A DNA stretch of 64,000 nucleotides. Origin: Atopobiaceae bacterium (lineage in GTDB: Bacteria > Actinomycetota > Coriobacteriia > Coriobacteriales > Atopobiaceae). The translations under genes were made by a program, and so were the position numbers. Every line of letters begins with the position of its first letter. Within the stretch, counting starts at the first letter, position 1. Below the pieces are notes generated by a model, which saw only the letters and a program-made list of their open reading frames with translations, searched no databases and was not told the origin of the DNA. Below are positions 1 to 64,000 of this stretch, one piece after another. Location of the stretch: the NCBI GenBank assembly GCA_022483015.1, contig JAKVOB010000001.1, positions 2,194,902 through 2,258,901 of the forward strand, in the 5' to 3' direction.

Positions 1-2517
1 GAACATGGTCTGTCCCGGCGTCCAACCGGCCTGGACCTGGGCGAAGACGTAGGCGGCCATCGAGGCGGCGGCACCGATCATGCCGTACCAGAGGAAGGCC
101 TTGACCATCGTCTTGCGGTCGAGGATGTGCTCGTTCGGGTCGCGAGGGGGCTTGTCCATGACGCCCTTCTCGGGCGGCTCGGTCCCCAGGCCCAGGGCCG
201 GCAGCATGTCGGTGCCCAGGTCGATGGTGAGGATCTGCATCGTGGTCAGGGGCAGCGGAACCGCGCCGCCGCTGAACAGGTAGACGGCCGACGGGACGGC
301 CTCGGGCACGTTGGAGTTCAGGATGTAGGTCATGAACTTGCGGATGTTGGCGTAGACCGCACGCCCCTCCTCGATGGCAGACACGATCGAGGCGAAGTTG
401 TCGTCTGTGAGGATCATGTCCGCGGCCTCCTTGGCCACGTCCGTGCCCGTGATGCCCATGGCGACGCCGATGTCGGCCTTCTTGAGCGCCGGCGAGTCGT
501 TCACGCCGTCGCCGGTCACGGCCACGATCTCGCCCATCTCCTGGAGGGCGTTGACCACGCGGAGCTTCTGCTCGGGGGCCATGCGGGCGAAGATGACCTC
601 GCCTGCCAGGTCGCGCTTGAGCTGGTCGTCGTCCATCTTGGCCAGGTCCACGCCCGAGATGACGTTGACGTCGTCGCCGTCGACGATGCCGATGCGGCGG
701 GCGATGCTCTCGGCCGTGAGGCCGTAGTCGCCGGTGATCATGACCACGCGGATGCCGGCGCGATGGCACTCGGCCACGGCGGAGGCGACCTCCGGGCGCG
801 GCGGGTCAGCCATGACGTCGAGGCCCACGAAGGTGAGGTCGCTCTCGATGGTCTCGGGCGTGTAGTCGCTCATCGACTCGGGGATGGACGTGTCGCCTGC
901 CGCCAGCGGCCTGTAGGCGAGCGCGAGCACGCGCAGGCCGTCCTTGGCGTAGCCGTCGTTGGCCGCCATGATGCGGTCACGCATCTCGTCGGTCATCGGC
1001 TTGACCTCGCCCGCGATGCGGACCTTGGTCGAGAGGCGCACGACCTCGTTGGGGGCACCCTTGCAGAACGCCACGCGCTTGGCGCCGTCGAGCGGCTCGC
1101 GCAGCTGGTGGATGGTGGACATGCGCTTGCGGCGGCTCTCGAAGGGGAGCTCGCGCACGCGCGGGGTCTCCTCGGCCTGGTCCGCCAGGTCGATGCCGGC
1201 CTTCTGCGCACTCGTGAGCAGGCAGGCCTCGGTGGGGTCGCCCAGCACGGTATAGCGGCCGCCCTCGACCTCGGGGTCGAGCAGGCGCGCGTTGGAGCAC
1301 AGCGCCGAGCCCACCACGAGGATCCGGAGGTCCTCGTCCTTGTCGGCGGTATAGGTGGTGCCGTCAGACTCGATCGTGCCGTCGGGGCCGTAGCCCACTC
1401 CGGTGACCTCGTACTCGCGCGACGGCGTCCAGAGGTGGTTCACCGTCATCTCGTTCTGGGTCAGGGTGCCGGTCTTGTCGGTGCAGATGACGCTCGTGGA
1501 GCCCAGCGCCTCGACGCTCGAGAGCTTCTTCACGAGGGCGTTGCGCTTGCTCATGCGCTGCACGGCCATGGCGAGCGACAGCGTGACCGTGGGCAGCAGC
1601 CCCTCGGGGATGAAGGCCACGATCATGCCGAGCGCGAAGATGAACGACGAGGTCCAGACGTTCTTCACCACGAGGATGTCGAGCAGGAAGAAGATCACGC
1701 CCATGGCAAGCGCGAAGGCGGTGACCTGCTTGGTCACGCGGTCGAGCTGCTTCTCGAGGGGGCTCTCGGCCTCCTTCATGTTCTGGGTGAGGTCAGCGAT
1801 CTTGCCGAACTCGGTGGCCATGCCGATGCGGCAGACGATGGCACGGCCGTTGCCCTCCGAGACCGACGTGCCTGCATAGACCAGGTTGGGGATCTCGGCC
1901 GCGGCCAGCCCCTCCTCGAGCACGGCATCGGCGGTCTTCCGCACGGGGTTGGACTCGCCGTTGAGCGTGGACTGGTTGACCTGCAGGTCGGACACCGAGA
2001 CGAGCCTGGCGTCTGCAGAGATCTTGTCGCCCTCGGCCAGGTTGATGATGTCACCGGGGACGAGGTCCTCGGCCAGGATCTTGGAGTCCTGGCCGTCGCG
2101 CACGACGCTCACGTAGGCCGGGAGCATCTTCTTCAGGGCCTCGGTCGCCTTGCTCGCACGGAACTCCTGGAAGAAGCTGAACGTGCCGTTGATCAGGTTC
2201 ACGAGCCAGACGGCGATGCCCAGCTCGGGCATGCCAGCCACGAACGCGATGGCGCCTGCCGCCCAGAGGAGGATCGCCATGAGGCCCGTGAAGTTCGAGA
2301 GGAACGTCAGGAGCGGCGACTTCTTCTTCCCGCCTTGGATGAGGTTCTTGCCCGACGTGGTCTGGCGCTTCTCGGCCTCCGCCTGCGTGAGCCCCGCCCG
2401 TGAGGTCTTGAGCTCCTTGTAGCAGGAGTCGCAGTCCAGGCGCTCTATGCCGCCGGAATCGCCGCCCGACCCCTTCGAGGCCTCTGGTTCGACCTCGTCC
2501 TTACGTTTCGTCACCAT
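1..2517 (-). CDS. Cation-transporting P-type ATPase (P2 type), 3' end outside window
   Basis: Integral membrane ATP-driven cation pump; 839 codons are present and the frame is still open at base 1, so the last membrane helices are missing. Visible motifs are the actuator loop NGES (about residue 186; TGES in most relatives), PEGLLPT in the ion-binding helix, the phosphorylated Asp in CTDKTGTLT (Asp347) and the hinge GDGVNDSPAL. The PEGL motif and the sequence around it resemble the Na/K- and H/K-ATPase branch as well as bacterial calcium pumps, so the ion cannot be named. The ATG at 2517 has an AGAGG ribosome site 8 bases upstream. It is transcribed alone, reading away from sixA. The N-terminus carries a CDSC cysteine pair. 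Confidence 0.93.
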   Translation of the reverse strand, partial: MVTKRKDEVEPEASKGSGGDSGGIERLDCDSCYKELKTSRAGLTQAEAEKRQTTSGKNLIQGGKKKSPLLTFLSNFTGLMAILLWAAGAIAFVAGMPELGIAVWLVNLINGTFSFFQEFRASKATEALKKMLPAYVSVVRDGQDSKILAEDLVPGDIINLAEGDKISADARLVSVSDLQVNQSTLNGESNPVRKTADAVLEEGLAAAEIPNLVYAGTSVSEGNGRAIVCRIGMATEFGKIADLTQNMKEAESPLEKQLDRVTKQVTAFALAMGVIFFLLDILVVKNVWTSSFIFALGMIVAFIPEGLLPTVTLSLAMAVQRMSKRNALVKKLSSVEALGSTSVICTDKTGTLTQNEMTVNHLWTPSREYEVTGVGYGPDGTIESDGTTYTADKDEDLRILVVGSALCSNARLLDPEVEGGRYTVLGDPTEACLLTSAQKAGIDLADQAEETPRVRELPFESRRKRMSTIHQLREPLDGAKRVAFCKGAPNEVVRLSTKVRIAGEVKPMTDEMRDRIMAANDGYAKDGLRVLALAYRPLAAGDTSIPESMSDYTPETIESDLTFVGLDVMADPPRPEVASAVAECHRAGIRVVMITGDYGLTAESIARRIGIVDGDDVNVISGVDLAKMDDDQLKRDLAGEVIFARMAPEQKLRVVNALQEMGEIVAVTGDGVNDSPALKKADIGVAMGITGTDVAKEAADMILTDDNFASIVSAIEEGRAVYANIRKFMTYILNSNVPEAVPSAVYLFSGGAVPLPLTTMQILTIDLGTDMLPALGLGTEPPEKGVMDKPPRDPNEHILDRKTMVKAFLWYGMIGAAASMAAYVFAQVQAGWTPGQTMF

Positions 2518-2737
2518 TGACACGACCTCTTTCCAGGACCCTTGGGTCCCAGCGACGAGACCTTCTCGTCGCAGCCGCGTGATGCCGGATGTCGGCACCG
2601 CCGACGTCATACTTTGCCCCATTTAGGCGGGAATAGTCACGTGTTTTTTAGCAAAAGGACGAACATGCTGCTATCTCACGTGTCTCTCTACGCGGTCAGG
2701 GCGGCGAGCGGCACCTCGCCACCCCTCTGGCCTGGTG

Positions 2738-3250
2738 CTACCCGACCATCGGACCCTGCACGAACCAGAGGAGCCGACCCGGGACCTCGTCGCCGCCATA
2801 GCGCTTGAAGGGGCGGTCGATCTGGAAGGCCGCCACCCCGCCGCACGAGAAGGGCAGGCGGGAACCACACAGCAGCCCCGACACCTCGTCCATGAAGGGG
2901 ACATGCCCCACGCAGACCACCGTTCCGGGCGCCTTGGCGATGCGCTGCGAGAGCTCGACCATGAACGTGCCGACGTCCTGGTTGGTGAGGCAGTCGTGGA
3001 GCTCGGCCGCCCCCAGGGGCAGGCCGATGGCCGAGGCCGCGATGTCCGCCGTCTGGCAGGCGCGGACCGCCGCACTCGTCCAGATCTCGGCCTGGGCGCG
3101 CTCGCCGTTGCCGAGCAGCGAGAAGGCCCGCGGGAAGCCGGCCGTGAGGGCGACCGTGCCCTCCGGGGTGAGCGAGCGGGCAAGGTCGACCTGCTCGGGC
3201 TGCTTCTTCTCGGCCTTGCCATGACGTACGAGCACGAGCGTGATTGACAT
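2738..3250 (-). CDS. sixA: SixA-like phosphohistidine phosphatase
   Basis: A 170-residue member of the histidine phosphatase (phosphoglycerate mutase-like) superfamily. The N-terminal LVLVRHGKAE motif carries the catalytic RHG triad and a second active-site His lies in VCVGHVPFMDE. SixA proteins remove phosphate from phosphohistidine on phosphotransfer domains; the substrate here is not shown by the sequence. The start at 3250 (MSITLVL) is chosen over an in-frame ATG at 3271 because AAGGAGG lies 6 bases before it. It is an isolated short gene between the cation ATPase and katA, all on the minus strand. Confidence 0.85.
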   Translation of the reverse strand: MSITLVLVRHGKAEKKQPEQVDLARSLTPEGTVALTAGFPRAFSLLGNGERAQAEIWTSAAVRACQTADIAASAIGLPLGAAELHDCLTNQDVGTFMVELSQRIAKAPGTVVCVGHVPFMDEVSGLLCGSRLPFSCGGVAAFQIDRPFKRYGGDEVPGRLLWFVQGPMVG

Positions 3251-3341
3251 CGTGTTCCTCCTTGAGAGCAATGCTGGGTCCCAGTTTAGCCAGGCGATGT
3301 GTCAGAGGCCAATCTTAAGGGTTCCTGCACCGCGAACGGAA

Positions 3342-3377
3342 GCGGAGGGGGCCGACGGCACGTCCGGCCCCCTCCGC
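3342..3377 (-). terminator. Strong GC hairpin after katA
   Basis: A perfect 13-bp stem (GCGGAGGGGGCCG and its complement) with a 10-base loop lies 53 bases downstream of the katA stop. There is no long T-run on the minus strand, only TTCCGTTC, so it may be a factor-assisted terminator or an mRNA-stabilising hairpin. Confidence 0.6.
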
Positions 3378-3429
3378 GGTCATGGACCGTCCTCGACGGT
3401 CCGGTCCGTAGGCTCCCGTGCAGGATGAC

Positions 3430-5040
3430 CTACTCCTCCATCTGCTTGAGGTACCTCTCGTCGATGCAAGGCGTGGTGCAGGTCGCGCAGCTCATCGTAC
3501 AGGGCTCCGCCGAGAACTCGCCGCCCGGCAGCGTGGCCGCGACGAGCGTGGACTGGTCGCCCTTGGCAAGCTCGGCCACCTTGGCGGCGTCGAGCTTGAG
3601 CGCCTTGGTCATGCGCTCGCCATAGGCGGGGTCGGCCCAGGTGCAGTGGACGGCATGACGGTACTTGATGGTCTCGGAGCAGGGCGCGATGTTGCGCGCC
3701 GTGTTGCCGATGAGCAGCTCGCGGTGCTCCTCGTCCATGACGCGCCAGAGGTCGCCGCCCGCGCGGAAGCAGTCGTCAGTGGGGTCGTCGGTGGGGTCGT
3801 AGCGCCACATGGCGCCCTCGAGGTCCAGCGGCGGCTCCATGACCTCGGGCTGGGCCGTCCAGTACCCCATCGAGTTGGGCGTGTAGGCAGGGGCGTCGCC
3901 GTAGTTGCCGTCAGTGCGCATGAAGCCGTCGCGATGGTAGTCGGCCACAGGCGCGTGCTTGGCCTGGTTCACGGGGATCTGGTTGTAGTTCACGCCCAGG
4001 CGGTAGCGCTGCGCGTCGCCATAGACGAAGAGGCGGCCCTGCAGGAACTTGTCGGGCGAGAACCCGATGCCCGGCACCACGTGCGCCGGCGTGAAGGCCG
4101 CCTGCTCGACCTCGGCATAGTAGTTGTCGGGCCAGCGGTTGAGCTCCATCTCGCCCACCTCGATGAGCGGGAACTCCGCATGTTTCCAGATCTTGGTGAT
4201 GTCGAAGGGGTTCTCGTAGTGGGCCTTGGCCTGCTCCTCGGTCATGACCTGGATGTACATCTTCCACTTGGGGAAGTCGCCCTTCGCGATGGCGTCATAG
4301 AGGTCGTGCCCCGAGCTCTCGCGGTCCGACGCGCAGACCTTGGCGGCCTCGGCGTCGGTGAGGTTCTTGATGCCCTGCTCGGTGAGGAGGTGGAACTTGA
4401 CCCAGACGCGCTCGTTGGCCGCGTTGTACATAGAGAAGGTGTGCTCGCCGAAGATGTGCATGTGGCGGAAGCCGTCGGGGATGCCACGGTCGGACATGAC
4501 CACCGTGGTCTGGTGGAAGCACTCGGGCAGGAGCGTCCAGAAGTCCCAGTTGTTCTGCGCCGAGCGCATGCCTGTGTGGGGGTCGCGCTTGACGGCGCGG
4601 TTGAGGTCGGGGAAGTTGTGGACGTCACGCACGAAGAACGTGGGTGTGTCATTGCCCACCAGGTCCCAGTTGCCCTCGTTGGTGTAGAACTTGATAGCGA
4701 CGCCGCGGATGTCGCGCTCGGCGTCGGCCGCACCGCGCTCGCCGGCCACGGTCGAGAAGCGGGTGAACAGGTCCGTCTTCTTGCCGACCTCGCTGAAGAT
4801 GTCAGCCTTGGTGTACCTGGTGATGTCGTTGGTCACGATGAAGGTGCCGTAGGCGCCCCACCCCTTCGCGTGCATGCGGCGCTCGGGAATCACCTCGCGG
4901 TCGAAGTGCGCGAGCTTCTCGAGCAGCCAGACGTCCTGCATCATGACCGGGCCGCGCGGACCCGCCGTGATGCTGTGCTCGTTGTCCTCGACCGGAGCGC
5001 CTACCTCGTTGGTGAGCTTCCTGTTGGTGGAGTCTGCCAT
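3430..5040 (-). CDS. katA: Haem catalase
   Basis: A 536-residue monofunctional catalase that breaks down hydrogen peroxide in the cytoplasm. The distal His is in [12 protein letters not shown] (His57), the distal Asn in [12 protein letters not shown], and the proximal haem-ligand Tyr in [13 protein letters not shown]. The C-terminus has a short cysteine-rich tail ([12 protein letters not shown]), which is unusual for the family and may bind metal. The frame stays open upstream to 5286, but MADST at 5040 matches the family N-terminus; a second ATG 12 bases upstream touches GAGAGG and is an alternative. The gene is monocistronic, with an array of palindromic repeats upstream. Confidence 0.93.
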
Positions 5041-5200
5041 GGGTGCCGTCATCCTCTCAGGGGTCGCATATGGTCCTCGTCCTGGTTCATATCCCCCCAT
5101 CCCGAGAGGAACAGACCAGGTCCCGACCACCATTTCGGCGAGCGGTCCTTCTCCACAGGCGGGCCATATTCCGGTTGATGAGCGAGGTGAGCACGCGGCC

Positions 5201-5615
5201 CAGCCAGGGTCACCCCGGGCAGGCAACGCGGGACGGCGGACGCGTTGCCTGGCGATAGTAACCCGCGACGCCAGGTCCGGGCCCAACCAGGGTCACCCCG
5301 GGCAGGCAACGCGAGTCGATGGACGCGTTGCCTGGCGATAGTGACCCGCAGCGTCAGGTCCGGGCCCAGCCGGGGTCACCCCAGGCAGGCAACGCGGGAC
5401 GGCGGACGCGTTGCCTGGCGATAGTGACCCGCGACGCCAGGTCCGGGCCCAACCAGGGTCACCCCGGGCAGGCAACGCGGGACGGTGGACGCGTTGCCTG
5501 GCGATAGTGACCCGCAGCGTCAGGTCGGGGCCAGGCCAGGGTCACCCCGGGCAGGCAACGCGGGACGGTGGGCACGTTGCCTGGCGATAGTGACCCGCGA
5601 CGCCGAATCGGGGCG
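5201..5615. repeat. Five tandem copies of an 83-bp palindromic unit
   Basis: Units begin at about 5201, 5284, 5367, 5450 and 5533 with exact 83-bp spacing. Each holds a nested inverted repeat: an outer GGGTCAC/GTGACCC pair and an inner CAGGCAACGCG/CGCGTTGCCTG pair around a 10-base loop, so each copy could form one long hairpin. Copies differ mainly in the loops and linkers. The block fills most of the 5041-5679 gap between katA and the membrane protein gene. Frames open across it encode only the repeat and I do not regard them as genes. Confidence 0.93.
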
Positions 5616-5679
5616 CCGGCAGGGCCGGGCCCGGTCGGGGCCACCTGCCTTCCGACGCGAGGTTCTTCTCGCCAGCCTC

Positions 5680-6168
5680 CTAGGCCGCGGCAGCGACCTT
5701 GTTGATGGTGAGGTAGCCTGCGATGGCACCAGCCACCGCGCAGAGGCAGCCCTTGAGGACGAGCATCCCCGTGAAGCTCAAGGGCTGGGGCAGCACGAGC
5801 GCGAGCAGACCCCCGACCACGAGAAGCACGACCATGCAGACGGCCCCCACGACCAGGCTGGCCAGGAAGGTACCGGCCGGGATGAAGCCCAACTGGCGCG
5901 CCCCCTCGGTCGAGAAGGACCCTTTGCGCAGGTCGGACCTCGTCATCGGGGCCACGATGAGATAGAGCAGGAGCCCCAGCAGGAACCCGGTGAGCGCGAG
6001 ATCCATGAGAATCGCCGTGAGCGAGAAGGTCGCCGTCCGGTCACCCATATGCAGCAGGAAGAAGATCAGCGCGTTGATGATGCCGTTGATGAGCCCATAG
6101 CCGATGAGGCACTTGTTGAGCAGGTACGACTCGAGAGGCTTCGGATCCACATGAGTGTCTGATGCCAT
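5680..6168 (-). CDS. Four-helix membrane protein, function unknown
   Basis: A 162-residue protein with four likely transmembrane segments (around LINGIINALIFFLL, MDLALTGFLLGLLLYL, AGTFLASLVVGAVCMVVLLV and LVLKGCLCAVAGAIAGYL). I do not recognise the family. The start at 6168 is supported by GGGAG 7 bases upstream; a longer in-frame reading to 6435 lacks a ribosome site and looks non-coding. Its 3' end faces the 83-bp repeat block. Confidence 0.7.
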   Translation of the reverse strand: MASDTHVDPKPLESYLLNKCLIGYGLINGIINALIFFLLHMGDRTATFSLTAILMDLALTGFLLGLLLYLIVAPMTRSDLRKGSFSTEGARQLGFIPAGTFLASLVVGAVCMVVLLVVGGLLALVLPQPLSFTGMLVLKGCLCAVAGAIAGYLTINKVAAAA

Positions 6169-6339
6169 GATGCTCTCCCTTGGTCGACGTGAGTCCAGCA
6201 TATCAATCGGCCTCACGCAGGGCCCGCAGGGCTTGCATCGATCGAACAAGCGGGTCGAACTCGTCCCCAAACGGTCGCCGAGAGGGCCCACGACCCGCGA
6301 CACGCGTGGTACGCTTCTGCTGTCGACAAGGAGCATGCC

Positions 6340-6669
6340 ATGGTCATCGCATCGTCCAACACCATCGAGGGCCGCAAGGTCGAGACAATCGGTATGGTGA
6401 GCGGCAACGCCATCCTCACCAAGAACACCGCCCACGACCTGCTCACGAGCTTCAAGAACTTCCTGGGCGTCGAGCTCGACCTGCTACGTGACTCGACGGA
6501 AAGGTCCCGTCACATCGCGCGCGACCGCATGGCGGCCGAGGCCGAGGGGCTGGGGGCCGATGCGGTCTGCGCCGTGCGCTACGCCGGCAGCTCGTTCGGC
6601 AACGGAATCGTCGAGATCAGCTGCTATGGCACGGCTGTGCGCTTCGTGGACGAGAAGGACCAGGCCTGA
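6340..6669 (+). CDS. YbjQ/UPF0145 (DUF74) family protein
   Basis: A 109-residue cytoplasmic protein of the UPF0145 family, recognised by its length, the SSNTIEGRKVE opening, the GADAVCAVRYAGSSF segment and the final beta strand. Members form pentamers in solved structures and their cellular role is unknown. AAGGAG lies 6 bases before the ATG. A weak promoter region and the divergent membrane protein gene lie upstream. Confidence 0.85.
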   Translation: MVIASSNTIEGRKVETIGMVSGNAILTKNTAHDLLTSFKNFLGVELDLLRDSTERSRHIARDRMAAEAEGLGADAVCAVRYAGSSFGNGIVEISCYGTAVRFVDEKDQA

Positions 6670-6820
6670 CGCGCACGCCTGCGCGAACGTGCCGGCCGCA
6701 TCGAGCGAGGGGACCGTGGACATGACCGAAGCCCCTGGACGCACGACCGCCCCTTGACGAGGCAGCGCGCCCAGACGGAGGACCGATCCATGCAGACAAC
6801 GAGCACAAGGAAGGCGTCAC

Positions 6821-7291
6821 ATGTCAATCGAGAAGGTACGCAGCTATCTGGCCGAGCGCGGGATGGCCGAGAGGATCCTGGAGTTCGACACGTCGAGCGC
6901 CACGGTGGAGCTGGCGGCCGAGGCCGTGGGCGTGGAGCCGGCACGCATCGCCAAGACGCTCTCGTTCAAGGTGGGCGACGGGGCCATCCTGGTCGTCGCC
7001 GCCGGTGACGTCCGCATCGCCAACCCCAAGTACAAGGCGGCCTTCGGCTGCAAGGCCAAGATGCTCGCCCCCGACGAGGTCGTCTCGCTCGTGGGACACG
7101 CCGTGGGCGGGGTCTGCCCCTTCGCGGTGAACCCCGGCGTCAAGACCTACCTCGACGAGTCGCTCAGGCGCTTCGACATGGTCTATCCCGCGGCCGGCAG
7201 CGCCTCGAGCGCCATCGGCCTCACGATCCCCGAGCTCGAGGAGCTCTCGCAACCGGCAGGCTGGGTCGACGTCTGCAAGCCGCAGGCCTGA
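6821..7291 (+). CDS. ybaK: YbaK/EbsC-type aminoacyl-tRNA deacylase
   Basis: A 156-residue single-domain protein of the YbaK/ProX editing family, which clears mischarged aminoacyl-tRNA (Cys-tRNAPro in the best studied case). Family features are AKTLSFKVGDG near residue 47, the Lys in NPKYKAAFGCKAKM, and the GGVCPFAVNPGVKTYLDES segment near residue 95. It stands alone on the plus strand, convergent with adh, and the two share the terminator at 7318-7353. Substrate specificity cannot be read from sequence. Confidence 0.88.
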   Translation: MSIEKVRSYLAERGMAERILEFDTSSATVELAAEAVGVEPARIAKTLSFKVGDGAILVVAAGDVRIANPKYKAAFGCKAKMLAPDEVVSLVGHAVGGVCPFAVNPGVKTYLDESLRRFDMVYPAAGSASSAIGLTIPELEELSQPAGWVDVCKPQA

Positions 7292-7317
7292 CGGCGCAGG
7301 AGAGCAATTCGCAAGAA

Positions 7318-7353
7318 GGCGCGCGGCCCGACAGGAGCGTCAGGTCGCGCGCC
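7318..7353. terminator. Bidirectional terminator between ybaK and adh
   Basis: The inverted repeat GGCGCGCGGCC/GGTCGCGCGCC forms an 11-bp stem with one G-T pair around a 14-base loop. It lies between the two convergent stop codons. Confidence 0.6.
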
Positions 7354-7374
7354 GACAAGCGTCCGTGGACGTGT

Positions 7375-8430
7375 CTACCTCTCGATGTAGACGATGGGCT
7401 TCACGAGGTCCTTGGGCTTGTCGTTCATCGTCCAGAAGGCCTCCTCGATCTTGTCGAAGCCGTCGAACTGGTAGTTGAGAAGCTTGCCCGGGTGCACCCG
7501 GTCGTAACGGATGAGGTTGAGCATGTGCTCGATGCGGTAGGCACCACCGGGGCAGAAGCCGTTCCTGATGGTGATGTCTGACTCCCCCAGGCCGAAGAGC
7601 GTGGCCGGGACCGAGTAGGTCTCGGTGGGGGCGATGCAGGCGATGCTCGAGATGTTGCCGTTGCAGCGCACGAGCTGCATGGCCTGGTTCATGCAGTTGA
7701 CGTCGTGGATGGCGATGATGGCACGATCGACCTGACCACCGTTGGCCGCGAGGATCTGCTCGACGGTGTCGCCATCCTTGTAGCTGATGATGTCGGTGGC
7801 GCCGTACTCGCGCGCGAGCTTGACGCAGTTGGGACGGGTGCCGATGGCGAAGATGCGACCGGCACCACGCAATGCGGCCGCAGCCACCGCCATGAGGCCC
7901 ACCGGACCGATGCCGAAGACGACCACCGTGTCGCCGAACTGCACGTTGGCATTGTCGGCGGCATAGAAGCCGGTCGACATCATGTCGACGGTCATGAGGG
8001 CGTCCTCGACCGAGACGTCGTCGGGCATGTGCACGAGGTTGGCGTTGGCGTTGTTGACCTTGAAGTGCTCGGCAAAGACGCCGTCGTGCGTGATCATGAA
8101 CTTGAAGCTCTTGATCCAGCCGGTGTCATGCGCGTTGTTGGAGTCGCGCTCCTGCAGGGCCGGCTCCTCCCAGTCGGGCGTGCAGCACGGCACGACCACG
8201 CGGTCCCCCGGCTTGAACCCGGTCACGAGCTCGCCGACCTTCTCCACCACGCCGAGGGACTCGTGTCCCAGGATGACGTTGGGCAGGTCGAGGTCGTTGA
8301 TGATGGAGGTGTCGGACGAGCACGGGGCCACAGCCGTAGGACGCACGATGGCGTCGAGCGGGCCGCAGGTGGGCTCCTCCTTCTCGATCCAGCCGGCCTT
8401 GCCCTTCGAGAGCATTGCGAAACCCCTCAT
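7375..8430 (-). CDS. adh: NADP-type secondary alcohol (isopropanol) dehydrogenase
   Basis: A 351-residue zinc-dependent medium-chain dehydrogenase that interconverts secondary alcohols and ketones. It aligns closely by eye with Thermoanaerobacter brockii/Clostridium beijerinckii enzymes: the MRGFAMLSKGKAGWIEKE start, zinc ligands Cys37 (APCSSD), His59-Glu60 (GHESLG) and the Asp of VDMMSTG, then the Rossmann motif GIGPVGLMAV. The SRP/GTRP segment after the second strand (AIGTRPNC) is typical of NADP preference. AAGGAG is 6 bases upstream of the ATG, and the length equals the family norm. It is monocistronic, with the adhesin gene upstream on the same strand. Confidence 0.92.
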   Translation of the reverse strand: MRGFAMLSKGKAGWIEKEEPTCGPLDAIVRPTAVAPCSSDTSIINDLDLPNVILGHESLGVVEKVGELVTGFKPGDRVVVPCCTPDWEEPALQERDSNNAHDTGWIKSFKFMITHDGVFAEHFKVNNANANLVHMPDDVSVEDALMTVDMMSTGFYAADNANVQFGDTVVVFGIGPVGLMAVAAAALRGAGRIFAIGTRPNCVKLAREYGATDIISYKDGDTVEQILAANGGQVDRAIIAIHDVNCMNQAMQLVRCNGNISSIACIAPTETYSVPATLFGLGESDITIRNGFCPGGAYRIEHMLNLIRYDRVHPGKLLNYQFDGFDKIEEAFWTMNDKPKDLVKPIVYIER

Positions 8431-8676
8431 GTCGAGCTCCTTCCACGTGCTGCCAGGCGGACGTCCGCGCAAGGTCGCATGTCGCCCACACCGAGAATGA
8501 CCACACACCAGTGGCCGTTGTACCCATACGAGAGGGGCCGTAGGACCTGGACGTCCATCCGCCACGCAAGCCGCAGATGTCGATACTCGCATCGACGCGA
8601 GGGAGGGGACGAGAAGAGCCGGGACCACCTCGCGGCGGCCCCGGCCCTGACGATCGGACGCATGTGGGTCTCTCGG

Positions 8677-11600
8677 CTAGCGCTCGTCGCGGCGACGCCA
8701 GAGGCAGAGCATCCCCAGGCTCGTGAGCAGGAGGCCGACCGTGCCGACGCATGCCATGCCCGTGAGGTCGGACGTATCGCCGGTCCTGGGGGTCGCGGAA
8801 GCGGCCTTCGAGACGGTCGTGGTGGTCGCAGCCGTCGTCGCGGCATCGGTCGGTGCAGCAGATGTCGTGGACGCGTCGGGCGTCGTGGGGGTGGTCGGTG
8901 TCGTGGGGGTGGTCGGTGTCGTAGATGTCGTGGGGGTGGTCACGGCGTTCGTGATCACGATCCCGCTGCCGTCGTCGGTGAGTGTGGCCGCACCGCCCGC
9001 ATCGGACGTGAGCGTGAGCCTGCCCGCCGCATCGACGGTGAACGTCACGGGCTCACCCAGCGCGTCATGACCCGCAGTGGCCGCCGTCTGGGTGAGGGTG
9101 TAGCCCTGCCCGGAGACCAGCAGCGCATCGAAGGCCGTGGCTGAGGTCGTGGACGTGAACGTCTTGGACGTGGTGCCGTCGGCGAACGTGCCGGCGAGCG
9201 TGAACGTGGCCCCCGCGAGCGTGGTGCCATTCTCGTCGGTCGTGAGGATGGTGGCGCGTATCGGCGAGTCGACCACGGCGAGCGTGGTCTTGGCCGCGTC
9301 GAGGGTCACCGAGGAGGGCGTCCCGTCAGCAAGCGTGAGCGTGCCGTTGGCATTGCAGGTGACCTGCACCTTGGTCGTCATGCAGGCATAGCCTGCGGGG
9401 GCGGCCGTCTGCTCGAGCGTGTAGGTGCTCCCGGCCACGAGCCGGCCTGCGACCGTCTGGCTCGCATCGCCCGAGAGCAAGGTGAGCGTCGAGGCCGTGG
9501 CATCGCCGGCGTACGTCCCCGTGAGCGTGAACGTGGAACCGGTGTCCGGGTTCCCAAGCCGGTCGACGCTCGAGAAGGTGAACGACATCGCGACGTCCTC
9601 GAACTCGAGGACGTTGTCCTGACCGACTGATGCCCAGGTGTCGGTGCCCGCGGTCGTCTTGTACGAGAGCTCGCCGGCGTCGCTCATGCGGATGGTCATC
9701 GCGCCGTCAGCTGTGAGTGACGCGTCCGGATAGCTGCTCGTCATCGACGTGGGCAGATAACCCGCAGCCGGCGTGGTCTCCTTGATCGTATAGTCACGGC
9801 CGGCGGCAAGCGCGCCGGTGAGCTGTGCCACCGAGTCGGCAGCGCTTGTGAGCGTCTTGGTGCTCGCCTCCGTGTCCCCGGCGAACGTGCCACCCACCGT
9901 GCAGGTAGCGCCCGACAGGCGCGTGGTGCCGGCGGTGTCAGTGGTGACGAGGCCGAGGGAGTTCTGCTCGTCCTGCGCGTAGAACACATCCCGGGCCACG
10001 TCGTTCCAGGTGCCGTCGACCTTCTCCTGCAGCTGGCCCATGGCAGTGATGCGCAGGGTCGCGGATGTCGCAGAGAGCTCATAGCCCTCGGGCGACACGG
10101 TCTCGGTCAGCGTGTAGGTATGGGACTCGTCGGCATCATCCGAGCTTGTGAAGAGCTGACCCGACAGGAAGGCTCCGACCTTGTCAGTGGGATTGAGCGT
10201 CTTGGATGTGGTCCCGTCGACGAACTCACCGGTCAGGACGAACGTCGAGCCACCAAGCAGGATGAGGTCATCCTCGTCATCGCCGAAGGCGTTGGTCTTG
10301 AAGAGCACGAGGAACGTCGGCATCTCGGTCACCGTGACGGTGCTCCCCTCGCTGGTGACCATGCTGCTGGCGCCGTCGAGAAGCGCGAGCGTGCCGTCCT
10401 GCTCGAGCCTCACCCGAAAGTCCGCCACCTTGGAATAGCCCTTGGCCATGGCCGTCTCGGAGATGGTGTAGGTGTTTCCCGCCACGAGCTGCCCGGTCAT
10501 GGTCGCCTCGGTCGCCCCGTCGAGCAGCGTCCGGGTCTCGCTCCCAGCTCCGCCGACGAAGGTGCCCGTGATGGTGAAGTCGCATCCCGCCAGCGAGACC
10601 GTCCCCTCCCCCTCGGTCTTGTGCCCAAGGTTCTTGAGGGTCAGGGAGTTCTGGGCATCGACAGCCTTGAACGTGTTGTCAGTCACATCGGTCCAGGTGT
10701 AGCTACCCTCCTCGCCACCACGCACCTGCAGCTGGCCGGCCTCCGTGATGCGGAGCCACGTGTTCGGCACGGTGATGACGTAGCCGTCGGGGGCCTTGGT
10801 CTCTGAGAGCACGTACACGTGGCTGGTATCGGTGTCACTCGTGCTGGCCACGAGCTTGCCGGTGATGAGGCCGCTGCCGTCGGCGGGCGCCGAGTCAGTG
10901 GAGGTCCAGCTGACCGCGCCCGAGCCATCGGCGAAGGTGCCATAGAGGCTGAACTCGGCACCGGCCAGGTACTTCCCACCCGCATCCACTGTGTCGACCT
11001 TGGCAATGGAGACGCCGTTCTGCACGTCTACCATGGTGAGTGCGTTGTTGGTGACGTCGGCCCAGCCGGTCTGGCCGTCGGCGCTCCGCTGGAGGGTGCC
11101 CGCGGTCGTCATCCGCAGGTAGACGTCGGCAGGCGTCTGGTAGCCTGCAGGGGCCACGGTCTCGGACAGCTTGTAGACGCTCGTGCCATCGGCCACGAGC
11201 CTGCCAACCATGGTGTAGGGGTTGTTCGTCGTACCGCCGCCAAGGGTGCTCCACGAGAAGAAGTCCGTGGTGCCATCAGCGAACTTCGCAGCGCCGACCG
11301 GTGTCAGCTCGAACTTGGTGCCCGCGAGCTGGGCGCTCGTGGCACCACTCACGCCTGCCACAGCGACCGAGAAGGACGTGCGGGCATCAGGGACCAGGAT
11401 GTAGTCGTCCTCGACGTCGGTCCAGGTGCCGTCGGCCTTCTCCTGCAGCCTCCCCGCCGTCGAGACACGGAGCGTCTTGGGCGACATCGAGATGGCAAAG
11501 CCCGCGGGCGCCATGGTCTCGGTGAGCGTGTAGGTATGGGTCTCGTCCGCATCGCTCGTGCTGGCGACGAGCTGGCCTGTGAGGACGGTCGCACCTGCCG

Positions 11601-14022
11601 CGCCCCCGTCCGTAGGCTCGAGCGTCTTGGATGTGGAACCATCGACGAAGACACCCGTGAGCGTGAACGTGGAGCCCGAAATGGTGGCAGGGTCAGGGTC
11701 GTCGTTGACCTTCGAGAGCTTGAGGGTGGTCGGGGTGTCGGTCACCGTGAGGACGTTGTTGGTCACGGACGTGAATGCACCGTCAGCTGCATCGCTTTGG
11801 GAGAGGTTGCCGGCAGCGTCCATCATGAGATAGACGTCGCCAGACGTCCGGTAGCCCGCGGGGGCAGCCGTCTCAGACAGCTTGTAGACGCTGCCTGCCA
11901 CGAACTCGCCCGTGATGTCATGGGAGGTACTGGTTGAATCGGTGGCCCAGGTGATCGGGGCCGTCGTGCCACCCGCGAACGTCGCCGTGCCCTCTGGCAC
12001 CAGACTGAATCCAGCCCCTGTGAGCTGCGTCGTCGTGGCCCCCTCGACACCAGCCACGGTAACGGTAAGGGAGTTCTGCGTATCACTCACCGTAAGGGCG
12101 TTGTTGGTGACGTCGGCCCAGCCGGTCTGGCCGTCGACGCTCCGCTGCAGGGTACCCGCAATCGTCAACCTCAGGTAGACGTCTGCAGACGTCTGGTAGC
12201 CCGCAGGGGCTGCCGTCTCGGACAGCTTGTAGACGCTCGTGCCGTCAGCCACGAGCTTGCCCGCGACGACCTTGGAGGCATCGGTCGTGGTGGTGGTCCA
12301 ATCGATCGCATCGGTCGTGCCGTCCGCGAACTTCGCCTCACCTTCCGGCACCAGGCTGAAGCCGGTCCCGGCAAGGTCTTCTGCGCTTGCTCCCTCGATG
12401 CCGCCCTTGGTGACGGTGAACGAGATCGGCTCATCAGCAACGGTACCTTTGCCCGCCGCGGACTCGATCGTGTAGTCCTCGCCTGACGAGACACCCGACT
12501 GGGCGACCGTCACCTCGTAGGCGGTCGCGTCCAGCATGTAGCCAGGGGCTGCGGCGGTCTCGACGACCTCGTAGGTGCCAGCGGGGACGTCCACGAACCA
12601 GAGCTGCCCATCGCTCGTGTTGGTACGCGAGTGGGTGTTGCCGTTGGAGTCCGTACCGGTGAACCTGGTGCCAGCCGCGCTCGTCTTCTGCGTGCCGATG
12701 ACGGTGTAGTCCGTCTCGGACGTGTACTTCCGCAGCTCGTACGTGGCCCCGTTGACCTTGGTCGCCGCATCACCCGCATCGACCTTCGTGAGCGTGACAG
12801 CCGCGTTGAGGGGCGTGTTCCTCATCAGGTAGCCAGAAGCCGTGTTCAGCGTGTTCACCGAGAAGTCCGACCACGTGTAGTTGGTGGTAGCACCTGCCGT
12901 CACCGTGAACGCGTTCGTGGTGCTCGTGCTCGAGCAGAAGTCGCTGCGTGTGCCTACCTCCTTGAAGTAGTACGTGCCCGCGCCCAGGCCCTCGCTGAGT
13001 GGCTTGCCGGTGAGCCTGTTCGTGATGGTCTTGGCCGCAAGCGTCGAGACGAGGCCGTTCGAGTCGGAGACGATAGGGGCAGAGGACACGAGCTTGTCGT
13101 TGCTCAGGTCGATCTGCCCAGCGCTATCCTCGCGATAGAGGTCGAACGACGCGCCCGAGAGGGTCTTCTTCTGGTCAGTCGGACTACCCTGCTCGTCGAA
13201 GATGGTCGTCGAGTCATACTTCGTGAACTGCGCCTGCCCCACCTCGAGCTCGCTGCGCAGGATGAAGGTGGTGCCGCCATCCTCGCCGACGTTGAGGTAG
13301 TCGTTGCCGGAGCTGCCGTTGGCCGCGTCTCCGTTGTTGAGGCTGACGCTCGTAGGCATGCCATCCATGCCGATGGCGAACTCGATCGACTGCGTGTCGG
13401 TGTGGTTGGCGGTGCGGTAGCCCGTGGCTACCGTGGCCTCGACCACACGATAGGTCGTGCCCTGCGTGAGACCGGTGAAGGTGTGTCCCGCGGAAGCGTC
13501 GTCAGCCGAGGCGACGGTCCACGTGGCGTTGTCGCCAGTGACGTCGGTCCAGCTGTAGCTACCCGCCTCGCCGCCACGTACCTGCAGCTGTATCTTCGCC
13601 TGCGTGGCACCTTCCGCTGCGTCATAGACCCCGTTGCCGTACTGGTCGAGGCTCCTTACGGTGACAGAGGTCGGGCTCCCACCCTGCGGCAGGAATACCT
13701 GCTCTTGGGACTGCGTGGTAACCGCCAGCCCCTGCACGTCCGTGCCTGCAGACGACTGGGACGTATCCGCATCGGAGGTGGCAGCGTCATTCTCGTCGGT
13801 CGTGGCGGCTACCGTGGTGGAGACCTGGGTGGTCGCCACCTCCTGACCCGTGGTGGCAGCGAGGGCCTCGGCGATGGGCGTCAGGCCACCGAAGGAGAGG
13901 CTCGTCACCACGAGGACGGCAAGAAGGAGTGCGAGTGCCACCGCAAGAGAGTGCGACCCATGCCTCGGGACGGACGGGGAGAACGAGTCGGACAGGTCCT
14001 GGCTGCTGTGATGAGACTTCAT
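8677..14022 (-). CDS. Giant cell-wall adhesin with SpaA/Cna-B-type repeats
   Basis: A 1781-residue secreted surface protein. It has a signal peptide (hydrophobic SLAVALALLLAVLVV), then at least ten pilin-like beta-sandwich repeats of roughly 95 residues, many carrying the E-box pattern ETxAPxGY that marks isopeptide-bond domains. A TTPTTPTTP stalk follows, then a sorting region TPRTGD, a hydrophobic helix and the tail RRRDER. The sorting motif has Thr where sortase A substrates have Leu. Start 14022 (MKSHHSS) has AGGAG 6 bases upstream; an ATG 33 bases earlier lacks one. No sortase gene lies nearby. The tandem repeats make length variation by recombination likely. The role is probably adhesion to host or partner bacteria; the ligand is unknown. 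Confidence 0.9.
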   Translation of the reverse strand: MKSHHSSQDLSDSFSPSVPRHGSHSLAVALALLLAVLVVTSLSFGGLTPIAEALAATTGQEVATTQVSTTVAATTDENDAATSDADTSQSSAGTDVQGLAVTTQSQEQVFLPQGGSPTSVTVRSLDQYGNGVYDAAEGATQAKIQLQVRGGEAGSYSWTDVTGDNATWTVASADDASAGHTFTGLTQGTTYRVVEATVATGYRTANHTDTQSIEFAIGMDGMPTSVSLNNGDAANGSSGNDYLNVGEDGGTTFILRSELEVGQAQFTKYDSTTIFDEQGSPTDQKKTLSGASFDLYREDSAGQIDLSNDKLVSSAPIVSDSNGLVSTLAAKTITNRLTGKPLSEGLGAGTYYFKEVGTRSDFCSSTSTTNAFTVTAGATTNYTWSDFSVNTLNTASGYLMRNTPLNAAVTLTKVDAGDAATKVNGATYELRKYTSETDYTVIGTQKTSAAGTRFTGTDSNGNTHSRTNTSDGQLWFVDVPAGTYEVVETAAAPGYMLDATAYEVTVAQSGVSSGEDYTIESAAGKGTVADEPISFTVTKGGIEGASAEDLAGTGFSLVPEGEAKFADGTTDAIDWTTTTTDASKVVAGKLVADGTSVYKLSETAAPAGYQTSADVYLRLTIAGTLQRSVDGQTGWADVTNNALTVSDTQNSLTVTVAGVEGATTTQLTGAGFSLVPEGTATFAGGTTAPITWATDSTSTSHDITGEFVAGSVYKLSETAAPAGYRTSGDVYLMMDAAGNLSQSDAADGAFTSVTNNVLTVTDTPTTLKLSKVNDDPDPATISGSTFTLTGVFVDGSTSKTLEPTDGGAAGATVLTGQLVASTSDADETHTYTLTETMAPAGFAISMSPKTLRVSTAGRLQEKADGTWTDVEDDYILVPDARTSFSVAVAGVSGATSAQLAGTKFELTPVGAAKFADGTTDFFSWSTLGGGTTNNPYTMVGRLVADGTSVYKLSETVAPAGYQTPADVYLRMTTAGTLQRSADGQTGWADVTNNALTMVDVQNGVSIAKVDTVDAGGKYLAGAEFSLYGTFADGSGAVSWTSTDSAPADGSGLITGKLVASTSDTDTSHVYVLSETKAPDGYVITVPNTWLRITEAGQLQVRGGEEGSYTWTDVTDNTFKAVDAQNSLTLKNLGHKTEGEGTVSLAGCDFTITGTFVGGAGSETRTLLDGATEATMTGQLVAGNTYTISETAMAKGYSKVADFRVRLEQDGTLALLDGASSMVTSEGSTVTVTEMPTFLVLFKTNAFGDDEDDLILLGGSTFVLTGEFVDGTTSKTLNPTDKVGAFLSGQLFTSSDDADESHTYTLTETVSPEGYELSATSATLRITAMGQLQEKVDGTWNDVARDVFYAQDEQNSLGLVTTDTAGTTRLSGATCTVGGTFAGDTEASTKTLTSAADSVAQLTGALAAGRDYTIKETTPAAGYLPTSMTSSYPDASLTADGAMTIRMSDAGELSYKTTAGTDTWASVGQDNVLEFEDVAMSFTFSSVDRLGNPDTGSTFTLTGTYAGDATASTLTLLSGDASQTVAGRLVAGSTYTLEQTAAPAGYACMTTKVQVTCNANGTLTLADGTPSSVTLDAAKTTLAVVDSPIRATILTTDENGTTLAGATFTLAGTFADGTTSKTFTSTTSATAFDALLVSGQGYTLTQTAATAGHDALGEPVTFTVDAAGRLTLTSDAGGAATLTDDGSGIVITNAVTTPTTSTTPTTPTTPTTPTTPDASTTSAAPTDAATTAATTTTVSKAASATPRTGDTSDLTGMACVGTVGLLLTSLGMLCLWRRRDER

Positions 14023-14170
14023 ATGATGCTCCTGGGGAGACACGTCAGACGTCATCGACGTCCCTGGTCGCGATGGGGGGGGGTAGGGTGTTCGTTCATG
14101 GCATCACATGAGTATAAACGCGCTGGCAGCCAGACCGCATCAGATTGCAACAGGGGTTTCTGACTGTTCA

Positions 14171-14215
14171 CCAAAAGAGGGGCCGGGGCCACCCTGCGGC
14201 AGCCCCGGCCCCTCT
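14171..14215 (-). terminator. Rho-independent terminator of the deacetylase gene
   Basis: A 14-bp perfect GC-rich stem (AGAGGGGCCGGGGC and its complement) with a 12-base loop is followed on the minus strand by TTTT. It sits 24 bases after the deacetylase stop, between that gene and the adhesin promoter region. Confidence 0.85.
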
Positions 14216-14238
14216 CGACCGACCTGATGATGGGTCCC

Positions 14239-15762
14239 CTATGCGGACGTGCTGCTCGACGTGTCCACGCCATAGGCGAGCAGCTCGTCGATGGTCACGA
14301 AGGAGTAGCCCTCGGCCTTGAGCTCGGGCAGGGCCGTCTTCAGGGCCTCGATGGTCTGCGTACGGTCGCCACCGCCGTCATGCATGAGGATGACGCAACC
14401 CGGATAGGCCTTGAGGATCTGCGACTTGATGGAGTCCGCACCAGGACGACGCCAGTCCTCGGTGTCGATGTCCCAGCCGATCTCGGCCGTGAGGAGCGGT
14501 TGGAGGTTGGTGACGGCACTCCCGTAGAAGTTGCCGCCGGGAGCTCTGAACACGCGGCTCACCTTCGTGCCGAGCAGGTCGTCGATGGCGCTGAAGCCCT
14601 TGTTGACCTCCTCGGTCTGCTCGTCGGCCGTCATGTAGGTGATGTTGACGCCCTGGCCGGAGCCTGCGGCGTGGTCCCAGGTGTGCGTGCAGATCTGGCA
14701 GCCCATGCTCGAGGCGCGCTTCACGGCGTCGGGGTACTCGCTGATCTGGTTGCCGATGGTGAAGAAGGTCGCCTTGGCGCCATTCTCCTCGAGGACGTCG
14801 AGCAGGTCGTTGGTGGTCGACCAGGGGCCGTCGTCGAACGTGAGGGCGATGACCTTCGTGCCCTGGGTGTTGGCATCACCGATGATGAGGCCGGCGTCCT
14901 GGGCCTCCTTGGTGACCTGGGTCGTGGTCTTGCCCGAGACGTCACCGGTCGTGGTGGTCTGCTCGCCGTTCGTACCCTGGGAGTAGACGTGCAGGGCACC
15001 CTTGTAGTAGTCGGTCGCGGTGACGTCGGTCCCCACCGTCTTATAGGGGATCTCCTCGGTCGTGGTGGTCGACGACTCGGTGGTGTCCGTGCCATCACCG
15101 ATGGTGAGGGTCTCCTCCTTGGTGAGCTTGGTGGTCCCGTCACTCGTGGTCGAGCCGTCTGCCAAGGTGGCGACGAAGGCGTTGCCGCCGCCCTCGGTGA
15201 TGACGCTGCCGTCGATGGCGAGGAGGTTGCCAGCCTTGGGCGAGGCATACCCGGCCGTGATGGCCTCGGAGATGGTGGTGCCACTCTTGACCTGATGCGT
15301 GTCGCCGTTCACGGTGACGTTGAAGTAGGGAGGGTTCAGGAAGAAGTAGACCCCGCCCACGGCGATGGCCACCAGCAGGACCAGGACGATGGTCGTGACG
15401 TTCTTGTGCCCACGCCTCTTGGGAGCCTTGCCGCCCTGCCCCTGCTGGGAGAGGTAGGGGTTGCTGCCGGCGGAATGCGCGCCATAGGCTCGCGACCCGC
15501 TCCGCCCCTGGGCATCGGCACGGTCTGATGCGGAAGCGACCCGCGAGGAGTAGCCCCGGGCCGCATGGGGCGAGCCGGCGCCGGCGCTGTAGTAGCCGTT
15601 GGCACCGCGCGAGAAGGCGGATCCCGACTGGGCCTGATACCCGTCGGTCGATGCGGCACGGGACTCGGCCGGGCGGTACCCGTTCGAGGAGTGCGGCGAG
15701 GTGGCATGGGCGTGCGCCCTCGAGGCGGAAGACGCGTCGTATCGTTTCTGGCTGCTTGTCAT
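14239..15762 (-). CDS. Membrane-anchored polysaccharide deacetylase (NodB domain)
   Basis: A 507-residue protein with a Ser/Gly/Tyr-rich cytoplasmic N-terminus, one transmembrane helix (TTIVLVLLVAIAVGGVYFF), an extracellular linker region and a C-terminal NodB catalytic domain. NodB motifs are complete: TFDDGP with the metal Asp, the HTWDH metal His pair, RAPGG, and LMHDGG. Such enzymes remove acetyl groups from peptidoglycan GlcNAc/MurNAc or other surface glycans, often giving lysozyme resistance. GGAGG lies 4 bases before the ATG at 15762; a longer frame to 15864 lacks a ribosome site. It ends in a clear terminator. Confidence 0.9.
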   Translation of the reverse strand: MTSSQKRYDASSASRAHAHATSPHSSNGYRPAESRAASTDGYQAQSGSAFSRGANGYYSAGAGSPHAARGYSSRVASASDRADAQGRSGSRAYGAHSAGSNPYLSQQGQGGKAPKRRGHKNVTTIVLVLLVAIAVGGVYFFLNPPYFNVTVNGDTHQVKSGTTISEAITAGYASPKAGNLLAIDGSVITEGGGNAFVATLADGSTTSDGTTKLTKEETLTIGDGTDTTESSTTTTEEIPYKTVGTDVTATDYYKGALHVYSQGTNGEQTTTTGDVSGKTTTQVTKEAQDAGLIIGDANTQGTKVIALTFDDGPWSTTNDLLDVLEENGAKATFFTIGNQISEYPDAVKRASSMGCQICTHTWDHAAGSGQGVNITYMTADEQTEEVNKGFSAIDDLLGTKVSRVFRAPGGNFYGSAVTNLQPLLTAEIGWDIDTEDWRRPGADSIKSQILKAYPGCVILMHDGGGDRTQTIEALKTALPELKAEGYSFVTIDELLAYGVDTSSSTSA

Positions 15763-15948
15763 CGTTCCTCCGAAAAGCTCGTTCCCGTTCATGCCATCAT
15801 AAGGTAACGAGAGAAACTCTGCAGCGTAGATGCCCACTTCCTGAATGTGCGCGCCACTGGCCACGAATCTACCTGGAACTATCCTGAGGCCTTCTCACAG
15901 GGTCACCATCGAGCCGCCACATGTGCCATTCAACAAGTGGCAGATATG

Positions 15949-16128
15949 TCACTGGACCGGCTTGGCGCCTGGGTAGAGGTCGTCGAACTCGATCTTGTAG
16001 GTGTTGTGGCCGGACGAGTCGTTGTCCCTGGCCAGCGGGGCACAGATGTAGTCCGAGTCACCCTCGCTGGGGCTGGAGACGGAGAGGGACCTCTGCCAGG
16101 ACTCGTCGATCACGGTCGAGCGCTGCAT
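15949..16128 (-). CDS. Small hypothetical protein or 3' fragment
   Basis: A 59-codon reading frame whose codons end mostly in G or C and whose composition looks coding (ending IEFDDLYPGAKPVQ). It lies just after the zinc-ribbon membrane protein in a different frame. No ribosome site precedes the ATG at 16128, so it may be the remnant of a longer gene, or a tail of its neighbour lost by frameshift. I do not recognise it. Confidence 0.4.
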   Translation of the reverse strand: MQRSTVIDESWQRSLSVSSPSEGDSDYICAPLARDNDSSGHNTYKIEFDDLYPGAKPVQ

Positions 16129-16177
16129 GGGGATGGGCGGTGCCTGCTGGCATGGGCCCTGGCCGATGCGGGCACCG

Positions 16178-17335
16178 CTATGCCTGAGCGCCCTGGTCAG
16201 GAGAGGCCGCCTCGTCGGAGGAGGCAGGGGCCGCGGGCACGTCATCCGTCGGCTGCTCGGGAGCAGCCGGAGCCTCGGGCGCAGGCGAGACAGGAGCGAC
16301 GGGGGCCGCGGGAGCAGCCTCAGGCTGCGGGGACGGCGCGACGGGGGCCGCGGGAGCCTGGGGCGCATAACCCACCTGCTGCACGACGGGCTTGGCCGGC
16401 ACAGGGACCTCGCCTCCGGCAGGCCACTCGGGAACGTTGCGGGCGATCCAGTAGCCGACGCCGCGATAGCTGACGAGCTTCACGATGACACCGACCACGG
16501 CGCTGACGATCCAGACGAGCAGGAGGATGGCGCCGCTGGAGCCCAGGAGCCCCATGACCGAGCCGAGGGAAGAGGAGCTCCCATAGGCGACGCGGCCGAG
16601 GATGCTGGCGGCCGAGCCGAGCAGGACTCCCCCGAAGAGGAGGCAGACCAGCAGCATGATGCCGAACTTGGCCAGGCTCGGGAGGAAGACCGTGGCCCAC
16701 AGCTGGCCGAAGCGACGCTTGGCGCCGCGCCAGACGGAGGCGAAGTCGAAACCGGCGGCCAGGTCGTCGCGGTTATAGGCGCGCAGCGCCGCCGCGATCC
16801 CGATGCAGGGCACCAGAGCGAGCCAGATGACGAAGAGCACCCATCCGAGCACGGGCACCACGAGGAGGAACAGGCCGATGAGCGGCCACACGAACCCGAC
16901 GAGGACCGACTTGAAGCCCCAGGCGAAGTCGCCGTTCGCGAGCATCTCGCGCGGCACGGGCGCATGGCCGCCGTGGACGGCGTCCTCGCCCCACCTGAGG
17001 TAGAGGCCGTCATTGCAGAGGTTGAGCACGGGAAGGATCGAGATGAGCATCAGCTTGGCAAGTGCCGCTCCGGTGAAGCTCGCACGGAAGTCGGCCCAGG
17101 CCCGCGACAGGGGGCTCGCCTCGACCATCGGCGCGGCGTACGGAGGCGTGGGTGCGGCATAGCCTGGGATGGGCTGGACGGGGGCAGGAGACGGCGTGGG
17201 TCCAGGCTGGGATGCGGTCGGCGGGACCGGCGCCCCCTGAACCCGGGTGGCGTCCTCGGCCTCGATCCTCTGGCCGCAGACCCCACAGAACTTCGCGCCC
17301 TCTGGCATCTCGGCACCACATTGAGGACAATGCAT
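16178..17335 (-). CDS. Zinc-ribbon membrane protein (DUF4013-like)
   Basis: A 385-residue protein. It opens with a zinc ribbon of two CxxC pairs (HCPQCG, FCGVCG), then a Pro-rich linker, then a central domain with about five or six transmembrane helices that resembles DUF4013, and ends in a long Pro/Ala-rich tail. Proteins of this layout are common in Coriobacteriia and have no known function. The ATG at 17335 is preceded by GGGAGGGAG. The Pro/Ala tail is low complexity, so length may vary between strains. Confidence 0.75.
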   Translation of the reverse strand: MHCPQCGAEMPEGAKFCGVCGQRIEAEDATRVQGAPVPPTASQPGPTPSPAPVQPIPGYAAPTPPYAAPMVEASPLSRAWADFRASFTGAALAKLMLISILPVLNLCNDGLYLRWGEDAVHGGHAPVPREMLANGDFAWGFKSVLVGFVWPLIGLFLLVVPVLGWVLFVIWLALVPCIGIAAALRAYNRDDLAAGFDFASVWRGAKRRFGQLWATVFLPSLAKFGIMLLVCLLFGGVLLGSAASILGRVAYGSSSSLGSVMGLLGSSGAILLLVWIVSAVVGVIVKLVSYRGVGYWIARNVPEWPAGGEVPVPAKPVVQQVGYAPQAPAAPVAPSPQPEAAPAAPVAPVSPAPEAPAAPEQPTDDVPAAPASSDEAASPDQGAQA

Positions 17336-17479
17336 CGCGACTCCCTCCCATGAGCAACAGGTTCCGTTCATGAGGAGACTATACGCCCGCGGACGGACGG
17401 AATCGCCCCGGATGAGGAGAAGATGCCAGGAATGATGCCGTTCGCAGGACGGACGGCATACGAGAGCCGGGAGGTCTTC

Positions 17480-17932
17480 CTACGAGAGGGAGAGCGATGT
17501 GACCTTGGCACCCTCCGGGGATGCGACAGGCACGTCGGCCTTGGCATGCTCGGCGGTCCCCAACTCGAACGAGACCTCGAAGCCCTCGACACGGCAGGTC
17601 CCGGCCTGCGTCGAGGGGTCGATGCGAAGAAGCGTGACGGGCCTCTCGGCCGTGATGTCGAGCACGCAGGGCACGCCCTCCTCGAAGGGGACCGTACGCG
17701 TGCACTCCTCTGACAGGGCGTTGCCCTCGAGGGCATAGTAGATGAGGAGCTCGCGGTCGGTGAAGGTGCAGCCCGAGATGGTCAGCGAGACGTGCGCATG
17801 GGTCCCCGGCTCGATGGGGGCGAAGGTCAGCTGCGGGTCGTCGTCCACGAAGGACCAGGCACCGTCCTCGGCACGCACGCCGCTCTCCCACTTGATATAG
17901 CTGTTCTCCTGCTTGACCTCGTCGATGACCAT
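17480..17932 (-). CDS. Hypothetical beta-rich protein
   Basis: A 150-residue protein with no signal peptide or membrane helix, rich in alternating beta-strand patterns (HAHVSLTISGCTF, PVTLLRIDPST). The layout suggests one beta-sandwich domain, as in the accessory domains attached to some rhamnan or teichoic acid glycosyltransferases, but I cannot assign a family. It follows the nad operon on the same strand after 87 bases and could be weakly co-transcribed. Confidence 0.6.
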   Translation of the reverse strand: MVIDEVKQENSYIKWESGVRAEDGAWSFVDDDPQLTFAPIEPGTHAHVSLTISGCTFTDRELLIYYALEGNALSEECTRTVPFEEGVPCVLDITAERPVTLLRIDPSTQAGTCRVEGFEVSFELGTAEHAKADVPVASPEGAKVTSLSLS

Positions 17933-18019
17933 CGTCGCGTCCTTATCGGAAGGGTGTCTGTACCTGCCCGTAGCTTATGCCCATTCTGAGCCAACGCGAG
18001 CGGCTTGTCTCGTGCGGGG

Positions 18020-18985
18020 TCAGCCTCCCAGCTCGACCATGCGCCGGATGCAGCGACCCGCCCCCTCCATGACCTCCTGCGGGAGCGAGACCTCCTCCCC
18101 GCCCTCGCCCGTGAGCGCGAGATAGACGTCCATGAGCGTGGTCGCGCGCATGTTCTTGCACGAGAGGCCGGTCGTGAGCAGGGAGAAGCGCTTCTCGGGG
18201 CACGCATACTGCAAGTGCTCCACGATCGCGCCCTCGGTGCCGATGATGAAGGAGCATGCGTCCGAGCGTTCGGCGAAGTCCATGATCTGCGTGGTCGAGC
18301 CCACGAAGTCGGCCTGCTCGACCACGGCGGGAGGACACTCGGGATGCACGAGCAGCAAGGCCCCGGGATGTGCGGCACGGGCGGCTGCGACGTCGTCGAC
18401 GCACGTCCTGCCATGGATGGGGCAGCCCCCGTTGAAGAACGCGAAGTCCTTCTCGGGGACCTGTGCCGCCACGTAACGGCCCAGGTTGGGGTCGGGCACG
18501 AAGAGGATCTTCTCGCTGGGGAGGGCCCGACAGATCGCGACGGCCGACGACGATGTCACGCAGACGTCGGCATGGGCCTTGAGCTCGGAGGTCGTGTTGA
18601 CGTAGGCCACGGTCGCATACCCTGGGTAGCGGGACTTGAGCGCCTCGAGGGCGTCCGGGTCGAGCTGGTCGGCCATGGGACAGGTGGCGATGGGGTTCGG
18701 CAGCAAGACGCGCTTCTGGGGCGAGAGGACCTTGCAGGTCTCGGCCATGAACCGCACGCCGCACATGACGAGCGTGGGCGCGTCGGCCTTCGCGGCCGCC
18801 ACGGCCAGTCCATACGAGTCGCCGACCACGTCGGCCACCTCGACGACGTCCTGGGACATGTAGGCGTGAGCGAGGATGAGGGCGTCGGCGGCATGGGCGG
18901 CGGCGCGGATGGCGTCCTGCAGCCCGCGCACCGTCGACGGGGCGGTCGGGCAGGTCGCAGGCGCCTGGCCTGCGGCGGCGCTCAT
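18020..18985 (-). CDS. nadA: Quinolinate synthase A
   Basis: A 321-residue cytoplasmic [4Fe-4S] enzyme that condenses iminoaspartate (from NadB) with dihydroxyacetone phosphate to give quinolinate. The three conserved cluster/active-site Cys regions are visible: ATCPMADQLDP with MCGVRFMAET, VHPECPPAVVEQ, and LSCKNMRATTL. The start ATG overlaps the niaR stop by 4 bases (ATGA). It is the last gene of the nadB-nadC-niaR-nadA operon. Confidence 0.95.
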   Translation of the reverse strand: MSAAAGQAPATCPTAPSTVRGLQDAIRAAAHAADALILAHAYMSQDVVEVADVVGDSYGLAVAAAKADAPTLVMCGVRFMAETCKVLSPQKRVLLPNPIATCPMADQLDPDALEALKSRYPGYATVAYVNTTSELKAHADVCVTSSSAVAICRALPSEKILFVPDPNLGRYVAAQVPEKDFAFFNGGCPIHGRTCVDDVAAARAAHPGALLLVHPECPPAVVEQADFVGSTTQIMDFAERSDACSFIIGTEGAIVEHLQYACPEKRFSLLTTGLSCKNMRATTLMDVYLALTGEGGEEVSLPQEVMEGAGRCIRRMVELGG

Positions 18986-19521
18986 GCGCTCGCCCCCATG
19001 CGCTCCCAAGCACTGGGAGGTGCCAGGAGGCCGGCCTTGTCGAGCGCCTGCTCGATGGCATCGAGACGCTCGGTGGTGGAGGCCTCCACCAGATGGTAGT
19101 GATAGCCAGAGGTCGCGTTCGAGAGGAGCGTCGACTTGGAGTCGCCCAGGGCGCTCACGAAGTCGCGCACGTCGGCCTCGGACGAGATGTCGAGCTCTGC
19201 CGTGATGCGCCCATAGACGCGGTGGCTGATGCTGACGTTGCGCACCCGGCCGCCCAGCCCCACGATGAGGCCGAGCTCCTCGGCGGCGCGTTCCGTGGTG
19301 TGGCAGACCTTGAACTCGCGGGCGCACCTGATGGGGTCCTGCATGACGTAGCCCAGGTTGGTCGAGAGGATCCCCGGCACGGAGGCCCTGATCACGGCCA
19401 TGTCCTTCACGATGACCTGGCGGCTCACCTCGAAGCGCGCAGCGAGGTCCTTCGCCGGGACGGGTAAGGCCGAGGTGGTCAGGATCTGCACGATGGCATC
19501 CCGACGCTCCGAGACGCTCAT
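18982..19521 (-). CDS. niaR: NiaR-type niacin-responsive repressor
   Basis: A 179-residue regulator with an N-terminal winged helix-turn-helix of the HTH_11 type (AARFEVSRQVIVKDMAVIR) and a C-terminal 3H domain with the three spaced His residues that give the domain its name (KVCHTTE, ISHRVYG, GYHYHLV). NiaR/YrxA proteins repress NAD synthesis and niacin uptake genes when nicotinic acid binds. Here it lies inside the operon it presumably controls, overlapping nadC and nadA by 4 bases each. The palindrome at 21957-21974 is its likely operator. Confidence 0.9.
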   Translation of the reverse strand: MSVSERRDAIVQILTTSALPVPAKDLAARFEVSRQVIVKDMAVIRASVPGILSTNLGYVMQDPIRCAREFKVCHTTERAAEELGLIVGLGGRVRNVSISHRVYGRITAELDISSEADVRDFVSALGDSKSTLLSNATSGYHYHLVEASTTERLDAIEQALDKAGLLAPPSAWERMGASA

Positions 19522-20423
19522 CGCGCATCGCCCCCCTCGACGGCAGGGACGGATGTTGCGGCCGCGTCAGCCTCGCACGGGTGCAGGTGCTTGAGCGAGA
19601 CGTCCAGGATCCCCGCCGAGTGCGTGAGCGCGCCGCACGAGATGTAGTCCAAGCCGAGCCCCAGGTAACGGCTCACGTTCTGGGCCGTGACGTTGCCGGA
19701 GCACTCCGTCTGCGCACGGCCTGCGATGAGGTCGATGGCGTCACGCATCTGCCCGGGCTCCATGTTGTCGAGCATGATGATGTCCGCGCCGGCCTCCACC
19801 GCCTCACGAACCTGCTCGTTCGTCTCGCACTCGACCTCGATCTTGCGCACGAAGGGCGCATGGGCCTTGGCCGCCAGGACGGCCTGCCGCACGCCGCCGG
19901 CAGCACCGATGTGGTTGTCCTTGAGCAGGACCCCGTCGGAGAGGTTGTAACGGTGGTTGGCGCCGCCGCCCACCGTCACGGCGTACTTCTCGAAGACACG
20001 GCAGTTGGGCGTGGTCTTCCTCGTGTCGAGCAGGGTGATGCCGCTGCCGGCGAGCAGCGCCGCCATATGGTGCGTGTAGGTGGCGATGCCGCTCATGCGC
20101 TGCAGGTAGTTGAGCGCGACCCGCTCGCCCGAGAGCAGCACGCGGATGTCGCCGGAGACGTGCGCCAGGAGGTCGCCCGCGTGGACCTCGTCACCGTCCG
20201 CCGCGAGCAGGTCGAAGGAGGTCGCCGGGTCGAGCAGCTCGAAGGTGCGGCAGAAGACGTCGAGTCCGCAGATGACGCCGTCCTGCTTGCAGATGAGGTC
20301 GACCGTACCGGGACAGGCTTCGGGCATGACCGAGGCGGTGGTGACGTCCTCGCTGGTGATGTCCTCGGCGAGCGCCGAGCGGATGAGACCGTCGGCGACC
20401 ACGTGCAGGGTGATGTCATTCAT
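19518..20423 (-). CDS. nadC: Nicotinate-nucleotide pyrophosphorylase (quinolinate phosphoribosyltransferase)
   Basis: A 301-residue enzyme converting quinolinate and PRPP to nicotinate mononucleotide. Family segments include ALAEDITSEDVTT at the N-terminus, RVALNYLQRMSGIAT, LLDTRKTTPNCR and the HRYNLSDGVLLKDNH phosphate-binding stretch. The ATG overlaps the nadB stop (ATGAATGA) and its own stop overlaps niaR. Length matches the family. Confidence 0.95.
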   Translation of the reverse strand: MNDITLHVVADGLIRSALAEDITSEDVTTASVMPEACPGTVDLICKQDGVICGLDVFCRTFELLDPATSFDLLAADGDEVHAGDLLAHVSGDIRVLLSGERVALNYLQRMSGIATYTHHMAALLAGSGITLLDTRKTTPNCRVFEKYAVTVGGGANHRYNLSDGVLLKDNHIGAAGGVRQAVLAAKAHAPFVRKIEVECETNEQVREAVEAGADIIMLDNMEPGQMRDAIDLIAGRAQTECSGNVTAQNVSRYLGLGLDYISCGALTHSAGILDVSLKHLHPCEADAAATSVPAVEGGDAR

Positions 20424-21894
20424 GGGAGGCCTCCGTTGTGGTCCTGTTGCTGTCGGGTGCATGCGTGCCTGCCGACGTCGGGCGTGGCCGTGCGGGATCC
20501 GCGGTGCCTCTCGGCTGGGCATCCAGGGCGGCCATGCGCCTGATCTCGCGCGTCGCCGCGTCACGATACCCCGCGAGCACGGCGTCCACGTCAGCATAGG
20601 CCTCGAGCGACACCTCGCGCGCGGAGGTGGCGGACCGTGCCGTCGAGAAGAGCATGTCGTCGGCGGCACGCTGGGCGAACACGAGAGACTCGAGCAGCGA
20701 GTTGCTCGCCAGGCGGTTGCGGCCATGGACGCCGTTGCAGGCCGTCTCGCCCACGGCGTAGAGCCCGGGCATCGACGTGCGACCGGCGAGGTCGGCGCGT
20801 ATGCCGCCCATGAAGTAGTGCTGCGCGGGGACCACGGGGACGGGCTCTGACAGCGGGTCGACGCCCTCCTCGAGGCAGCGCTCGTAGATGTTGGGGAAGT
20901 GGCCCTTGATGGTGGCCTCGCCCAGGGGACGCAGGTCCTCGAGCACGTGGTCCGTGCCGTCCTTCTCCATCTGGGCGCGGATCGCGGCCGTCACGACGTC
21001 ACGGGGCTGAAGCTCGTCGGTGAAGCGCCGGCCGTGGGCGTCGAGCAGCGTGGCACCCTCGCCGCGCACCGACTCAGAGACGAGGAAGCGCCGGCCCGGA
21101 CGCGTGGAGTAGAGCGTGGTGGGATGGATCTGCACGTAGTCGAGGTGCTCGAGCGCGATGCCGTGGGCGAGCGCGATGCCGATGGCGTCCCCCGTGATGT
21201 GCGGGAAGTTGGTCGAGTTCTGGTAGAGGCCGCCGATGCCCCCGGTGGCGAGCACCACATGTGGGGCGCGGAGCGCGAGGACCGTGCCGTCAGACGTACG
21301 TGCCACGATGCCGCCGCAGCCGGCCTCCGTGCAGATGAGATCGAGCATGCAGGTCTGCTCGACGAGGTCCACGTTGGGGCGCTCGAGGACGCGGGTCAGG
21401 AGCGTGCTCGTGATCTCGCGGCCGGTGACGTCGGCATGGAAGAGGATGCGCGGCTTGGAGTGTGCCCCCTCACGGGTGCAGTCGAGCTCTCCGGCGGGGG
21501 TGCGGTTGAAGTCGACCCCCAGGCGGACGAGGTCGCGGATGACGGTGTTGGAGCTGCGGATCATGGTGGTCACGGCGTCGGGGTCGTTCTCGAAGTGGCC
21601 GGCCCGCATGGTGTCGTCGAAGTAGGGCTGGAAGTCCTCCTCGCCGCGGAGCATGCAGATGCCGCCCTGGGCGAGGAACGAGTCGGACTCGTCGGCCGCC
21701 TGCTTGGTCACCACGCACACGCGAAGGCGGTCGGGCAGGTTGAGGGCGCAGTAGAGGCCCGCCGCGCCAGTGCCCACGATGATGACGTCATAGCTGGGCC
21801 TGAGGCGCACGGATGCCGACGCCGGGGAGCCGCCCGCCGACATGGCAGGTGCCATGGGCGACGGCGTGCTGGTACCGATCTGCGATGTGAACAC
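20416..21894 (-). CDS. nadB: L-aspartate oxidase
   Basis: An FAD enzyme (492 residues from this start) that oxidises L-aspartate to iminoaspartate, the first step of NAD synthesis. It shows the Rossmann motif DVIIVGTGAAGLYCAL, SDSFLAQGGI, the HPTTLYS and ESVRGEGA substrate regions and the GETACNGVHGRNRLASNSL flavin end motif. Start choice is uncertain. An in-frame ATG at 21981 lies inside the -35 element of the promoter and would put the operator inside the gene. GTG at 21894 has GAGAAGAG just upstream and is preferred; ATGs at 21855 and 21843 are alternatives. It is the first gene of the nad operon. Confidence 0.92.
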   Translation of the reverse strand: MFTSQIGTSTPSPMAPAMSAGGSPASASVRLRPSYDVIIVGTGAAGLYCALNLPDRLRVCVVTKQAADESDSFLAQGGICMLRGEEDFQPYFDDTMRAGHFENDPDAVTTMIRSSNTVIRDLVRLGVDFNRTPAGELDCTREGAHSKPRILFHADVTGREITSTLLTRVLERPNVDLVEQTCMLDLICTEAGCGGIVARTSDGTVLALRAPHVVLATGGIGGLYQNSTNFPHITGDAIGIALAHGIALEHLDYVQIHPTTLYSTRPGRRFLVSESVRGEGATLLDAHGRRFTDELQPRDVVTAAIRAQMEKDGTDHVLEDLRPLGEATIKGHFPNIYERCLEEGVDPLSEPVPVVPAQHYFMGGIRADLAGRTSMPGLYAVGETACNGVHGRNRLASNSLLESLVFAQRAADDMLFSTARSATSAREVSLEAYADVDAVLAGYRDAATREIRRMAALDAQPRGTADPARPRPTSAGTHAPDSNRTTTEASHE

Positions 21895-21949
21895 GGCGCT
21901 CTTCTCGACAGGCGATGCCAGAGGGGCCGTCGCCTCGGATGATGCCGTA

Positions 21950-21978
21950 GGTATACCAGGTGTATATACACCTGTCAA
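21950..21978 (-). promoter_or_regulatory. nad operon promoter with palindromic operator
   Basis: On the minus strand TTGACA (21978-21973) is followed after exactly 17 bases by TATACC (21955-21950). The spacer and -35 edge hold a perfect 18-bp palindrome at 21957-21974 (CAGGTGTATATACACCTG). A protein bound there would block polymerase. With niaR inside the operon, NiaR is the obvious candidate. The transcript start would fall near 21943. Confidence 0.8.
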
Positions 21979-22111
21979 CATCAACGGAGCGAGCCGCGAG
22001 CCCGGTGCCACGGGGACGCGGGACCACGGGGGCACGGGGGCACGGGGGCACGGGAGCGCAAGGCCGACACGTGCCTCTCGACGGCACTTCGACCGTCTCC
22101 CCCTCCTGCTC

Positions 22112-22167
22112 GAGGTAGCGCCTTCGGCACCTTCTGACCCCCGAAAAGGTGCCGAAGGCGCTACCTC
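22112..22167. repeat. Dispersed 56-bp palindromic element, copy 1
   Basis: A near-perfect inverted repeat opens with GAGGTAGCGCCTTCGGCACC and closes with the complement, around a loop containing CTGACCCCCG. A second copy with paired base changes lies at 31860-31915. Both are intergenic, 37-47 bases beyond the 3' end of a gene. They behave like REP-type elements or transcript-end hairpins. Confidence 0.85.
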
Positions 22168-22204
22168 AACGCAGATGGCATACGAGGCGCGAGCCTCGCG
22201 CGCC

Positions 22205-22570
22205 CTAGTGGTGGTTGCAGGCGGCCGTCGGGTCCATGGGCTCGACCTGCCCCGCCAGGTACCTCTCGACGACGCCGCCCACCGTGGGTGTGGAGGTCTC
22301 GGCATAGACGGTGATGCCGCCCTGCGAGAAGCGCATGTAGGGCGGACGACCCATACCGGTCGCGATGATGGCGTCGAGGTCCAGGCCGAGCGCGAAGTCG
22401 ATGACGCCGCCGCAGCCCACGGCGTCGTGGTCGACGTTCCTGACGGACTCGACGGAGTCGACCTTGCCGTCGGTCACGGTGACGATGGTGAAGTAGGCCG
22501 CGTGGCCGAAGTGACCCGCACGCGTGGACTCGAGGCCGGCGTCGGTGTCGCTGGGGATGGCGATTCTCAT
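22205..22570 (-). CDS. NifX/NifB-family iron-molybdenum cofactor-binding protein
   Basis: A 121-residue protein of the dinitrogenase FeMo-cofactor biosynthesis family, with the typical IAIPSDTDAGLESTRAGHFGHA opening region (His in GHFG), GCGG near residue 54 and DAIIATGMGRPP. In non-nitrogen fixers such as this, the family is linked to handling of iron-sulfur or metal cofactors; the exact role is unknown. GGGAG lies just before the ATG. The gene ends with CNHH, a possible metal-binding tail. Confidence 0.8.
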   Translation of the reverse strand: MRIAIPSDTDAGLESTRAGHFGHAAYFTIVTVTDGKVDSVESVRNVDHDAVGCGGVIDFALGLDLDAIIATGMGRPPYMRFSQGGITVYAETSTPTVGGVVERYLAGQVEPMDPTAACNHH

Positions 22571-22799
22571 GAGACTCCCTTGATGGTGGCAGATGGACGC
22601 ATCCGAGGGTAGCGCATCCCGTCCCTGCGCCGCCAGCAGGCTGGCATCCGCTGCCTGCCCGGCCCCTCCCACGCTTCCTCCATATCTGAACATTACCCAA
22701 TGTACCTGGGGTTTCGTTTAAGTGTAGTTCGAGGGATGAAGTGCATCATCGCTCCCAAGACACAGACCTGACCAAGCCTGACCGGAGTGGAGGTGCCCC

Positions 22800-23891
22800 A
22801 TGGACGAGGTAATCGTGTTGCCGACCGTGAACCCTGACGTCCGTCTCATCTCACTCGTCGACGCCCTGCGAGGCGAGGGGTTCTCGAGGATCGTGGTCGT
22901 CGACGACGGGAGCGACGGGAGCTCGCAAGGCCTCTTCATCTGCCTGGGCACCCGCGGCTGCACCGTCGTCCACCACACGGCCAACCGTGGCAAGGGAGCT
23001 GCCATCAAGACGGGCATCATGGCCGCGCGGAACCTCTACCCACACTCCCCTGCCATCATCACCGTCGACGACGACGGCCAGCACGACCCCGCCGACGTCG
23101 CCTCCGTCGCCCGTGCGTCCGAGGACGACCCCGCCGCGCTCATCCTGGGATGTCGCGACCTCAAGGCGTCCTCGGTGCCGGCGAAGAGCCGCCTCGGCAA
23201 CGCGTTCAGCTCGACCTTCTTCCGGCTGGACACAGGCGTGCGCTGCAGCGACACCCAGACCGGGCTCCGCGCGATCCCCAACGGCATGTGGACCGAGGCC
23301 CTCGACACCCCGGGCGAACGCTACGAGTACGAGATGAACCTCCTCACGCGGGTGGCCAAGGAGGGAGGCCCCCTCGCGTGCGTGCCGATCGCCACCATCT
23401 ACGTCGACGACAACCGCGCCTCCCACTTCGACCCGATACGGGACTCCTGCCGCATCTATGCGTCGTTCATCCGCTTCGCCACGGCATCGATGGCCTGCGC
23501 GGCGGTCGACCTCGGGCTCTTCGCCACAATCGTCGCCCTGGCGCCGCTCGACACGGCCCTGTCGGCGGCGGTCGCCACCTTCGTGGCCAGGATGGCCTCG
23601 GGACTCATCAACTTCGGCCTGAACAAGCGATGGAGCTTCCGCGCGGGAGGGCAGACCCACCGCCAGGCAATGCGATATGCCGCACTGTTCCTGGCCCAGA
23701 TGTCCGTCTCGGCCGGCCTCGTGACGCTTCTGTCGTACGCACCCATCCCGCTGTTGGCCTCGAAGGTGCTCGTGGATTCGGGACTCTTCGTGGTGAGCTA
23801 CTTCCTCCAGCGCAACTGGGTGTTCAATGGCAGCGACGGCAAGCGATGCGAGGAGGCGCTCGACGCCCATGGCCAGATGGCACGACAATAG
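22800..23891 (+). CDS. Glycosyltransferase family 2 fused to a GtrA-like membrane domain
   Basis: A 363-residue protein. Residues 1-225 are a GT-A glycosyltransferase with VVVDDGS, NRGKGAAIKTG and the DDDGQHDPAD metal-binding motif, of the polyprenyl-phosphate sugar transferase type. Residues 230-345 are a four-helix GtrA-like domain, which in other systems flips or carries lipid-linked sugar. It probably makes and moves a lipid-linked sugar donor for surface glycan decoration. It overlaps the following gene by 23 bases and leads a three-gene operon. Confidence 0.87.
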   Translation: MDEVIVLPTVNPDVRLISLVDALRGEGFSRIVVVDDGSDGSSQGLFICLGTRGCTVVHHTANRGKGAAIKTGIMAARNLYPHSPAIITVDDDGQHDPADVASVARASEDDPAALILGCRDLKASSVPAKSRLGNAFSSTFFRLDTGVRCSDTQTGLRAIPNGMWTEALDTPGERYEYEMNLLTRVAKEGGPLACVPIATIYVDDNRASHFDPIRDSCRIYASFIRFATASMACAAVDLGLFATIVALAPLDTALSAAVATFVARMASGLINFGLNKRWSFRAGGQTHRQAMRYAALFLAQMSVSAGLVTLLSYAPIPLLASKVLVDSGLFVVSYFLQRNWVFNGSDGKRCEEALDAHGQMARQ

Positions 23892-24822
23892 CGAGCACCT
23901 GCGGCACCGGTACCTGTGGGCCGTCATCTACGGGGCAGTCCTCGTGGGTGCGGCCACCTATGTCCTGCTGGACACCTTCGTGATCGAGCACGTGGAGTCG
24001 AGCGTCGCCACCACCTCCACGAGCGCGCAGTCTCTCTCGACGGCATCAGGCACGACGGCCACGGCCGGCACCACGACGGACGGTTCCTCCGACGCCACCG
24101 TGACCGACACGTCATATTCCGACGACAACATACAGATCAGCATCACCACGCTGACTGTGGACGACACGCAGGTCTACGTCGCCGACGTGCAGGTGAGCGA
24201 CGCCTCCTACCTCAGGTGCGCGCTCGCGCAGGGATCATATGGTCGCAACATCAAGGAGACGACCTCGGCCATGGCCTCCGAGAACAACGCCATCCTCGCC
24301 ATCAACGGTGACTACTACGGGTTCCGCGACACCGGGTACGTGGTCCGCAACGGCACGTTGTACCGCTCCACGGCCGCCTCGGACACCGACGCCCTCGTCA
24401 TCGCCTCCGACGGCACGATGTACGCCGCCGACCAGGATGACGTCACCGCCCAGAGCCTCGTCGACGGAGGTGCCTGGCAGGTGCTCTCGTTCGGCCCCGT
24501 GCTCGTGAGCGACGGGCAGGTGGCAGTGGATGAGGACACCGAGGTCGACCAGGCCAAGACCAGCAACCCCCGCACGGCCATCGGCATGATCAGCCCACTT
24601 CACTACGTCATGGTCGTCTCGGACGGGCGGACGTCCCAGAGCAGCGGACTGTCGCTCTACCAGCTGGCGCAGGTCCTTAGGGACCAGGGCTGCACCTTCG
24701 CCTACAACCTCGACGGAGGCGGCTCGACCACGATGGTGTTCAACGGCACCGTGGTCAACAACCCCACCGACGGCAACACCGAGGGCGAGAGGAAGGTGAG
24801 CGACATTGTCTATGTCGGGTAA
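23869..24822 (+). CDS. Membrane-anchored phosphodiester glycosidase (NAGPA domain)
   Basis: A 317-residue protein with one N-terminal transmembrane helix (LWAVIYGAVLVGAATYVLL), a Ser/Thr-rich linker, and a C-terminal phosphodiester glycosidase (NAGPA/DUF2233) domain with AINGDYYGFRDTGYVV, NPRTAIG and the hallmark LDGGGSTTM. Enzymes of this family cleave sugar-1-phosphodiester bonds, and extracellular members are thought to act on surface glycans. It is translationally coupled to the glycosyltransferase upstream and the membrane protein downstream. Start 23869 gives a short cytoplasmic head; AGGAGG lies 13 bases upstream. Confidence 0.87.
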   Translation: MARWHDNSEHLRHRYLWAVIYGAVLVGAATYVLLDTFVIEHVESSVATTSTSAQSLSTASGTTATAGTTTDGSSDATVTDTSYSDDNIQISITTLTVDDTQVYVADVQVSDASYLRCALAQGSYGRNIKETTSAMASENNAILAINGDYYGFRDTGYVVRNGTLYRSTAASDTDALVIASDGTMYAADQDDVTAQSLVDGGAWQVLSFGPVLVSDGQVAVDEDTEVDQAKTSNPRTAIGMISPLHYVMVVSDGRTSQSSGLSLYQLAQVLRDQGCTFAYNLDGGGSTTMVFNGTVVNNPTDGNTEGERKVSDIVYVG

Positions 24823-25348
24823 CACGATGACGGGCGGGGCGCGCGACACGGGCGCGGCACATGGCGCTGGTGGGGCACATGCCGCACCAGCCGGCGCGCG
24901 ACCTGGCATCGGTGGCGGGGCCGCCCTGGACGACCAGCTCAGGCGCAACCGACGCGCCGCCGTGACCTACCTGGTGGCCGCCGCCTTCTGCCTGCTCTTC
25001 TCACGCATCTACGCGCAGTACAGCCATGGGGTCTCGTCACCCTATATGACCTGGTTCTTCCTCATACCGCTCCTGGCCGGGGGCATGGTGTTCGCCATCG
25101 CGGCGGCCAGGCGGAAGGCCCTCTTCGGGCGCGTGACGTTCAACGCCTACAACTCCGGCGTGGCCACGCTCACCGTCGCCAGCGCACTTGCCGGCGTCTT
25201 CGCCATCGCCGGAACGGCATCGGGATGGCTTGCCGCCTTCGTAGGCGTGGGCGCGGCCTTCCTGGGAGTGGCGGTCGTGGGAGCCATCGTGTCAGGTCGG
25301 CGGACGCGCCGTGCAGCCGCGCCGACAGCCCGACCTGTGACCCCTTGA
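24812..25348 (+). CDS. Membrane protein, function unknown
   Basis: A 178-residue protein with a Gly/Ala-rich head and about four transmembrane helices (AAVTYLVAAAFCLLFSRIY, MTWFFLIPLLAGGMVFAIA, VATLTVASALAGVFAIAGTA, LAAFVGVGAAFLGVAVVGAI). It overlaps the glycosidase stop by 11 bases. A TTG at 24806 with GGTGAG 5 bases upstream is an equally good start. The context suggests a partner of the glycan-processing pair. Confidence 0.7.
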   Translation: MSGNTMTGGARDTGAAHGAGGAHAAPAGARPGIGGGAALDDQLRRNRRAAVTYLVAAAFCLLFSRIYAQYSHGVSSPYMTWFFLIPLLAGGMVFAIAAARRKALFGRVTFNAYNSGVATLTVASALAGVFAIAGTASGWLAAFVGVGAAFLGVAVVGAIVSGRRTRRAAAPTARPVTP

Positions 25349-26091
25349 GTACATAGGGCCTCGGAACCACGGCGGGCACCCCGACCTCGCAAGGCCCCAA
25401 GGACGAGCTGCACGATATCGGACAATCCCCGCGTGCCTTGGGCTCCAACGCCAGGGCACTGACCGCAGCCCAGGAGCAGACTCCCTGTTGCCAAGCCAGT
25501 CGAGCACGTGATGCCATGCGGCAATGGCACAGAATCGAACTTGTGCATCGTTCGTCCAAGCCATGAGTATGTGCTTCGATACTTGATTTTCAAAGACCGC
25601 AGGTAGAACGCTTGGTTACTTTTCATCAACAATCGCATCTTCAATGTGTGGCCTCTCGGACGATGTCTTTCTTCGATTCTGTGCCATCGCCTCAGCAGCC
25701 GCGCCACCAGCGACAAGCAGCTTGAGCAAGATGACGAGGCCAGAGCATCCGCCGCCCTGGTAACCATGGGCACGACCCAGCTGTTCAGGCGCATAAAAAG
25801 CGTGTACGCCAGCCTGCAGGGAACAGGCCAGCGCACACTGGAAAGGGAGACGGAGCGATAGCGTCACTTCGATCGCTCGGTCTGCAAATGAAGGGAAGAC
25901 ACTCACCAGGGGTGGTAATTGTCTTTCAATACCAGTATGCCCTGCAGGTGCAACAGCGCGACACATCAGCGCCTGTCTGCATGGAATCCACGCAAGCAGA
26001 CAGGGGACTGACGCACCCTTACACGGCGTATGACCCGCGCGCACCGTATGCCCGGAAGGCCCACCAGCCGCCCGCGCGCCAGGTCCGTGAC
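25349..26091. other. 743-base gap with degenerate sequence
   Basis: No convincing gene is seen. Base composition is more AT-rich than the neighbours around 25560-25670. It contains the inverted-repeat element at 25524-25687 and may be a decayed insertion site. Open frames crossing it lack ribosome sites and recognisable domains. Confidence 0.5.
25524..25687. repeat. MITE-like element with imperfect terminal inverted repeats
   Basis: The left end ATGGCACAGAATCGAA (25524-25539) is exactly repeated in reverse at 25672-25687. The match continues imperfectly inward for about 20 more bases (GCATCGTTCG against the complement of CGGACGATG). The 164-bp interior codes for nothing recognisable. It could be a non-autonomous transposable element or a large hairpin. 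Confidence 0.55.
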
Positions 26092-27603
26092 CTAGGCGTC
26101 CGTCACCGTGACGCTAGAGACTGCCGGGGCCTGATCGCCGCAGACGATAAATCCGATCTGCGACGTCGACGCCCCCGCGGTCAGCGTCGCGACATAGGAC
26201 GCCGGCTTCACCGTGAGCGTCGAACCATCCACGGAGCAGTCGGCGCACCATCCGTCCGAGACCTCCACCGCGTCCTGGAAGGTCACGGCAATCCCCCAAC
26301 CCGTGGCGTCGCCCCTGCCGTTGTTGGCCACCGTGAGGCTGTACTGCGCGTACTGCTTCCCGTCAGCCTCCCAGGTGCTGCCCGGCGTGAGCGTGGCCAC
26401 GACCGTCGAGTCATTGCCTGAGCTCGCCGAGCCTGCGACGACCGTGCCGCTACCTCCCGACGCGACCGCCGTCGAGGCGTCGCCCGCCCCACCGAGCCGC
26501 GCCTTGTACCACGTGCCCTCGGCCGACAGGTCGTCGTCACCCCACCCACCCGTGGCAGCACAGGTGGACTTGAGCAGGGCCGACGCCTCGTCCTTGTTCG
26601 AGAGGTTCCAGCAGACGTACCCCACGCCGCGCTCGTCGAGCAGGTCGAGCCAGGCGTTGGCCGAATCGCTGTCGATCGAGCCGTTGCCGCTCGCGTCGCA
26701 GATGCCGAACTCGCTCACCAGGACCGGCGTGCCGGCATCGAGCGCCGCGGTGAGCTTGTCACGAACGGCCTGGCCATGCGTGGCAGCATAGAAGTGCAGC
26801 GTATAGACCACATTCGCATCGTCGACCGGATCGGATGCCACCGCATCGACGTCCTGGCACCAGGTGGGCGTCCCCACGGCCACGAGCGCGTCGGGCGCGT
26901 TGGCGCGCACGGAGGGCAGCACCGCCTCGGCATAGGCACGGACCTGCTCCCAGGTGGTCGAGCCGTTGGGCTCGTTGCAGATCTCATAGATGACGTTGTC
27001 CTGCCCCGCATAACGCGCCGACACCGTCGAGAAGAACTCCTTGGCAGCATCCTCGTTGGTGGTGGGGTCCGAGTCCGAGAGGGTGTGCCAGTCGATGATG
27101 ACGTACATGCCCGCGCGCGTGACGGCGTCGACCGCATCCTCGAGGGTCGTGAGCAGGTTCGCCTTGCCGGCGTCGTCCACCGTGCAGTAGCCGCCCGACT
27201 CCTCGGTGTAGAGCGCCAGGCGGATCGTGTTGGCACCCCAGTCGCGCCAGGTCGAGAAGGCCTCCTCGTTGGCATACTGCGGGAACCATGCCAGGCCATG
27301 CGTGCTCACGCCCTTGACCTGGAAGGTGTCGCCATGCTCGTCCTTGATGGAGGTGCCGTCCACGTGGAGGGCCCCGTGCTGCTGGACCGGAGTTGCGCCC
27401 GCGGCCGTGGCAGCCGCCGAGGTCGAGGAGGACTCGCTGGTCGCAGCCTCAGTGGTGGCCACCTCGGTGGTCGCCGCCTGCGTGTCAGCACCCTCGAAGG
27501 CGCACCCCGCGAGCGCCACGCCGAGGAATAGCAGCGTGAGGCCGCAGATGCATCGAGCCGCCCGCCGACCGAGGTGCCTCGCGAACCGCATGTTCCTCTC
27601 CAT
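26092..27603 (-). CDS. Secreted GH5 endoglucanase-type lipoprotein with C-terminal cellulose-binding-like domain
   Basis: A 503-residue glycoside hydrolase. A lipoprotein signal ends at LFLGVALAGC, so the mature protein is probably anchored at Cys. The catalytic TIM barrel follows, with IIDWH, the acid/base Glu in YEICNEPNG and the nucleophile Glu in VLVSEFG. A C-terminal beta-sandwich (about residues 400-500; WEADGKQYAQYSLTV, ATGWGIAVTF) resembles CBM2-type modules. Substrate is probably a beta-1,4-glucan or mannan. The ATG at 27603 has GGGGGAG 8 bases upstream; a longer frame upstream looks non-coding. Confidence 0.9.
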   Translation of the reverse strand: MERNMRFARHLGRRAARCICGLTLLFLGVALAGCAFEGADTQAATTEVATTEAATSESSSTSAAATAAGATPVQQHGALHVDGTSIKDEHGDTFQVKGVSTHGLAWFPQYANEEAFSTWRDWGANTIRLALYTEESGGYCTVDDAGKANLLTTLEDAVDAVTRAGMYVIIDWHTLSDSDPTTNEDAAKEFFSTVSARYAGQDNVIYEICNEPNGSTTWEQVRAYAEAVLPSVRANAPDALVAVGTPTWCQDVDAVASDPVDDANVVYTLHFYAATHGQAVRDKLTAALDAGTPVLVSEFGICDASGNGSIDSDSANAWLDLLDERGVGYVCWNLSNKDEASALLKSTCAATGGWGDDDLSAEGTWYKARLGGAGDASTAVASGGSGTVVAGSASSGNDSTVVATLTPGSTWEADGKQYAQYSLTVANNGRGDATGWGIAVTFQDAVEVSDGWCADCSVDGSTLTVKPASYVATLTAGASTSQIGFIVCGDQAPAVSSVTVTDA

Positions 27604-27970
27604 GGTCGCATCTCCCCCAAGGTCAGGACGTCCCTTTGTCCCCCATGCTAGCCGAACCTGGACGCACCGCCGACGAAGGGTTGGGGGCTGAGGTCCCTCT
27701 CGTCTCGTACATCGCGTTCCTCGCCTGTATGCTCGAGGCGCTGCCATAGGAGAAGGACGCCGGGGCCAGGCGCGTGGAATCGTCCGAGGAACCGCCTCGT
27801 TGCCGCAGGCGCCCAGCGCCAGGCGGAGGGCCCGTGACCCGACCGCCTCACGGCCGTTGCCGTCGCGAAACCGAGGCACATCGTGCATGAAACATCCTGC
27901 GGGTACCGTCCTTGGGAAGGTCCTGCCGCCGTCGATGCCGCGGGGCCATGACTCGCAACGGGAGGTCGTC
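27604..27970. other. 367-base divergent intergenic region
   Basis: This region lies between the divergent GH5 and cyclase genes and must hold both promoters. I cannot point to clear -35/-10 boxes or a gene. Confidence 0.5.
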
Positions 27971-28738
27971 ATGCAGAACAGGCAGCTCTGGGATGTGCTC
28001 CGCGGGCTCAAGAGCGAATGGTACGACTGGGTGGACCTCACGCACGAGCTGGGTCCGCAGACGCCGCACTGGCACGGCTTCGACCCCCTCAAGGCCGAGC
28101 TGCTCTACGACTATCGACCCGGCACCCCAGCCGACCAGCTCGCCCCCATGCGGTGCTGGAGCTACACGGTGGCCTCGCAGTACGGCACGCACGTGGACGT
28201 GCCGCTGCACTTCTTCGCCCACGGGGGCTCCATGACGGAGTTCACGCCCCAGGAGCTCGTGATGCCGCTGGTGGTGGTCGACCTCTCCGCCACCTGCGCC
28301 GCCGACCCCGAGTACCTCCTCACGGTAGACGACCTCGAGGAATGGGAGTTCGAGCACGGCGTCATCCCGCGGGGCGCCTTCGTGGCGTTCCGCTCCGACT
28401 GGTCCAAGAAGCCCGACCCCGACAACCCTGACGCGAAGGGAAGGCCCCGCTACCCCGGCTGGGACGTCGACGCGATCCGATGGCTCGTGGACAGACGTGA
28501 CATCGCGGCCATCGGCCACGAGACCGCCGACACGGACCCCTCGTTCGTGACCTCGCGGCAGAACGAGTATCCCTACCCCGCCGAACGCTACCTCCTCTCG
28601 CGCGACCGCTTCCAGGTGGAGCTCATGGCGAACCTCGACAAGGTCCCGTCGGTGGGCTCGATTATCATGTGTGCGTTCCCGAAGCTCGAGCGGGGCACGG
28701 GATTCAGCGCCCGCTGCCTTGCCATCTGCCCCAGATGA
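27971..28738 (+). CDS. Cyclase-family (kynurenine formamidase-like) metal hydrolase
   Basis: A 255-residue cytoplasmic protein of the cyclase/KynB fold with the metal-binding signature YGTHVDVPLHFF and a later IGHETADTDPS segment. Characterised relatives hydrolyse formamides, cyclic amides or esters, including isatin hydrolase; the substrate here is unknown. GGGAGG is 5 bases before the ATG. It is followed after 10 bases by a ketopantoate reductase-like gene, so the two form an operon and may act on one catabolic route. Confidence 0.83.
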   Translation: MQNRQLWDVLRGLKSEWYDWVDLTHELGPQTPHWHGFDPLKAELLYDYRPGTPADQLAPMRCWSYTVASQYGTHVDVPLHFFAHGGSMTEFTPQELVMPLVVVDLSATCAADPEYLLTVDDLEEWEFEHGVIPRGAFVAFRSDWSKKPDPDNPDAKGRPRYPGWDVDAIRWLVDRRDIAAIGHETADTDPSFVTSRQNEYPYPAERYLLSRDRFQVELMANLDKVPSVGSIIMCAFPKLERGTGFSARCLAICPR

Positions 28739-28748
28739 GGAGAGGCGC

Positions 28749-29660
28749 ATGACCATCCGGAGGGTCGCGATCGTAGGCAAGGGCGCGTTGGGGCTCCTCT
28801 TCGGGAGCCAGCTCGAACGCGAGCTCGGCGCGCTGGGGATGTGCTTCGTGATGGACGGCCCCCGCTACGAGCGCAAGGCCGGAAGCCCTGTCATGGTGAA
28901 CGGGCGGAGAAGGACCTTCCGGGACGTGCGGCCCAGCGAGGCCGGCGTGCAGAACCTCGTCATCGTGGCCGTGAAGTCAGGCGGGCTCGACGGCGCCCTC
29001 GACCTGATGGTGCCGTTGGTAGGGCCAGACACCTGCATCGTGTCGCTGCTCAACGGAATCTCGAGCGAGGAGCGCATCGCCGAGCGCTACGGCTGGAAGC
29101 ACACCCTCGTCTGCGTGGCGCAGGGCATGGATGCCGTGCGAGACGAACGCGGCCTCACGTATCACCATCCGGGCGAGCTCGTCATCGGCACGGGGCCAGG
29201 GACGGACCCAGGAGCCCTGGCAGCCGTGGATGCGCTGCTCAGGCGCGCAGACATCGCGCACACGGTCTCGCCCGACATACAGCACGCGCTCTGGAGGAAG
29301 TACATGCTCAACGTGGGCGTGAACCAGACCTGCGCCGTCATGGGCGGGACCTACGGCTCCGTGAGCGCGCCGGGCAGGCAGAACCGTACCTTCGTGGCGG
29401 CCATGCGCGAGGTCGTGGCCGTGGCGCGGGCGGAGGGCATCGACCTCGACGAGGGCGACCTCACCTCCATGGCGAGGCTCGTGGCATCGCTCGCACCCGA
29501 CGGCATGCCGTCGATGGCACAGGACCGCCTGGCCAGGAGGCCCTCCGAGGTCGAGGAGTTCTCGGGGGCGCTCATCCCCAGGGCGGCACGCCACAAGATC
29601 CTGGTCCCCGCCTGCCAGTGGCTCTACGACGAGATGCACCGCATCGAGGCGGCGTACTGA
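28749..29660 (+). CDS. panE: Ketopantoate reductase family protein
   Basis: A 303-residue NADPH-dependent reductase of the PanE/ApbA family. It has a glycine-rich nucleotide site at the N-terminus (RVAIVGKGALGLLFGSQLE), VKSGG with the catalytic Lys after strand 4, LLNGISSEE with the conserved Asn, and KYMLNVGVNQ. PanE makes pantoate for coenzyme A. The pairing with a cyclase rather than panB/panC suggests it may instead reduce another 2-keto acid, so the symbol is tentative. GAGGAG lies upstream of the ATG. Confidence 0.8.
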   Translation: MTIRRVAIVGKGALGLLFGSQLERELGALGMCFVMDGPRYERKAGSPVMVNGRRRTFRDVRPSEAGVQNLVIVAVKSGGLDGALDLMVPLVGPDTCIVSLLNGISSEERIAERYGWKHTLVCVAQGMDAVRDERGLTYHHPGELVIGTGPGTDPGALAAVDALLRRADIAHTVSPDIQHALWRKYMLNVGVNQTCAVMGGTYGSVSAPGRQNRTFVAAMREVVAVARAEGIDLDEGDLTSMARLVASLAPDGMPSMAQDRLARRPSEVEEFSGALIPRAARHKILVPACQWLYDEMHRIEAAY

Positions 29661-30144
29661 GGGACCGGGTTCGACCTACGGCGACCAACAGGACCCCCGC
29701 CCCACAGATGAGGCGCCGAGCCTCCATCACATCACCTGTCACCACGTAGAGAGCCATGCAGTCGCCGACCGCGAACCGATGGTGCGGATGCGGGCGCTCC
29801 CGCATGGAGCGATAGACGGCTGTCGCCGTAGGGTTCTTGAGACGCTCGAGGATACCGCGCCCTCGACGGTCGAGGATCGCCCTGCAGCCTCGGACTCCTG
29901 GAGCACGTCGGCCACGGCCTGCCGCTCGCAGGCCCAAGCCCGCCCCGCCCCGCCTCACCCTGCTGCGTTACCTCGTCGCAACCATCGCGTCACGTTCCCG
30001 CATCGCGCGCGTCACGCCACGTTTCCCGACGTGCAAGTTCGCCGTAGCACACGCTCCGTACCGTGGTAACCGACACATCGCCCTGTGTTCTTCTCGCCGA
30101 AGCTTTGGAGAAACGCATCGCGCACCTGCGAGCAGGAGGTAGCC
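29661..30144. other. 484-base gap upstream of amtB
   Basis: This gap contains the phased motif series at 29967-30026 and the amtB promoter. A minus-strand frame in the left half (near 29670-29870) has slightly coding-like composition but no ribosome site or known domain, so I do not call it. Confidence 0.5.
29967..30026 (+). promoter_or_regulatory. Possible GlnR-type nitrogen box upstream of amtB
   Basis: Five-base half-sites recur every 11 bases: GTTAC, GCAAC, GTCAC, GCATC, GTCAC, TTTCC. This fits the actinobacterial GlnR layout (GTnAC-n6-GnAAC repeated) found at amtB promoters. No glnR gene is in the window, so this is an inference from spacing and location. Confidence 0.4.
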
Positions 30145-31392
30145 ATGGGATCGATCGACACCGGAGACACCGCGTTCATCCTGGTGAGCACGTTCCTCGT
30201 GTTCATCATGACGCTGGGGATCGCCTTCTTCTACGGCGGCATGGTGCGCCGCCGTAACGTGCTCAACACGATGATGATGGACGTCGCCGTGGCAGGCGTG
30301 GCCAGCATCGTCTGGGTCGTCTGCGGCTACTCGATCGCCTTCGGCGACGGCGCGGGCACCCTCGTGGGGTCGCTCGAGAAGGTCCTTCTCAACGGCGTCA
30401 CGCCCAGCTCCGTGCACGGCACCATCCCCGAGCTCGTGTTCGCCGCCTACCAAGGCATGTTCGCGCTCATCACCGTGGCCATCATCTCGGGCGCGGTGGC
30501 CGAGCGCATGCGCTTCTCGCGGTTCCTGGCCTTCGTGGTGGCATGGCTGCTCGTGGTCTACGCTCCGCTCGCCCACATGGTCTGGGGCGGCGGCTTCATC
30601 GACACCGCCATCGGCTCGCTCGACTTCGCCGGCGGCGACGTGGTGCACATCTCGAGCGGCGTCTCGGGCCTGGTGCTCGCCATCATGGTGGGCGGACGCA
30701 AGGGCTACGGACATCTCAGCTACCACCCGCACAACATCCCGTTCGTGCTGCTGGGGACCATCTTCCTGTGGCTCGGCTGGTTCGGCTTCAACGCGGGCTC
30801 GGCGCTCGCGGCCAACGGGACGGCCGGCCTGGCCGCGCTCACCACCAACACCAGCGCCGCCACCGGCATGCTCACCTGGATGCTCCTCGAGCGCATCACC
30901 ACCGGCAAGACCACGCTGCTGGGTGCCTGCTCGGGTGCCGTCGCGGGCCTCGTGGCCATCACCCCCGGCGCCGGCTACGTCGAGGTGGGGTCGGCCATCC
31001 TCATCGGCGCCATCGTGACCTGCTGCTGCTTCTTCGCCTGCTCAAAGCTGAAGCCCCGTCTGGGCTATGACGACGCCCTCGACGCCTTTGGCGTGCATGG
31101 TCTGGGCGGCATCGTGGGCACGCTGCTCACGGGCGTCTTCTGCACGCTGGCCGCCAACCCCGACGGCGCCAACGGCCTCATCTGCGGCGACCCCACGCAA
31201 CTCCTGCGCCAGGCTGCCTCGGTGCTCTTCGTCATCGTGTGGGCCGGAGGCGCCACCTTCGTGATCGCCAAGGTCCTGCAGCTCGTGGGCGGTCCGCTGC
31301 GCGTGGACGAGAAGGCAGAGGCCAAGGGCCTCGACAAGAGCGAGCACGGCGAGACCGCCTATCCGGCCTTCAACGGCATGGACCTCAACTAG
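30145..31392 (+). CDS. amtB: Ammonium transporter
   Basis: A 415-residue Amt/MEP/Rh-family channel with about eleven transmembrane helices. Family marks are FFYGGMVRRRNVLNT, HMVWGGGF near the pore Trp/Phe gate, DFAGGDVVHISSGVSGL with the first pore His region, and GVHGLGGIVGTLLTG with the second. AGGAGG is 5 bases before the ATG at 30145. It is followed by glnK after 72 bases; in this conserved pair GlnK binds AmtB and blocks transport when nitrogen is plentiful. Confidence 0.96.
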   Translation: MGSIDTGDTAFILVSTFLVFIMTLGIAFFYGGMVRRRNVLNTMMMDVAVAGVASIVWVVCGYSIAFGDGAGTLVGSLEKVLLNGVTPSSVHGTIPELVFAAYQGMFALITVAIISGAVAERMRFSRFLAFVVAWLLVVYAPLAHMVWGGGFIDTAIGSLDFAGGDVVHISSGVSGLVLAIMVGGRKGYGHLSYHPHNIPFVLLGTIFLWLGWFGFNAGSALAANGTAGLAALTTNTSAATGMLTWMLLERITTGKTTLLGACSGAVAGLVAITPGAGYVEVGSAILIGAIVTCCCFFACSKLKPRLGYDDALDAFGVHGLGGIVGTLLTGVFCTLAANPDGANGLICGDPTQLLRQAASVLFVIVWAGGATFVIAKVLQLVGGPLRVDEKAEAKGLDKSEHGETAYPAFNGMDLN

Positions 31393-31464
31393 CGCGTGCG
31401 GCCGGCGCGCGGGAGTCGGCGCATGGCCGACGCCACATCAGGAAGCAGACATCAGGAGGCTGGC

Positions 31465-31812
31465 ATGAAGAAGATCGAGGCGATCGTGCGCTGGGAGGTC
31501 ATCGAGGACGTCAAGGACGCCCTCTTTGCCGCAGAGGTGCGCGGCATGACGATATCCGAGGTACAAGGCGTCGGCAACCAGCATGGCATGACGGAGTACA
31601 TCCGCGGCGCCGAGGTGCTCGTGCAGATGCGGCAGAAGTGCAAGGTCGAGATCGTCTGCGACGAGAGCCGCGTCGACACGATCGTGGGCATCATCTGCGA
31701 TGCCGCCCGCACCCAGCCCGACGGCGCGGTGGGCGACGGGAAGGTCTTCGTGCTCCCGGTCGACGAGGTCGTGCGCATCCGCACCGGGGACCGCGGCAGC
31801 AAGGCGATCTGA
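31465..31812 (+). CDS. glnK: PII nitrogen-signalling protein
   Basis: A 115-residue PII protein that senses ATP/ADP and 2-oxoglutarate and gates AmtB. The MKKIEAIVR start, the Lys/Arg region KVEIVCDESRVDTIV and the GDGKVFVLPVDEVVRIRTGDRG nucleotide loop region are typical. The T-loop reads HGMTEYIRGAEV: compared with the enterobacterial ELYRGAEY, the Tyr is shifted by one and Ile occupies the uridylylated position 51, so regulation by uridylylation is doubtful. AGGAGG lies before the ATG. Confidence 0.94.
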   Translation: MKKIEAIVRWEVIEDVKDALFAAEVRGMTISEVQGVGNQHGMTEYIRGAEVLVQMRQKCKVEIVCDESRVDTIVGIICDAARTQPDGAVGDGKVFVLPVDEVVRIRTGDRGSKAI

Positions 31813-31859
31813 CGGCGAGAGGTTCCTCTCGGCAGGCACTTCCCACCGAGGCGCACATC

Positions 31860-31915
31860 GAGGTAGCGGGTTCGGCACCTTCTGACCCCCAGAAAGGTGC
31901 CGAACCCGCTACCTC
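31860..31915. repeat. Dispersed 56-bp palindromic element, copy 2
   Basis: The same layout as 22112-22167: arms GAGGTAGCGGGTTCGGCACC and complement, with a CTGACCCCC loop. Where copy 1 has CC paired with GG, this copy has GG paired with CC, so the stem is kept while the sequence changes. It lies 47 bases after glnK. Confidence 0.85.
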
Positions 31916-32027
31916 GACGCAAGAGGATGGCCTCGCGCCGGCCGGTCGTCCTCGCGGCATCCTCTACAGTGGTGGGGCACGGGACCCGCATGGGCCCATG
32001 CCAGCCACCACGCAAAGGACCGCACGC

Positions 32028-34688
32028 ATGCCAGACGAGAAGAACGACCCCTCCAACACCGCAGCCACCTCCGGCCCGTCCGCCGACGGCGACCCTATCG
32101 CGGCAGCCGCCACCGCCACCCTGGGCGCCCTCGTCCCCGACCTGTGGTACGACGCCGAGGCCTGGCCCGACTACGAGCCCGAGCCGGCGCTCTCGGCAGA
32201 CGAGGCCCTCGAGCGCTTCCTCGGCTGGGTCGACTCGCGTGGCATCCAGCCCTGGTCCCACCAGGAGGAGGCCCTCATGGACCTCATGGTCGGCGACCAC
32301 GTCATCCTGGGCACGCCCACCGGAAGCGGCAAGTCGCTGGTGGCGCTGGGCCTGCTCTTCATGTCTGCCTGCCAGCATAGGCGCTCGTACTACACCGCCC
32401 CCATCAAGGCCCTCGTGAGCGAGAAGTTCTTCGAGCTCGTGGACGTGCTCGGCCCCGACATGGTCGGCATGATAACCGGCGACACCCACATCAACACGGA
32501 CGCTCCCGTGATCTGCTGCACCGAGGAGATCCTGGCCAACCAGGCGCTGCGCGAGGGTGCCGACGCCGACGTGGCCGCCGTGGCCATGGACGAGTTCCAC
32601 TACTTCGGCGACGCTCAGCGCGGCTGGGCCTGGCAGGTCCCGCTCATCACCCTTCCCCACACGCAGTTCCTGCTCATGAGCGCCACCCTGGGTGACGTCG
32701 GCCAGGTCAAGGACCTGCTCGACAAGAACACGGATGCCGACGTCGACCTCGTGCTCGACGCGCCGCGCCCGGTACCCCTCAGCTTCGAGTACGTCGACAC
32801 GCCGCTCGAGGCCACCGTCGAGCTCGCCCTCCGCAAGCAGGAGGCCCCCCTCTACCTGGTGCACTTCTCGCAGGATGCGGCACTCGCCACCGCCCAGTCG
32901 CTCGCCAACTTCGGCATCGCCACCAAGGAGCAGCGCGGTGCCATCAAGGAGGCCATGGAGGGAACCCGCTTCACCACGGCCTTCGGCAAGACCCTGCGCC
33001 GCCTCCTCACCTGCGGCGTCGGCGTCCACCACGCGGGGATGCTCCCCCGCTACCGCCTGCTCGTGGAGAAGCTCGCCCAGGCAGGCCTGCTCCCCGTCAT
33101 CTGCGGCACCGACACGCTGGGCGTGGGCATCAACGTGCCCATCCACACCGTGGTGCTCACCGCGCTCGTGAAGTACGACGGCCACCGGATGCGCCGCCTG
33201 CGCTCGCGCGAGTTCCACCAGATCGCCGGTCGTGCCGGTCGTGCCGGCTTCGACACCGAGGGCCTGGTGCTGGTTGAGGCCCCCGAGCACGAGATCGAGA
33301 ACGCCCGCATGCTCGCCAAGGCGGGCGACGACCCCAAGAAGCAGCGCAAGGTCCACCGCAAGAAGGCCCCCGAGGGCCATGTCACCTGGAACAGGCAGGG
33401 CTTCGAGCACCTGGTGGGCTCGGCGCCCGAGACCCTGGTGCCGCGCCTGCGCATCACCCACTCCATGGTGCTCGCCGAGGTCGAGCAGGGAGGCGACGCG
33501 CGCGCCCGCGTGATGGACCTCATCGAGGCCTCCGCCCAGACCGCGCCCGAGAAGGTCGCGCTCGCCACACGCACCGACGAGATCCTGGCGACCCTCATCG
33601 ACGCCGACGTCATCGAGCGCCGCGAGGCCGGCGACGGCACCACCACCTACGAGACCCACGTGGACCTGCCCGACGACTTCGCCCTCGACCAGCCCCTCTC
33701 GCCGTTCCTGCTGGCAGCGCTGGAGCTTCTGGACCCCGAGAGCGAGACGTACGCGCTCGACGTCATCTCGATGGTGGAGGCCACGCTCGAGGACCCCCAC
33801 CAGGTGCTGCGCGCCCAGGAGCGTGCCGCCCGCGACCGCGCGATGAGCGCCATGAAGGCCGACGGCGTGGAGTATGACGAGCGCATGGAACGAATCGCCG
33901 AGGTCACCTACCCCAAGCCGCTCGAGGAGCTGCTCGAGCCCGCCTTCGAGCGCTACTGCGCCGAGGTGCCCTGGGCCGCCGACTACGTGCTCGCGCCCAA
34001 GTCCGTGGTCCGCGAGATGGTCGAGACCGCGTCCGACTTCAAGGGCTACATCGCGCGCTACGGCATCGCGAAGTCGGAAGGGACGCTGCTGCGCTACCTC
34101 TCGGACGCATACCGCGCGCTCGACCGCACCGTGCCTGCCGAGAAGGTCGACAACCGGCTGGCGGACATCATCTCCTGGCTGGGCCTCATCGTGCGCACCA
34201 TCGACTCGAGCCTCGTTGACGAGTGGGAGGCGGCCGGCGCCGAGAGCGAGGAGGGCGTCTCGGTGGCGGCCCCCGACGCGGCCGACGAGGTGGTCCACGA
34301 CCGCCGGGGCCTGCGCGTGCTGGTGCACAACGCCCTGCTGTGGCGCGTGCGCCTGGCGAGCCTGGGCTACACCGACAAGCTGGGCGAGGCCGACGGGGCA
34401 TGGGGCTTCGGGAGCCGTGCCTGGTCGGGGGCCCTCGACGGCTTCCATGCCGAGCACGACGAGCTGGTCTTCGACGCAGACGCCCGGTCCTGGGAGTTCT
34501 TCTCGGCAGACGAGTCGGACGAGAGGGGCGCGCACCTCTGGCACGTCCGCCAGATGTTCAACGACTCCGACGCCGCGCGCGACTTCGGCATCGCGGCCGA
34601 CGTGGACCTCGACGCCTCGCAGGACGAGGGCGAGGCCATCTTCGAGAACTACCGCGTGGGCACGATCGAGGAGCTCACGGAGCCGTAG
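32028..34688 (+). CDS. Ski2-like DEAD/DEAH helicase with DUF3516 C-terminus
   Basis: An 886-residue superfamily 2 helicase. Motif I is GTPTGSGKS (about residue 90), motif II DEFH in AMDEFHYFGD, motif III SATLGD, and motif VI HQIAGRAGRAGFD. The C-terminal half matches the DUF3516 region found in many actinobacterial helicases of this type. The role is probably RNA or DNA unwinding; no nuclease partner is adjacent. The chosen ATG at 32028 has AAAGGA 8 bases upstream; an in-frame ATG at 31998 is possible. The 3' end overlaps the convergent TetR gene by 14 bases. Confidence 0.9.
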   Translation: MPDEKNDPSNTAATSGPSADGDPIAAAATATLGALVPDLWYDAEAWPDYEPEPALSADEALERFLGWVDSRGIQPWSHQEEALMDLMVGDHVILGTPTGSGKSLVALGLLFMSACQHRRSYYTAPIKALVSEKFFELVDVLGPDMVGMITGDTHINTDAPVICCTEEILANQALREGADADVAAVAMDEFHYFGDAQRGWAWQVPLITLPHTQFLLMSATLGDVGQVKDLLDKNTDADVDLVLDAPRPVPLSFEYVDTPLEATVELALRKQEAPLYLVHFSQDAALATAQSLANFGIATKEQRGAIKEAMEGTRFTTAFGKTLRRLLTCGVGVHHAGMLPRYRLLVEKLAQAGLLPVICGTDTLGVGINVPIHTVVLTALVKYDGHRMRRLRSREFHQIAGRAGRAGFDTEGLVLVEAPEHEIENARMLAKAGDDPKKQRKVHRKKAPEGHVTWNRQGFEHLVGSAPETLVPRLRITHSMVLAEVEQGGDARARVMDLIEASAQTAPEKVALATRTDEILATLIDADVIERREAGDGTTTYETHVDLPDDFALDQPLSPFLLAALELLDPESETYALDVISMVEATLEDPHQVLRAQERAARDRAMSAMKADGVEYDERMERIAEVTYPKPLEELLEPAFERYCAEVPWAADYVLAPKSVVREMVETASDFKGYIARYGIAKSEGTLLRYLSDAYRALDRTVPAEKVDNRLADIISWLGLIVRTIDSSLVDEWEAAGAESEEGVSVAAPDAADEVVHDRRGLRVLVHNALLWRVRLASLGYTDKLGEADGAWGFGSRAWSGALDGFHAEHDELVFDADARSWEFFSADESDERGAHLWHVRQMFNDSDAARDFGIAADVDLDASQDEGEAIFENYRVGTIEELTEP

Positions 34689-35286
34689 GGCCCTGACCCG
34701 GCACCAGCGCGCCCGTCAGCCCGGCGAGCCGCCGCAGCAGCTCGCCATCGATCGCACCAGTGAGGGCCCCGTTGTAGTGGCAGACGAAGGCGCCCGAGAC
34801 GAGCACCATCATCGCCTCGGCCTCCTTGGCCCCGACCCCCTCGCCCAACGAGTCGCGAAGGCATCGCTCCATGGTCTTGCGCCACCCGACGAACTCCGCA
34901 GAGACGACCTCGTGCACGCGCGTGTCGTAGTGAGCCAGGACGTAGGTCTGCACGGTCGCGTCAGGCCGATGCTCCTTCGGGTCCCCCACCATCACATACC
35001 GCATGAAGTCGTCAAGGTAGTCGAGGTCGGAGGCATAGTCCGCCCGTTCATGGGCCATGAACCACGCCTTGCAGTGCTCGGTCATGTACCCCTGCACGTA
35101 GCGGCAGTAGGCCAGCACGATCTCGTCCTTCGACCCGAAGTAGTTGAGCAGCTTGGGGTGTGACATCCCCGCCACGGCCGCGATGTCACGGAGCGTGACC
35201 TCGTTCATGGGCCTGTCGTGCAGACAGGCCTCGAAGGCATCGAGGATCTGCCCACGGACCTGCTCCTTGTCAACGATCAGTGGCAT
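34675..35286 (-). CDS. TetR-family repressor of the metal module
   Basis: A 203-residue regulator. The N-terminal helix-turn-helix is typical (VTLRDIAAVAGMSHPKLLNYFGSKDEIV), followed by an all-helical ligand domain. It is transcribed divergently from the membrane protein and P1B ATPase genes, and two palindromes lie in the 72 bases between the start codons. It most likely represses itself and that operon. The inducer is unknown; several Cys residues (EACLHD, AYCRYV, EHCKAW) leave metal sensing open. Confidence 0.85.
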   Translation of the reverse strand: MPLIVDKEQVRGQILDAFEACLHDRPMNEVTLRDIAAVAGMSHPKLLNYFGSKDEIVLAYCRYVQGYMTEHCKAWFMAHERADYASDLDYLDDFMRYVMVGDPKEHRPDATVQTYVLAHYDTRVHEVVSAEFVGWRKTMERCLRDSLGEGVGAKEAEAMMVLVSGAFVCHYNGALTGAIDGELLRRLAGLTGALVPGQGPTAP

Positions 35287-35302
35287 GGGTTGGCCACTCC
35301 CT

Positions 35303-35336
35303 CCCAATTGGGTAGAATCTTTCCTGACCAATTGGT
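35303..35336. promoter_or_regulatory. Twin operator palindromes between tetR and the metal operon
   Basis: CCCAATTGGG (35303-35312) and ACCAATTGGT (35327-35336) are both perfect palindromes sharing the core CCAATTGG, with centres 24 bases apart. They lie between the divergent genes, next to the AT-rich TAAATATAAAC that may form a -10 region for the plus-strand operon. They are probable binding sites for the neighbouring TetR protein. Confidence 0.7.
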
Positions 35337-35358
35337 AAATATAAACGAGGTGGGCATC

Positions 35359-35934
35359 ATGGACAAGCAGGACCTGGAACGCACGGACGAGGACGCCGCC
35401 AAGGACAGGGCCCAAGGGCGCCCAGGTTCCTCCGCCCACGACGCCGACGTGGTGCGCCTCCTCTCGAGGCAGCTCGACGAGAAGACCTGCAAGACCACGA
35501 TGACCTGCGCCGTCATCATGGTGGTATCCGTCCTCCTGCATGACGGTGACCATATCCGGCAAGCCCTCAACTGGGGCTACACCATCCCCATGTCACTCTG
35601 GGTGCTCAACCTCACGGTCTATGTGCTCCCCGTCGTCTCGATCTTCCTGGTACGCCTCCGACGCATGAGCGCCACCGCGGTCTGCGCCGTTGCCGGCATC
35701 TTCACCTCCGCCGCCTTCCTGATCCTGCACCTCTGCGGGTCGGCCACGGGCCTGTGGGGCGTCTGGAACTACTCCTACTTCGAGCTCATCAAGGGTGTCA
35801 CCTACCAAGGAACCTTCTATCAGGGCGTCGACTGGATCAGTTGGGTGGCGCTGTTCGAGGTCCCCGTGCTGTGCCTGCCCTCCTCATGGGTCGCCTGGAA
35901 GCGCTTCCTCGCCGTGAGGCGCGCCGATGCCTGA
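35359..35934 (+). CDS. Four-helix membrane protein of the metal module, function unknown
   Basis: A 191-residue protein with a charged cytoplasmic head and about four transmembrane helices (MTCAVIMVVSVLL, LWVLNLTVYVLPVVSIFLV, AVCAVAGIFTSAAFLIL, WVALFEVPVLCLPSSWV). It has no recognised domain. It overlaps the P1B ATPase start by 8 bases, so it is the first gene of a translationally coupled operon. Start 35359 follows GAGGTGG; longer frames upstream would run through the operators. Confidence 0.72.
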   Translation: MDKQDLERTDEDAAKDRAQGRPGSSAHDADVVRLLSRQLDEKTCKTTMTCAVIMVVSVLLHDGDHIRQALNWGYTIPMSLWVLNLTVYVLPVVSIFLVRLRRMSATAVCAVAGIFTSAAFLILHLCGSATGLWGVWNYSYFELIKGVTYQGTFYQGVDWISWVALFEVPVLCLPSSWVAWKRFLAVRRADA

Positions 35935-37645
35935 TCGGCCCGAAGCCCCCGTCCGGACGCCCGACACGGGAGCCGCCGGGGCCTGCCCCTGCTGCTCGTC
36001 CATCGACACCGACGCCTCCACGACCGATGCCCAGCAGCTCTACCTGCTTCGGAGGCTCGTGCTCGCCTGCCTGCTCACCATGCCGCTGGTCTGGAGCCCG
36101 CCGGCCATGGTCCAGCTCGTCCTCGCCGGTATCGTGCAGTTCGGGCCTGGCATGGTCTTCTACCGTGCCGCGGCATCCTCCGTCCGCGAGCATCAGGTGG
36201 GCATGGACCTGCTCGTGTCCATCTCGACCTCGGTCATCTATGCCTACAGCGTCGTGATCGCACTCACCCAGCACGAGGACGTGCAGCTCTACTTCCTCTC
36301 GGGCTGCGTGCTCGTCTGCCTCATCCTCTTCGGGCGTTACCTCGAGGTGGCGGCAAAGGGCGAGACGGGACGGTCGATCCGCGGCCTCATGCGCCTCCAG
36401 CCCCAGCAGGTCCGTCTCGAGCGGGACGGGGACATCCGCGAGGTCGACGCCTCGGAGGTGTCTCCGACCGACGTCGTGCTCGTGCGCGCCGGAGAGCGCG
36501 TGCCCATAGACGGCCGCATCGCGAGCGGCACCTGCCTCGTGGACGAGTCCATGATGACGGGAGAGAGCGACCCCGTGCTCCGGCACGAGGGGGACGAGCT
36601 GGTGGGCGGCACGCTCCTTCGCGACGGCCAGGTCCGCCTGACACCGACGCACGTGGGGTCCCCCTCCGTCCTCGAGCAGATCATCCAGGTCGTGGAACGT
36701 GCCCAGGAGACGAAGGCACCCGTTCAGGAGCTCGCTGACCGCATCGCCTCGCGTTTCGTCCCCATCGTGCTGGGCATCGTGGTCCTGGTGTTCCTCGCCT
36801 GGTGGTGCCTTGCGGACCCAGGCGACGTCGGGCATGCGACCGTGATCGCCTGCGGCGTGCTCGTGGTGGCATGCCCTTGTGCGCTGGGGCTGGCCACTCC
36901 CACGAGCATCATGGTGGGCACCGGCAGGGCGGCCGAGCTCGGCGTGCTCTTTCGCGATGCCACCACCTTGGAGCAGGCCAGGTCGGCAGACGTCATCGTC
37001 TTCGACAAGACCGGGACGCTCACCTCGGGAGTGGTCGTGGCAGACGACGGGACGGCCGAGAAGGACGCAGGCCCTCGCCTCCCCCAGGTCACCAGCGACG
37101 TGGTCCGTCCCGCCGCTGCCCACGTGGTGAGCGAGCTCACCAAGGCCGGATGCGAGGTATGGCTCATGAGCGGCGATGTGGAGCGCCACGTCAAGGACAT
37201 CGCACGAGAGACGGGGATCGACGAGGACCATGTGCTCTGGGGAATCTCCCCCCAGGAGAAGGCCCAGAACGTGGCCCGGCTCAAGGACGGCGGACGTACG
37301 GTGGCGATGGTGGGGGACGGCGTCAACGACGCGCCCGCGCTCGCCACGGCCGACATCGGCATCGCCATGGGAAGCGGGCATGACGTCGCCATCGAGAGCG
37401 CAGGGGTCGTGCTTCTCGGCGGCCGCCTCGAGGCCGTGCCGCTCGCGCTGCGCCTCTCCGATGACGTCTACCACAACGTGCGGCAGAACCTCGTCTGGGC
37501 CATCGCCTACAACGCGGTCGCGATTCCGCTGGCCGCGACCGGGCTCATCAACCCCTCGATTGCGGCGGCAGCCATGTCAGCCTCCTCGATCGCCGTGCTC
37601 ATGCATTCGCTGGCACTACGTAAGGCAGAGGAAGGAACCATATGA
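35927..37645 (+). CDS. P1B-type heavy-metal ATPase lacking the nucleotide-binding domain and HMA domain
   Basis: A 572-residue relative of CopA copper pumps, which are normally 700-800 residues. Eight membrane helices can be placed. The actuator TGES (about 211), the ion motif ACPCAL (315-320), the phosphorylated Asp360 in DKTGTLT, MSGD (414) and GDGVNDAPAL (463) are all present. Only about 55 residues separate DKTGTLT from MSGD, where about 150 are expected; the N-domain with its conserved His-Pro is missing. The usual N-terminal HMA is also absent, though the N-terminus has ACPCC. An HMA domain is encoded by the next gene, overlapping by 4 bases. Catalytic activity is uncertain; it could be a degraded pump or a specialised form. 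Confidence 0.85.
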   Translation: MPDRPEAPVRTPDTGAAGACPCCSSIDTDASTTDAQQLYLLRRLVLACLLTMPLVWSPPAMVQLVLAGIVQFGPGMVFYRAAASSVREHQVGMDLLVSISTSVIYAYSVVIALTQHEDVQLYFLSGCVLVCLILFGRYLEVAAKGETGRSIRGLMRLQPQQVRLERDGDIREVDASEVSPTDVVLVRAGERVPIDGRIASGTCLVDESMMTGESDPVLRHEGDELVGGTLLRDGQVRLTPTHVGSPSVLEQIIQVVERAQETKAPVQELADRIASRFVPIVLGIVVLVFLAWWCLADPGDVGHATVIACGVLVVACPCALGLATPTSIMVGTGRAAELGVLFRDATTLEQARSADVIVFDKTGTLTSGVVVADDGTAEKDAGPRLPQVTSDVVRPAAAHVVSELTKAGCEVWLMSGDVERHVKDIARETGIDEDHVLWGISPQEKAQNVARLKDGGRTVAMVGDGVNDAPALATADIGIAMGSGHDVAIESAGVVLLGGRLEAVPLALRLSDDVYHNVRQNLVWAIAYNAVAIPLAATGLINPSIAAAAMSASSIAVLMHSLALRKAEEGTI

Positions 37646-37905
37646 GCGACACGGACGACATGTCCCCCAAGAACCTCACGACCGAGACCTACGAGACGGG
37701 CGTGGAGGGCATGATCTGTCGGCAGTGCGAGGACGTCGTAGCCTCCGCCCTGCTCTTCAAGCGAGGCGTGGTATCGGCAGACGCGAGCTACTGGAAGGGT
37801 GTCGTGAGGGTGACCTATGACCCCGCACTCACCACCGTCACCTCAATAGAGGGCACGCTGGCGGACGCCGGCTACCCGGTCCGCACAGGGACGGGGACGC
37901 TCGGG
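37642..37905 (+). CDS. HMA metal-binding domain, probably the 5' part of a frameshifted gene
   Basis: About 88 residues forming one heavy-metal-associated domain with the metal motif MICRQCEDVV and a typical C-terminal strand pattern ending ADAGYPVRT. The frame stays open for hundreds of codons, but after about 37900 it is a shadow of the plus-two frame gene. In that second frame the sequence VISDVASIVATIALFLVF begins a membrane helix before any good start codon, so the HMA and membrane parts look like one gene split by an extra base, most simply in the GGGG at 37893-37896. It overlaps the ATPase stop by ATGA. Confidence 0.7.
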
Positions 37906-37930
37906 CGTCATAAGCGACGTCGCGTCGATC

Positions 37931-38698
37931 GTGGCGACCATCGCGCTGTTCCTCGTCTTCAAGAACCTCCACCTGGCCGACGTCCCCAAGGCCGAACAGG
38001 GTGCGTCGATGGGGCTCCTCTTCGTGATCGGCCTCCTCACGAGCGTCCACTGCCTCACGATGTGCGGAGGCATCCTGCTCTCGCAGACCTGTGGCACCGA
38101 CCTGCTGCGTGCCCAGTCGCCACAGGGCACCGACGCCGGGAGGAACCCCGCCCCCACCCGTGCCCGGCCCCTCGTCTCGGCCCTCGCCTACAACGCGGGA
38201 CGGGTCGCGCTCTGTTGTGCGCTCGGAGCGGCGTTCGGCGGCCTGGGAACCGTGCTCACCTACACGAAGGACATGCGGAGCATGGTCCTCACGCTGGCTG
38301 GGGCGGCCGTCGTCCTCGTCGGCCTGCAGATGTGGGGCCTCTTCCCCTCCCTCAGGAGGCTCGAGGTCGTCCCGCGACGCCCCAAGGGGACGAACCTCCC
38401 GAGCCGGCATGGGAGGGTATGGAGATGGCCCGCTCTCGTCGGCGCGGCGACGGCCCTCATGCCCTGCGCTGCGTCCTACACGATGTGGCTCTTTGCCATG
38501 GGGACGGGCTCGGCTGCGTCAGGCGCCCTCTCGATGTTGGCATGGTCACTGGGCACGACCCCGCTCATGGTCGCGTTCGGCTGCGCGGGTGCGGCGGTTC
38601 CACGGCGCTGGTCGAAGTGGATGCTCCGGGTAGGCGTGATACTCATGCTGGCCCTTGGCCTCAAGATGCTCTCGAACGGGATCGCGCTCATAGGCTGA
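37931..38698 (+). CDS. TauE/SafE (UreH/DsbD-like) membrane transporter, likely 3' part of the HMA gene
   Basis: A 255-residue membrane protein with about six helices. It matches the SafE/DsbD-like family through the HCLTMCGGI motif near the start of the second helix and ALMPCAASYTMWLFAMGTGSA later. Family members joined to an HMA domain are linked to copper handling. The ATG at 37931 has no ribosome site and lies inside the first helix (a GTG is one codon earlier), which supports a frameshifted fusion with the HMA part upstream. It is convergent with the protease gene. Confidence 0.78.
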   Translation: MATIALFLVFKNLHLADVPKAEQGASMGLLFVIGLLTSVHCLTMCGGILLSQTCGTDLLRAQSPQGTDAGRNPAPTRARPLVSALAYNAGRVALCCALGAAFGGLGTVLTYTKDMRSMVLTLAGAAVVLVGLQMWGLFPSLRRLEVVPRRPKGTNLPSRHGRVWRWPALVGAATALMPCAASYTMWLFAMGTGSAASGALSMLAWSLGTTPLMVAFGCAGAAVPRRWSKWMLRVGVILMLALGLKMLSNGIALIG

Positions 38699-38727
38699 CC
38701 CTCGGCGCCGTCAGGCCGGATGCCTCC

Positions 38728-40956
38728 CTACGCGGCGACCTTCCGTACCACGACCGCGAGGCCGAGAAGCACGACCGCCCCAAGCGCGCACGGAGCCGCG
38801 GAGGTCCCCTCGTCGGCCGTGTACGGCGTGCCGACCTTGGTCACGGAACTCGCCTGCAGGACGGCACCCGTCGCGACTTCCGTCGTGGCCGCGCCGCCCG
38901 TATCGGCCGTGCCCCCATGTACCACGGGGGTCACCGGTGTCGCTGGCGTGGTCGCGGCAGCGGCCGCCACCACGACCGTGTACTCCTTGCTCGCGCTGCC
39001 ACCGCCGTTGGTGGCCGCCACGGTGAAGGCGAACGTCCCCGCCTTCGTGGGCGTGCCCGTGATGCGGCCGGTCGTGCCGTCGAGCGTGAGGCCGTCAGGC
39101 AGCGCCCCTGCCGAGACGGACCAGGTGATGGGTGCCGTGCCGGTGGCCACGAGCGTCACGTCATAGGCCGTGCCCTGCGTCGCCCCCGCAAGCGACTCCG
39201 TGGTGATGGATGGCTTCTCGTCTGCGAGGGGATTGCCGAACACCTTGATGGGAAGGTTGTCATATGAGGCAGCATAGCCCGCGGTCTTCTTGAAGCTGTC
39301 GATCACATCCGTGTAGTCGACCCATTGGCCGTTCTGGCATACGTAGCTCTCACCCTTGTTGACGATGCCCCTTATGGCCGTGCCGGCCTCCTTGTAGAAG
39401 AGCTTGTGCGTGCCCTCATAGGTGACCGTCTCGACGACCGCATACCTCTGGCCCTTCTCGAGGGTGACGGACATCGGCAGGGGCTCACGATGGTACCCAC
39501 CGTAGGTGTACGACTTGGTGAAGTCTGCGACACGTGTGCCATCGACAGGGTCGGCAGCGTCATCTCCCAGGAGGAATACCTGGTAGCGTACCGCGGAGCC
39601 GGGCGTGGTGGTCTCAGATGACACGGCCTCGAGGCTCGTACGCTCATCGGCCGTGAAGACGTTGGCCATGGACGTGGTGTCATCAGCGTCGAAGGAGCGG
39701 ATGTAGGACTCCATGAAGTCATACTCGTCGACCAAGGAATAGTCCTCGTCGGAGGCCTCCCCCTCGAGGGAGCTGACATCGTAGTCGAAGGACTCCGCGC
39801 CAGCGATGGACGTGTCGTAGTAGGAGAGATAGAAGTACCCGTCGTCGCCCCAGGTGGAGTAGTTGGGAGCCTCCTCCGTAGACGAGCCCCAGCTGTTCTT
39901 CACGATCCAGGCGCCGTCGCCCGGAGGAGACATGCTGGCCCCATCAGAGGTCGTGCCCTGGGCGAAGTTCTCCTTGGGATAGTCGTCGTCCCAGCCGACG
40001 ACGCAGACGGCATGGTTTGCCAGGCTGCCCATATACCCGTAGCCCGCATATTTGACAGGATATGCATAGCTGGCCCACGTCTGCGTGTTCGTGACGTCGT
40101 CCCTCGCGTCGATTCCGGCGCAGTAGCCGATCTCCACGGCCCTCCCCTGCGAGAGCTCGTCCTTCATGGCATCGATGCCGGACTGGTTAAGCGTGACGGT
40201 GCCGGTCTGGGCGTCGACCGTTCCATAGGCGGACGGGAGGATACAGCTCTGCTCGAGCGGGATGGTCTGCGTGAAGCGCAGGCTCTGGTCCACGGACCAG
40301 TCACCATCCTTGGACCAGAACCATATGCCACCGCCCTTGCTCGTGTCCTTGGTACTCCCCACTCCCTTGTATGGGGCCACACTCTCGAGCACGGGACCCG
40401 CCCCTGAGGCGTAGACGGACGAAGCAACGGACGCACCGCCACCCCCATCCAGCACCCAATCGCCCTTCTCCGCGTTGGAGAGGCTGTCGAAGTCGTCGGG
40501 GAGAATCCAGCCCTCGCCGTCCTGGTCCGAGCCAATCTGGAGGGGCGTGTGGGACATCCAGGCAAGATGGAGCTCGGAGAGGTCAAGGTCGAGGTCTGTG
40601 CTGGAGACCCCCATCTCGTTGAGGATGCTCTCCTCGGAGGCCGCAGTGGCCCCGAAGGCCCAGCAGGTGCCCCAGGGATTCTGGAGCTTGACGGAGGTGA
40701 CGTAGCTCGTGCCGCCCGCATACTCTCCGGCGCCCGTCCTGGTGCCGCCCACATGACGCAGGTCGAACCACGAGGGGTAGCTGCTCTGGACGGAGAGCTC
40801 AGCCTCCGTGGAGCCCTCGGGATAGTCGTACGAGTCGTTTGGCGGAATCGAGGAGGTGCCCTCGGCATACGAGGCCACAGGCAGCAGCGCTGCCGAGAGA
40901 CACACGCCGACGACGACCGCCACGAGACCCTTGGTCTTGAACCCGTGTCTGGCCAT
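38728..40956 (-). CDS. Secreted papain-like (C1A) cysteine protease with Ig-like domain
   Basis: A 742-residue exported protein. A signal peptide (LVAVVVGVCLSAALLPVASYA) is followed by a C1A peptidase domain with catalytic Cys in PWGTCWAFG, His in NHAVCVVGWDDD and Asn in IVKNSWG. A beta-sandwich region follows, then a putative Ig domain of the He_PIG type (GALPDGLTLDGTTGRITGTP). It ends in a hydrophobic helix with a short basic tail but no LPXTG motif, so it is probably held in the membrane. GGAGGGG is 5 bases before the ATG at 40956. The likely role is protein degradation at the cell surface. Confidence 0.9.
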   Translation of the reverse strand: MARHGFKTKGLVAVVVGVCLSAALLPVASYAEGTSSIPPNDSYDYPEGSTEAELSVQSSYPSWFDLRHVGGTRTGAGEYAGGTSYVTSVKLQNPWGTCWAFGATAASEESILNEMGVSSTDLDLDLSELHLAWMSHTPLQIGSDQDGEGWILPDDFDSLSNAEKGDWVLDGGGGASVASSVYASGAGPVLESVAPYKGVGSTKDTSKGGGIWFWSKDGDWSVDQSLRFTQTIPLEQSCILPSAYGTVDAQTGTVTLNQSGIDAMKDELSQGRAVEIGYCAGIDARDDVTNTQTWASYAYPVKYAGYGYMGSLANHAVCVVGWDDDYPKENFAQGTTSDGASMSPPGDGAWIVKNSWGSSTEEAPNYSTWGDDGYFYLSYYDTSIAGAESFDYDVSSLEGEASDEDYSLVDEYDFMESYIRSFDADDTTSMANVFTADERTSLEAVSSETTTPGSAVRYQVFLLGDDAADPVDGTRVADFTKSYTYGGYHREPLPMSVTLEKGQRYAVVETVTYEGTHKLFYKEAGTAIRGIVNKGESYVCQNGQWVDYTDVIDSFKKTAGYAASYDNLPIKVFGNPLADEKPSITTESLAGATQGTAYDVTLVATGTAPITWSVSAGALPDGLTLDGTTGRITGTPTKAGTFAFTVAATNGGGSASKEYTVVVAAAAATTPATPVTPVVHGGTADTGGAATTEVATGAVLQASSVTKVGTPYTADEGTSAAPCALGAVVLLGLAVVVRKVAA

Positions 40957-41094
40957 GGAGACCCCTCCCCTGCCGTTCGGTTGGGACGAGGATACCTGAA
41001 GCGAACCCAAGCACCGGCGGCGCATCGGTCAGCGGCAGGAAGAGGGGATGAGGGGGAAGCCCAGGCCGGCCCATATGCCGAGCCGCTCCTTCCC

Positions 41095-42311
41095 TACCGC
41101 GCGTCGACCACGAAGACCGTCACGTGACCTATATCGCTTACTCCCTACGCTTGGAAAGAACCTTCTCGGCCTCATTGAGCGAGTCAAGATATGACCGCTC
41201 GACAGGGGAGACCTCCTGCACCTGATAGCGACGGTACTCCCGCTCGGCCTTGGTCATGGCCTGCTCGTGACTCACCGTTCCCGCACCCTCGAGCACATCT
41301 GCGCCTACGGTACGAATCGTATTGTCGAGCTGCTCGACATAGTCAGCCATGTAAGTGGGCAGATGACTCTGGGCACGGAACTCAGCCAGGTCGAAGAACG
41401 CTGACACGAGGTTATTCAAACGCTTGAGCTCGTCTTCCTCGAGATAGTTCTTGGCTACTCGTGTATCAGCCAAGGTCACCTGTTTGCCGGCGAATGACGT
41501 GAGGCCCATAAGAGGTCTCTCGGCATCGGCACGCTCGAATATGACCTCGGCAGCAGTATGGCCATGAGCAGCAAAATGAAGCTTGTTCTGGACCAACTTG
41601 AAGAACTCTGTGGACTCTTGAGCCTTCGGGTCGTAATCGACCGCTGTGGCTTAGAGGTCCAGGACCTGCCGATAGAGCACCTTCTCGGAAGATCGGATAT
41701 CACGAATGCGGTCGAGGAGCTCGTGCCAGTAGGAACCACCACCGCTACCCTTAAGGCGCTCATCGTTCAAGGCGAACCCTTTGACCATATACTCTTTAAG
41801 GACCGCTGTGGCCCACTGTCGAAAAGCCGTGGCACGCCTGGAGTTCACCCTATATCCCACGGATATCACAGCATCGAGGCTATACGCCGTCTTTGGACGC
41901 ATAGGAGTACCAGCGCTATTCATTTGCACTTTCTGCAAATTTCGGGTTGTGCTGGGCTCATCGAGTTCACCTTCATCGTAGATATGCATGAGATGCCGCG
42001 ATATCGTGCTCACTGACACACCAAAGAGGTCAGCCATCTGAGCCTGAGTGAGCCAGACGGTCTCGCCCAAGAGGGATACCTCGATCTTGGTAGTGCCATC
42101 AGCAGCCTCGTACATGACTATCTCGCCAGATTCGTCCATCATGTCCCTCCCCCGCCGATATCCGCAGCGAATCAGTGCCGTATAAGGCATTCCCGCCATT
42201 CCAAGGAAACGATAGCAGGCTCAGGCTCACGACCTGCCGGGGCACCACCGAAACATGCCGGGCGCCGTCAAGCGTAGCCCCTTACCGCGCGTCGACCACG
42301 AAGACCGTCAC
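41095..42311. mobile_element. RhuM cassette bounded by 29-bp direct repeats
   Basis: An identical 29-base sequence, beginning TACCGCGCGTCGACCACGAA, occurs at 41095-41123 and 42283-42311. It is the last nine codons and first stop bases of the HIRAN gene. The copy at 41095 has no gene attached. The RhuM pseudogene fills the space between. This looks like an insertion that duplicated the target gene's 3' end, or an excision site pair; no integrase is present. Confidence 0.55.
41138..42142 (-). pseudogene. rhuM: RhuM-family virulence protein gene with internal stop
   Basis: The RhuM family has a helix-turn-helix (TQAQMADLFGVSVSTISRHL) and a conserved C-terminal region with the segment LVQNKLHFAAHGHTAAEVI. 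Here the frame is intact from 42142 to 41138 except for a TAA at 41651-41653, after LYRQVLDL. Translation in the same frame resumes with ATAVDYDPKAQESTEFF, so one nonsense codon (Tyr expected) breaks the gene. The start ATGATG follows GGGAGGGAC. The function of RhuM is unknown; it is often found on mobile DNA. Confidence 0.82.
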
Positions 42312-42608
42312 ACGGACCTGATGCTCGGGGTGCTCGGTAGGATCGACCTGGGCGACCTTTGCCGTGAAGGCGCTGCCATGCCCGAAGAAGAGCAGCTGCG
42401 CGATCGACGCGTTGCGGTCTGCCGGGACGTAGCCGATCTTGGTGGTGCCACGCATGACGGCGACGGCCTGCGGGTCGTACGGGTTGTCGGGCTCGGCCAC
42501 GAGCGAGACGGACGTGCCGGGCTTGAGCTCGTCCGCCACCTCGAGCCCGTACCAGTGCGAGAACCCTGCCACATGAAAGCTCATGAACTCACGCGATGGC
42601 TCGTACAT
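42282..42608 (-). CDS. HIRAN-domain protein
   Basis: A 108-residue protein made almost wholly of one HIRAN domain (FHVAGFSHWYGLEVADEL, the E-PDNPYDPQAVAV core, then KIGYVPADRN). HIRAN domains bind single-stranded or damaged DNA ends, and in bacteria occur alone or with nucleases. AAGGAGG is 5 bases before the ATG. Its last nine codons are duplicated 1188 bases away, on the other side of the RhuM pseudogene. Confidence 0.85.
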   Translation of the reverse strand: MYEPSREFMSFHVAGFSHWYGLEVADELKPGTSVSLVAEPDNPYDPQAVAVMRGTTKIGYVPADRNASIAQLLFFGHGSAFTAKVAQVDPTEHPEHQVRVTVFVVDAR

Positions 42609-42762
42609 GATGTCCTCCTTGGACGTGTCCCACCTTCGAGGACAGCGTACGGGAGGGGTGGGACATCAATGCACGACCCTCGCGCGCATTTCCCCAACTC
42701 ATCTCATCGATTTCCCCAACGCATGAGCATAGGAATCCCCAGGTGGCATCTCGCGACACCGG

Positions 42763-43488
42763 TCACTCATCCCAGTCGTACAGGGCCTTTCCCAGCTCGA
42801 TGACCTCCTGGTAGAGCACCGTATGCCGGTCATCGACATCCTCGTCGTAATGGAAGTGGCCGAAGTACCAACGGCGGTAGGTGAGACGGTCCTCGAGGTT
42901 GTCGAGGAACCCCGTGAGCTGATCATGGTCGATCTGGCCCTCGTCCGAGCGCAGCACCTGCCCGAGCATGCGGTCGGCACAGGTGTGCGTAAGCACGTAG
43001 TCAACCTTCCAATCCGCGTCGTCAAGGGAGGCCAGGGCACGGTCGTACTCGTACTCGTCTGGCAGCTCCTCGGCGAACCACGTCTCGCCAGGGACGCGCC
43101 AGGCCTTGTCCACGCTCGTGGCACCACCCATGACGAAGGCGGTCGTGCCGCCGAGCTGATAGGTCTCGCCGCGCATGAGATGGATGATGTGCGGCCAGTC
43201 CTCGTAGCACTGCACCCTGCCACCGAACAGGTCGTCCTCGGGAAGGTCCTCGAACGCGGGGTAGTACTCGTGGTTGCCGTCGACGAAGAGGGTGGTCCAG
43301 GGACGCGACTCGAGCCAGCCAAGGTCGTCCGAGTTGTCCGCGACCGAGTCCCACGGCAGGCCGAAGTCGCCGAGGATGATGACGTAGTCGTCGCGCGTGA
43401 GCCCATAGCCCTCGGGGAACACCTCCTCCTCGAGCTTGGACCTGTCGAGGCCTCCGTGGTAGTCACCAGTGACGAAGAAACGAGACAT
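42763..43488 (-). CDS. Calcineurin-like metallophosphoesterase
   Basis: A 241-residue cytoplasmic phosphoesterase with the five metal-binding motifs of the family in order: GDYHGG, LGDFG, GNHE, THTC and GHFHYD. The substrate may be a phosphoprotein, nucleotide or RNA end. AGGAGG lies a few bases before the ATG at 43488. It stands between the HIRAN gene and the potassium channel gene on the minus strand. Confidence 0.88.
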   Translation of the reverse strand: MSRFFVTGDYHGGLDRSKLEEEVFPEGYGLTRDDYVIILGDFGLPWDSVADNSDDLGWLESRPWTTLFVDGNHEYYPAFEDLPEDDLFGGRVQCYEDWPHIIHLMRGETYQLGGTTAFVMGGATSVDKAWRVPGETWFAEELPDEYEYDRALASLDDADWKVDYVLTHTCADRMLGQVLRSDEGQIDHDQLTGFLDNLEDRLTYRRWYFGHFHYDEDVDDRHTVLYQEVIELGKALYDWDE

Positions 43489-43531
43489 GGGCACCTCCTG
43501 GACACATCAGGCTCGCAAACAGCTCCAGCCT

Positions 43532-44254
43532 TTACATCTCTGCCTCAGTATGGAGTTCCTCAAGAAGCCCCACGGTGATGATGCTGGATGGCAGAGCTAC
43601 AACAGCGACACCCATGAGAGACGAGATCATCGCGACAGTTCTACCGACCATCGTGGTGGGATAGATATCCCCATAGCCGACCGTAGTCAGGCTTATGACT
43701 GCCCAATAGATGGCATCAAAGAGCGTTCTGAACGTGTTGGGCTCGACGTTGAAGACGACAAGCGCAGAGATGAGAATGTAGGCCACCGCAAGACCAAGTA
43801 CAGCGAGAAGCGCCTGGCGCTTCCGTGACAGCACGTCTACGACGACGCGGAGGCTCTTTGAATAACGAATCAGCTTGAAAGCCCGCATCACACGCACAAG
43901 GCGCAGAAGCCTTGAGACCTTCCAGGCCGAACCGAGCAAGTTGAAGGCTGGCAGGATAGTCAGCAGGTCGACAATGGCCATAGGCGTAAACGGATAGAGG
44001 AAGAACGAACGCGCTCCCATATGAAGCCGTAGGTCTGATGTCATCCAGCGCAAGGCATAATCGACGATGAATATCGTGACCGTTCCGTATTCGATAATCG
44101 AGAACCCAAGATTGTCCTCTTTGAAGCATAGGGGCAACATGCTTACCAGGATGATGATGGTCATCGCACGGCCGTAGAAGACTCCGACTTTGTCGTCCTC
44201 GTCATCGCTATGCAGAACCTGGTCAATCCGTGCCCTTGAGATCAAGCCGCTCAT
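43532..44254 (-). CDS. Voltage-gated-type potassium channel
   Basis: A 240-residue six-helix cation channel. The S4-like voltage sensor shows Arg every third residue (WKVSRLLRLVRVMRAFKLIR), and the pore loop holds the K-selectivity filter TVGYGD. There is no cytoplasmic RCK or cyclic-nucleotide domain. The start at 44254 (MSGLISR) is preferred over an in-frame ATG at 44299. It lies about 250 bases from cas2 and is probably unrelated to CRISPR function. Confidence 0.88.
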   Translation of the reverse strand: MSGLISRARIDQVLHSDDEDDKVGVFYGRAMTIIILVSMLPLCFKEDNLGFSIIEYGTVTIFIVDYALRWMTSDLRLHMGARSFFLYPFTPMAIVDLLTILPAFNLLGSAWKVSRLLRLVRVMRAFKLIRYSKSLRVVVDVLSRKRQALLAVLGLAVAYILISALVVFNVEPNTFRTLFDAIYWAVISLTTVGYGDIYPTTMVGRTVAMISSLMGVAVVALPSSIITVGLLEELHTEAEM

Positions 44255-44401
44255 CCGTCCTTTTGATTGCCAGCAATTTCCACGCAATATGATAGGCACC
44301 CATAAGATTGGCGGGCTTCATTAGTGGCTCCATCAGGTACTCCAAGCAACATGAATTATGGGAGCCATCCACAACGTGCTGATTGATGAGGTACGCTGCT
44401 C

Positions 44402-44516
44402 CTACCCCAGCCCGTTGAATCTCGAGAAGAACGCCTTGAGCCGACCTACCACACGCTCCTTCATGTCCTCGTAGGCATTGTCGGAGCTGCGAAGCAATCG
44501 CCCATCAGAAGGACAT
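44402..44516 (-). pseudogene. Coding-like fragment downstream of cas2
   Basis: A reading frame overlapping the cas2 stop in a different frame encodes DNAYEDMKERVVGRLKAFF and ends at a TAG at 44402-44404. It looks like a real protein C-terminus, but no family is recognised and only about 37 codons are left. It may be the remnant of a gene deleted next to cas2. The rest of 44255-44504 shows nothing clear. Confidence 0.25.
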
Positions 44517-44825
44517 GGTCAACTGAGGTCCCAGCTCCTCATACTTCTGAGCTGGTCTTGTGTCAATGAGAATGGCCCTCTCTTCATACTGCTTCTCGGT
44601 TAACAGAAGCGCTGTTACTGCGCCCGTTGGAGGCAAGTTCGCCTTTAGCCTCTGGAGGTGAGACTGGGCTCGATCTCTCGAGGAGAGTACCCGCGAATAG
44701 ACGCTGAACTGTTCCATGTAATAGCCATCCTTGATAAGGAACTTCCTGAACTGGGCATAGGTCTTTCGTTCCGTCGAGTTGCCAGTCGGAAGGTCGAACA
44801 TCACAAGAAGCCTCATTGACCTCAT
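44505..44825 (-). CDS. cas2: CRISPR-associated endonuclease Cas2
   Basis: A 106-residue ferredoxin-fold protein that pairs with Cas1 to insert new spacers. The conserved acidic residue is in LLVMFDLPTG, and YYMEQFSVYSRVL is typical of type II Cas2. The ATG at 44825 follows AGGAGAGG; a second ATG 9 bases later is possible. It begins 8 bases after the cas1 stop, so the two are co-transcribed. No csn2 or cas4 follows, which places the system in subtype II-C. Confidence 0.95.
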   Translation of the reverse strand: MRSMRLLVMFDLPTGNSTERKTYAQFRKFLIKDGYYMEQFSVYSRVLSSRDRAQSHLQRLKANLPPTGAVTALLLTEKQYEERAILIDTRPAQKYEELGPQLTMSF

Positions 44826-44833
44826 GACCTCTC

Positions 44834-45724
44834 CTACTCGTCCGAGAACATCTGTAGCGGCACAATTGAAGGAAGAAGAAGTTCTGAATAATCGGCGTCA
44901 TAGACAGCGGCTTTGAGCGAAACGAGCATCAACTCAATGGCGGTCTGCGACGTGACGAGTCTCCCATCAAGTTTGACGAGTCGTTCAAAAACAGAAGCGA
45001 GCACGATTTTCTTCTCATGGGTGAGATCGCCTGCCAGGTGCTGTTTTACCACGATCAAGTCTACGAGCGGTCTGAACGGCTCGATGAGATCATCGACAAG
45101 ATTGAAGGCATTGAGCTCGTTATGGTGATTTAGGCCACGAGAGACGAGCCACCCGCCAGCAACTGCAGCCCGGGCGACACCCGCCCTCAGGATGTTATAG
45201 CCATAGTTTAGAGGACCAGAATAGGGCCCGATGCGTCGGTTGCCATCATCAATGAGCTCCTTGAAGTAGGCTGCCGCAGCCGCGCCCTCACGATTATCAG
45301 TATCGCCAGACTTGACCTCAGCTACATAGCGCCCTACAGAGCATGGGCTCTTCCCACAAAGCTCCAGCACACTTGCTTGATTCGTAATCTTCGCCTTTAC
45401 GATTCTCTGCCACAGACGCTTCTGCATCGGCTTCGAAATCGCAAGCTGATTCTCAACGATATCGGCATGACGTGAATGAGCGCCCAAGGGTAGGAACAAA
45501 CCGTTCGGCATATGGTCATCTCCGCATAGCATCACTCCAATTCCCCCGTCTGCAAGTTGGGACAGGGCTGCCGTTGTGATCTGTGCTTGATGCGTTTCAA
45601 GAATTACGACCCAGATGTCCTCGAAGGGCACTCTTACCTGTCGCTCATCCTGAATGATGAGCAGAGCTTTGTCACAAGCAGAAAGTTTTGCGGGAGACTG
45701 GATGCAGATCGTTCGTTTAGGCAT
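44834..45724 (-). CDS. cas1: CRISPR-associated integrase Cas1
   Basis: A 296-residue type II Cas1, the enzyme that joins new spacers to the array. Metal ligands are visible: Glu in NREGAAAAAYF, His in GLNHHNELNAFNL and the acidic residues in DDLIEPFRPLVD. The start MPKRTICIQ at 45724 is supported by GGAGG about 9 bases upstream; a longer frame to 45760 would run into the tracrRNA promoter. It lies downstream of the array on the minus strand, so it is either read through from the array or has a promoter inside the opposite-strand tracrRNA region. Confidence 0.96.
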   Translation of the reverse strand: MPKRTICIQSPAKLSACDKALLIIQDERQVRVPFEDIWVVILETHQAQITTAALSQLADGGIGVMLCGDDHMPNGLFLPLGAHSRHADIVENQLAISKPMQKRLWQRIVKAKITNQASVLELCGKSPCSVGRYVAEVKSGDTDNREGAAAAAYFKELIDDGNRRIGPYSGPLNYGYNILRAGVARAAVAGGWLVSRGLNHHNELNAFNLVDDLIEPFRPLVDLIVVKQHLAGDLTHEKKIVLASVFERLVKLDGRLVTSQTAIELMLVSLKAAVYDADYSELLLPSIVPLQMFSDE

Positions 45725-45748
45725 CGTTACTGCACCTCCAGAAAGAGG

Positions 45749-45757
45749 TATGATAAT
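45749..45757 (+). promoter_or_regulatory. Predicted -10 region of the tracrRNA
   Basis: TATGATAAT on the plus strand contains two overlapping near-consensus -10 hexamers, placed to start transcription near 45764, just before the anti-repeat. A weak TTACTG lies 16 bases upstream. The box is only about 9 bases from the cas1 ribosome site on the other strand. Confidence 0.5.
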
Positions 45758-45764
45758 CACAGTT

Positions 45765-45895
45765 TAGGCGATAGTTGTACCAACTGGGGAGTTGAGCGGA
45801 ACAAGCGCCTAGACAAGGGAATCTTCGGTTTACCGATGATTACCCGCAAGGTTAACCCGTCTCATCCTCTGGATGGGGCGGGCGATCCTTTTTCT
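45765..45895 (+). ncRNA. tracrRNA of the type II-C CRISPR-Cas9 system
   Basis: An anti-repeat at 45775-45814 matches the array repeat except for one base change, an inserted AACAA and one inserted T, so with crRNA it forms a duplex of about 35 bp with a bulge. Downstream are a nexus-like hairpin (TCGG-TTTA-CCGA at 45825-45836, extendable by ATC/GAT) and a perfect 12-bp terminator hairpin followed by TTTTT. It reads opposite to the array and cas genes. Ends are predicted from sequence; the 5' end is uncertain by several bases. Confidence 0.88.
45856..45895 (+). terminator. Terminator of the tracrRNA
   Basis: CCCGTCTCATCC and GGATGGGGCGGG form a 12-bp stem (two G-T pairs) around TCT, followed by CGATCCTTTTTCT. 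This is a classic intrinsic terminator on the plus strand. Confidence 0.9.
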
Positions 45896-46011
45896 AGGCA
45901 CCATTCCCTGAATTCCGGGCTGTAGGAGTCATATTTGAGCCTTCTAGTTACAGAATATCTTCGTTCCATACCAAAGAACCCCCTGTTCGCAGAGGGTTCT
46001 TTGGGTCAGGC
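45896..46011. other. Candidate CRISPR leader between tracrRNA and array
   Basis: These 116 bases are AT-richer than the surroundings and abut the repeat at 46012. They include an inverted repeat at 45971-46004 (CCAAAGAACCC/GGGTTCTTTGG) with an inner CTG-TTCG-CAG hairpin. Since the intact repeats lie at this end, it is the likely integration-side leader; the hairpin could also end array transcripts. Confidence 0.5.
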
Positions 46012-49000
46012 ATTGTACCAACTGGGGAATTGAGCGGGCGCCAAGACAGTGACCCATCGACGCGCTGCCAGCCGACCATTGTACCAACTGGGGAATTGAG
46101 CGGGCGCCAAGACTGGAACGTCTTCGCGAAGTTGTCCCAGTCCATTGTACCAACTGGGGAATTGAGCGGGCGCCAAGACTTGGCATCATCGATGCTGATC
46201 GTGGTCACGATTGTACCAACTGGGGAATTGAGCGGGCGCCAAGACTGTGTCGTGCCGTTCCCTCCTTGGACGACCATTGTACCAACTGGGGAATTGAGCG
46301 GGCGCCAAGACTCGTCGGGCAGTCGTAGCCGAGCTGGTCCGATTGTACCAACTGGGGAATTGAGCGGGCGCCAAGACCTCCAAGGCTGGTCCGTCTATGT
46401 CTCGAAGATTGTACCAACTGGGGAATTGAGCGGGCGCCAAGACTCTTGCGAAGCTCCACCGCACGCGCCGCGCATTGTACCAACTGGGGAATTGAGCGGG
46501 CGCCAAGACCATGCGACATCGGCGACGTGACCGGGCTCTATTGTACCAACTGGGGAATTGAGCGGGCGCCAAGACTCGATTGTCTCGCTCATTCGTCCTC
46601 CTTCGATTGTACCAACTGGGGAATTGAGCGGGCGCCAAGACTCAGCATGAGTCGGCCCCGTGCTTCTCGCGATTGTACCAACTGGGGAATTGAGCGGGCG
46701 CCAAGACGGGTAGCGGTCGAGCCAAGCTCCACCTTGAATTGTACCAACTGGGGAATTGAGCGGGCGCCAAGACCAAGACCTAGCGACACGTCTTAAAGAC
46801 CCAATTGTACCAACTGGGGAATTGAGCGGGCGCCAAGACTCCCAGGCGGGCTCGTGCGAACGCTCAGGGATTGTACCAACTGGGGAATTGAGCGGGCGCC
46901 AAGACGTGAAGTTCACATACGCAAACACCATGGCCATTGTACCAACTGGGGAATTGAGCGGGCGCCAAGACCAGACGTAGTGCCCGGCGTGCTCGCGGTC
47001 AATTGTACCAACTGGGGAATTGAGCGGGCGCCAAGACCGAGCAAGTAAGCGAGCCCCCATCATCTGCATTGTACCAACTGGGGAATTGAGCGGGCGCCAA
47101 GACTGTAGCTGGTGAACGTCCTCCGCGACACGTATTGTACCAACTGGGGAATTGAGCGGGCGCCAAGACCGTCGGAAAGAGCAGTTACGAGCGATAACAA
47201 TTGTACCAACTGGGGAATTGAGCGGGCGCCAAGACTGGCGTGAAGCAGCAGTCATACGTCTGCATATTGTACCAACTGGGGAATTGAGCGGGCGCCAAGA
47301 CAGGGTGCCTCCGTACTCTGCAACTGCGACGATTGTACCAACTGGGGAATTGAGCGGGCGCCAAGACAGCGTGTAGGTCTTGCTTCCCGTGGTGGCGATT
47401 GTACCAACTGGGGAATTGAGCGGGCGCCAAGACCGCTTGGGCAGTCGTAGCCGAGCTGGTCAGATTGTACCAACTGGGGAATTGAGCGGGCGCCAAGACC
47501 GGAACAGCCCATCGGTGCGGCCATCCACTATTGTACCAACTGGGGAATTGAGCGGGCGCCAAGACTTCCTCCACCTTATCGTCGGCTGCCATGAAATTGT
47601 ACCAACTGGGGAATTGAGCGGGCGCCAAGACGAGTCGACGATGACAGTACCGAGGCCGAGGATTGTACCAACTGGGGAATTGAGCGGGCGCCAAGACACA
47701 CGCTCTCGGTCAGGTCTGACTACCTGCATTGTACCAACTGGGGAATTGAGCGGGCGCCAAGACACACGGGATGGACCCAGCACACGCAGCGTCATTGTAC
47801 CAACTGGGGAATTGAGCGGGCGCCAAGACAAGGTGGTGGCATAGATGGCAACTGGTATCATTGTACCAACTGGGGAATTGAGCGGGCGCCAAGACTGACA
47901 CAGTCGCTCGTGTACATGTTCGCGGATTGTACCAACTGGGGAATTGAGCGGGCGCCAAGACATGTGCTTCAGGGCGTTGTTTGCGCAGTCGATTGTACCA
48001 ACTGGGGAATTGAGCGGGCGCCAAGACTCGCAGCTGGTCAGCGCCTCACGTTCACGTATTGTACCAACTGGGGAATTGAGCGGGCGCCAAGACGGTCCGT
48101 AGATCCCGAGGAGGACGCGCGATATTGTACCAACTGGGGAATTGAGCGGGCGCCAAGACTAGGTTCCGTCCGTTACCGCCGCCATCGGCATTGTACCAAC
48201 TGGGGAATTGAGCGGGCGCCAAGACGGAACGGTGGCATACACCGACGGGCAGAAGATTGTACCAACTGGGGAATTGAGCGGGCGCCAAGACTCTGCGACC
48301 TCGCGGGCCTGCTCCATGCAAATTGTACCAACTGGGGAATTGAGCGGGCGCCAAGACTATGCTTTCTCCTTCTGAGTAGCTTCGCGATTGTACCAACTGG
48401 GGAATTGAGCGGGCGCCAAGACTAAGCACGTTGATGTCGTCTGGGTCGGTGAATTGTACCGACTGGGGAATTGAGCGGGCGCCAAGACTCGCGGTCATCC
48501 TGGTCATCGAAGGTCGCGATTGTACCAACTGGGGAATTGAGCGGGCGCCAAGACCCATCAAGGCACAGGACAGGCCGGACCTCAATTGTACCAACTGGGG
48601 AATTGAGCGGGCGCCAAGACGCAGGAATGCGAGGTATCCACTCCCGCCGAATTGTACCGACTGGGGAATTGAGCGGGCGCCAAGACCTCAAGGAGAGCGG
48701 CCTGCCATGCGAGCTGATTGTACCAACTGGGGAATTGAGCGGGCGCCAAGACCTGACGCTGAGGATGCAAAGCAGCACTACCATTGTACCAACTGGGGAA
48801 TTGAGCGGGCGCCAAGACGGGGGCCTTCCTCATGCCGTGACCTCGGAAATTGTACCAACTGGGGAATTGAGCGGGCGCCAAGACTCCTTAAAGCGGACGG
48901 GTGACAGGACCTCGATTGTACCAACTGGGGAATTGAGCGGGCGCCAAGACCGCTCGAGGTAGCGTTGCTTCTGAGTCGCCATTGTACCAACTGGGGAATT

Positions 49001-49451
49001 GAGCGGGCGCCAAGACTCGCCGTTTACGAAGCTCCCGTCTCATATGATTGTACCAACTGGGGAATTGAGCGGGCGCCAAGACACGACCACCGACCCGATA
49101 TGCGCAAGTGGAATTGTACCAACTGGGGAATTGAGCGGGCGCCAAGACCTACAGCTTCCACGAGCTCGGGGGAAACCGATTGTACCAACTGGGGAATTGA
49201 GCGGGCGCCCTTAGCAGATTGTACCAACTGGGGAATTGAGCGGGCGCCAAGACCAGAGGCCGCAGAGAGGCCACCGCGCCGACATTGTACCAACTGGGGA
49301 ATTGAGCGGGCGCCAAGACGGCAGAGGTCGATGAACTCCGACTGCTTCGATTGTACCAACTGGGGAATTGAGCGGGCGCCAAGACCGAGCGTCGCGTAAG
49401 GGTTCGCCTCGGTCCATTGTACCAACTGGGGAATTGAGCGGGCGCCAAGAC
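46012..49451 (-). CRISPR. Type II-C CRISPR array, 53 repeats
   Basis: 36-bp repeats occur every 66 bases from 46012, giving 30-bp spacers (one of 29 bp at 48358-48386). On the crRNA (minus) strand the repeat begins GTCTTGGCGCCCGC and ends GTTGGTACAAT. There are 53 repeats by my count. Exceptions to identity are an A-to-G at the ninth plus-strand base in the repeats at 48453 and 48651, and a truncated repeat at 49179-49209 followed by an 8-base spacer remnant. Orientation is set by pairing with the tracrRNA and by similarity of the 3' end to Neisseria II-C repeats. The 36+30 period is divisible by three, which creates false open frames across the array. Confidence 0.98.
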
Positions 49452-49491
49452 GACCTACCGATTCATTACTCATTTGTGCGATGACGCTGAT

Positions 49492-52482
49492 TCAGCAACG
49501 ATGCCCCAGCACGTCTTCTTGTATGACGAACAGCGCAGAGTCCCTCCCCAGAGAAGAGACTGTCAATAACGGAGTAATGGCCTCGCCCGTATGCATGTCA
49601 TGAAGCTCCATATTACAGTTGGTAATACCGAATGACCAGAAACGCAGAAGCACGCCATCCAGCGAGATAACGTCTCCTCTAAACAACGTCACGGGTTTAT
49701 GCCCCATAGCAGCAAGAGGTATGGGCTCCCATTCGGTCCTTGCAACGTGATTTTTGCAAGCCCTCGGCACATATGTGCCGTTCTTTATCGCAGGAATGTC
49801 AGCGTAATAGACAGGCTCTGCATAGTACCTACCCTTGACCTTCCCGTTGGGCCGAGCGTCGGGATCAAGCCAGAGCCGTAGGAAGGCCATGCCGTCGATC
49901 AGACGAGCAGACCCATCCTCAAGTATCTCTACATTCCCCTTCTTGACCGTCTTGCCCCCTGACCTCAAGCGGCTCAGCCCGGTCTTCTCATCCGCCTTAC
50001 CTTCATAGTGGTACAGAGTATCCTCGAAAGCACGCCCCGTTACTCCATGATTGACCATGCGGGTAGGAATGACCTCTTCCCTCCTCGCCAAAACATCGTC
50101 CGCAAACGTCGGCCAAGGCTGCGTATCTGCGAGTCGGCTCTCTCTGTTTGCCTTGAATGCCTTGGCTCCGCGTGCTCGCTCTCGAGCCACCTTCTGTACC
50201 GTCGCCTCATTGCAGGCGGCGATAATTGCGGCATCAACCGCATGGTGCCGATCGTCGCTGCGGTCCTTGCTGTTGTTCTCGCCCGTGTTCAGGCCCCAAA
50301 CCCATCGCAGATTACCGGTCGCTCCGCCTGCCACCGCCAGCACGTGCTTCGTTCTACCATCGTCAGGGAACAACAGGGTGTCCTCAAGGTAACTCTTCAC
50401 AGCACGTGACATATACCGGGTGTCATTAAGGTTTCGCGCCAGAAATGCGGCTTCGTGGTCACCCTCTGCTAAATCATCGTTAAGTAGATTGCGGCGCTTT
50501 CTTGGATCCTTCACTTGCTCGATTACGCGAGCACGGTAATTTTCCCAATCTGGTGCTGACGAGTCTTCTTCCATCCACTCATAGGGAGTACGTTCGCGCT
50601 TGTCCTGATTACTCTTGGCAAGTACAAGCACCTTGTTCGCCCTACCGTCATCGCATGTCCGTGAATAAGGCAGGACATGGTCGATTTCACAATAGTGGTC
50701 CTCGCGAATCATGCGCTCATACTCGATTGTCTGCCCGGTATAAATGTCCTTGTTGCCCTGCTCGAGCCACAGACCATACATCCTGAGCAGCTTTCCTCGC
50801 ACCTCTTCTGGTGCGATGCCAAGCGACTCTCCGATGGTTTCGCTCCAGGCTTTGTTGTTTGCTTGGTTCCTTAGGTTCGACTTGGCAATCTTGGCCTTTT
50901 CCTTGCCAGACTGCTTGAGCTCCCTACCAAGTTCGATATGAATTTCGTCTGGCACACCATAAATCTTGATAATCGCATTTACGATGCGACGCATACGGCC
51001 CATGGCACGAAGGACAACGGGATTATTACACGTTGGGTCATAGAGGTAGTACGGCTCCAGCACCGTACTCTTTGTCTGCTCATGGTGAAGACGAAGGTTC
51101 AACAAGCCCGATGCCTCTTCAGCCTCGGTAAGCGTCATGACCGCAGAATCGTCAAAGGAATCGAGTAGGAGCCTGATGGCTTTGAGACTCCTGTTGCCAT
51201 AACCGCTAAACACCTTGCTTGAAAAAGGTAGCGCGGATATCGCGTTCTCGTCAGCCTCACCAAGATCAAGAGGTTCGAGCTGCGCCCTCAGACTGTCTTC
51301 CGTACTCGCATAGGTCAAGGCCTCGCCGATGGCATCGGCAAAGGAATGGTCTTGGAGCATCCTCTCCATCAGTGCGGTCGGAATACCATGTTTTCTCATG
51401 GAGCGCCACGCCTTTGGAATGAAGACCTCACTCTTCTTCTCATCATCTCGAGCAATCCCCTTAAACAGGGAACGCTCAGAGAGGTCAAGGTCCTTTCTAA
51501 TCCTGCTATAGGTGACTTTGCAGTCCTTGTTGCCTTTTATGAAGGCAGGAGAGAATAGCAGTTCGAGATATTGATCCCTCTGGTCGGAAGTGAGTCTCTT
51601 CTCGTCTCCAGACTCCTCAACAATCACAAGGTGACCGAGACGCTCATAGGCCCTGCAAAGCTCTGAGGAAAGATCCGCGTTGGCGGCCCGGCGCTCGTCC
51701 TCGAAGTAGACGCACTTCCCTACCTGTGAGTACACCTTGGCATCATGGCCAAGCGTCTCCTTTTCCCATTGCATGCAGGAGATGTATTCATCTACCAAGT
51801 TGGATGAAACCTTGGGGTTTCCCAGCCGCTCCTGCGCTTGCAGAAGCTGTCGCGCCTCTTCTGCCAACTGGCTATTGAGGACACACAACTCATATTTGCC
51901 AGACTTGTTGCGAGACTCGCCCCTCGCGTTGAGCATCTCGCCGACGGTTCTATATCCATTGGCCTTCATTAGGGCAGCATTCTCTTGAACAGCCTTGAGA
52001 ACCTTGCCATCTTCCTCGCTTACAAGACCCTCGTCAGCACTTGCTGCATCAACATGTCCAATACCGTGCGGAATATAACCACGCCTACCAGATAGGGAAT
52101 AGAGGACCTGGGCAAGCTCTCTGTCGCTGAGAAGTTGGTCAAGACCGCGAGCTCTTAGCTTTAGAGTGGGTCGATCTCCCGGCTTAGTTTGAAACCACTG
52201 TTTGTCAGCCGTTTGTGGAACGAGCCCATATTGAACAAGGATCTTAAGACAGTGCTTCTGACGGTTCTTCGTACGCTCGTTGTTCCTTCGAATGCTCCGG
52301 GCATTCCTTCGTACGACGGCAAGGCTCGTATGGGTCTTATCCGTTTGCGGCGTATCAAAAAGATGGGAGCCCATCTCGAGAATTTTATGATTATCCATAT
52401 CAAGGAGCGCGAATCCGCAGCTCGCGATACCTGGGTCGAGACCCAGAACATAATATGGGCGCACCTCATCGTTCTTGGCCAT
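49492..52482 (-). CDS. cas9: CRISPR-associated endonuclease Cas9, type II-C
   Basis: A compact Cas9 of 996 residues. Counting from an ATG three codons earlier (52491), the parts are: RuvC-I GLDPGIAS with Asp19, an Arg-rich bridge helix at about 60-88 (RRNARSIRRNNERTKNR), a recognition lobe, RuvC-II HIELGRE with Glu520, HNH EIDHVLPYS with Asp604-His605, RuvC-III HHAVDAA with Asp753, then a PAM-interacting C-terminus. All nuclease residues are intact. The second ATG (52482) is preferred because AGGGG overlaps the first one and lies 9 bases before the second. The gene ends 40 bases before the array and is divergent from the NERD gene. PAM preference cannot be read by eye. Confidence 0.97.
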   Translation of the reverse strand: MAKNDEVRPYYVLGLDPGIASCGFALLDMDNHKILEMGSHLFDTPQTDKTHTSLAVVRRNARSIRRNNERTKNRQKHCLKILVQYGLVPQTADKQWFQTKPGDRPTLKLRARGLDQLLSDRELAQVLYSLSGRRGYIPHGIGHVDAASADEGLVSEEDGKVLKAVQENAALMKANGYRTVGEMLNARGESRNKSGKYELCVLNSQLAEEARQLLQAQERLGNPKVSSNLVDEYISCMQWEKETLGHDAKVYSQVGKCVYFEDERRAANADLSSELCRAYERLGHLVIVEESGDEKRLTSDQRDQYLELLFSPAFIKGNKDCKVTYSRIRKDLDLSERSLFKGIARDDEKKSEVFIPKAWRSMRKHGIPTALMERMLQDHSFADAIGEALTYASTEDSLRAQLEPLDLGEADENAISALPFSSKVFSGYGNRSLKAIRLLLDSFDDSAVMTLTEAEEASGLLNLRLHHEQTKSTVLEPYYLYDPTCNNPVVLRAMGRMRRIVNAIIKIYGVPDEIHIELGRELKQSGKEKAKIAKSNLRNQANNKAWSETIGESLGIAPEEVRGKLLRMYGLWLEQGNKDIYTGQTIEYERMIREDHYCEIDHVLPYSRTCDDGRANKVLVLAKSNQDKRERTPYEWMEEDSSAPDWENYRARVIEQVKDPRKRRNLLNDDLAEGDHEAAFLARNLNDTRYMSRAVKSYLEDTLLFPDDGRTKHVLAVAGGATGNLRWVWGLNTGENNSKDRSDDRHHAVDAAIIAACNEATVQKVARERARGAKAFKANRESRLADTQPWPTFADDVLARREEVIPTRMVNHGVTGRAFEDTLYHYEGKADEKTGLSRLRSGGKTVKKGNVEILEDGSARLIDGMAFLRLWLDPDARPNGKVKGRYYAEPVYYADIPAIKNGTYVPRACKNHVARTEWEPIPLAAMGHKPVTLFRGDVISLDGVLLRFWSFGITNCNMELHDMHTGEAITPLLTVSSLGRDSALFVIQEDVLGHRC

Positions 52483-52630
52483 ACAAGTCATCCCCTATGG
52501 AAGACGTCGTTGATACGCCTATCGTAGCCCTTTGGTTCAGGTCTATTCCGATAGACTGAATTTGTGGTTACGACGTCCGCGCGCCAGCCCAGTTCTGCCA
52601 TCTTTAGCGGATTTCACAAGGAGGTTCCCC

Positions 52631-53575
52631 ATGTCCCTCTTCTCACACCCTGAGCCAGTCTTCGCCAAGGAGGGTTCCTCGGCCACCGACGAGCTCGCCC
52701 AGATGCAGGCCCTTCTCCCCCGCATTGCTCCGTCCGACCGTTGGCGCCTCGAACGTGACATCCACATCAAGAAGGCAGGCATCGACGGCGAGGATGAGAT
52801 CACCTTCCAACTCAGGAACTCGCACCTCCCCATCTATGTGATCCACGACCTCAACCTCGAGCACGGCGACCTCTCGAGCCAGATCGACTTCCTCGTGATC
52901 GCGCCCTACGTCAATGTCGTCATCGAGTGCAAGAAACTCACCGGTAACATCACGGTCGACGACCAAGGGCAGTTCATCCGCAACTTCGACCGTGACCACC
53001 GGCACGTCCGCGAAGGCATCGAGTCGCCCATCTCGCAGAACAAGCGACACCTCGAGCTTCTGAGGTCCATCCGTCTCTCAGAGAAGGGTACGATCGGCCG
53101 CATCGCCTTTGACCATTGGTTCGATGACCTCTACGACTCCGTCGTGGTGCTGGCTAACGACAGGACCGTCCTCAACGACCGCTACGCGCCACGCGAGATC
53201 AAGGACCAGATCATCCGCGCCGACACCCTCATCGACTACCTGGGTCGCGCCAACGAAGCAGGCAAGAAGGCTGGCAACGGCAGAAGTTCCGACAAGGACA
53301 TGCGCGAGGAAGCCGAGCGCTGGCTCACGCATGACATCCCCAGCAATCGAAACGTCACCTCGGGATACCAGCTGGCCGATGCCGCGGGCGTGGCGCAGAC
53401 GAACATGCCGGCCACCAGTGGCAGCGTTGCCGTAGCCGAGGGCGTCCCCCTCTGCCCCGACTGCGGTGCGCCCATGGTAAGGCGCACGGCCAAGAAGGGG
53501 CCACATGCCGGCGAGCCCTTCTGGGGCTGCAGCCGTTGGCCGGACTGCAAGGGCATCGTAGACATCGTCAAGTGA
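52631..53575 (+). CDS. NERD-domain protein with C-terminal topoisomerase-type zinc finger
   Basis: A 314-residue protein. An N-terminal NERD nuclease-related domain shows SSQIDFLVIAPYVNVVIECKKL, with the Asp and Glu-x-Lys of PD-(D/E)xK-type folds. A C-terminal zinc ribbon of topoisomerase type follows (CPDCGAPM...WGCSRWPDCKG), which binds nucleic acid. NERD proteins are thought to act in DNA processing or defence; nuclease activity here is unproven. AGGAGG lies before the ATG. It is divergent from cas9 with about 150 bases shared upstream. Its 3' end is copied at 58733. Confidence 0.88.
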   Translation: MSLFSHPEPVFAKEGSSATDELAQMQALLPRIAPSDRWRLERDIHIKKAGIDGEDEITFQLRNSHLPIYVIHDLNLEHGDLSSQIDFLVIAPYVNVVIECKKLTGNITVDDQGQFIRNFDRDHRHVREGIESPISQNKRHLELLRSIRLSEKGTIGRIAFDHWFDDLYDSVVVLANDRTVLNDRYAPREIKDQIIRADTLIDYLGRANEAGKKAGNGRSSDKDMREEAERWLTHDIPSNRNVTSGYQLADAAGVAQTNMPATSGSVAVAEGVPLCPDCGAPMVRRTAKKGPHAGEPFWGCSRWPDCKGIVDIVK

Positions 53576-53601
53576 GATTGGCAGAGTCAATCTCACTTGA
53601 C
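53567..53601 (+). terminator. Hairpin overlapping the NERD gene stop codon
   Basis: A perfect 14-bp inverted repeat (GTCAAGTGAGATTG and its complement, 7-base loop) spans the last codons and stop. No T-run follows. It could stabilise the mRNA or act with the next hairpin as a terminator. Confidence 0.6.
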
Positions 53602-53624
53602 GGCCATCGTACCAGCATAAACGA

Positions 53625-53659
53625 AGGTGGGGATACCGACATGTCCGGTATCCCCACCT
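53625..53659. terminator. Bidirectional hairpin between NERD gene and PTS operon
   Basis: AGGTGGGGATACCG and its exact complement form a 14-bp stem around a 7-base loop, placed between the convergent stop codons at 53575 and 53683. Confidence 0.75.
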
Positions 53660-53682
53660 CGACCCTCCGAAGTTACCTTGCC

Positions 53683-54138
53683 CTACTCCGGCAGCCCCGC
53701 ATTGATGCACCGAGCAATGTCGCCCGGCTCTTGCATCTGCCTCAGGTTGCTCCTGAAGTCCTCGTCCATGACCAGCACGGCGAGCTTCGAAAGCAACTTG
53801 AGATGCGTGGTAGATGCCTTGTCCTCTGGCACCATCAGAGCGATGGAGACGTCGATGGGGGCCTCATCGAAGGACGGCCACGTAAGGGCCTTCGTAGTCC
53901 GTACGACTATTATGCCCACCCTGCCGATCGCATTCGACTTGGCATGCGGCACAGCAATGCCGTCCATCATGCCGGTGGGCCCCTCCTTCTCCCGGACCTC
54001 AAACGCCTTGAGCACATCGGCCACGCTCGCGCCGTAGCCCAACTCGACAGCCTTGCCCGAGATAAACCGAAGCACGTCCTCGCGACTCCCGAGGTCCTGC
54101 CCTACGAACACGTTCCTCTCCTCGACGAAGTCAGACAC
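53683..54138 (-). CDS. PTS EIIA component, fructose/mannitol type
   Basis: A 151-residue phosphocarrier that passes phosphate from HPr to EIIB. The phosphorylated His is in GIAVPHAKS, within the fructose-type EIIA (PTS_EIIA_2) fold. The GTG start at 54138 (VSDFVEE) has GGGAGAGG just upstream; the frame upstream of it lacks coding character. It is the last gene of the PTS-aldolase operon. Confidence 0.88.
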   Translation of the reverse strand: MSDFVEERNVFVGQDLGSREDVLRFISGKAVELGYGASVADVLKAFEVREKEGPTGMMDGIAVPHAKSNAIGRVGIIVVRTTKALTWPSFDEAPIDVSIALMVPEDKASTTHLKLLSKLAVLVMDEDFRSNLRQMQEPGDIARCINAGLPE

Positions 54139-54175
54139 GACCTCTCCCTTCAGACCAAGCGGCTGTGTACCCGTA

Positions 54176-55075
54176 CTAATTCTGCTCCTGACGCCACTGC
54201 GGCGTCTTCTGCTCGCGATAGATTGCAGCCTTGCCAACTGAGTTGAAGAGCTGCATCTTCTGCGTGACGACCTTCTTGGCTTCCACGATGCAATCAGGGT
54301 AGATGCAGTTGGGGTCCCACAGCTCCGTGGTGGAAAGAACCTCGCGGCACTTCTTGAAGAAGGCGTACTTGTAGTCGGACGAGATGTTCACCTTCTGGAT
54401 GCCGATTCTGACAGCCTCCGCGACCTCGGCATCCGGATTCCCCGATCCGCCATGGAGCACAAGCGGGATGTCCACGACACCCTTGATGGACTCGAGCACG
54501 TCCATGCGCAGCTTGGGAGTGACGCCCTTTGGATACAGGCCATGGCAGGTGCCGATGGCGACCGCCAGGGTATCCACACCCGTCTCGGCCACGAAGCGCT
54601 TGGCATCATCGGGGTCCGTATACTTGACCTCAGTCATGCCCCCCTCGACCGACGTGCCAGTGGTGCCGATGGTACCGAGCTCGCCCTCGACCGAGACGTC
54701 GACCAGATGGCATACGTCAACCACCTGCTTGGTGGTGGCGATGTTCTCCTCAAAGGGCAGGAGCGACCCATCGATCATCACAGAGCTGAAGCCCGCATGC
54801 ACAGCACGCACGATACTTGCTAGCGAGTCGCCATGATCCATATGGACCACGAATGGCACGGGGCTGTTCTTCACACGGTCGAGAACATAGGCGATGAAGT
54901 CATCCTTCACATATGCGAGCTCGGTGGGATGGATGGCGATGATGGCAGGCGAGTCGTTCTCCTCGGCAGCCTCGGCCACGGTGCGCATGAAATTGCTGTC
55001 CGCGACGTTGAACGCTCCGACCGCAAAGTGGTTCTCCTTGGCGACCTCAAGCATCTGATTCATGTTGATAAGCAT
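54176..55075 (-). CDS. Class II ketose-bisphosphate aldolase (copy 2)
   Basis: A 299-residue zinc aldolase of the fructose/tagatose-bisphosphate family. Zinc and active-site parts are HMDHGD, VEGELGTIG, GTCHGLYPKG, LHGGSGN and NISSDYKYAF. It probably cleaves a phosphorylated ketose imported by the neighbouring PTS. It shares only moderate similarity with the other aldolase in the operon, so the two are unlikely to be a recent duplication and may act on different intermediates. It lies 44 bases after the first aldolase gene. Confidence 0.9.
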   Translation of the reverse strand: MLINMNQMLEVAKENHFAVGAFNVADSNFMRTVAEAAEENDSPAIIAIHPTELAYVKDDFIAYVLDRVKNSPVPFVVHMDHGDSLASIVRAVHAGFSSVMIDGSLLPFEENIATTKQVVDVCHLVDVSVEGELGTIGTTGTSVEGGMTEVKYTDPDDAKRFVAETGVDTLAVAIGTCHGLYPKGVTPKLRMDVLESIKGVVDIPLVLHGGSGNPDAEVAEAVRIGIQKVNISSDYKYAFFKKCREVLSTTELWDPNCIYPDCIVEAKKVVTQKMQLFNSVGKAAIYREQKTPQWRQEQN

Positions 55076-55119
55076 GGTTCTCCTCTTTCTCGTTGTCTAT
55101 GTCCCGTCGAAACCGAGGC

Positions 55120-55977
55120 CTAATCCCTGGCCTTGCCGCTCGACCCAGATACCTTGATGTAATGCCTTACCACCGCAGCACCAGCCGCCGCAGACTCGTT
55201 CATGAGTGAGGGATAGTCCGCCTTCGGCCGTTCAGCCAGCTCGTGCGCCAGATACTCACGCTGGGCGATCATGTAGTCCGTCCCCACGTTGATCTTGCTG
55301 ATACCGGCTTCGATTGACTGAAGGATGTTCTTCTCGCCAGCCCCAGACCCACCATGGAGGACAAGCGGGCAGTTGGTTCGAGCAGCGATGCTCCTCACGA
55401 TGTCGAAGTCGAAGGTCGGCACATAATCTGCCGCGTATTCACCGTGCGTGGAGCCATAAGAGACCGCGAGCGCGTCGATGCCGGTATCCTCGATGAAGCT
55501 AACAGCCGTGCCCGGATCTGTGAACATCCCCGTACTGGTAAGGCCGGAATCATCCACGCAACCCATGCAGCCGACCTCCGCCTCGACACTCGCGCCGTAA
55601 CGTTTGGCCAGCCTTACGACCTCAGATGTGGTATGGACGTTCTCCTCGTACGGCTTCATGGATGCATCCACCATCACGCTCGAGAATCCTATAGCGAGAC
55701 AGCGCTTGAGGTGCGCCACATCATGACCGTGGTCGAGGTTGATGGCGATGGGAACGGGAGTCTGGTCGACGAGCGTCCTGATGGCCGGTACCAGCACGTC
55801 GCAATCGAAGTATGCCTTGAGATGGTCCTGGAGGAGGTCGATGATGATGGGTGCCTGAAGCTCCGTAGCCGCCTGTATGATGCCGCGAGCACTCTCAAGG
55901 TTGAAGGCGTTGATGGCCATGACCGCATATCCGCCCGCGCGTGCCTTATCAAGCATTCCCCGCATTGGTACGTACAT
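55120..55977 (-). CDS. Class II ketose-bisphosphate aldolase (copy 1)
   Basis: A 285-residue class II aldolase with NLDHGHD (zinc His), VEAEVGCMG, GSTHGEYA, LHGGSGAGE and KINVGTDYM. It resembles GatY/KbaY tagatose-bisphosphate aldolases and related sugar-specific forms. It follows the EIIC gene after about 30 bases and precedes the second aldolase. The sugar is unknown, and no separate sugar-phosphate kinase is in the operon. Confidence 0.9.
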   Translation of the reverse strand: MYVPMRGMLDKARAGGYAVMAINAFNLESARGIIQAATELQAPIIIDLLQDHLKAYFDCDVLVPAIRTLVDQTPVPIAINLDHGHDVAHLKRCLAIGFSSVMVDASMKPYEENVHTTSEVVRLAKRYGASVEAEVGCMGCVDDSGLTSTGMFTDPGTAVSFIEDTGIDALAVSYGSTHGEYAADYVPTFDFDIVRSIAARTNCPLVLHGGSGAGEKNILQSIEAGISKINVGTDYMIAQREYLAHELAERPKADYPSLMNESAAAGAAVVRHYIKVSGSSGKARD

Positions 55978-56007
55978 GCCGATGAACCTCCTTCCGCAAC
56001 CGTGGCA

Positions 56008-57114
56008 TTAGTCGAACTTCAGTGCACTGAGGTCGACGTCTGCCTCTTCCTCCTCGGGTGGCGCGACCTTGTCGGCTCCCTCGGGAAGACGCTTCTTGAT
56101 CAGGACGAGCATCACGGCCGTCACGACGCACCCTGCAAGAAGGGCGAGAACCGCTCCAAGGGGGTTCGACATGGCTGGAATGACGAAGACGCCGCCGGAG
56201 GGCACAGGGCTGTTGACACCCATCGAGAAACTCAGCGCGCCGCACACACCGCAACCCGTAGCCGTGCAGATAACCGTACGAACGAGGTCGTTCATGGCGA
56301 TGGGGATGACGCCTTCGGAGATCATGCAGAGCCCCATGGGGAACGCAATACCGATGTTGTCGACCTCTTCCGCATTGAAGATCGGCTTCTTGATCACACG
56401 GGAGATCACAAGCGCGAGCGTGACGCCAAGAGGCGGGACCATGGCAGCAAGGACCTTGATGCCCTCGGGGCCTTGGATGCCCTGGAGCAGCAGACCATCG
56501 CAGATGAGGTTAGGGACCTTGGAGATTGCGCCGCCGTAATCGATGCATCCGATAAACCCGATTATGAAGCCGTACAGGGCCTTCTGCGACTGGTCAAGAC
56601 CCGTGATGAAGGCAGTGAGAGCATTCGTCATCCATACAACGGGGGTACCCAAGACGAAGTACATGATGAGGCCGGCAGCGATGGCTGTGAGTGTCGGCAC
56701 GATCATCATGGGCATGAGCGCGTTAGCCCAGCGAGGTACCTTGATATAAGTCTCAAGAACGAGTGCGATAACGCCGGCAATGAAACCACCAATGATACCG
56801 CCAAGGAACCCTGCCCCAAGGAACGAGGCAATCTGCCCCATGAGGAAGCCTGGTGCCAGACCCGGACGGTCCGCGATGGCGTACGAGATGTAGCCTGCGA
56901 TGAACGAGGGAAGCAGGCCCATGCCCAGGACGCCAAGGGAAGTCAACGCGTTGGGGACCGTGAGCTCATCGATTGATGTGATGGTGCTACCACCTGTGAG
57001 ATTACCGATGGCAATGAGCAGACCAGAGGCCACGACCAGGGGAAGCATGTAGCTGATTGCGGTCAGCACCGCTTGCTTTGGATGAATCTTCTTGAGGACC
57101 GACTCCTGAGCCAT
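56008..57114 (-). CDS. PTS EIIC permease, fructose type
   Basis: A 368-residue sugar permease with about nine or ten transmembrane helices. Family parts are VASGLLIAIGNLTGG, the PGLAPGFLMGQIASFLGAGFLG region, and the ISEGVIPIA motif of fructose-class EIIC near residue 270. It is a separate polypeptide, unlike the fused EIIBC or EIIABC forms. AAAGGA lies 6 bases before the ATG at 57114. It sits 55 bases after the EIIB gene. Confidence 0.92.
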   Translation of the reverse strand: MAQESVLKKIHPKQAVLTAISYMLPLVVASGLLIAIGNLTGGSTITSIDELTVPNALTSLGVLGMGLLPSFIAGYISYAIADRPGLAPGFLMGQIASFLGAGFLGGIIGGFIAGVIALVLETYIKVPRWANALMPMMIVPTLTAIAAGLIMYFVLGTPVVWMTNALTAFITGLDQSQKALYGFIIGFIGCIDYGGAISKVPNLICDGLLLQGIQGPEGIKVLAAMVPPLGVTLALVISRVIKKPIFNAEEVDNIGIAFPMGLCMISEGVIPIAMNDLVRTVICTATGCGVCGALSFSMGVNSPVPSGGVFVIPAMSNPLGAVLALLAGCVVTAVMLVLIKKRLPEGADKVAPPEEEEADVDLSALKFD

Positions 57115-57169
57115 TTCAGTTCCTTTCTGATGGGTGCGACACATGAACCATGCAGGACAGACCTAAGAG

Positions 57170-57484
57170 CTACTTGATGCCAAGCTGAGTCGAGATCTTG
57201 TTGAGTACGGCCTTCGGGGCCTTGATGGCCAGATCCGTCGGGACCTCGACCACCTGCTTGCCCTCGAACCTCTCGCGCCCCTCGATATGGACGTCGACCG
57301 CCAGCAGGACCACATCCGCGTCGGCGATCTGCTGAGGGGTCAACTCGTTCTCCACGCCGATGGTCCCCTGTGTCTCGAGATGAATCTCATGACCCAGAGC
57401 GCCTGCGGCTTTGACAAGAGCCTCCTTCGCCATATACGTGTGAGCAATTCCGCTACAGCAAGCGCAAACACCGACTATCCGCAT
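57170..57484 (-). CDS. PTS EIIB component, fructose type
   Basis: A 104-residue EIIB that receives phosphate from EIIA on Cys and gives it to the sugar at EIIC. The phosphocysteine loop is VCACCSGIAHTYMA; the usual form is ACPTGIAHT, so Pro-Thr is replaced by Cys-Ser, while the active Cys and GIAHT are kept. The ATG at 57484 has GGAGAGG just upstream. It is the first gene of the operon. Confidence 0.9.
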   Translation of the reverse strand: MRIVGVCACCSGIAHTYMAKEALVKAAGALGHEIHLETQGTIGVENELTPQQIADADVVLLAVDVHIEGRERFEGKQVVEVPTDLAIKAPKAVLNKISTQLGIK

Positions 57485-57734
57485 GACCTCTCCCTCCATT
57501 GGCCTTCCGAGTAGACGCCCACACCTCGCGAGTGGGTGTATCTGCGTTTCATAATGTCACGTGATTTGGTTTGTTCAACCACCATAGGAAGATGGGCCAT
57601 GAACGGACGCTATGCTCCGGTGAATGGTTCTCAGTTTCTATTATTGTTCTAGACTGAAATATTGTTTCTTATAGTCCATAAAGCGACAGAGTCATCCTCT
57701 TTGAGGCATGGGCTCCTAGACACCAAGGAGCTAT
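57485..57734. promoter_or_regulatory. Promoter region of the PTS-aldolase operon
   Basis: The 250 bases between the EIIB and RpiR genes are clearly AT-rich around 57540-57700 and must hold the operon promoter. GAAATATTGTTTC at 57656-57668 is an imperfect palindrome, and the related GTTTCAATAT lies upstream of the regulator near 58659. These could be RpiR sites, but the evidence is weak. Confidence 0.4.
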
Positions 57735-58607
57735 CTAATTCAGCGTAATAGAACGCTCCTTGTCATCACTCAGACTCTTCATCTCAATCTTTGCATGTTC
57801 GAGAGCTTCGCTCGACCCATGGAAGAGCAGCAAGAAGAGGATGTCCATGACAAGGGTCGCAGTCATGTGCGATGAGAACTGCCGAGATGACAGGCTCTGG
57901 TCGCGCGTCGCGAGCAAGAACAGGTCATCGACACGCGAGGCAAGTGGAGAGTCCACAGCGCAGGTCAGCAGGATGATGGGCGCGTCGTTATCCTCTGCAT
58001 TGTCAACAATGGTCTCTAGGCGCCTGGAATACCCCGACGTGGAGACGATCACGAGTACGTCCTTGTGCGTCAGAGACATGGAAGCGAGGACCATCTGCTC
58101 CGTGTTCGCCGGGCACACCGTGCGGATACCAATCTGCCCGAGCTTGAAAGCAAAGCTTGCGCAAGGAGGTATGGAGTTCCCCACAGCCGCGAACTGTACG
58201 GTATCAGCCTCTCTCAAGAGCTTGACCGCTTCTAGGACAGACTTCTCATCCAACATGGAGGCGGTCGTCCTAAGCTCCTGCACCCTGTTCGTGACGATAT
58301 AGGAGATGGATTCCGGGATTGCATCCAGGGAGACCCCGTCGCTTGGAACGGATTGCTCTCCGTCCTCATTTACATCCTCGCGAGCGAGCGCGAGCCGCAG
58401 AGTCGCAAAGCTATCGAAACCAGCGTCCCTCACAAAACGCGACACGGAGGCACTAGAAGCCCCGCTCTTGTCGGCAATCTCGCGAACCGACAGGTGAAGA
58501 ACGTCCTCTTTGTTGTTCAAGATGAAGTCGGCAACCTTGCGCTCAGCATCAGAGAGCTTCTCGTAGCACTGGCATATGGTGCTCATCGTATCCATCGTGT
58601 TCGCCAT
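57735..58607 (-). CDS. RpiR/MurR-family transcriptional regulator
   Basis: A 290-residue regulator. The N-terminal helix-turn-helix is HTH_6 type (SVREIADKSGASSASVSRFVRDAGF), and the C-terminal SIS sugar-phosphate-binding domain shows VQFAAVGNS and VLVIVSTSGYSRRLE. RpiR proteins sense a phosphorylated sugar. The gene lies directly upstream of the PTS-aldolase operon in the same direction and is its likely regulator. Confidence 0.9.
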   Translation of the reverse strand: MANTMDTMSTICQCYEKLSDAERKVADFILNNKEDVLHLSVREIADKSGASSASVSRFVRDAGFDSFATLRLALAREDVNEDGEQSVPSDGVSLDAIPESISYIVTNRVQELRTTASMLDEKSVLEAVKLLREADTVQFAAVGNSIPPCASFAFKLGQIGIRTVCPANTEQMVLASMSLTHKDVLVIVSTSGYSRRLETIVDNAEDNDAPIILLTCAVDSPLASRVDDLFLLATRDQSLSSRQFSSHMTATLVMDILFLLLFHGSSEALEHAKIEMKSLSDDKERSITLN

Positions 58608-58732
58608 GGTATCCAGCTCTCGTCGGACGTCTCCAGTATATGTACGGTTGTATCACTCGTTTCAATATAAGCGATTCTCTGTAACTATGAACCATTCATA
58701 CCCAGACCGCCCCGCTTGAAACGGAACTGCTC

Positions 58733-58779
58733 GCAGCCGTTGGCCGGACTGCAAGGGCATCGTGGACATCGACGGCTGA
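58733..58779 (+). pseudogene. 3'-end fragment of a NERD/zinc-finger gene
   Basis: Bases 58733-58771 match the end of the NERD gene (53529-53567) at 38 of 39 positions. In frame they encode the last residues of the zinc finger (SRWPDCKGIVDI) and then a stop. Nothing upstream of the match is related. The PTS-aldolase operon lies exactly between the two copies. Confidence 0.75.
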
Positions 58780-58860
58780 GCCGCCAAGCCCGCCGTTCCT
58801 CTCGCCCGCCTCTTGGGAGCCGATCTCGACCTCGACCGAACTGGTTAGATAAGCCCCACC

Positions 58861-61800
58861 TCACGCCCTGCGACGGGCCAGTGCCGCTCCTGCAAGGGCC
58901 ATGAGCGCACCGAGCACCGCGACGCCTGCCGCCGAATGGTCGTTCTCGCCCGTAGTGGGCAGGACGGTGGCCGAGGAGACCGGCGCCGCCGAGGGCGTCT
59001 CGGCAGACGAAGCGTCCGAGGTCGCCGCCGGCGTCTCGGCAGAAGGTGTCGTGGGTGTCGTGGGTGTGGTGGACGACGTGGGTGTGGTGGGCGACGTGGG
59101 CGCCGCACCACCGGTGATGACGAAGGTGCCCGACAGCCCGCCGGTGAAGCGTCCCATGCCCGTGACGGTCACCTTGGCCGTGCCCGCCTCGACGTTGTCC
59201 GCATACGAGACCGTGTAGTCGACTCCCTCGGTGAGCACCTGGGAACCAAACCTCACACTCACCGCGGGCGTCAGCGCCTTGCCGGTGTAGCCCTGGTCGG
59301 CGATCGCGTCGATGGTCGCCTCCGCCATGTCGACCGCATAGGTGTCCGCCGCCGTGGAGGAGAAGACACGGTTGGGAGCCTCGACGGTGCCCGCCAGCAC
59401 ATAGAGGGTCCCGTCATAGGCGCACGCCGCGGGTATCAGCAGCGCCTTGTCGCTGGCGCGCTTGGCATACTTCGTCGGCTCCGCGCCATCGGCCGACATC
59501 AGGTAGGTATCCGCCGTCGGCGTGCCCGCGGCCTCATTGCTCAGCGGACCGGCGAAGATGAATCCGGAGGTCACGGTCGCCGGGGCAAAGCACAGCTGTC
59601 CGGTGTCGGTTATCAGGTTCCAGGCCTCCGCCTTCGCGCTCGCCAGGGAGCCGTCAGGTTGCACGACCTGCCTCTCCATGCCGTTGACGGCCGCGCCCTG
59701 GTTGTCGGCGTTCCAACCGTTCGTCACCAGGAACGTCCCTCTGTTGTCGTATGCCACACGGGGGCATTGGCCTGGAGTCGACAACGTGCCCACCTGAGTG
59801 AACGCACCGGTCCTCACGTCCACCTTCCAGATGCCGTCGTAGCTCTGGGAGCCTACCGCCTTGGAGCTGTCCAGGCCACCGAACAGATAGAGCGAGGTTC
59901 CATCCGAGGCCAGGCTCGCATAATGGATGCTCTCGCATCCCTCGAACGTCCAACCCGTCTGTGCCCAATTGCCTGCCGCGTCCAGGGTGATGATGCTCTT
60001 GACATAGTTGTCATCAACCAGCGCCTCTACGTACACGTACATCCGTCCCCGGACCACCGCGGCGGAATACATATATGCCCCGTCGCCGCTCACAGGGATA
60101 TCGACCTGCTCCCAGGACTGCGAAGCGGGGTCATAACGCAGCAGGTGATCATATGTCCTCAACGTCGCCGTCTGCGGCAGGCAGTAGACATAGCCGCCGA
60201 AGCCCACCAGCTGCCAGCCGGTCCAATCGGCCATCTCGTCGGGATAGGGCATCTCGACGTTGTCGTAATAGGTGAGGTCCTTGGCTTGGTTCAGATATGC
60301 GACCAGGTTGCCGGTCTTCCCGTTGGTGCCGACCACTTGAATGCGCGCATCACCGCCCTCGAAGCCGGCGGGCAGTGCCACTTCCACGCTGGACTTATCG
60401 TCGCCCAGGTCGGTGCAGGACAGGACGCTCGCCTGCGTGCCGTCGATGCTGACGGTGGGATTCGACCCGAAGAAGTACCCCGTGATGGTGGCGGTCGAGC
60501 CGGTCGAGGTCGCAGAGGTCGGCGTGGCCGTCGGGTCGGCGGACGCGTCCAGCGCAATCCTGCCGCTACTCAGGCAAAGGTTCTCATAACGGGAATCGTA
60601 GGTGGTCGACCCCTTGACCAGGGCCGCCAGCTTCTCTGCTGAGGCGGTCGGATTGTCCTCCGCCAGCACCGCAGCCACTCCGGCCACAGCAGGGCATGCC
60701 ATCGAGGTGCCCTGATCGTACGTATACGGTACGCGCGTCGATCCCAGCCCGATGCTGTCCACGCAGAGCGTTCCTGCCACCTTGTTTTCCTGATACACCC
60801 CGCCGACCTTGGCACCATCGACCATCAGGTACGATATCTCGATCTGAAAATGCGCCCAGTCGGTGTCAGCCGGCAGGTCAACGTACTGCCCACCCCAGGC
60901 ATCGCCCGACATATTGAAAGCACCCTCCGCAGCCAAGTCCTTGAAGGACCCGTCCGTGCAACGGACGCTCACCTTCAAACCGATCTCCAGCGGTGTGTTC
61001 GCATCGTCAGGGATGGCGGAGTAGCGAATGCTCAGGTATTTTGGCTTAGCGGAGAGAGCGGACAGGTCCACCTCATTGGAGGTCGCATCGGCCAACCCAG
61101 GACTGGTGACCGGATCGTAGGCCAGGCCGATGCTTCTGTCCCCCTCGAACGACCGTGTGGTCACGGTGGTCTCGCCCGGGAACGAGAAGAGGTTGCCGGC
61201 CGAGGGCTGGACGGAGGCATCGAAACGGCTGCTTGCGTCGAAGCTCTCGTAGACCGTGGTGTCAGCCAGGTTCGCCTCGCCCAGGAAGCTGGGCTCAGCT
61301 GAGAGCACCGTGGACAGGACGGTGGCACCCGAGGCGAGCACGTCGGTGGTCGAGACCCCATAGTTGCTGAAACCGGACAGCGCCCCCGTGGGTCCTATGC
61401 TGTCCACGACGACGGCATAGGGGTTCTGGGCCAGGTTGGTCGCGTTCGTCGAGGTGGACGAGAGATCAGAGTCATCGTTACCCGACGCGAAGACGGATAT
61501 CGCACCAGCCTGCCCCATCTGGGTGACGGCGACGGAGATGCTGCGCGATCCGTCCAGCCCCGTGCCCCAGGAGTTGCTGACGACCCTCACGTTCACGCCC
61601 GCGTCCAGCGCCGTCCTCACATAGGCGAACGCCTGGATGTAGGAAGCCGTCGTCCCCTCAGGGACCAGCGCCATGATGCGTGCGTCCTGTGACACACCCG
61701 AGGTGCCCTGACCGTTCCACTCGGCTCCGATGACACCGGCGCAATGGGTGCCATGATTGATCTGCAGACCCGTGGTGGAAGACGTCACGCTGGGATTGTC

Positions 61801-62646
61801 GGACCAGCCGCATGCGTCACCACCCAAGGCGACCAGGCTGGGATAGCTCATGCCATCGCGCCACATCTTGTTGGTCAGGTCGGGGTTGGTCTCGTCGACG
61901 CCAGTGTCGATGACCGCGACGACGGGCCCGTCTCCCACGCCCGTCGTGGAGTCCCATGCGGCGTAGTCGATGTCGATGCCTGCCGTGCCGCTTCCGCCCC
62001 AATGGCCGTCGTTCTTCTCGCCCCACTGGAATGCGGTCAGGTCGGAGCAGGTCGTCAGGCCCTGCCCGTCGACGGTCGTCGGCTCGTCGGCCTCCCCCGT
62101 GACCGTCTGGTCCAGCGTCTCCTGCAAGGTGAGCTGCGAGGTGGTCTGCGACGTGTCCTCGTCATCGGAGGAGACGTAGAGGTTGGGCTCCGCGAAGACC
62201 ACGCGTGAGTCGGCCTGGAGCTCGTCGATGAGCTGCTCGGTGGTCTTCGAGGCGTCGCGCACCAGCACGAGGCGCTGGGTCGCATCCGCCGTGGCAGACT
62301 GCACCACGGCCTGCTCCTGGGTGGTGAGGTTGCCGGTATCGCACTCGCTCGTCACGGCGTCGTCAGATACGTCCATCAGGGTCGTGGCCGACGAGAGCAG
62401 GTCGTCGGCCTGGGTGCTCAGCCCCTCGCCGCCCACCGAGGAGACGACCAACGCGATGGCCTCGCCTTCCGCATAGGTCCCTGACTCGTAGCCGAAGGTG
62501 GTCGAGCCGGTGTCCGCCGAGGCCGCGCTCGCCTGACGAGCCGACATGACGGGCACGAGCAGGCCCGCCAGGGCCACGACGAGCAGCACGCAGGCACACC
62601 GACGGACCAGGCGATGGTGATGGCGGACGCGTTTCCCGACTACCAT
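58861..62646 (-). CDS. Cell-wall-anchored subtilase (S8 protease)
   Basis: A 1261-residue surface protease. Parts in order are: signal peptide (VLLVVALAGLLVPVMSARQASA), propeptide, S8 catalytic domain with Asp in VVAVIDTGVDETN, His in NHGTHCAGVIG and Ser in DQGTSMACPAVAG, an inserted beta domain between His and Ser, an IPT/TIG-like domain, a kelch-like propeller region, a Ser/Thr/Pro stalk, and a sortase signal LPTTGE with hydrophobic helix and RRRA tail. The ATG at 62646 has AAGGGG 6 bases upstream. It probably processes host or bacterial surface proteins. It is monocistronic. Confidence 0.92.
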   Translation of the reverse strand: MVVGKRVRHHHRLVRRCACVLLVVALAGLLVPVMSARQASAASADTGSTTFGYESGTYAEGEAIALVVSSVGGEGLSTQADDLLSSATTLMDVSDDAVTSECDTGNLTTQEQAVVQSATADATQRLVLVRDASKTTEQLIDELQADSRVVFAEPNLYVSSDDEDTSQTTSQLTLQETLDQTVTGEADEPTTVDGQGLTTCSDLTAFQWGEKNDGHWGGSGTAGIDIDYAAWDSTTGVGDGPVVAVIDTGVDETNPDLTNKMWRDGMSYPSLVALGGDACGWSDNPSVTSSTTGLQINHGTHCAGVIGAEWNGQGTSGVSQDARIMALVPEGTTASYIQAFAYVRTALDAGVNVRVVSNSWGTGLDGSRSISVAVTQMGQAGAISVFASGNDDSDLSSTSTNATNLAQNPYAVVVDSIGPTGALSGFSNYGVSTTDVLASGATVLSTVLSAEPSFLGEANLADTTVYESFDASSRFDASVQPSAGNLFSFPGETTVTTRSFEGDRSIGLAYDPVTSPGLADATSNEVDLSALSAKPKYLSIRYSAIPDDANTPLEIGLKVSVRCTDGSFKDLAAEGAFNMSGDAWGGQYVDLPADTDWAHFQIEISYLMVDGAKVGGVYQENKVAGTLCVDSIGLGSTRVPYTYDQGTSMACPAVAGVAAVLAEDNPTASAEKLAALVKGSTTYDSRYENLCLSSGRIALDASADPTATPTSATSTGSTATITGYFFGSNPTVSIDGTQASVLSCTDLGDDKSSVEVALPAGFEGGDARIQVVGTNGKTGNLVAYLNQAKDLTYYDNVEMPYPDEMADWTGWQLVGFGGYVYCLPQTATLRTYDHLLRYDPASQSWEQVDIPVSGDGAYMYSAAVVRGRMYVYVEALVDDNYVKSIITLDAAGNWAQTGWTFEGCESIHYASLASDGTSLYLFGGLDSSKAVGSQSYDGIWKVDVRTGAFTQVGTLSTPGQCPRVAYDNRGTFLVTNGWNADNQGAAVNGMERQVVQPDGSLASAKAEAWNLITDTGQLCFAPATVTSGFIFAGPLSNEAAGTPTADTYLMSADGAEPTKYAKRASDKALLIPAACAYDGTLYVLAGTVEAPNRVFSSTAADTYAVDMAEATIDAIADQGYTGKALTPAVSVRFGSQVLTEGVDYTVSYADNVEAGTAKVTVTGMGRFTGGLSGTFVITGGAAPTSPTTPTSSTTPTTPTTPSAETPAATSDASSAETPSAAPVSSATVLPTTGENDHSAAGVAVLGALMALAGAALARRRA

Positions 62647-62877
62647 GGCATTCCCCTTCAAGACGAGGACCGTGTCACTTCACTGACGGGCGAGGCACTC
62701 AAGCCTTTGTTCAGGCGATTCTATCATTCTGGCATCGTGCAGGCGTTATGTCTGCCAGCGGTGCCACGAACGCGTCGAGCGGGTCGGGCTTCTCGGCGGG
62801 AGGGGCCGAGGGTGGGGCGGCAATGCCAGGCACGCACGAGACCGACGTCCTTCTCGGCTGGAAGACCCGTTGATCGG

Positions 62878-64000
62878 CTATGCCCCCAGACACCCTATGG
62901 GAATGACGTAGACGCCATCCTCCCGTTGGTAGGCCTGCTTGCCCAGACCCACGAGCACACCGAGGAACGATGGGGGAACGGTATGCGACGCCTTGTTGCC
63001 GACGACCTTCGCCTGGAGCCTCTTCAGATGGGTCGCCGCCTCCTCGACCTTGTCCTCGCCGAGGTTGACCTCGATGGCAGCCCAGGTGCCATCTGCCTTC
63101 TCGATGATGGCGTCCGCCTCGAGGCCTGAGTCATCACGATAGTAGTGAACTGGCGACGCGGATGCGTCGGGTAAGGCTCGGCCATAGACGATGAGATCTC
63201 GCATGCAGAGGTTCTCGAAGACGAGACCGAACGTCTGCCAGTCATCACGCAACGACCTCTCGCTCATCTGCAACGCTGCGACCGCCAACGACGGGTCTGC
63301 GAGGTAGCGCCGCTCCTTTGTCTGGAACCTCTTGGGGGAACGCGCAGGTGGTGCCCAGCCGCGCACCGGCTCAATGACATAGAGTGATTCGAGCAGCTCG
63401 ATGTAGCGGGAAGCCATTCGCGGGCTCAGCATGGCATCGGCGTCCTCGTCACCATACATGTCGCGCGCCAGTACCTTATAGGTGACGAATTGGCCGAGGT
63501 TTCGAGATAGCGAGAGCAGGAGACGTCGCGCGACATCAGGACGACCACCCTGTGCCGGAACGCTCTGTTGAAACGTCGCTTCGAGATAGTCACGGGCTAT
63601 CCTCTGGGCACGGGCCGGCGGAAGGTCTATGGTCTCTGGCCACCCTCCCCTGCAGCACAGTGAGATGAGCCGCTTGATGTCCATATCACAGTGGACTCGC
63701 TCAAACTTCCCCTCGAACAGACCCGCGAGCGAGACGTCTCCCGTAGAGTCACCAGACTCCTGCAAGGTCATCGGGAGCATACGCACCCTTCCGAACCTCC
63801 CGGCCCCGCTGTGATGGACCTCGTCCTTGTGAGGGGTCGAGGAGCCGGCGAGGATCCAGAGGCCACGAGTGCGACCTGCATCGTCGACCGCATGCCTCAC
63901 CGTGTCCCATATGCGAGGAGCCAGCTGCCACTCGTCTATGACATGCGGCGACGCCCCTTCCAAGACGGAGGTCGGGTCCGCTTGGGCCATAGCAAGGTTC
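62878..64000 (-). CDS. AAA-type ATPase with DUF4143 domain, 5' end outside window
   Basis: About 374 codons of a larger protein; the frame is open through base 64000, so the Walker A region lies beyond the window. The Walker B-like HVIDEWQLAP, the sensor LAGSSTP and the GRFGRVRMLPMTL segment are typical of the AAA_14 plus DUF4143 family. The C-terminal DUF4143 part shows FETLVF-like GLVFENLCMRDL and YYRDDSGLEADAI with a PD-(D/E)xK-like arrangement. Such proteins are common, often strain-variable, and of unknown function. An internal ATG at 63990 is not needed as a start. Confidence 0.85.
   Translation of the reverse strand, partial: NLAMAQADPTSVLEGASPHVIDEWQLAPRIWDTVRHAVDDAGRTRGLWILAGSSTPHKDEVHHSGAGRFGRVRMLPMTLQESGDSTGDVSLAGLFEGKFERVHCDMDIKRLISLCCRGGWPETIDLPPARAQRIARDYLEATFQQSVPAQGGRPDVARRLLLSLSRNLGQFVTYKVLARDMYGDEDADAMLSPRMASRYIELLESLYVIEPVRGWAPPARSPKRFQTKERRYLADPSLAVAALQMSERSLRDDWQTFGLVFENLCMRDLIVYGRALPDASASPVHYYRDDSGLEADAIIEKADGTWAAIEVNLGEDKVEEAATHLKRLQAKVVGNKASHTVPPSFLGVLVGLGKQAYQREDGVYVIPIGCLGA

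What the first reader, a model, noticed from the sequence alone, without database searches (positions are those of the whole stretch)
44505..52482. Compact type II-C CRISPR-Cas9 locus with the array between cas9 and cas1
All parts are present and look intact: Cas9 with RuvC and HNH residues, a 53-repeat array, tracrRNA, cas1 and cas2, with no csn2 or cas4. The usual II-C order keeps cas9-cas1-cas2 together with the array outside. Here the 3.4-kb array splits cas9 from cas1-cas2, and the tracrRNA sits between array and cas1 on the other strand. The 996-residue Cas9 is small, and its PAM is not known from this sequence.
Basis: partly seen in the sequence, partly recalled or inferred. Interest (0 to 1): 0.75.

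Follow-up and report, generated by a model that had tools for sequence, protein, structure and literature searches.

The report
Type II-C CRISPR-Cas9, rearranged gene order
This is a complete, ordinary CRISPR-Cas9 immune system of a gut-type actinobacterium (class Coriobacteriia); its only oddity is that the spacer bank, guide-RNA gene and spacer-acquisition genes appear to have flipped as one block next to cas9, giving an order that also arose separately in Slackia and Collinsella.

Summary
It is a type II-C system. The order cas9>array>cas1>cas2 is unusual. In about 45 II-C loci outside Coriobacteriales with cas9, cas1 and an array, none has the array between cas9 and cas1. The eight nearest relatives (Atopobiaceae and allies, Cas9 56-62% identical) read cas9> <cas2 <cas1 <array. 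One inversion of the array-tracrRNA-cas1-cas2 block turns their order into the window's. The same final order occurs in Slackia faecicanis, another Slackia and Collinsella aerofaciens. Cas9 and Cas1 trees place these apart from the window, and an AU test rejects a single clade, so the order arose at least twice. RNase III is present. The locus is AT-richer than the chromosome (53% vs 67% GC), as in relatives. No convincing protospacer was found, so the PAM stays unknown. Mechanistically ordinary; interest modest.

The parts
49492..52482 (-). cas9, 996 aa, intact RuvC I-III and HNH; C-terminal domain present in the model
   Evidence: AlphaFold model pLDDT 77.5 aligns to residue 996 with ThermoCas9 (Z 24.6) and Nme1Cas9 (Z 24.0)
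46012..49451 (-). CRISPR array, 53 repeats of 36 nt, 51 full-length spacers (one of 29 nt, the rest 30); oldest end next to cas9, newest next to tracrRNA (inferred)
   Evidence: altered repeats (units 5, 13, 16) all lie in the cas9-proximal third; II-C arrays grow at the last repeat (PMC12080349)
49179..49214 (-). 5'-truncated repeat left by an internal deletion of about 27 bp covering most of one spacer and the start of the repeat
45971..46004 (-). 15-bp hairpin 7 nt after the last repeat: probable array terminator / leader border
   Evidence: 18-22 bp stems at the same place in six relatives with other sequences; similar hairpins in many other II-C loci
45763..45892 (+). tracrRNA (start estimated from the -10-like TATGATAAT at 45748-45756); anti-repeat 45774-45809; terminator stem 45856-45882 plus T run
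   Evidence: fold z -4.7; duplex -65 kcal/mol
44834..45727 (-). cas1, type II (listed ORF begins at 45760)
   Evidence: TIGR03639, 239.7 bits
44505..44825 (-). cas2, type II
49452..49491 (-). 40-bp junction between cas9 stop and first repeat: presumed rearrangement breakpoint, no terminator found
   Evidence: window Cas9 lacks the last residues (about 10-20) carried by relatives

Best explanation
This is a complete type II-C CRISPR-Cas9 immune system. Cas1-Cas2 insert spacers at the array end beside the tracrRNA. Each repeat ends in an extended -10-like motif (TGGTACAAT), so crRNAs are probably started inside the array, as in Neisseria and Campylobacter. They pair with the tracrRNA, are trimmed by host RNase III and guide a compact Nme/ThermoCas9-like Cas9 to cut DNA with an unknown PAM. 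The gene order arose by one inversion of the block array-tracrRNA-cas1-cas2 relative to cas9. As a result the array now lies 40 bp downstream of cas9 on the same strand and may also be read from the cas9 transcript. Shown: parts, integrity, repeat/anti-repeat match, order in relatives, separate placement in trees. Inferred: expression, polarity of growth, inversion as the event, activity.
For: Families and residues are intact and the fold matches II-C Cas9s over the whole chain. The repeat/anti-repeat duplex is unique in the window outside the array, and across relatives each repeat generally pairs best with its own anti-repeat; L031's -29.9 comes from a mis-set extraction window. RNase III is in the genome. 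The eight nearest relatives read cas9> <cas2 <cas1 <array with tracrRNA antisense upstream of cas1; inverting that block gives the window's order and all orientations. Two more distant relatives (L072, L099) also have convergent cas9 and cas2-cas1 and branch near the base. Trees put the window with the near relatives (8-row set starred 99/99; 91/95), and the Slackia/Collinsella order is a separate origin (AU p = 8e-84).
Against: No RNA data and no protospacers. No inverted repeats longer than 10 bp flank the block, so the inversion mechanism is not seen. The array is visible in only five of the eight nearest relatives, the others being cut by contig ends or a truncated cas1. The Cas1 tree is weakly resolved around the window. 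The promoter scan found no sigma-70 sites by its strict rule, so the repeat-promoter reading rests on the extended -10 motif alone.
Confidence: 0.8

Rival explanations
1. cas9>array>cas1>cas2 is the ancestral order of the Coriobacteriales clade, kept in the window and in Slackia/Collinsella, while the relatives with convergent cas9 are derived.
For: The same order is found in at least three loci of a second clade.
Against: Both basal branches (L072, L099) and all eight near relatives have the convergent order; the window is nested among them, so retention would need several parallel inversions.
Confidence: 0.1
2. cas9 alone was moved or replaced, rather than the array-cas1-cas2 block inverted.
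For: The end product is the same; Cas9 ends shorter than its relatives at the new junction.
Against: It needs excision plus reinsertion in the opposite orientation; Cas9 and Cas1 have the same nearest group, so there is no sign of replacement.
Confidence: 0.2
3. The system is a decaying or silent relic.
For: One deletion inside the array; no matching phage found in any collection searched.
Against: All genes are open with catalytic residues; 50 of 53 repeats are identical; the array is long and varied; the tracrRNA is intact.
Confidence: 0.05

Closest known systems
II-C loci of Olsenella sp. KH3B4, Atopobiaceae UBA1367 and rumen Coriobacteriaceae genomes (L094-L098, L100, L106, L107)
   Same: Cas9 56-62% identical, same repeat 3' end (CCCCAGTTGGTACAAT), tracrRNA antisense between array and cas1
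   Different: cas9 convergent with cas2, array at the far end
II-C loci of Slackia faecicanis DSM 17537, Slackia sp., Collinsella aerofaciens (L105, L102, L108)
   Same: same gene order and orientations; tracrRNA in the same place
   Different: Cas9 only about 46% identical, other repeat family, separate clade
Neisseria meningitidis Nme1Cas9 and ThermoCas9/GeoCas9 II-C systems
   Same: Cas9 fold over the full chain, 36-nt repeats (own knowledge for Neisseria), presumed promoter in each repeat
   Different: classical order cas9-cas1-cas2-array with the array transcribed towards cas2; about 25-28% Cas9 identity

Membership tests
Type II CRISPR-Cas | Cas9 with RuvC and HNH nuclease residues | tested here: met
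Type II CRISPR-Cas | repeat array plus tracrRNA with anti-repeat matching the repeat | tested here: met
   (sequence only)
Type II CRISPR-Cas | crRNA and tracrRNA expressed and processed by RNase III | not testable with these tools
   RNase III gene present; no RNA data
Subtype II-C | cas1, cas2 and cas9 only; no csn2, no cas4 | tested here: met
   on neighbouring genes; rest of genome not searched for csn2 or cas4
Subtype II-C | Cas9 groups with II-C Cas9s (Nme, Geo, Hpa, Thermo) | tested here: met
   best solved matches are II-C Cas9s by sequence and fold; no tree with II-A and II-B was made
Subtype II-C | promoter in each repeat and spacer gain at the last repeat | tested here: inconclusive
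   TGGTACAAT at repeat end and altered repeats in the cas9-proximal third fit; not shown
Subtype II-C | cas9-cas1-cas2 contiguous with array outside (usual, not defining) | tested here: not met
   array lies between cas9 and cas1; usual order in about 45 other loci
Subtype II-C | PAM-dependent cutting of phage or plasmid DNA | tested here: inconclusive
   no convincing protospacers

The most novel reading that the evidence does not exclude
Array, tracrRNA, cas1 and cas2 behave as one cassette that flips or moves relative to cas9, and the flip has a function: it places the array directly behind cas9 so that one transcript yields both Cas9 mRNA and pre-crRNA, an arrangement reached at least twice in Coriobacteriales.
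Probability: 0.15. Interest if true: 0.5.

Novelty: new member of a known kind. Interest (0 to 1): 0.3.

Why it matters
The system adds a compact Cas9 lineage (Coriobacteriales, about 1000 aa, 36-nt repeats) with a complete predicted tracrRNA; I found no mention of it in the papers I searched, and its PAM is unknown. The order shows that II-C modules can be rearranged without losing parts, and that in this clade the tracrRNA stays with cas1 rather than with cas9. It does not change how CRISPR-Cas9 is understood to work.

Tried and rejected
PAM from spacers: blastn of the whole array against phages and plasmids gave only chance-level hits (E 3-4). The spacers against 140 family genomes gave one 26/30 match in G075 with three of four mismatches at the PAM-proximal end. 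Eight scans of IMG/VR (a degenerate core of spacers 31/48, six two-spacer union patterns, one 24-nt newest-spacer pattern) gave two hits, both with 7 or more mismatches to any spacer. Rfam found no RNA family at its gathering threshold. The first genome-contig scan with the single protein found nothing; the alignment query worked. Synteny with the only same-genus genome could not be set up: the probe gene had only 38-40% homologues there. A clade-specific special role for the hairpin after the last repeat was rejected, since comparable terminator hairpins follow the last repeat in many other II-C loci; my stem finder misses hairpins starting more than 4 nt from the repeat, including the window's. 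The phrase search for published cas9-array-cas1 orders was dominated by Cas12 papers and proves nothing.

Full report
The window is part of a 2.28-Mb single-contig genome. On the minus strand they read cas9 (996 aa), array (53 repeats), cas1, cas2; the tracrRNA lies on the plus strand between array and cas1. The Cas9 hits TIGR01865 far above its cutoff, carries all RuvC and HNH residues in an alignment of 13 relatives, and its model aligns from end to end with ThermoCas9 and Nme1Cas9. Cas1 and Cas2 are type II. No csn2 or cas4 is nearby.

The tracrRNA is well supported. The anti-repeat (+45774-45809) pairs with the repeat at -65 kcal/mol; outside the array no other site in 64 kb is better than about -42. 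In relatives the anti-repeat sits in the same place and changes together with the repeat, so that each repeat generally pairs best with its own anti-repeat (the L031 value is not meaningful because the extraction window was wrong). It is followed by two hairpins, the last with a T run. RNase III is encoded elsewhere in the genome.

Repeat and polarity. The repeat ends in TGGTACAAT, an extended -10 motif. Feussner et al. 2025 (PMC12080349) state that II-C repeats each carry a promoter, that new spacers enter at the last repeat, and that the first repeat is the oldest and most often mutated. In the window the truncated repeat and the two point-mutated repeats all lie in the third nearest cas9, and the 37 repeats nearest the tracrRNA are identical. 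This fits growth at the tracrRNA/cas1 end but does not prove it.

Gene order. In the 80 best Cas9 relatives from named genomes, about 45 loci outside Coriobacteriales show cas9, cas1 and an array; all but one (L129, arrays upstream of cas9) read cas9-cas1-cas2-array, and none has the array between cas9 and cas1. Within Coriobacteriales and allies three other orders occur. Most, including the eight nearest to the window, read cas9> <cas2 <cas1 <array; the array itself is seen in five of these eight. Slackia faecicanis, another Slackia and Collinsella aerofaciens read cas9>array>cas1>cas2, like the window (in C. aerofaciens the contig ends inside cas1); a Collinsella sp. contig ends inside the array. 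Thermophilibacter mediterraneus reads cas1>cas2>cas9>array. Wherever the region upstream of cas1 is held, the tracrRNA lies there antisense to cas1.

Origin of the order. On Cas9 trees the window falls among the convergent-order loci, with L072 and L099, also convergent, near the base. The Slackia/Collinsella loci form a separate, fully supported group with Thermophilibacter. Forcing all cas9>array>cas1>cas2 loci into one clade is rejected (AU p = 8e-84). The Cas1 tree agrees that the window is outside the Slackia group but resolves little else. Inverting the block array-tracrRNA-cas1-cas2 in the convergent order gives exactly the window's order and orientations. The junction is 40 bp from the cas9 stop, and this Cas9 lacks the short tail of its relatives. 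No long inverted repeats mark the ends.

Consequences. Between cas9 and the first repeat the scan shows no terminator, so cas9 transcripts may run into the array in the crRNA direction. This is inference. The locus has 52-58% GC against 67% in the first 40 kb of the window, which could mean horizontal gain; however, the relatives' cas9 genes are also 6-12 points below their upstream flanks, so low GC is a trait of the family too. The only other genome of the genus held here has no Cas9 match.

Targets. No spacer has a convincing match in phages, plasmids, 140 family genomes or the IMG/VR patterns tried. The PAM cannot be given. Spacers 31 and 48 share a 23-nt core with different ends, which suggests two samplings of related targets.

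Verdict: a sound II-C system, new as an individual, with a rearranged order that is rare overall but recurrent in this bacterial order. Mechanism expected to be ordinary.

Noticed in passing
41138-42199 (-): RhuM-family gene (Pfam Virulence_RhuM; PADLOC candidate defence PDC-S05) in two pieces in different ORFs, so probably broken.
   Followed up: partly
44405-44495 (-): Short stretch just after cas2 that reads RSSDNAYEDMKERVVGRLKAFFSRFNGLG* and may be the end of a lost gene.
   Followed up: no
52532-53575 (+): NERD-nuclease-related protein with a Top1-type zinc ribbon, divergent from cas9.
   Followed up: partly
45971-46004 and L094, L095, L096, L097, L104, L107 after the last repeat: Near-perfect 18-22 bp hairpins of different sequence abut the last repeat in relatives; in the window the lower part is lost (15 bp, starting 7 nt away). 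Probably terminators, but tightly fixed to the presumed site of spacer insertion.
   Followed up: partly
47434-47463 and 46312-46341 (spacers 31 and 48): Two spacers share 23 identical nucleotides but differ at both ends, as if taken from related phages at the same site.
   Followed up: partly
L076/L108 (Collinsella aerofaciens) and L030/L100: cas9 is matched in two overlapping pieces, suggesting a frameshift in these copies.
   Followed up: no
58861-62661 (-): 1266-aa surface protease (subtilase, kelch repeats, LPXTG anchor).
   Followed up: no
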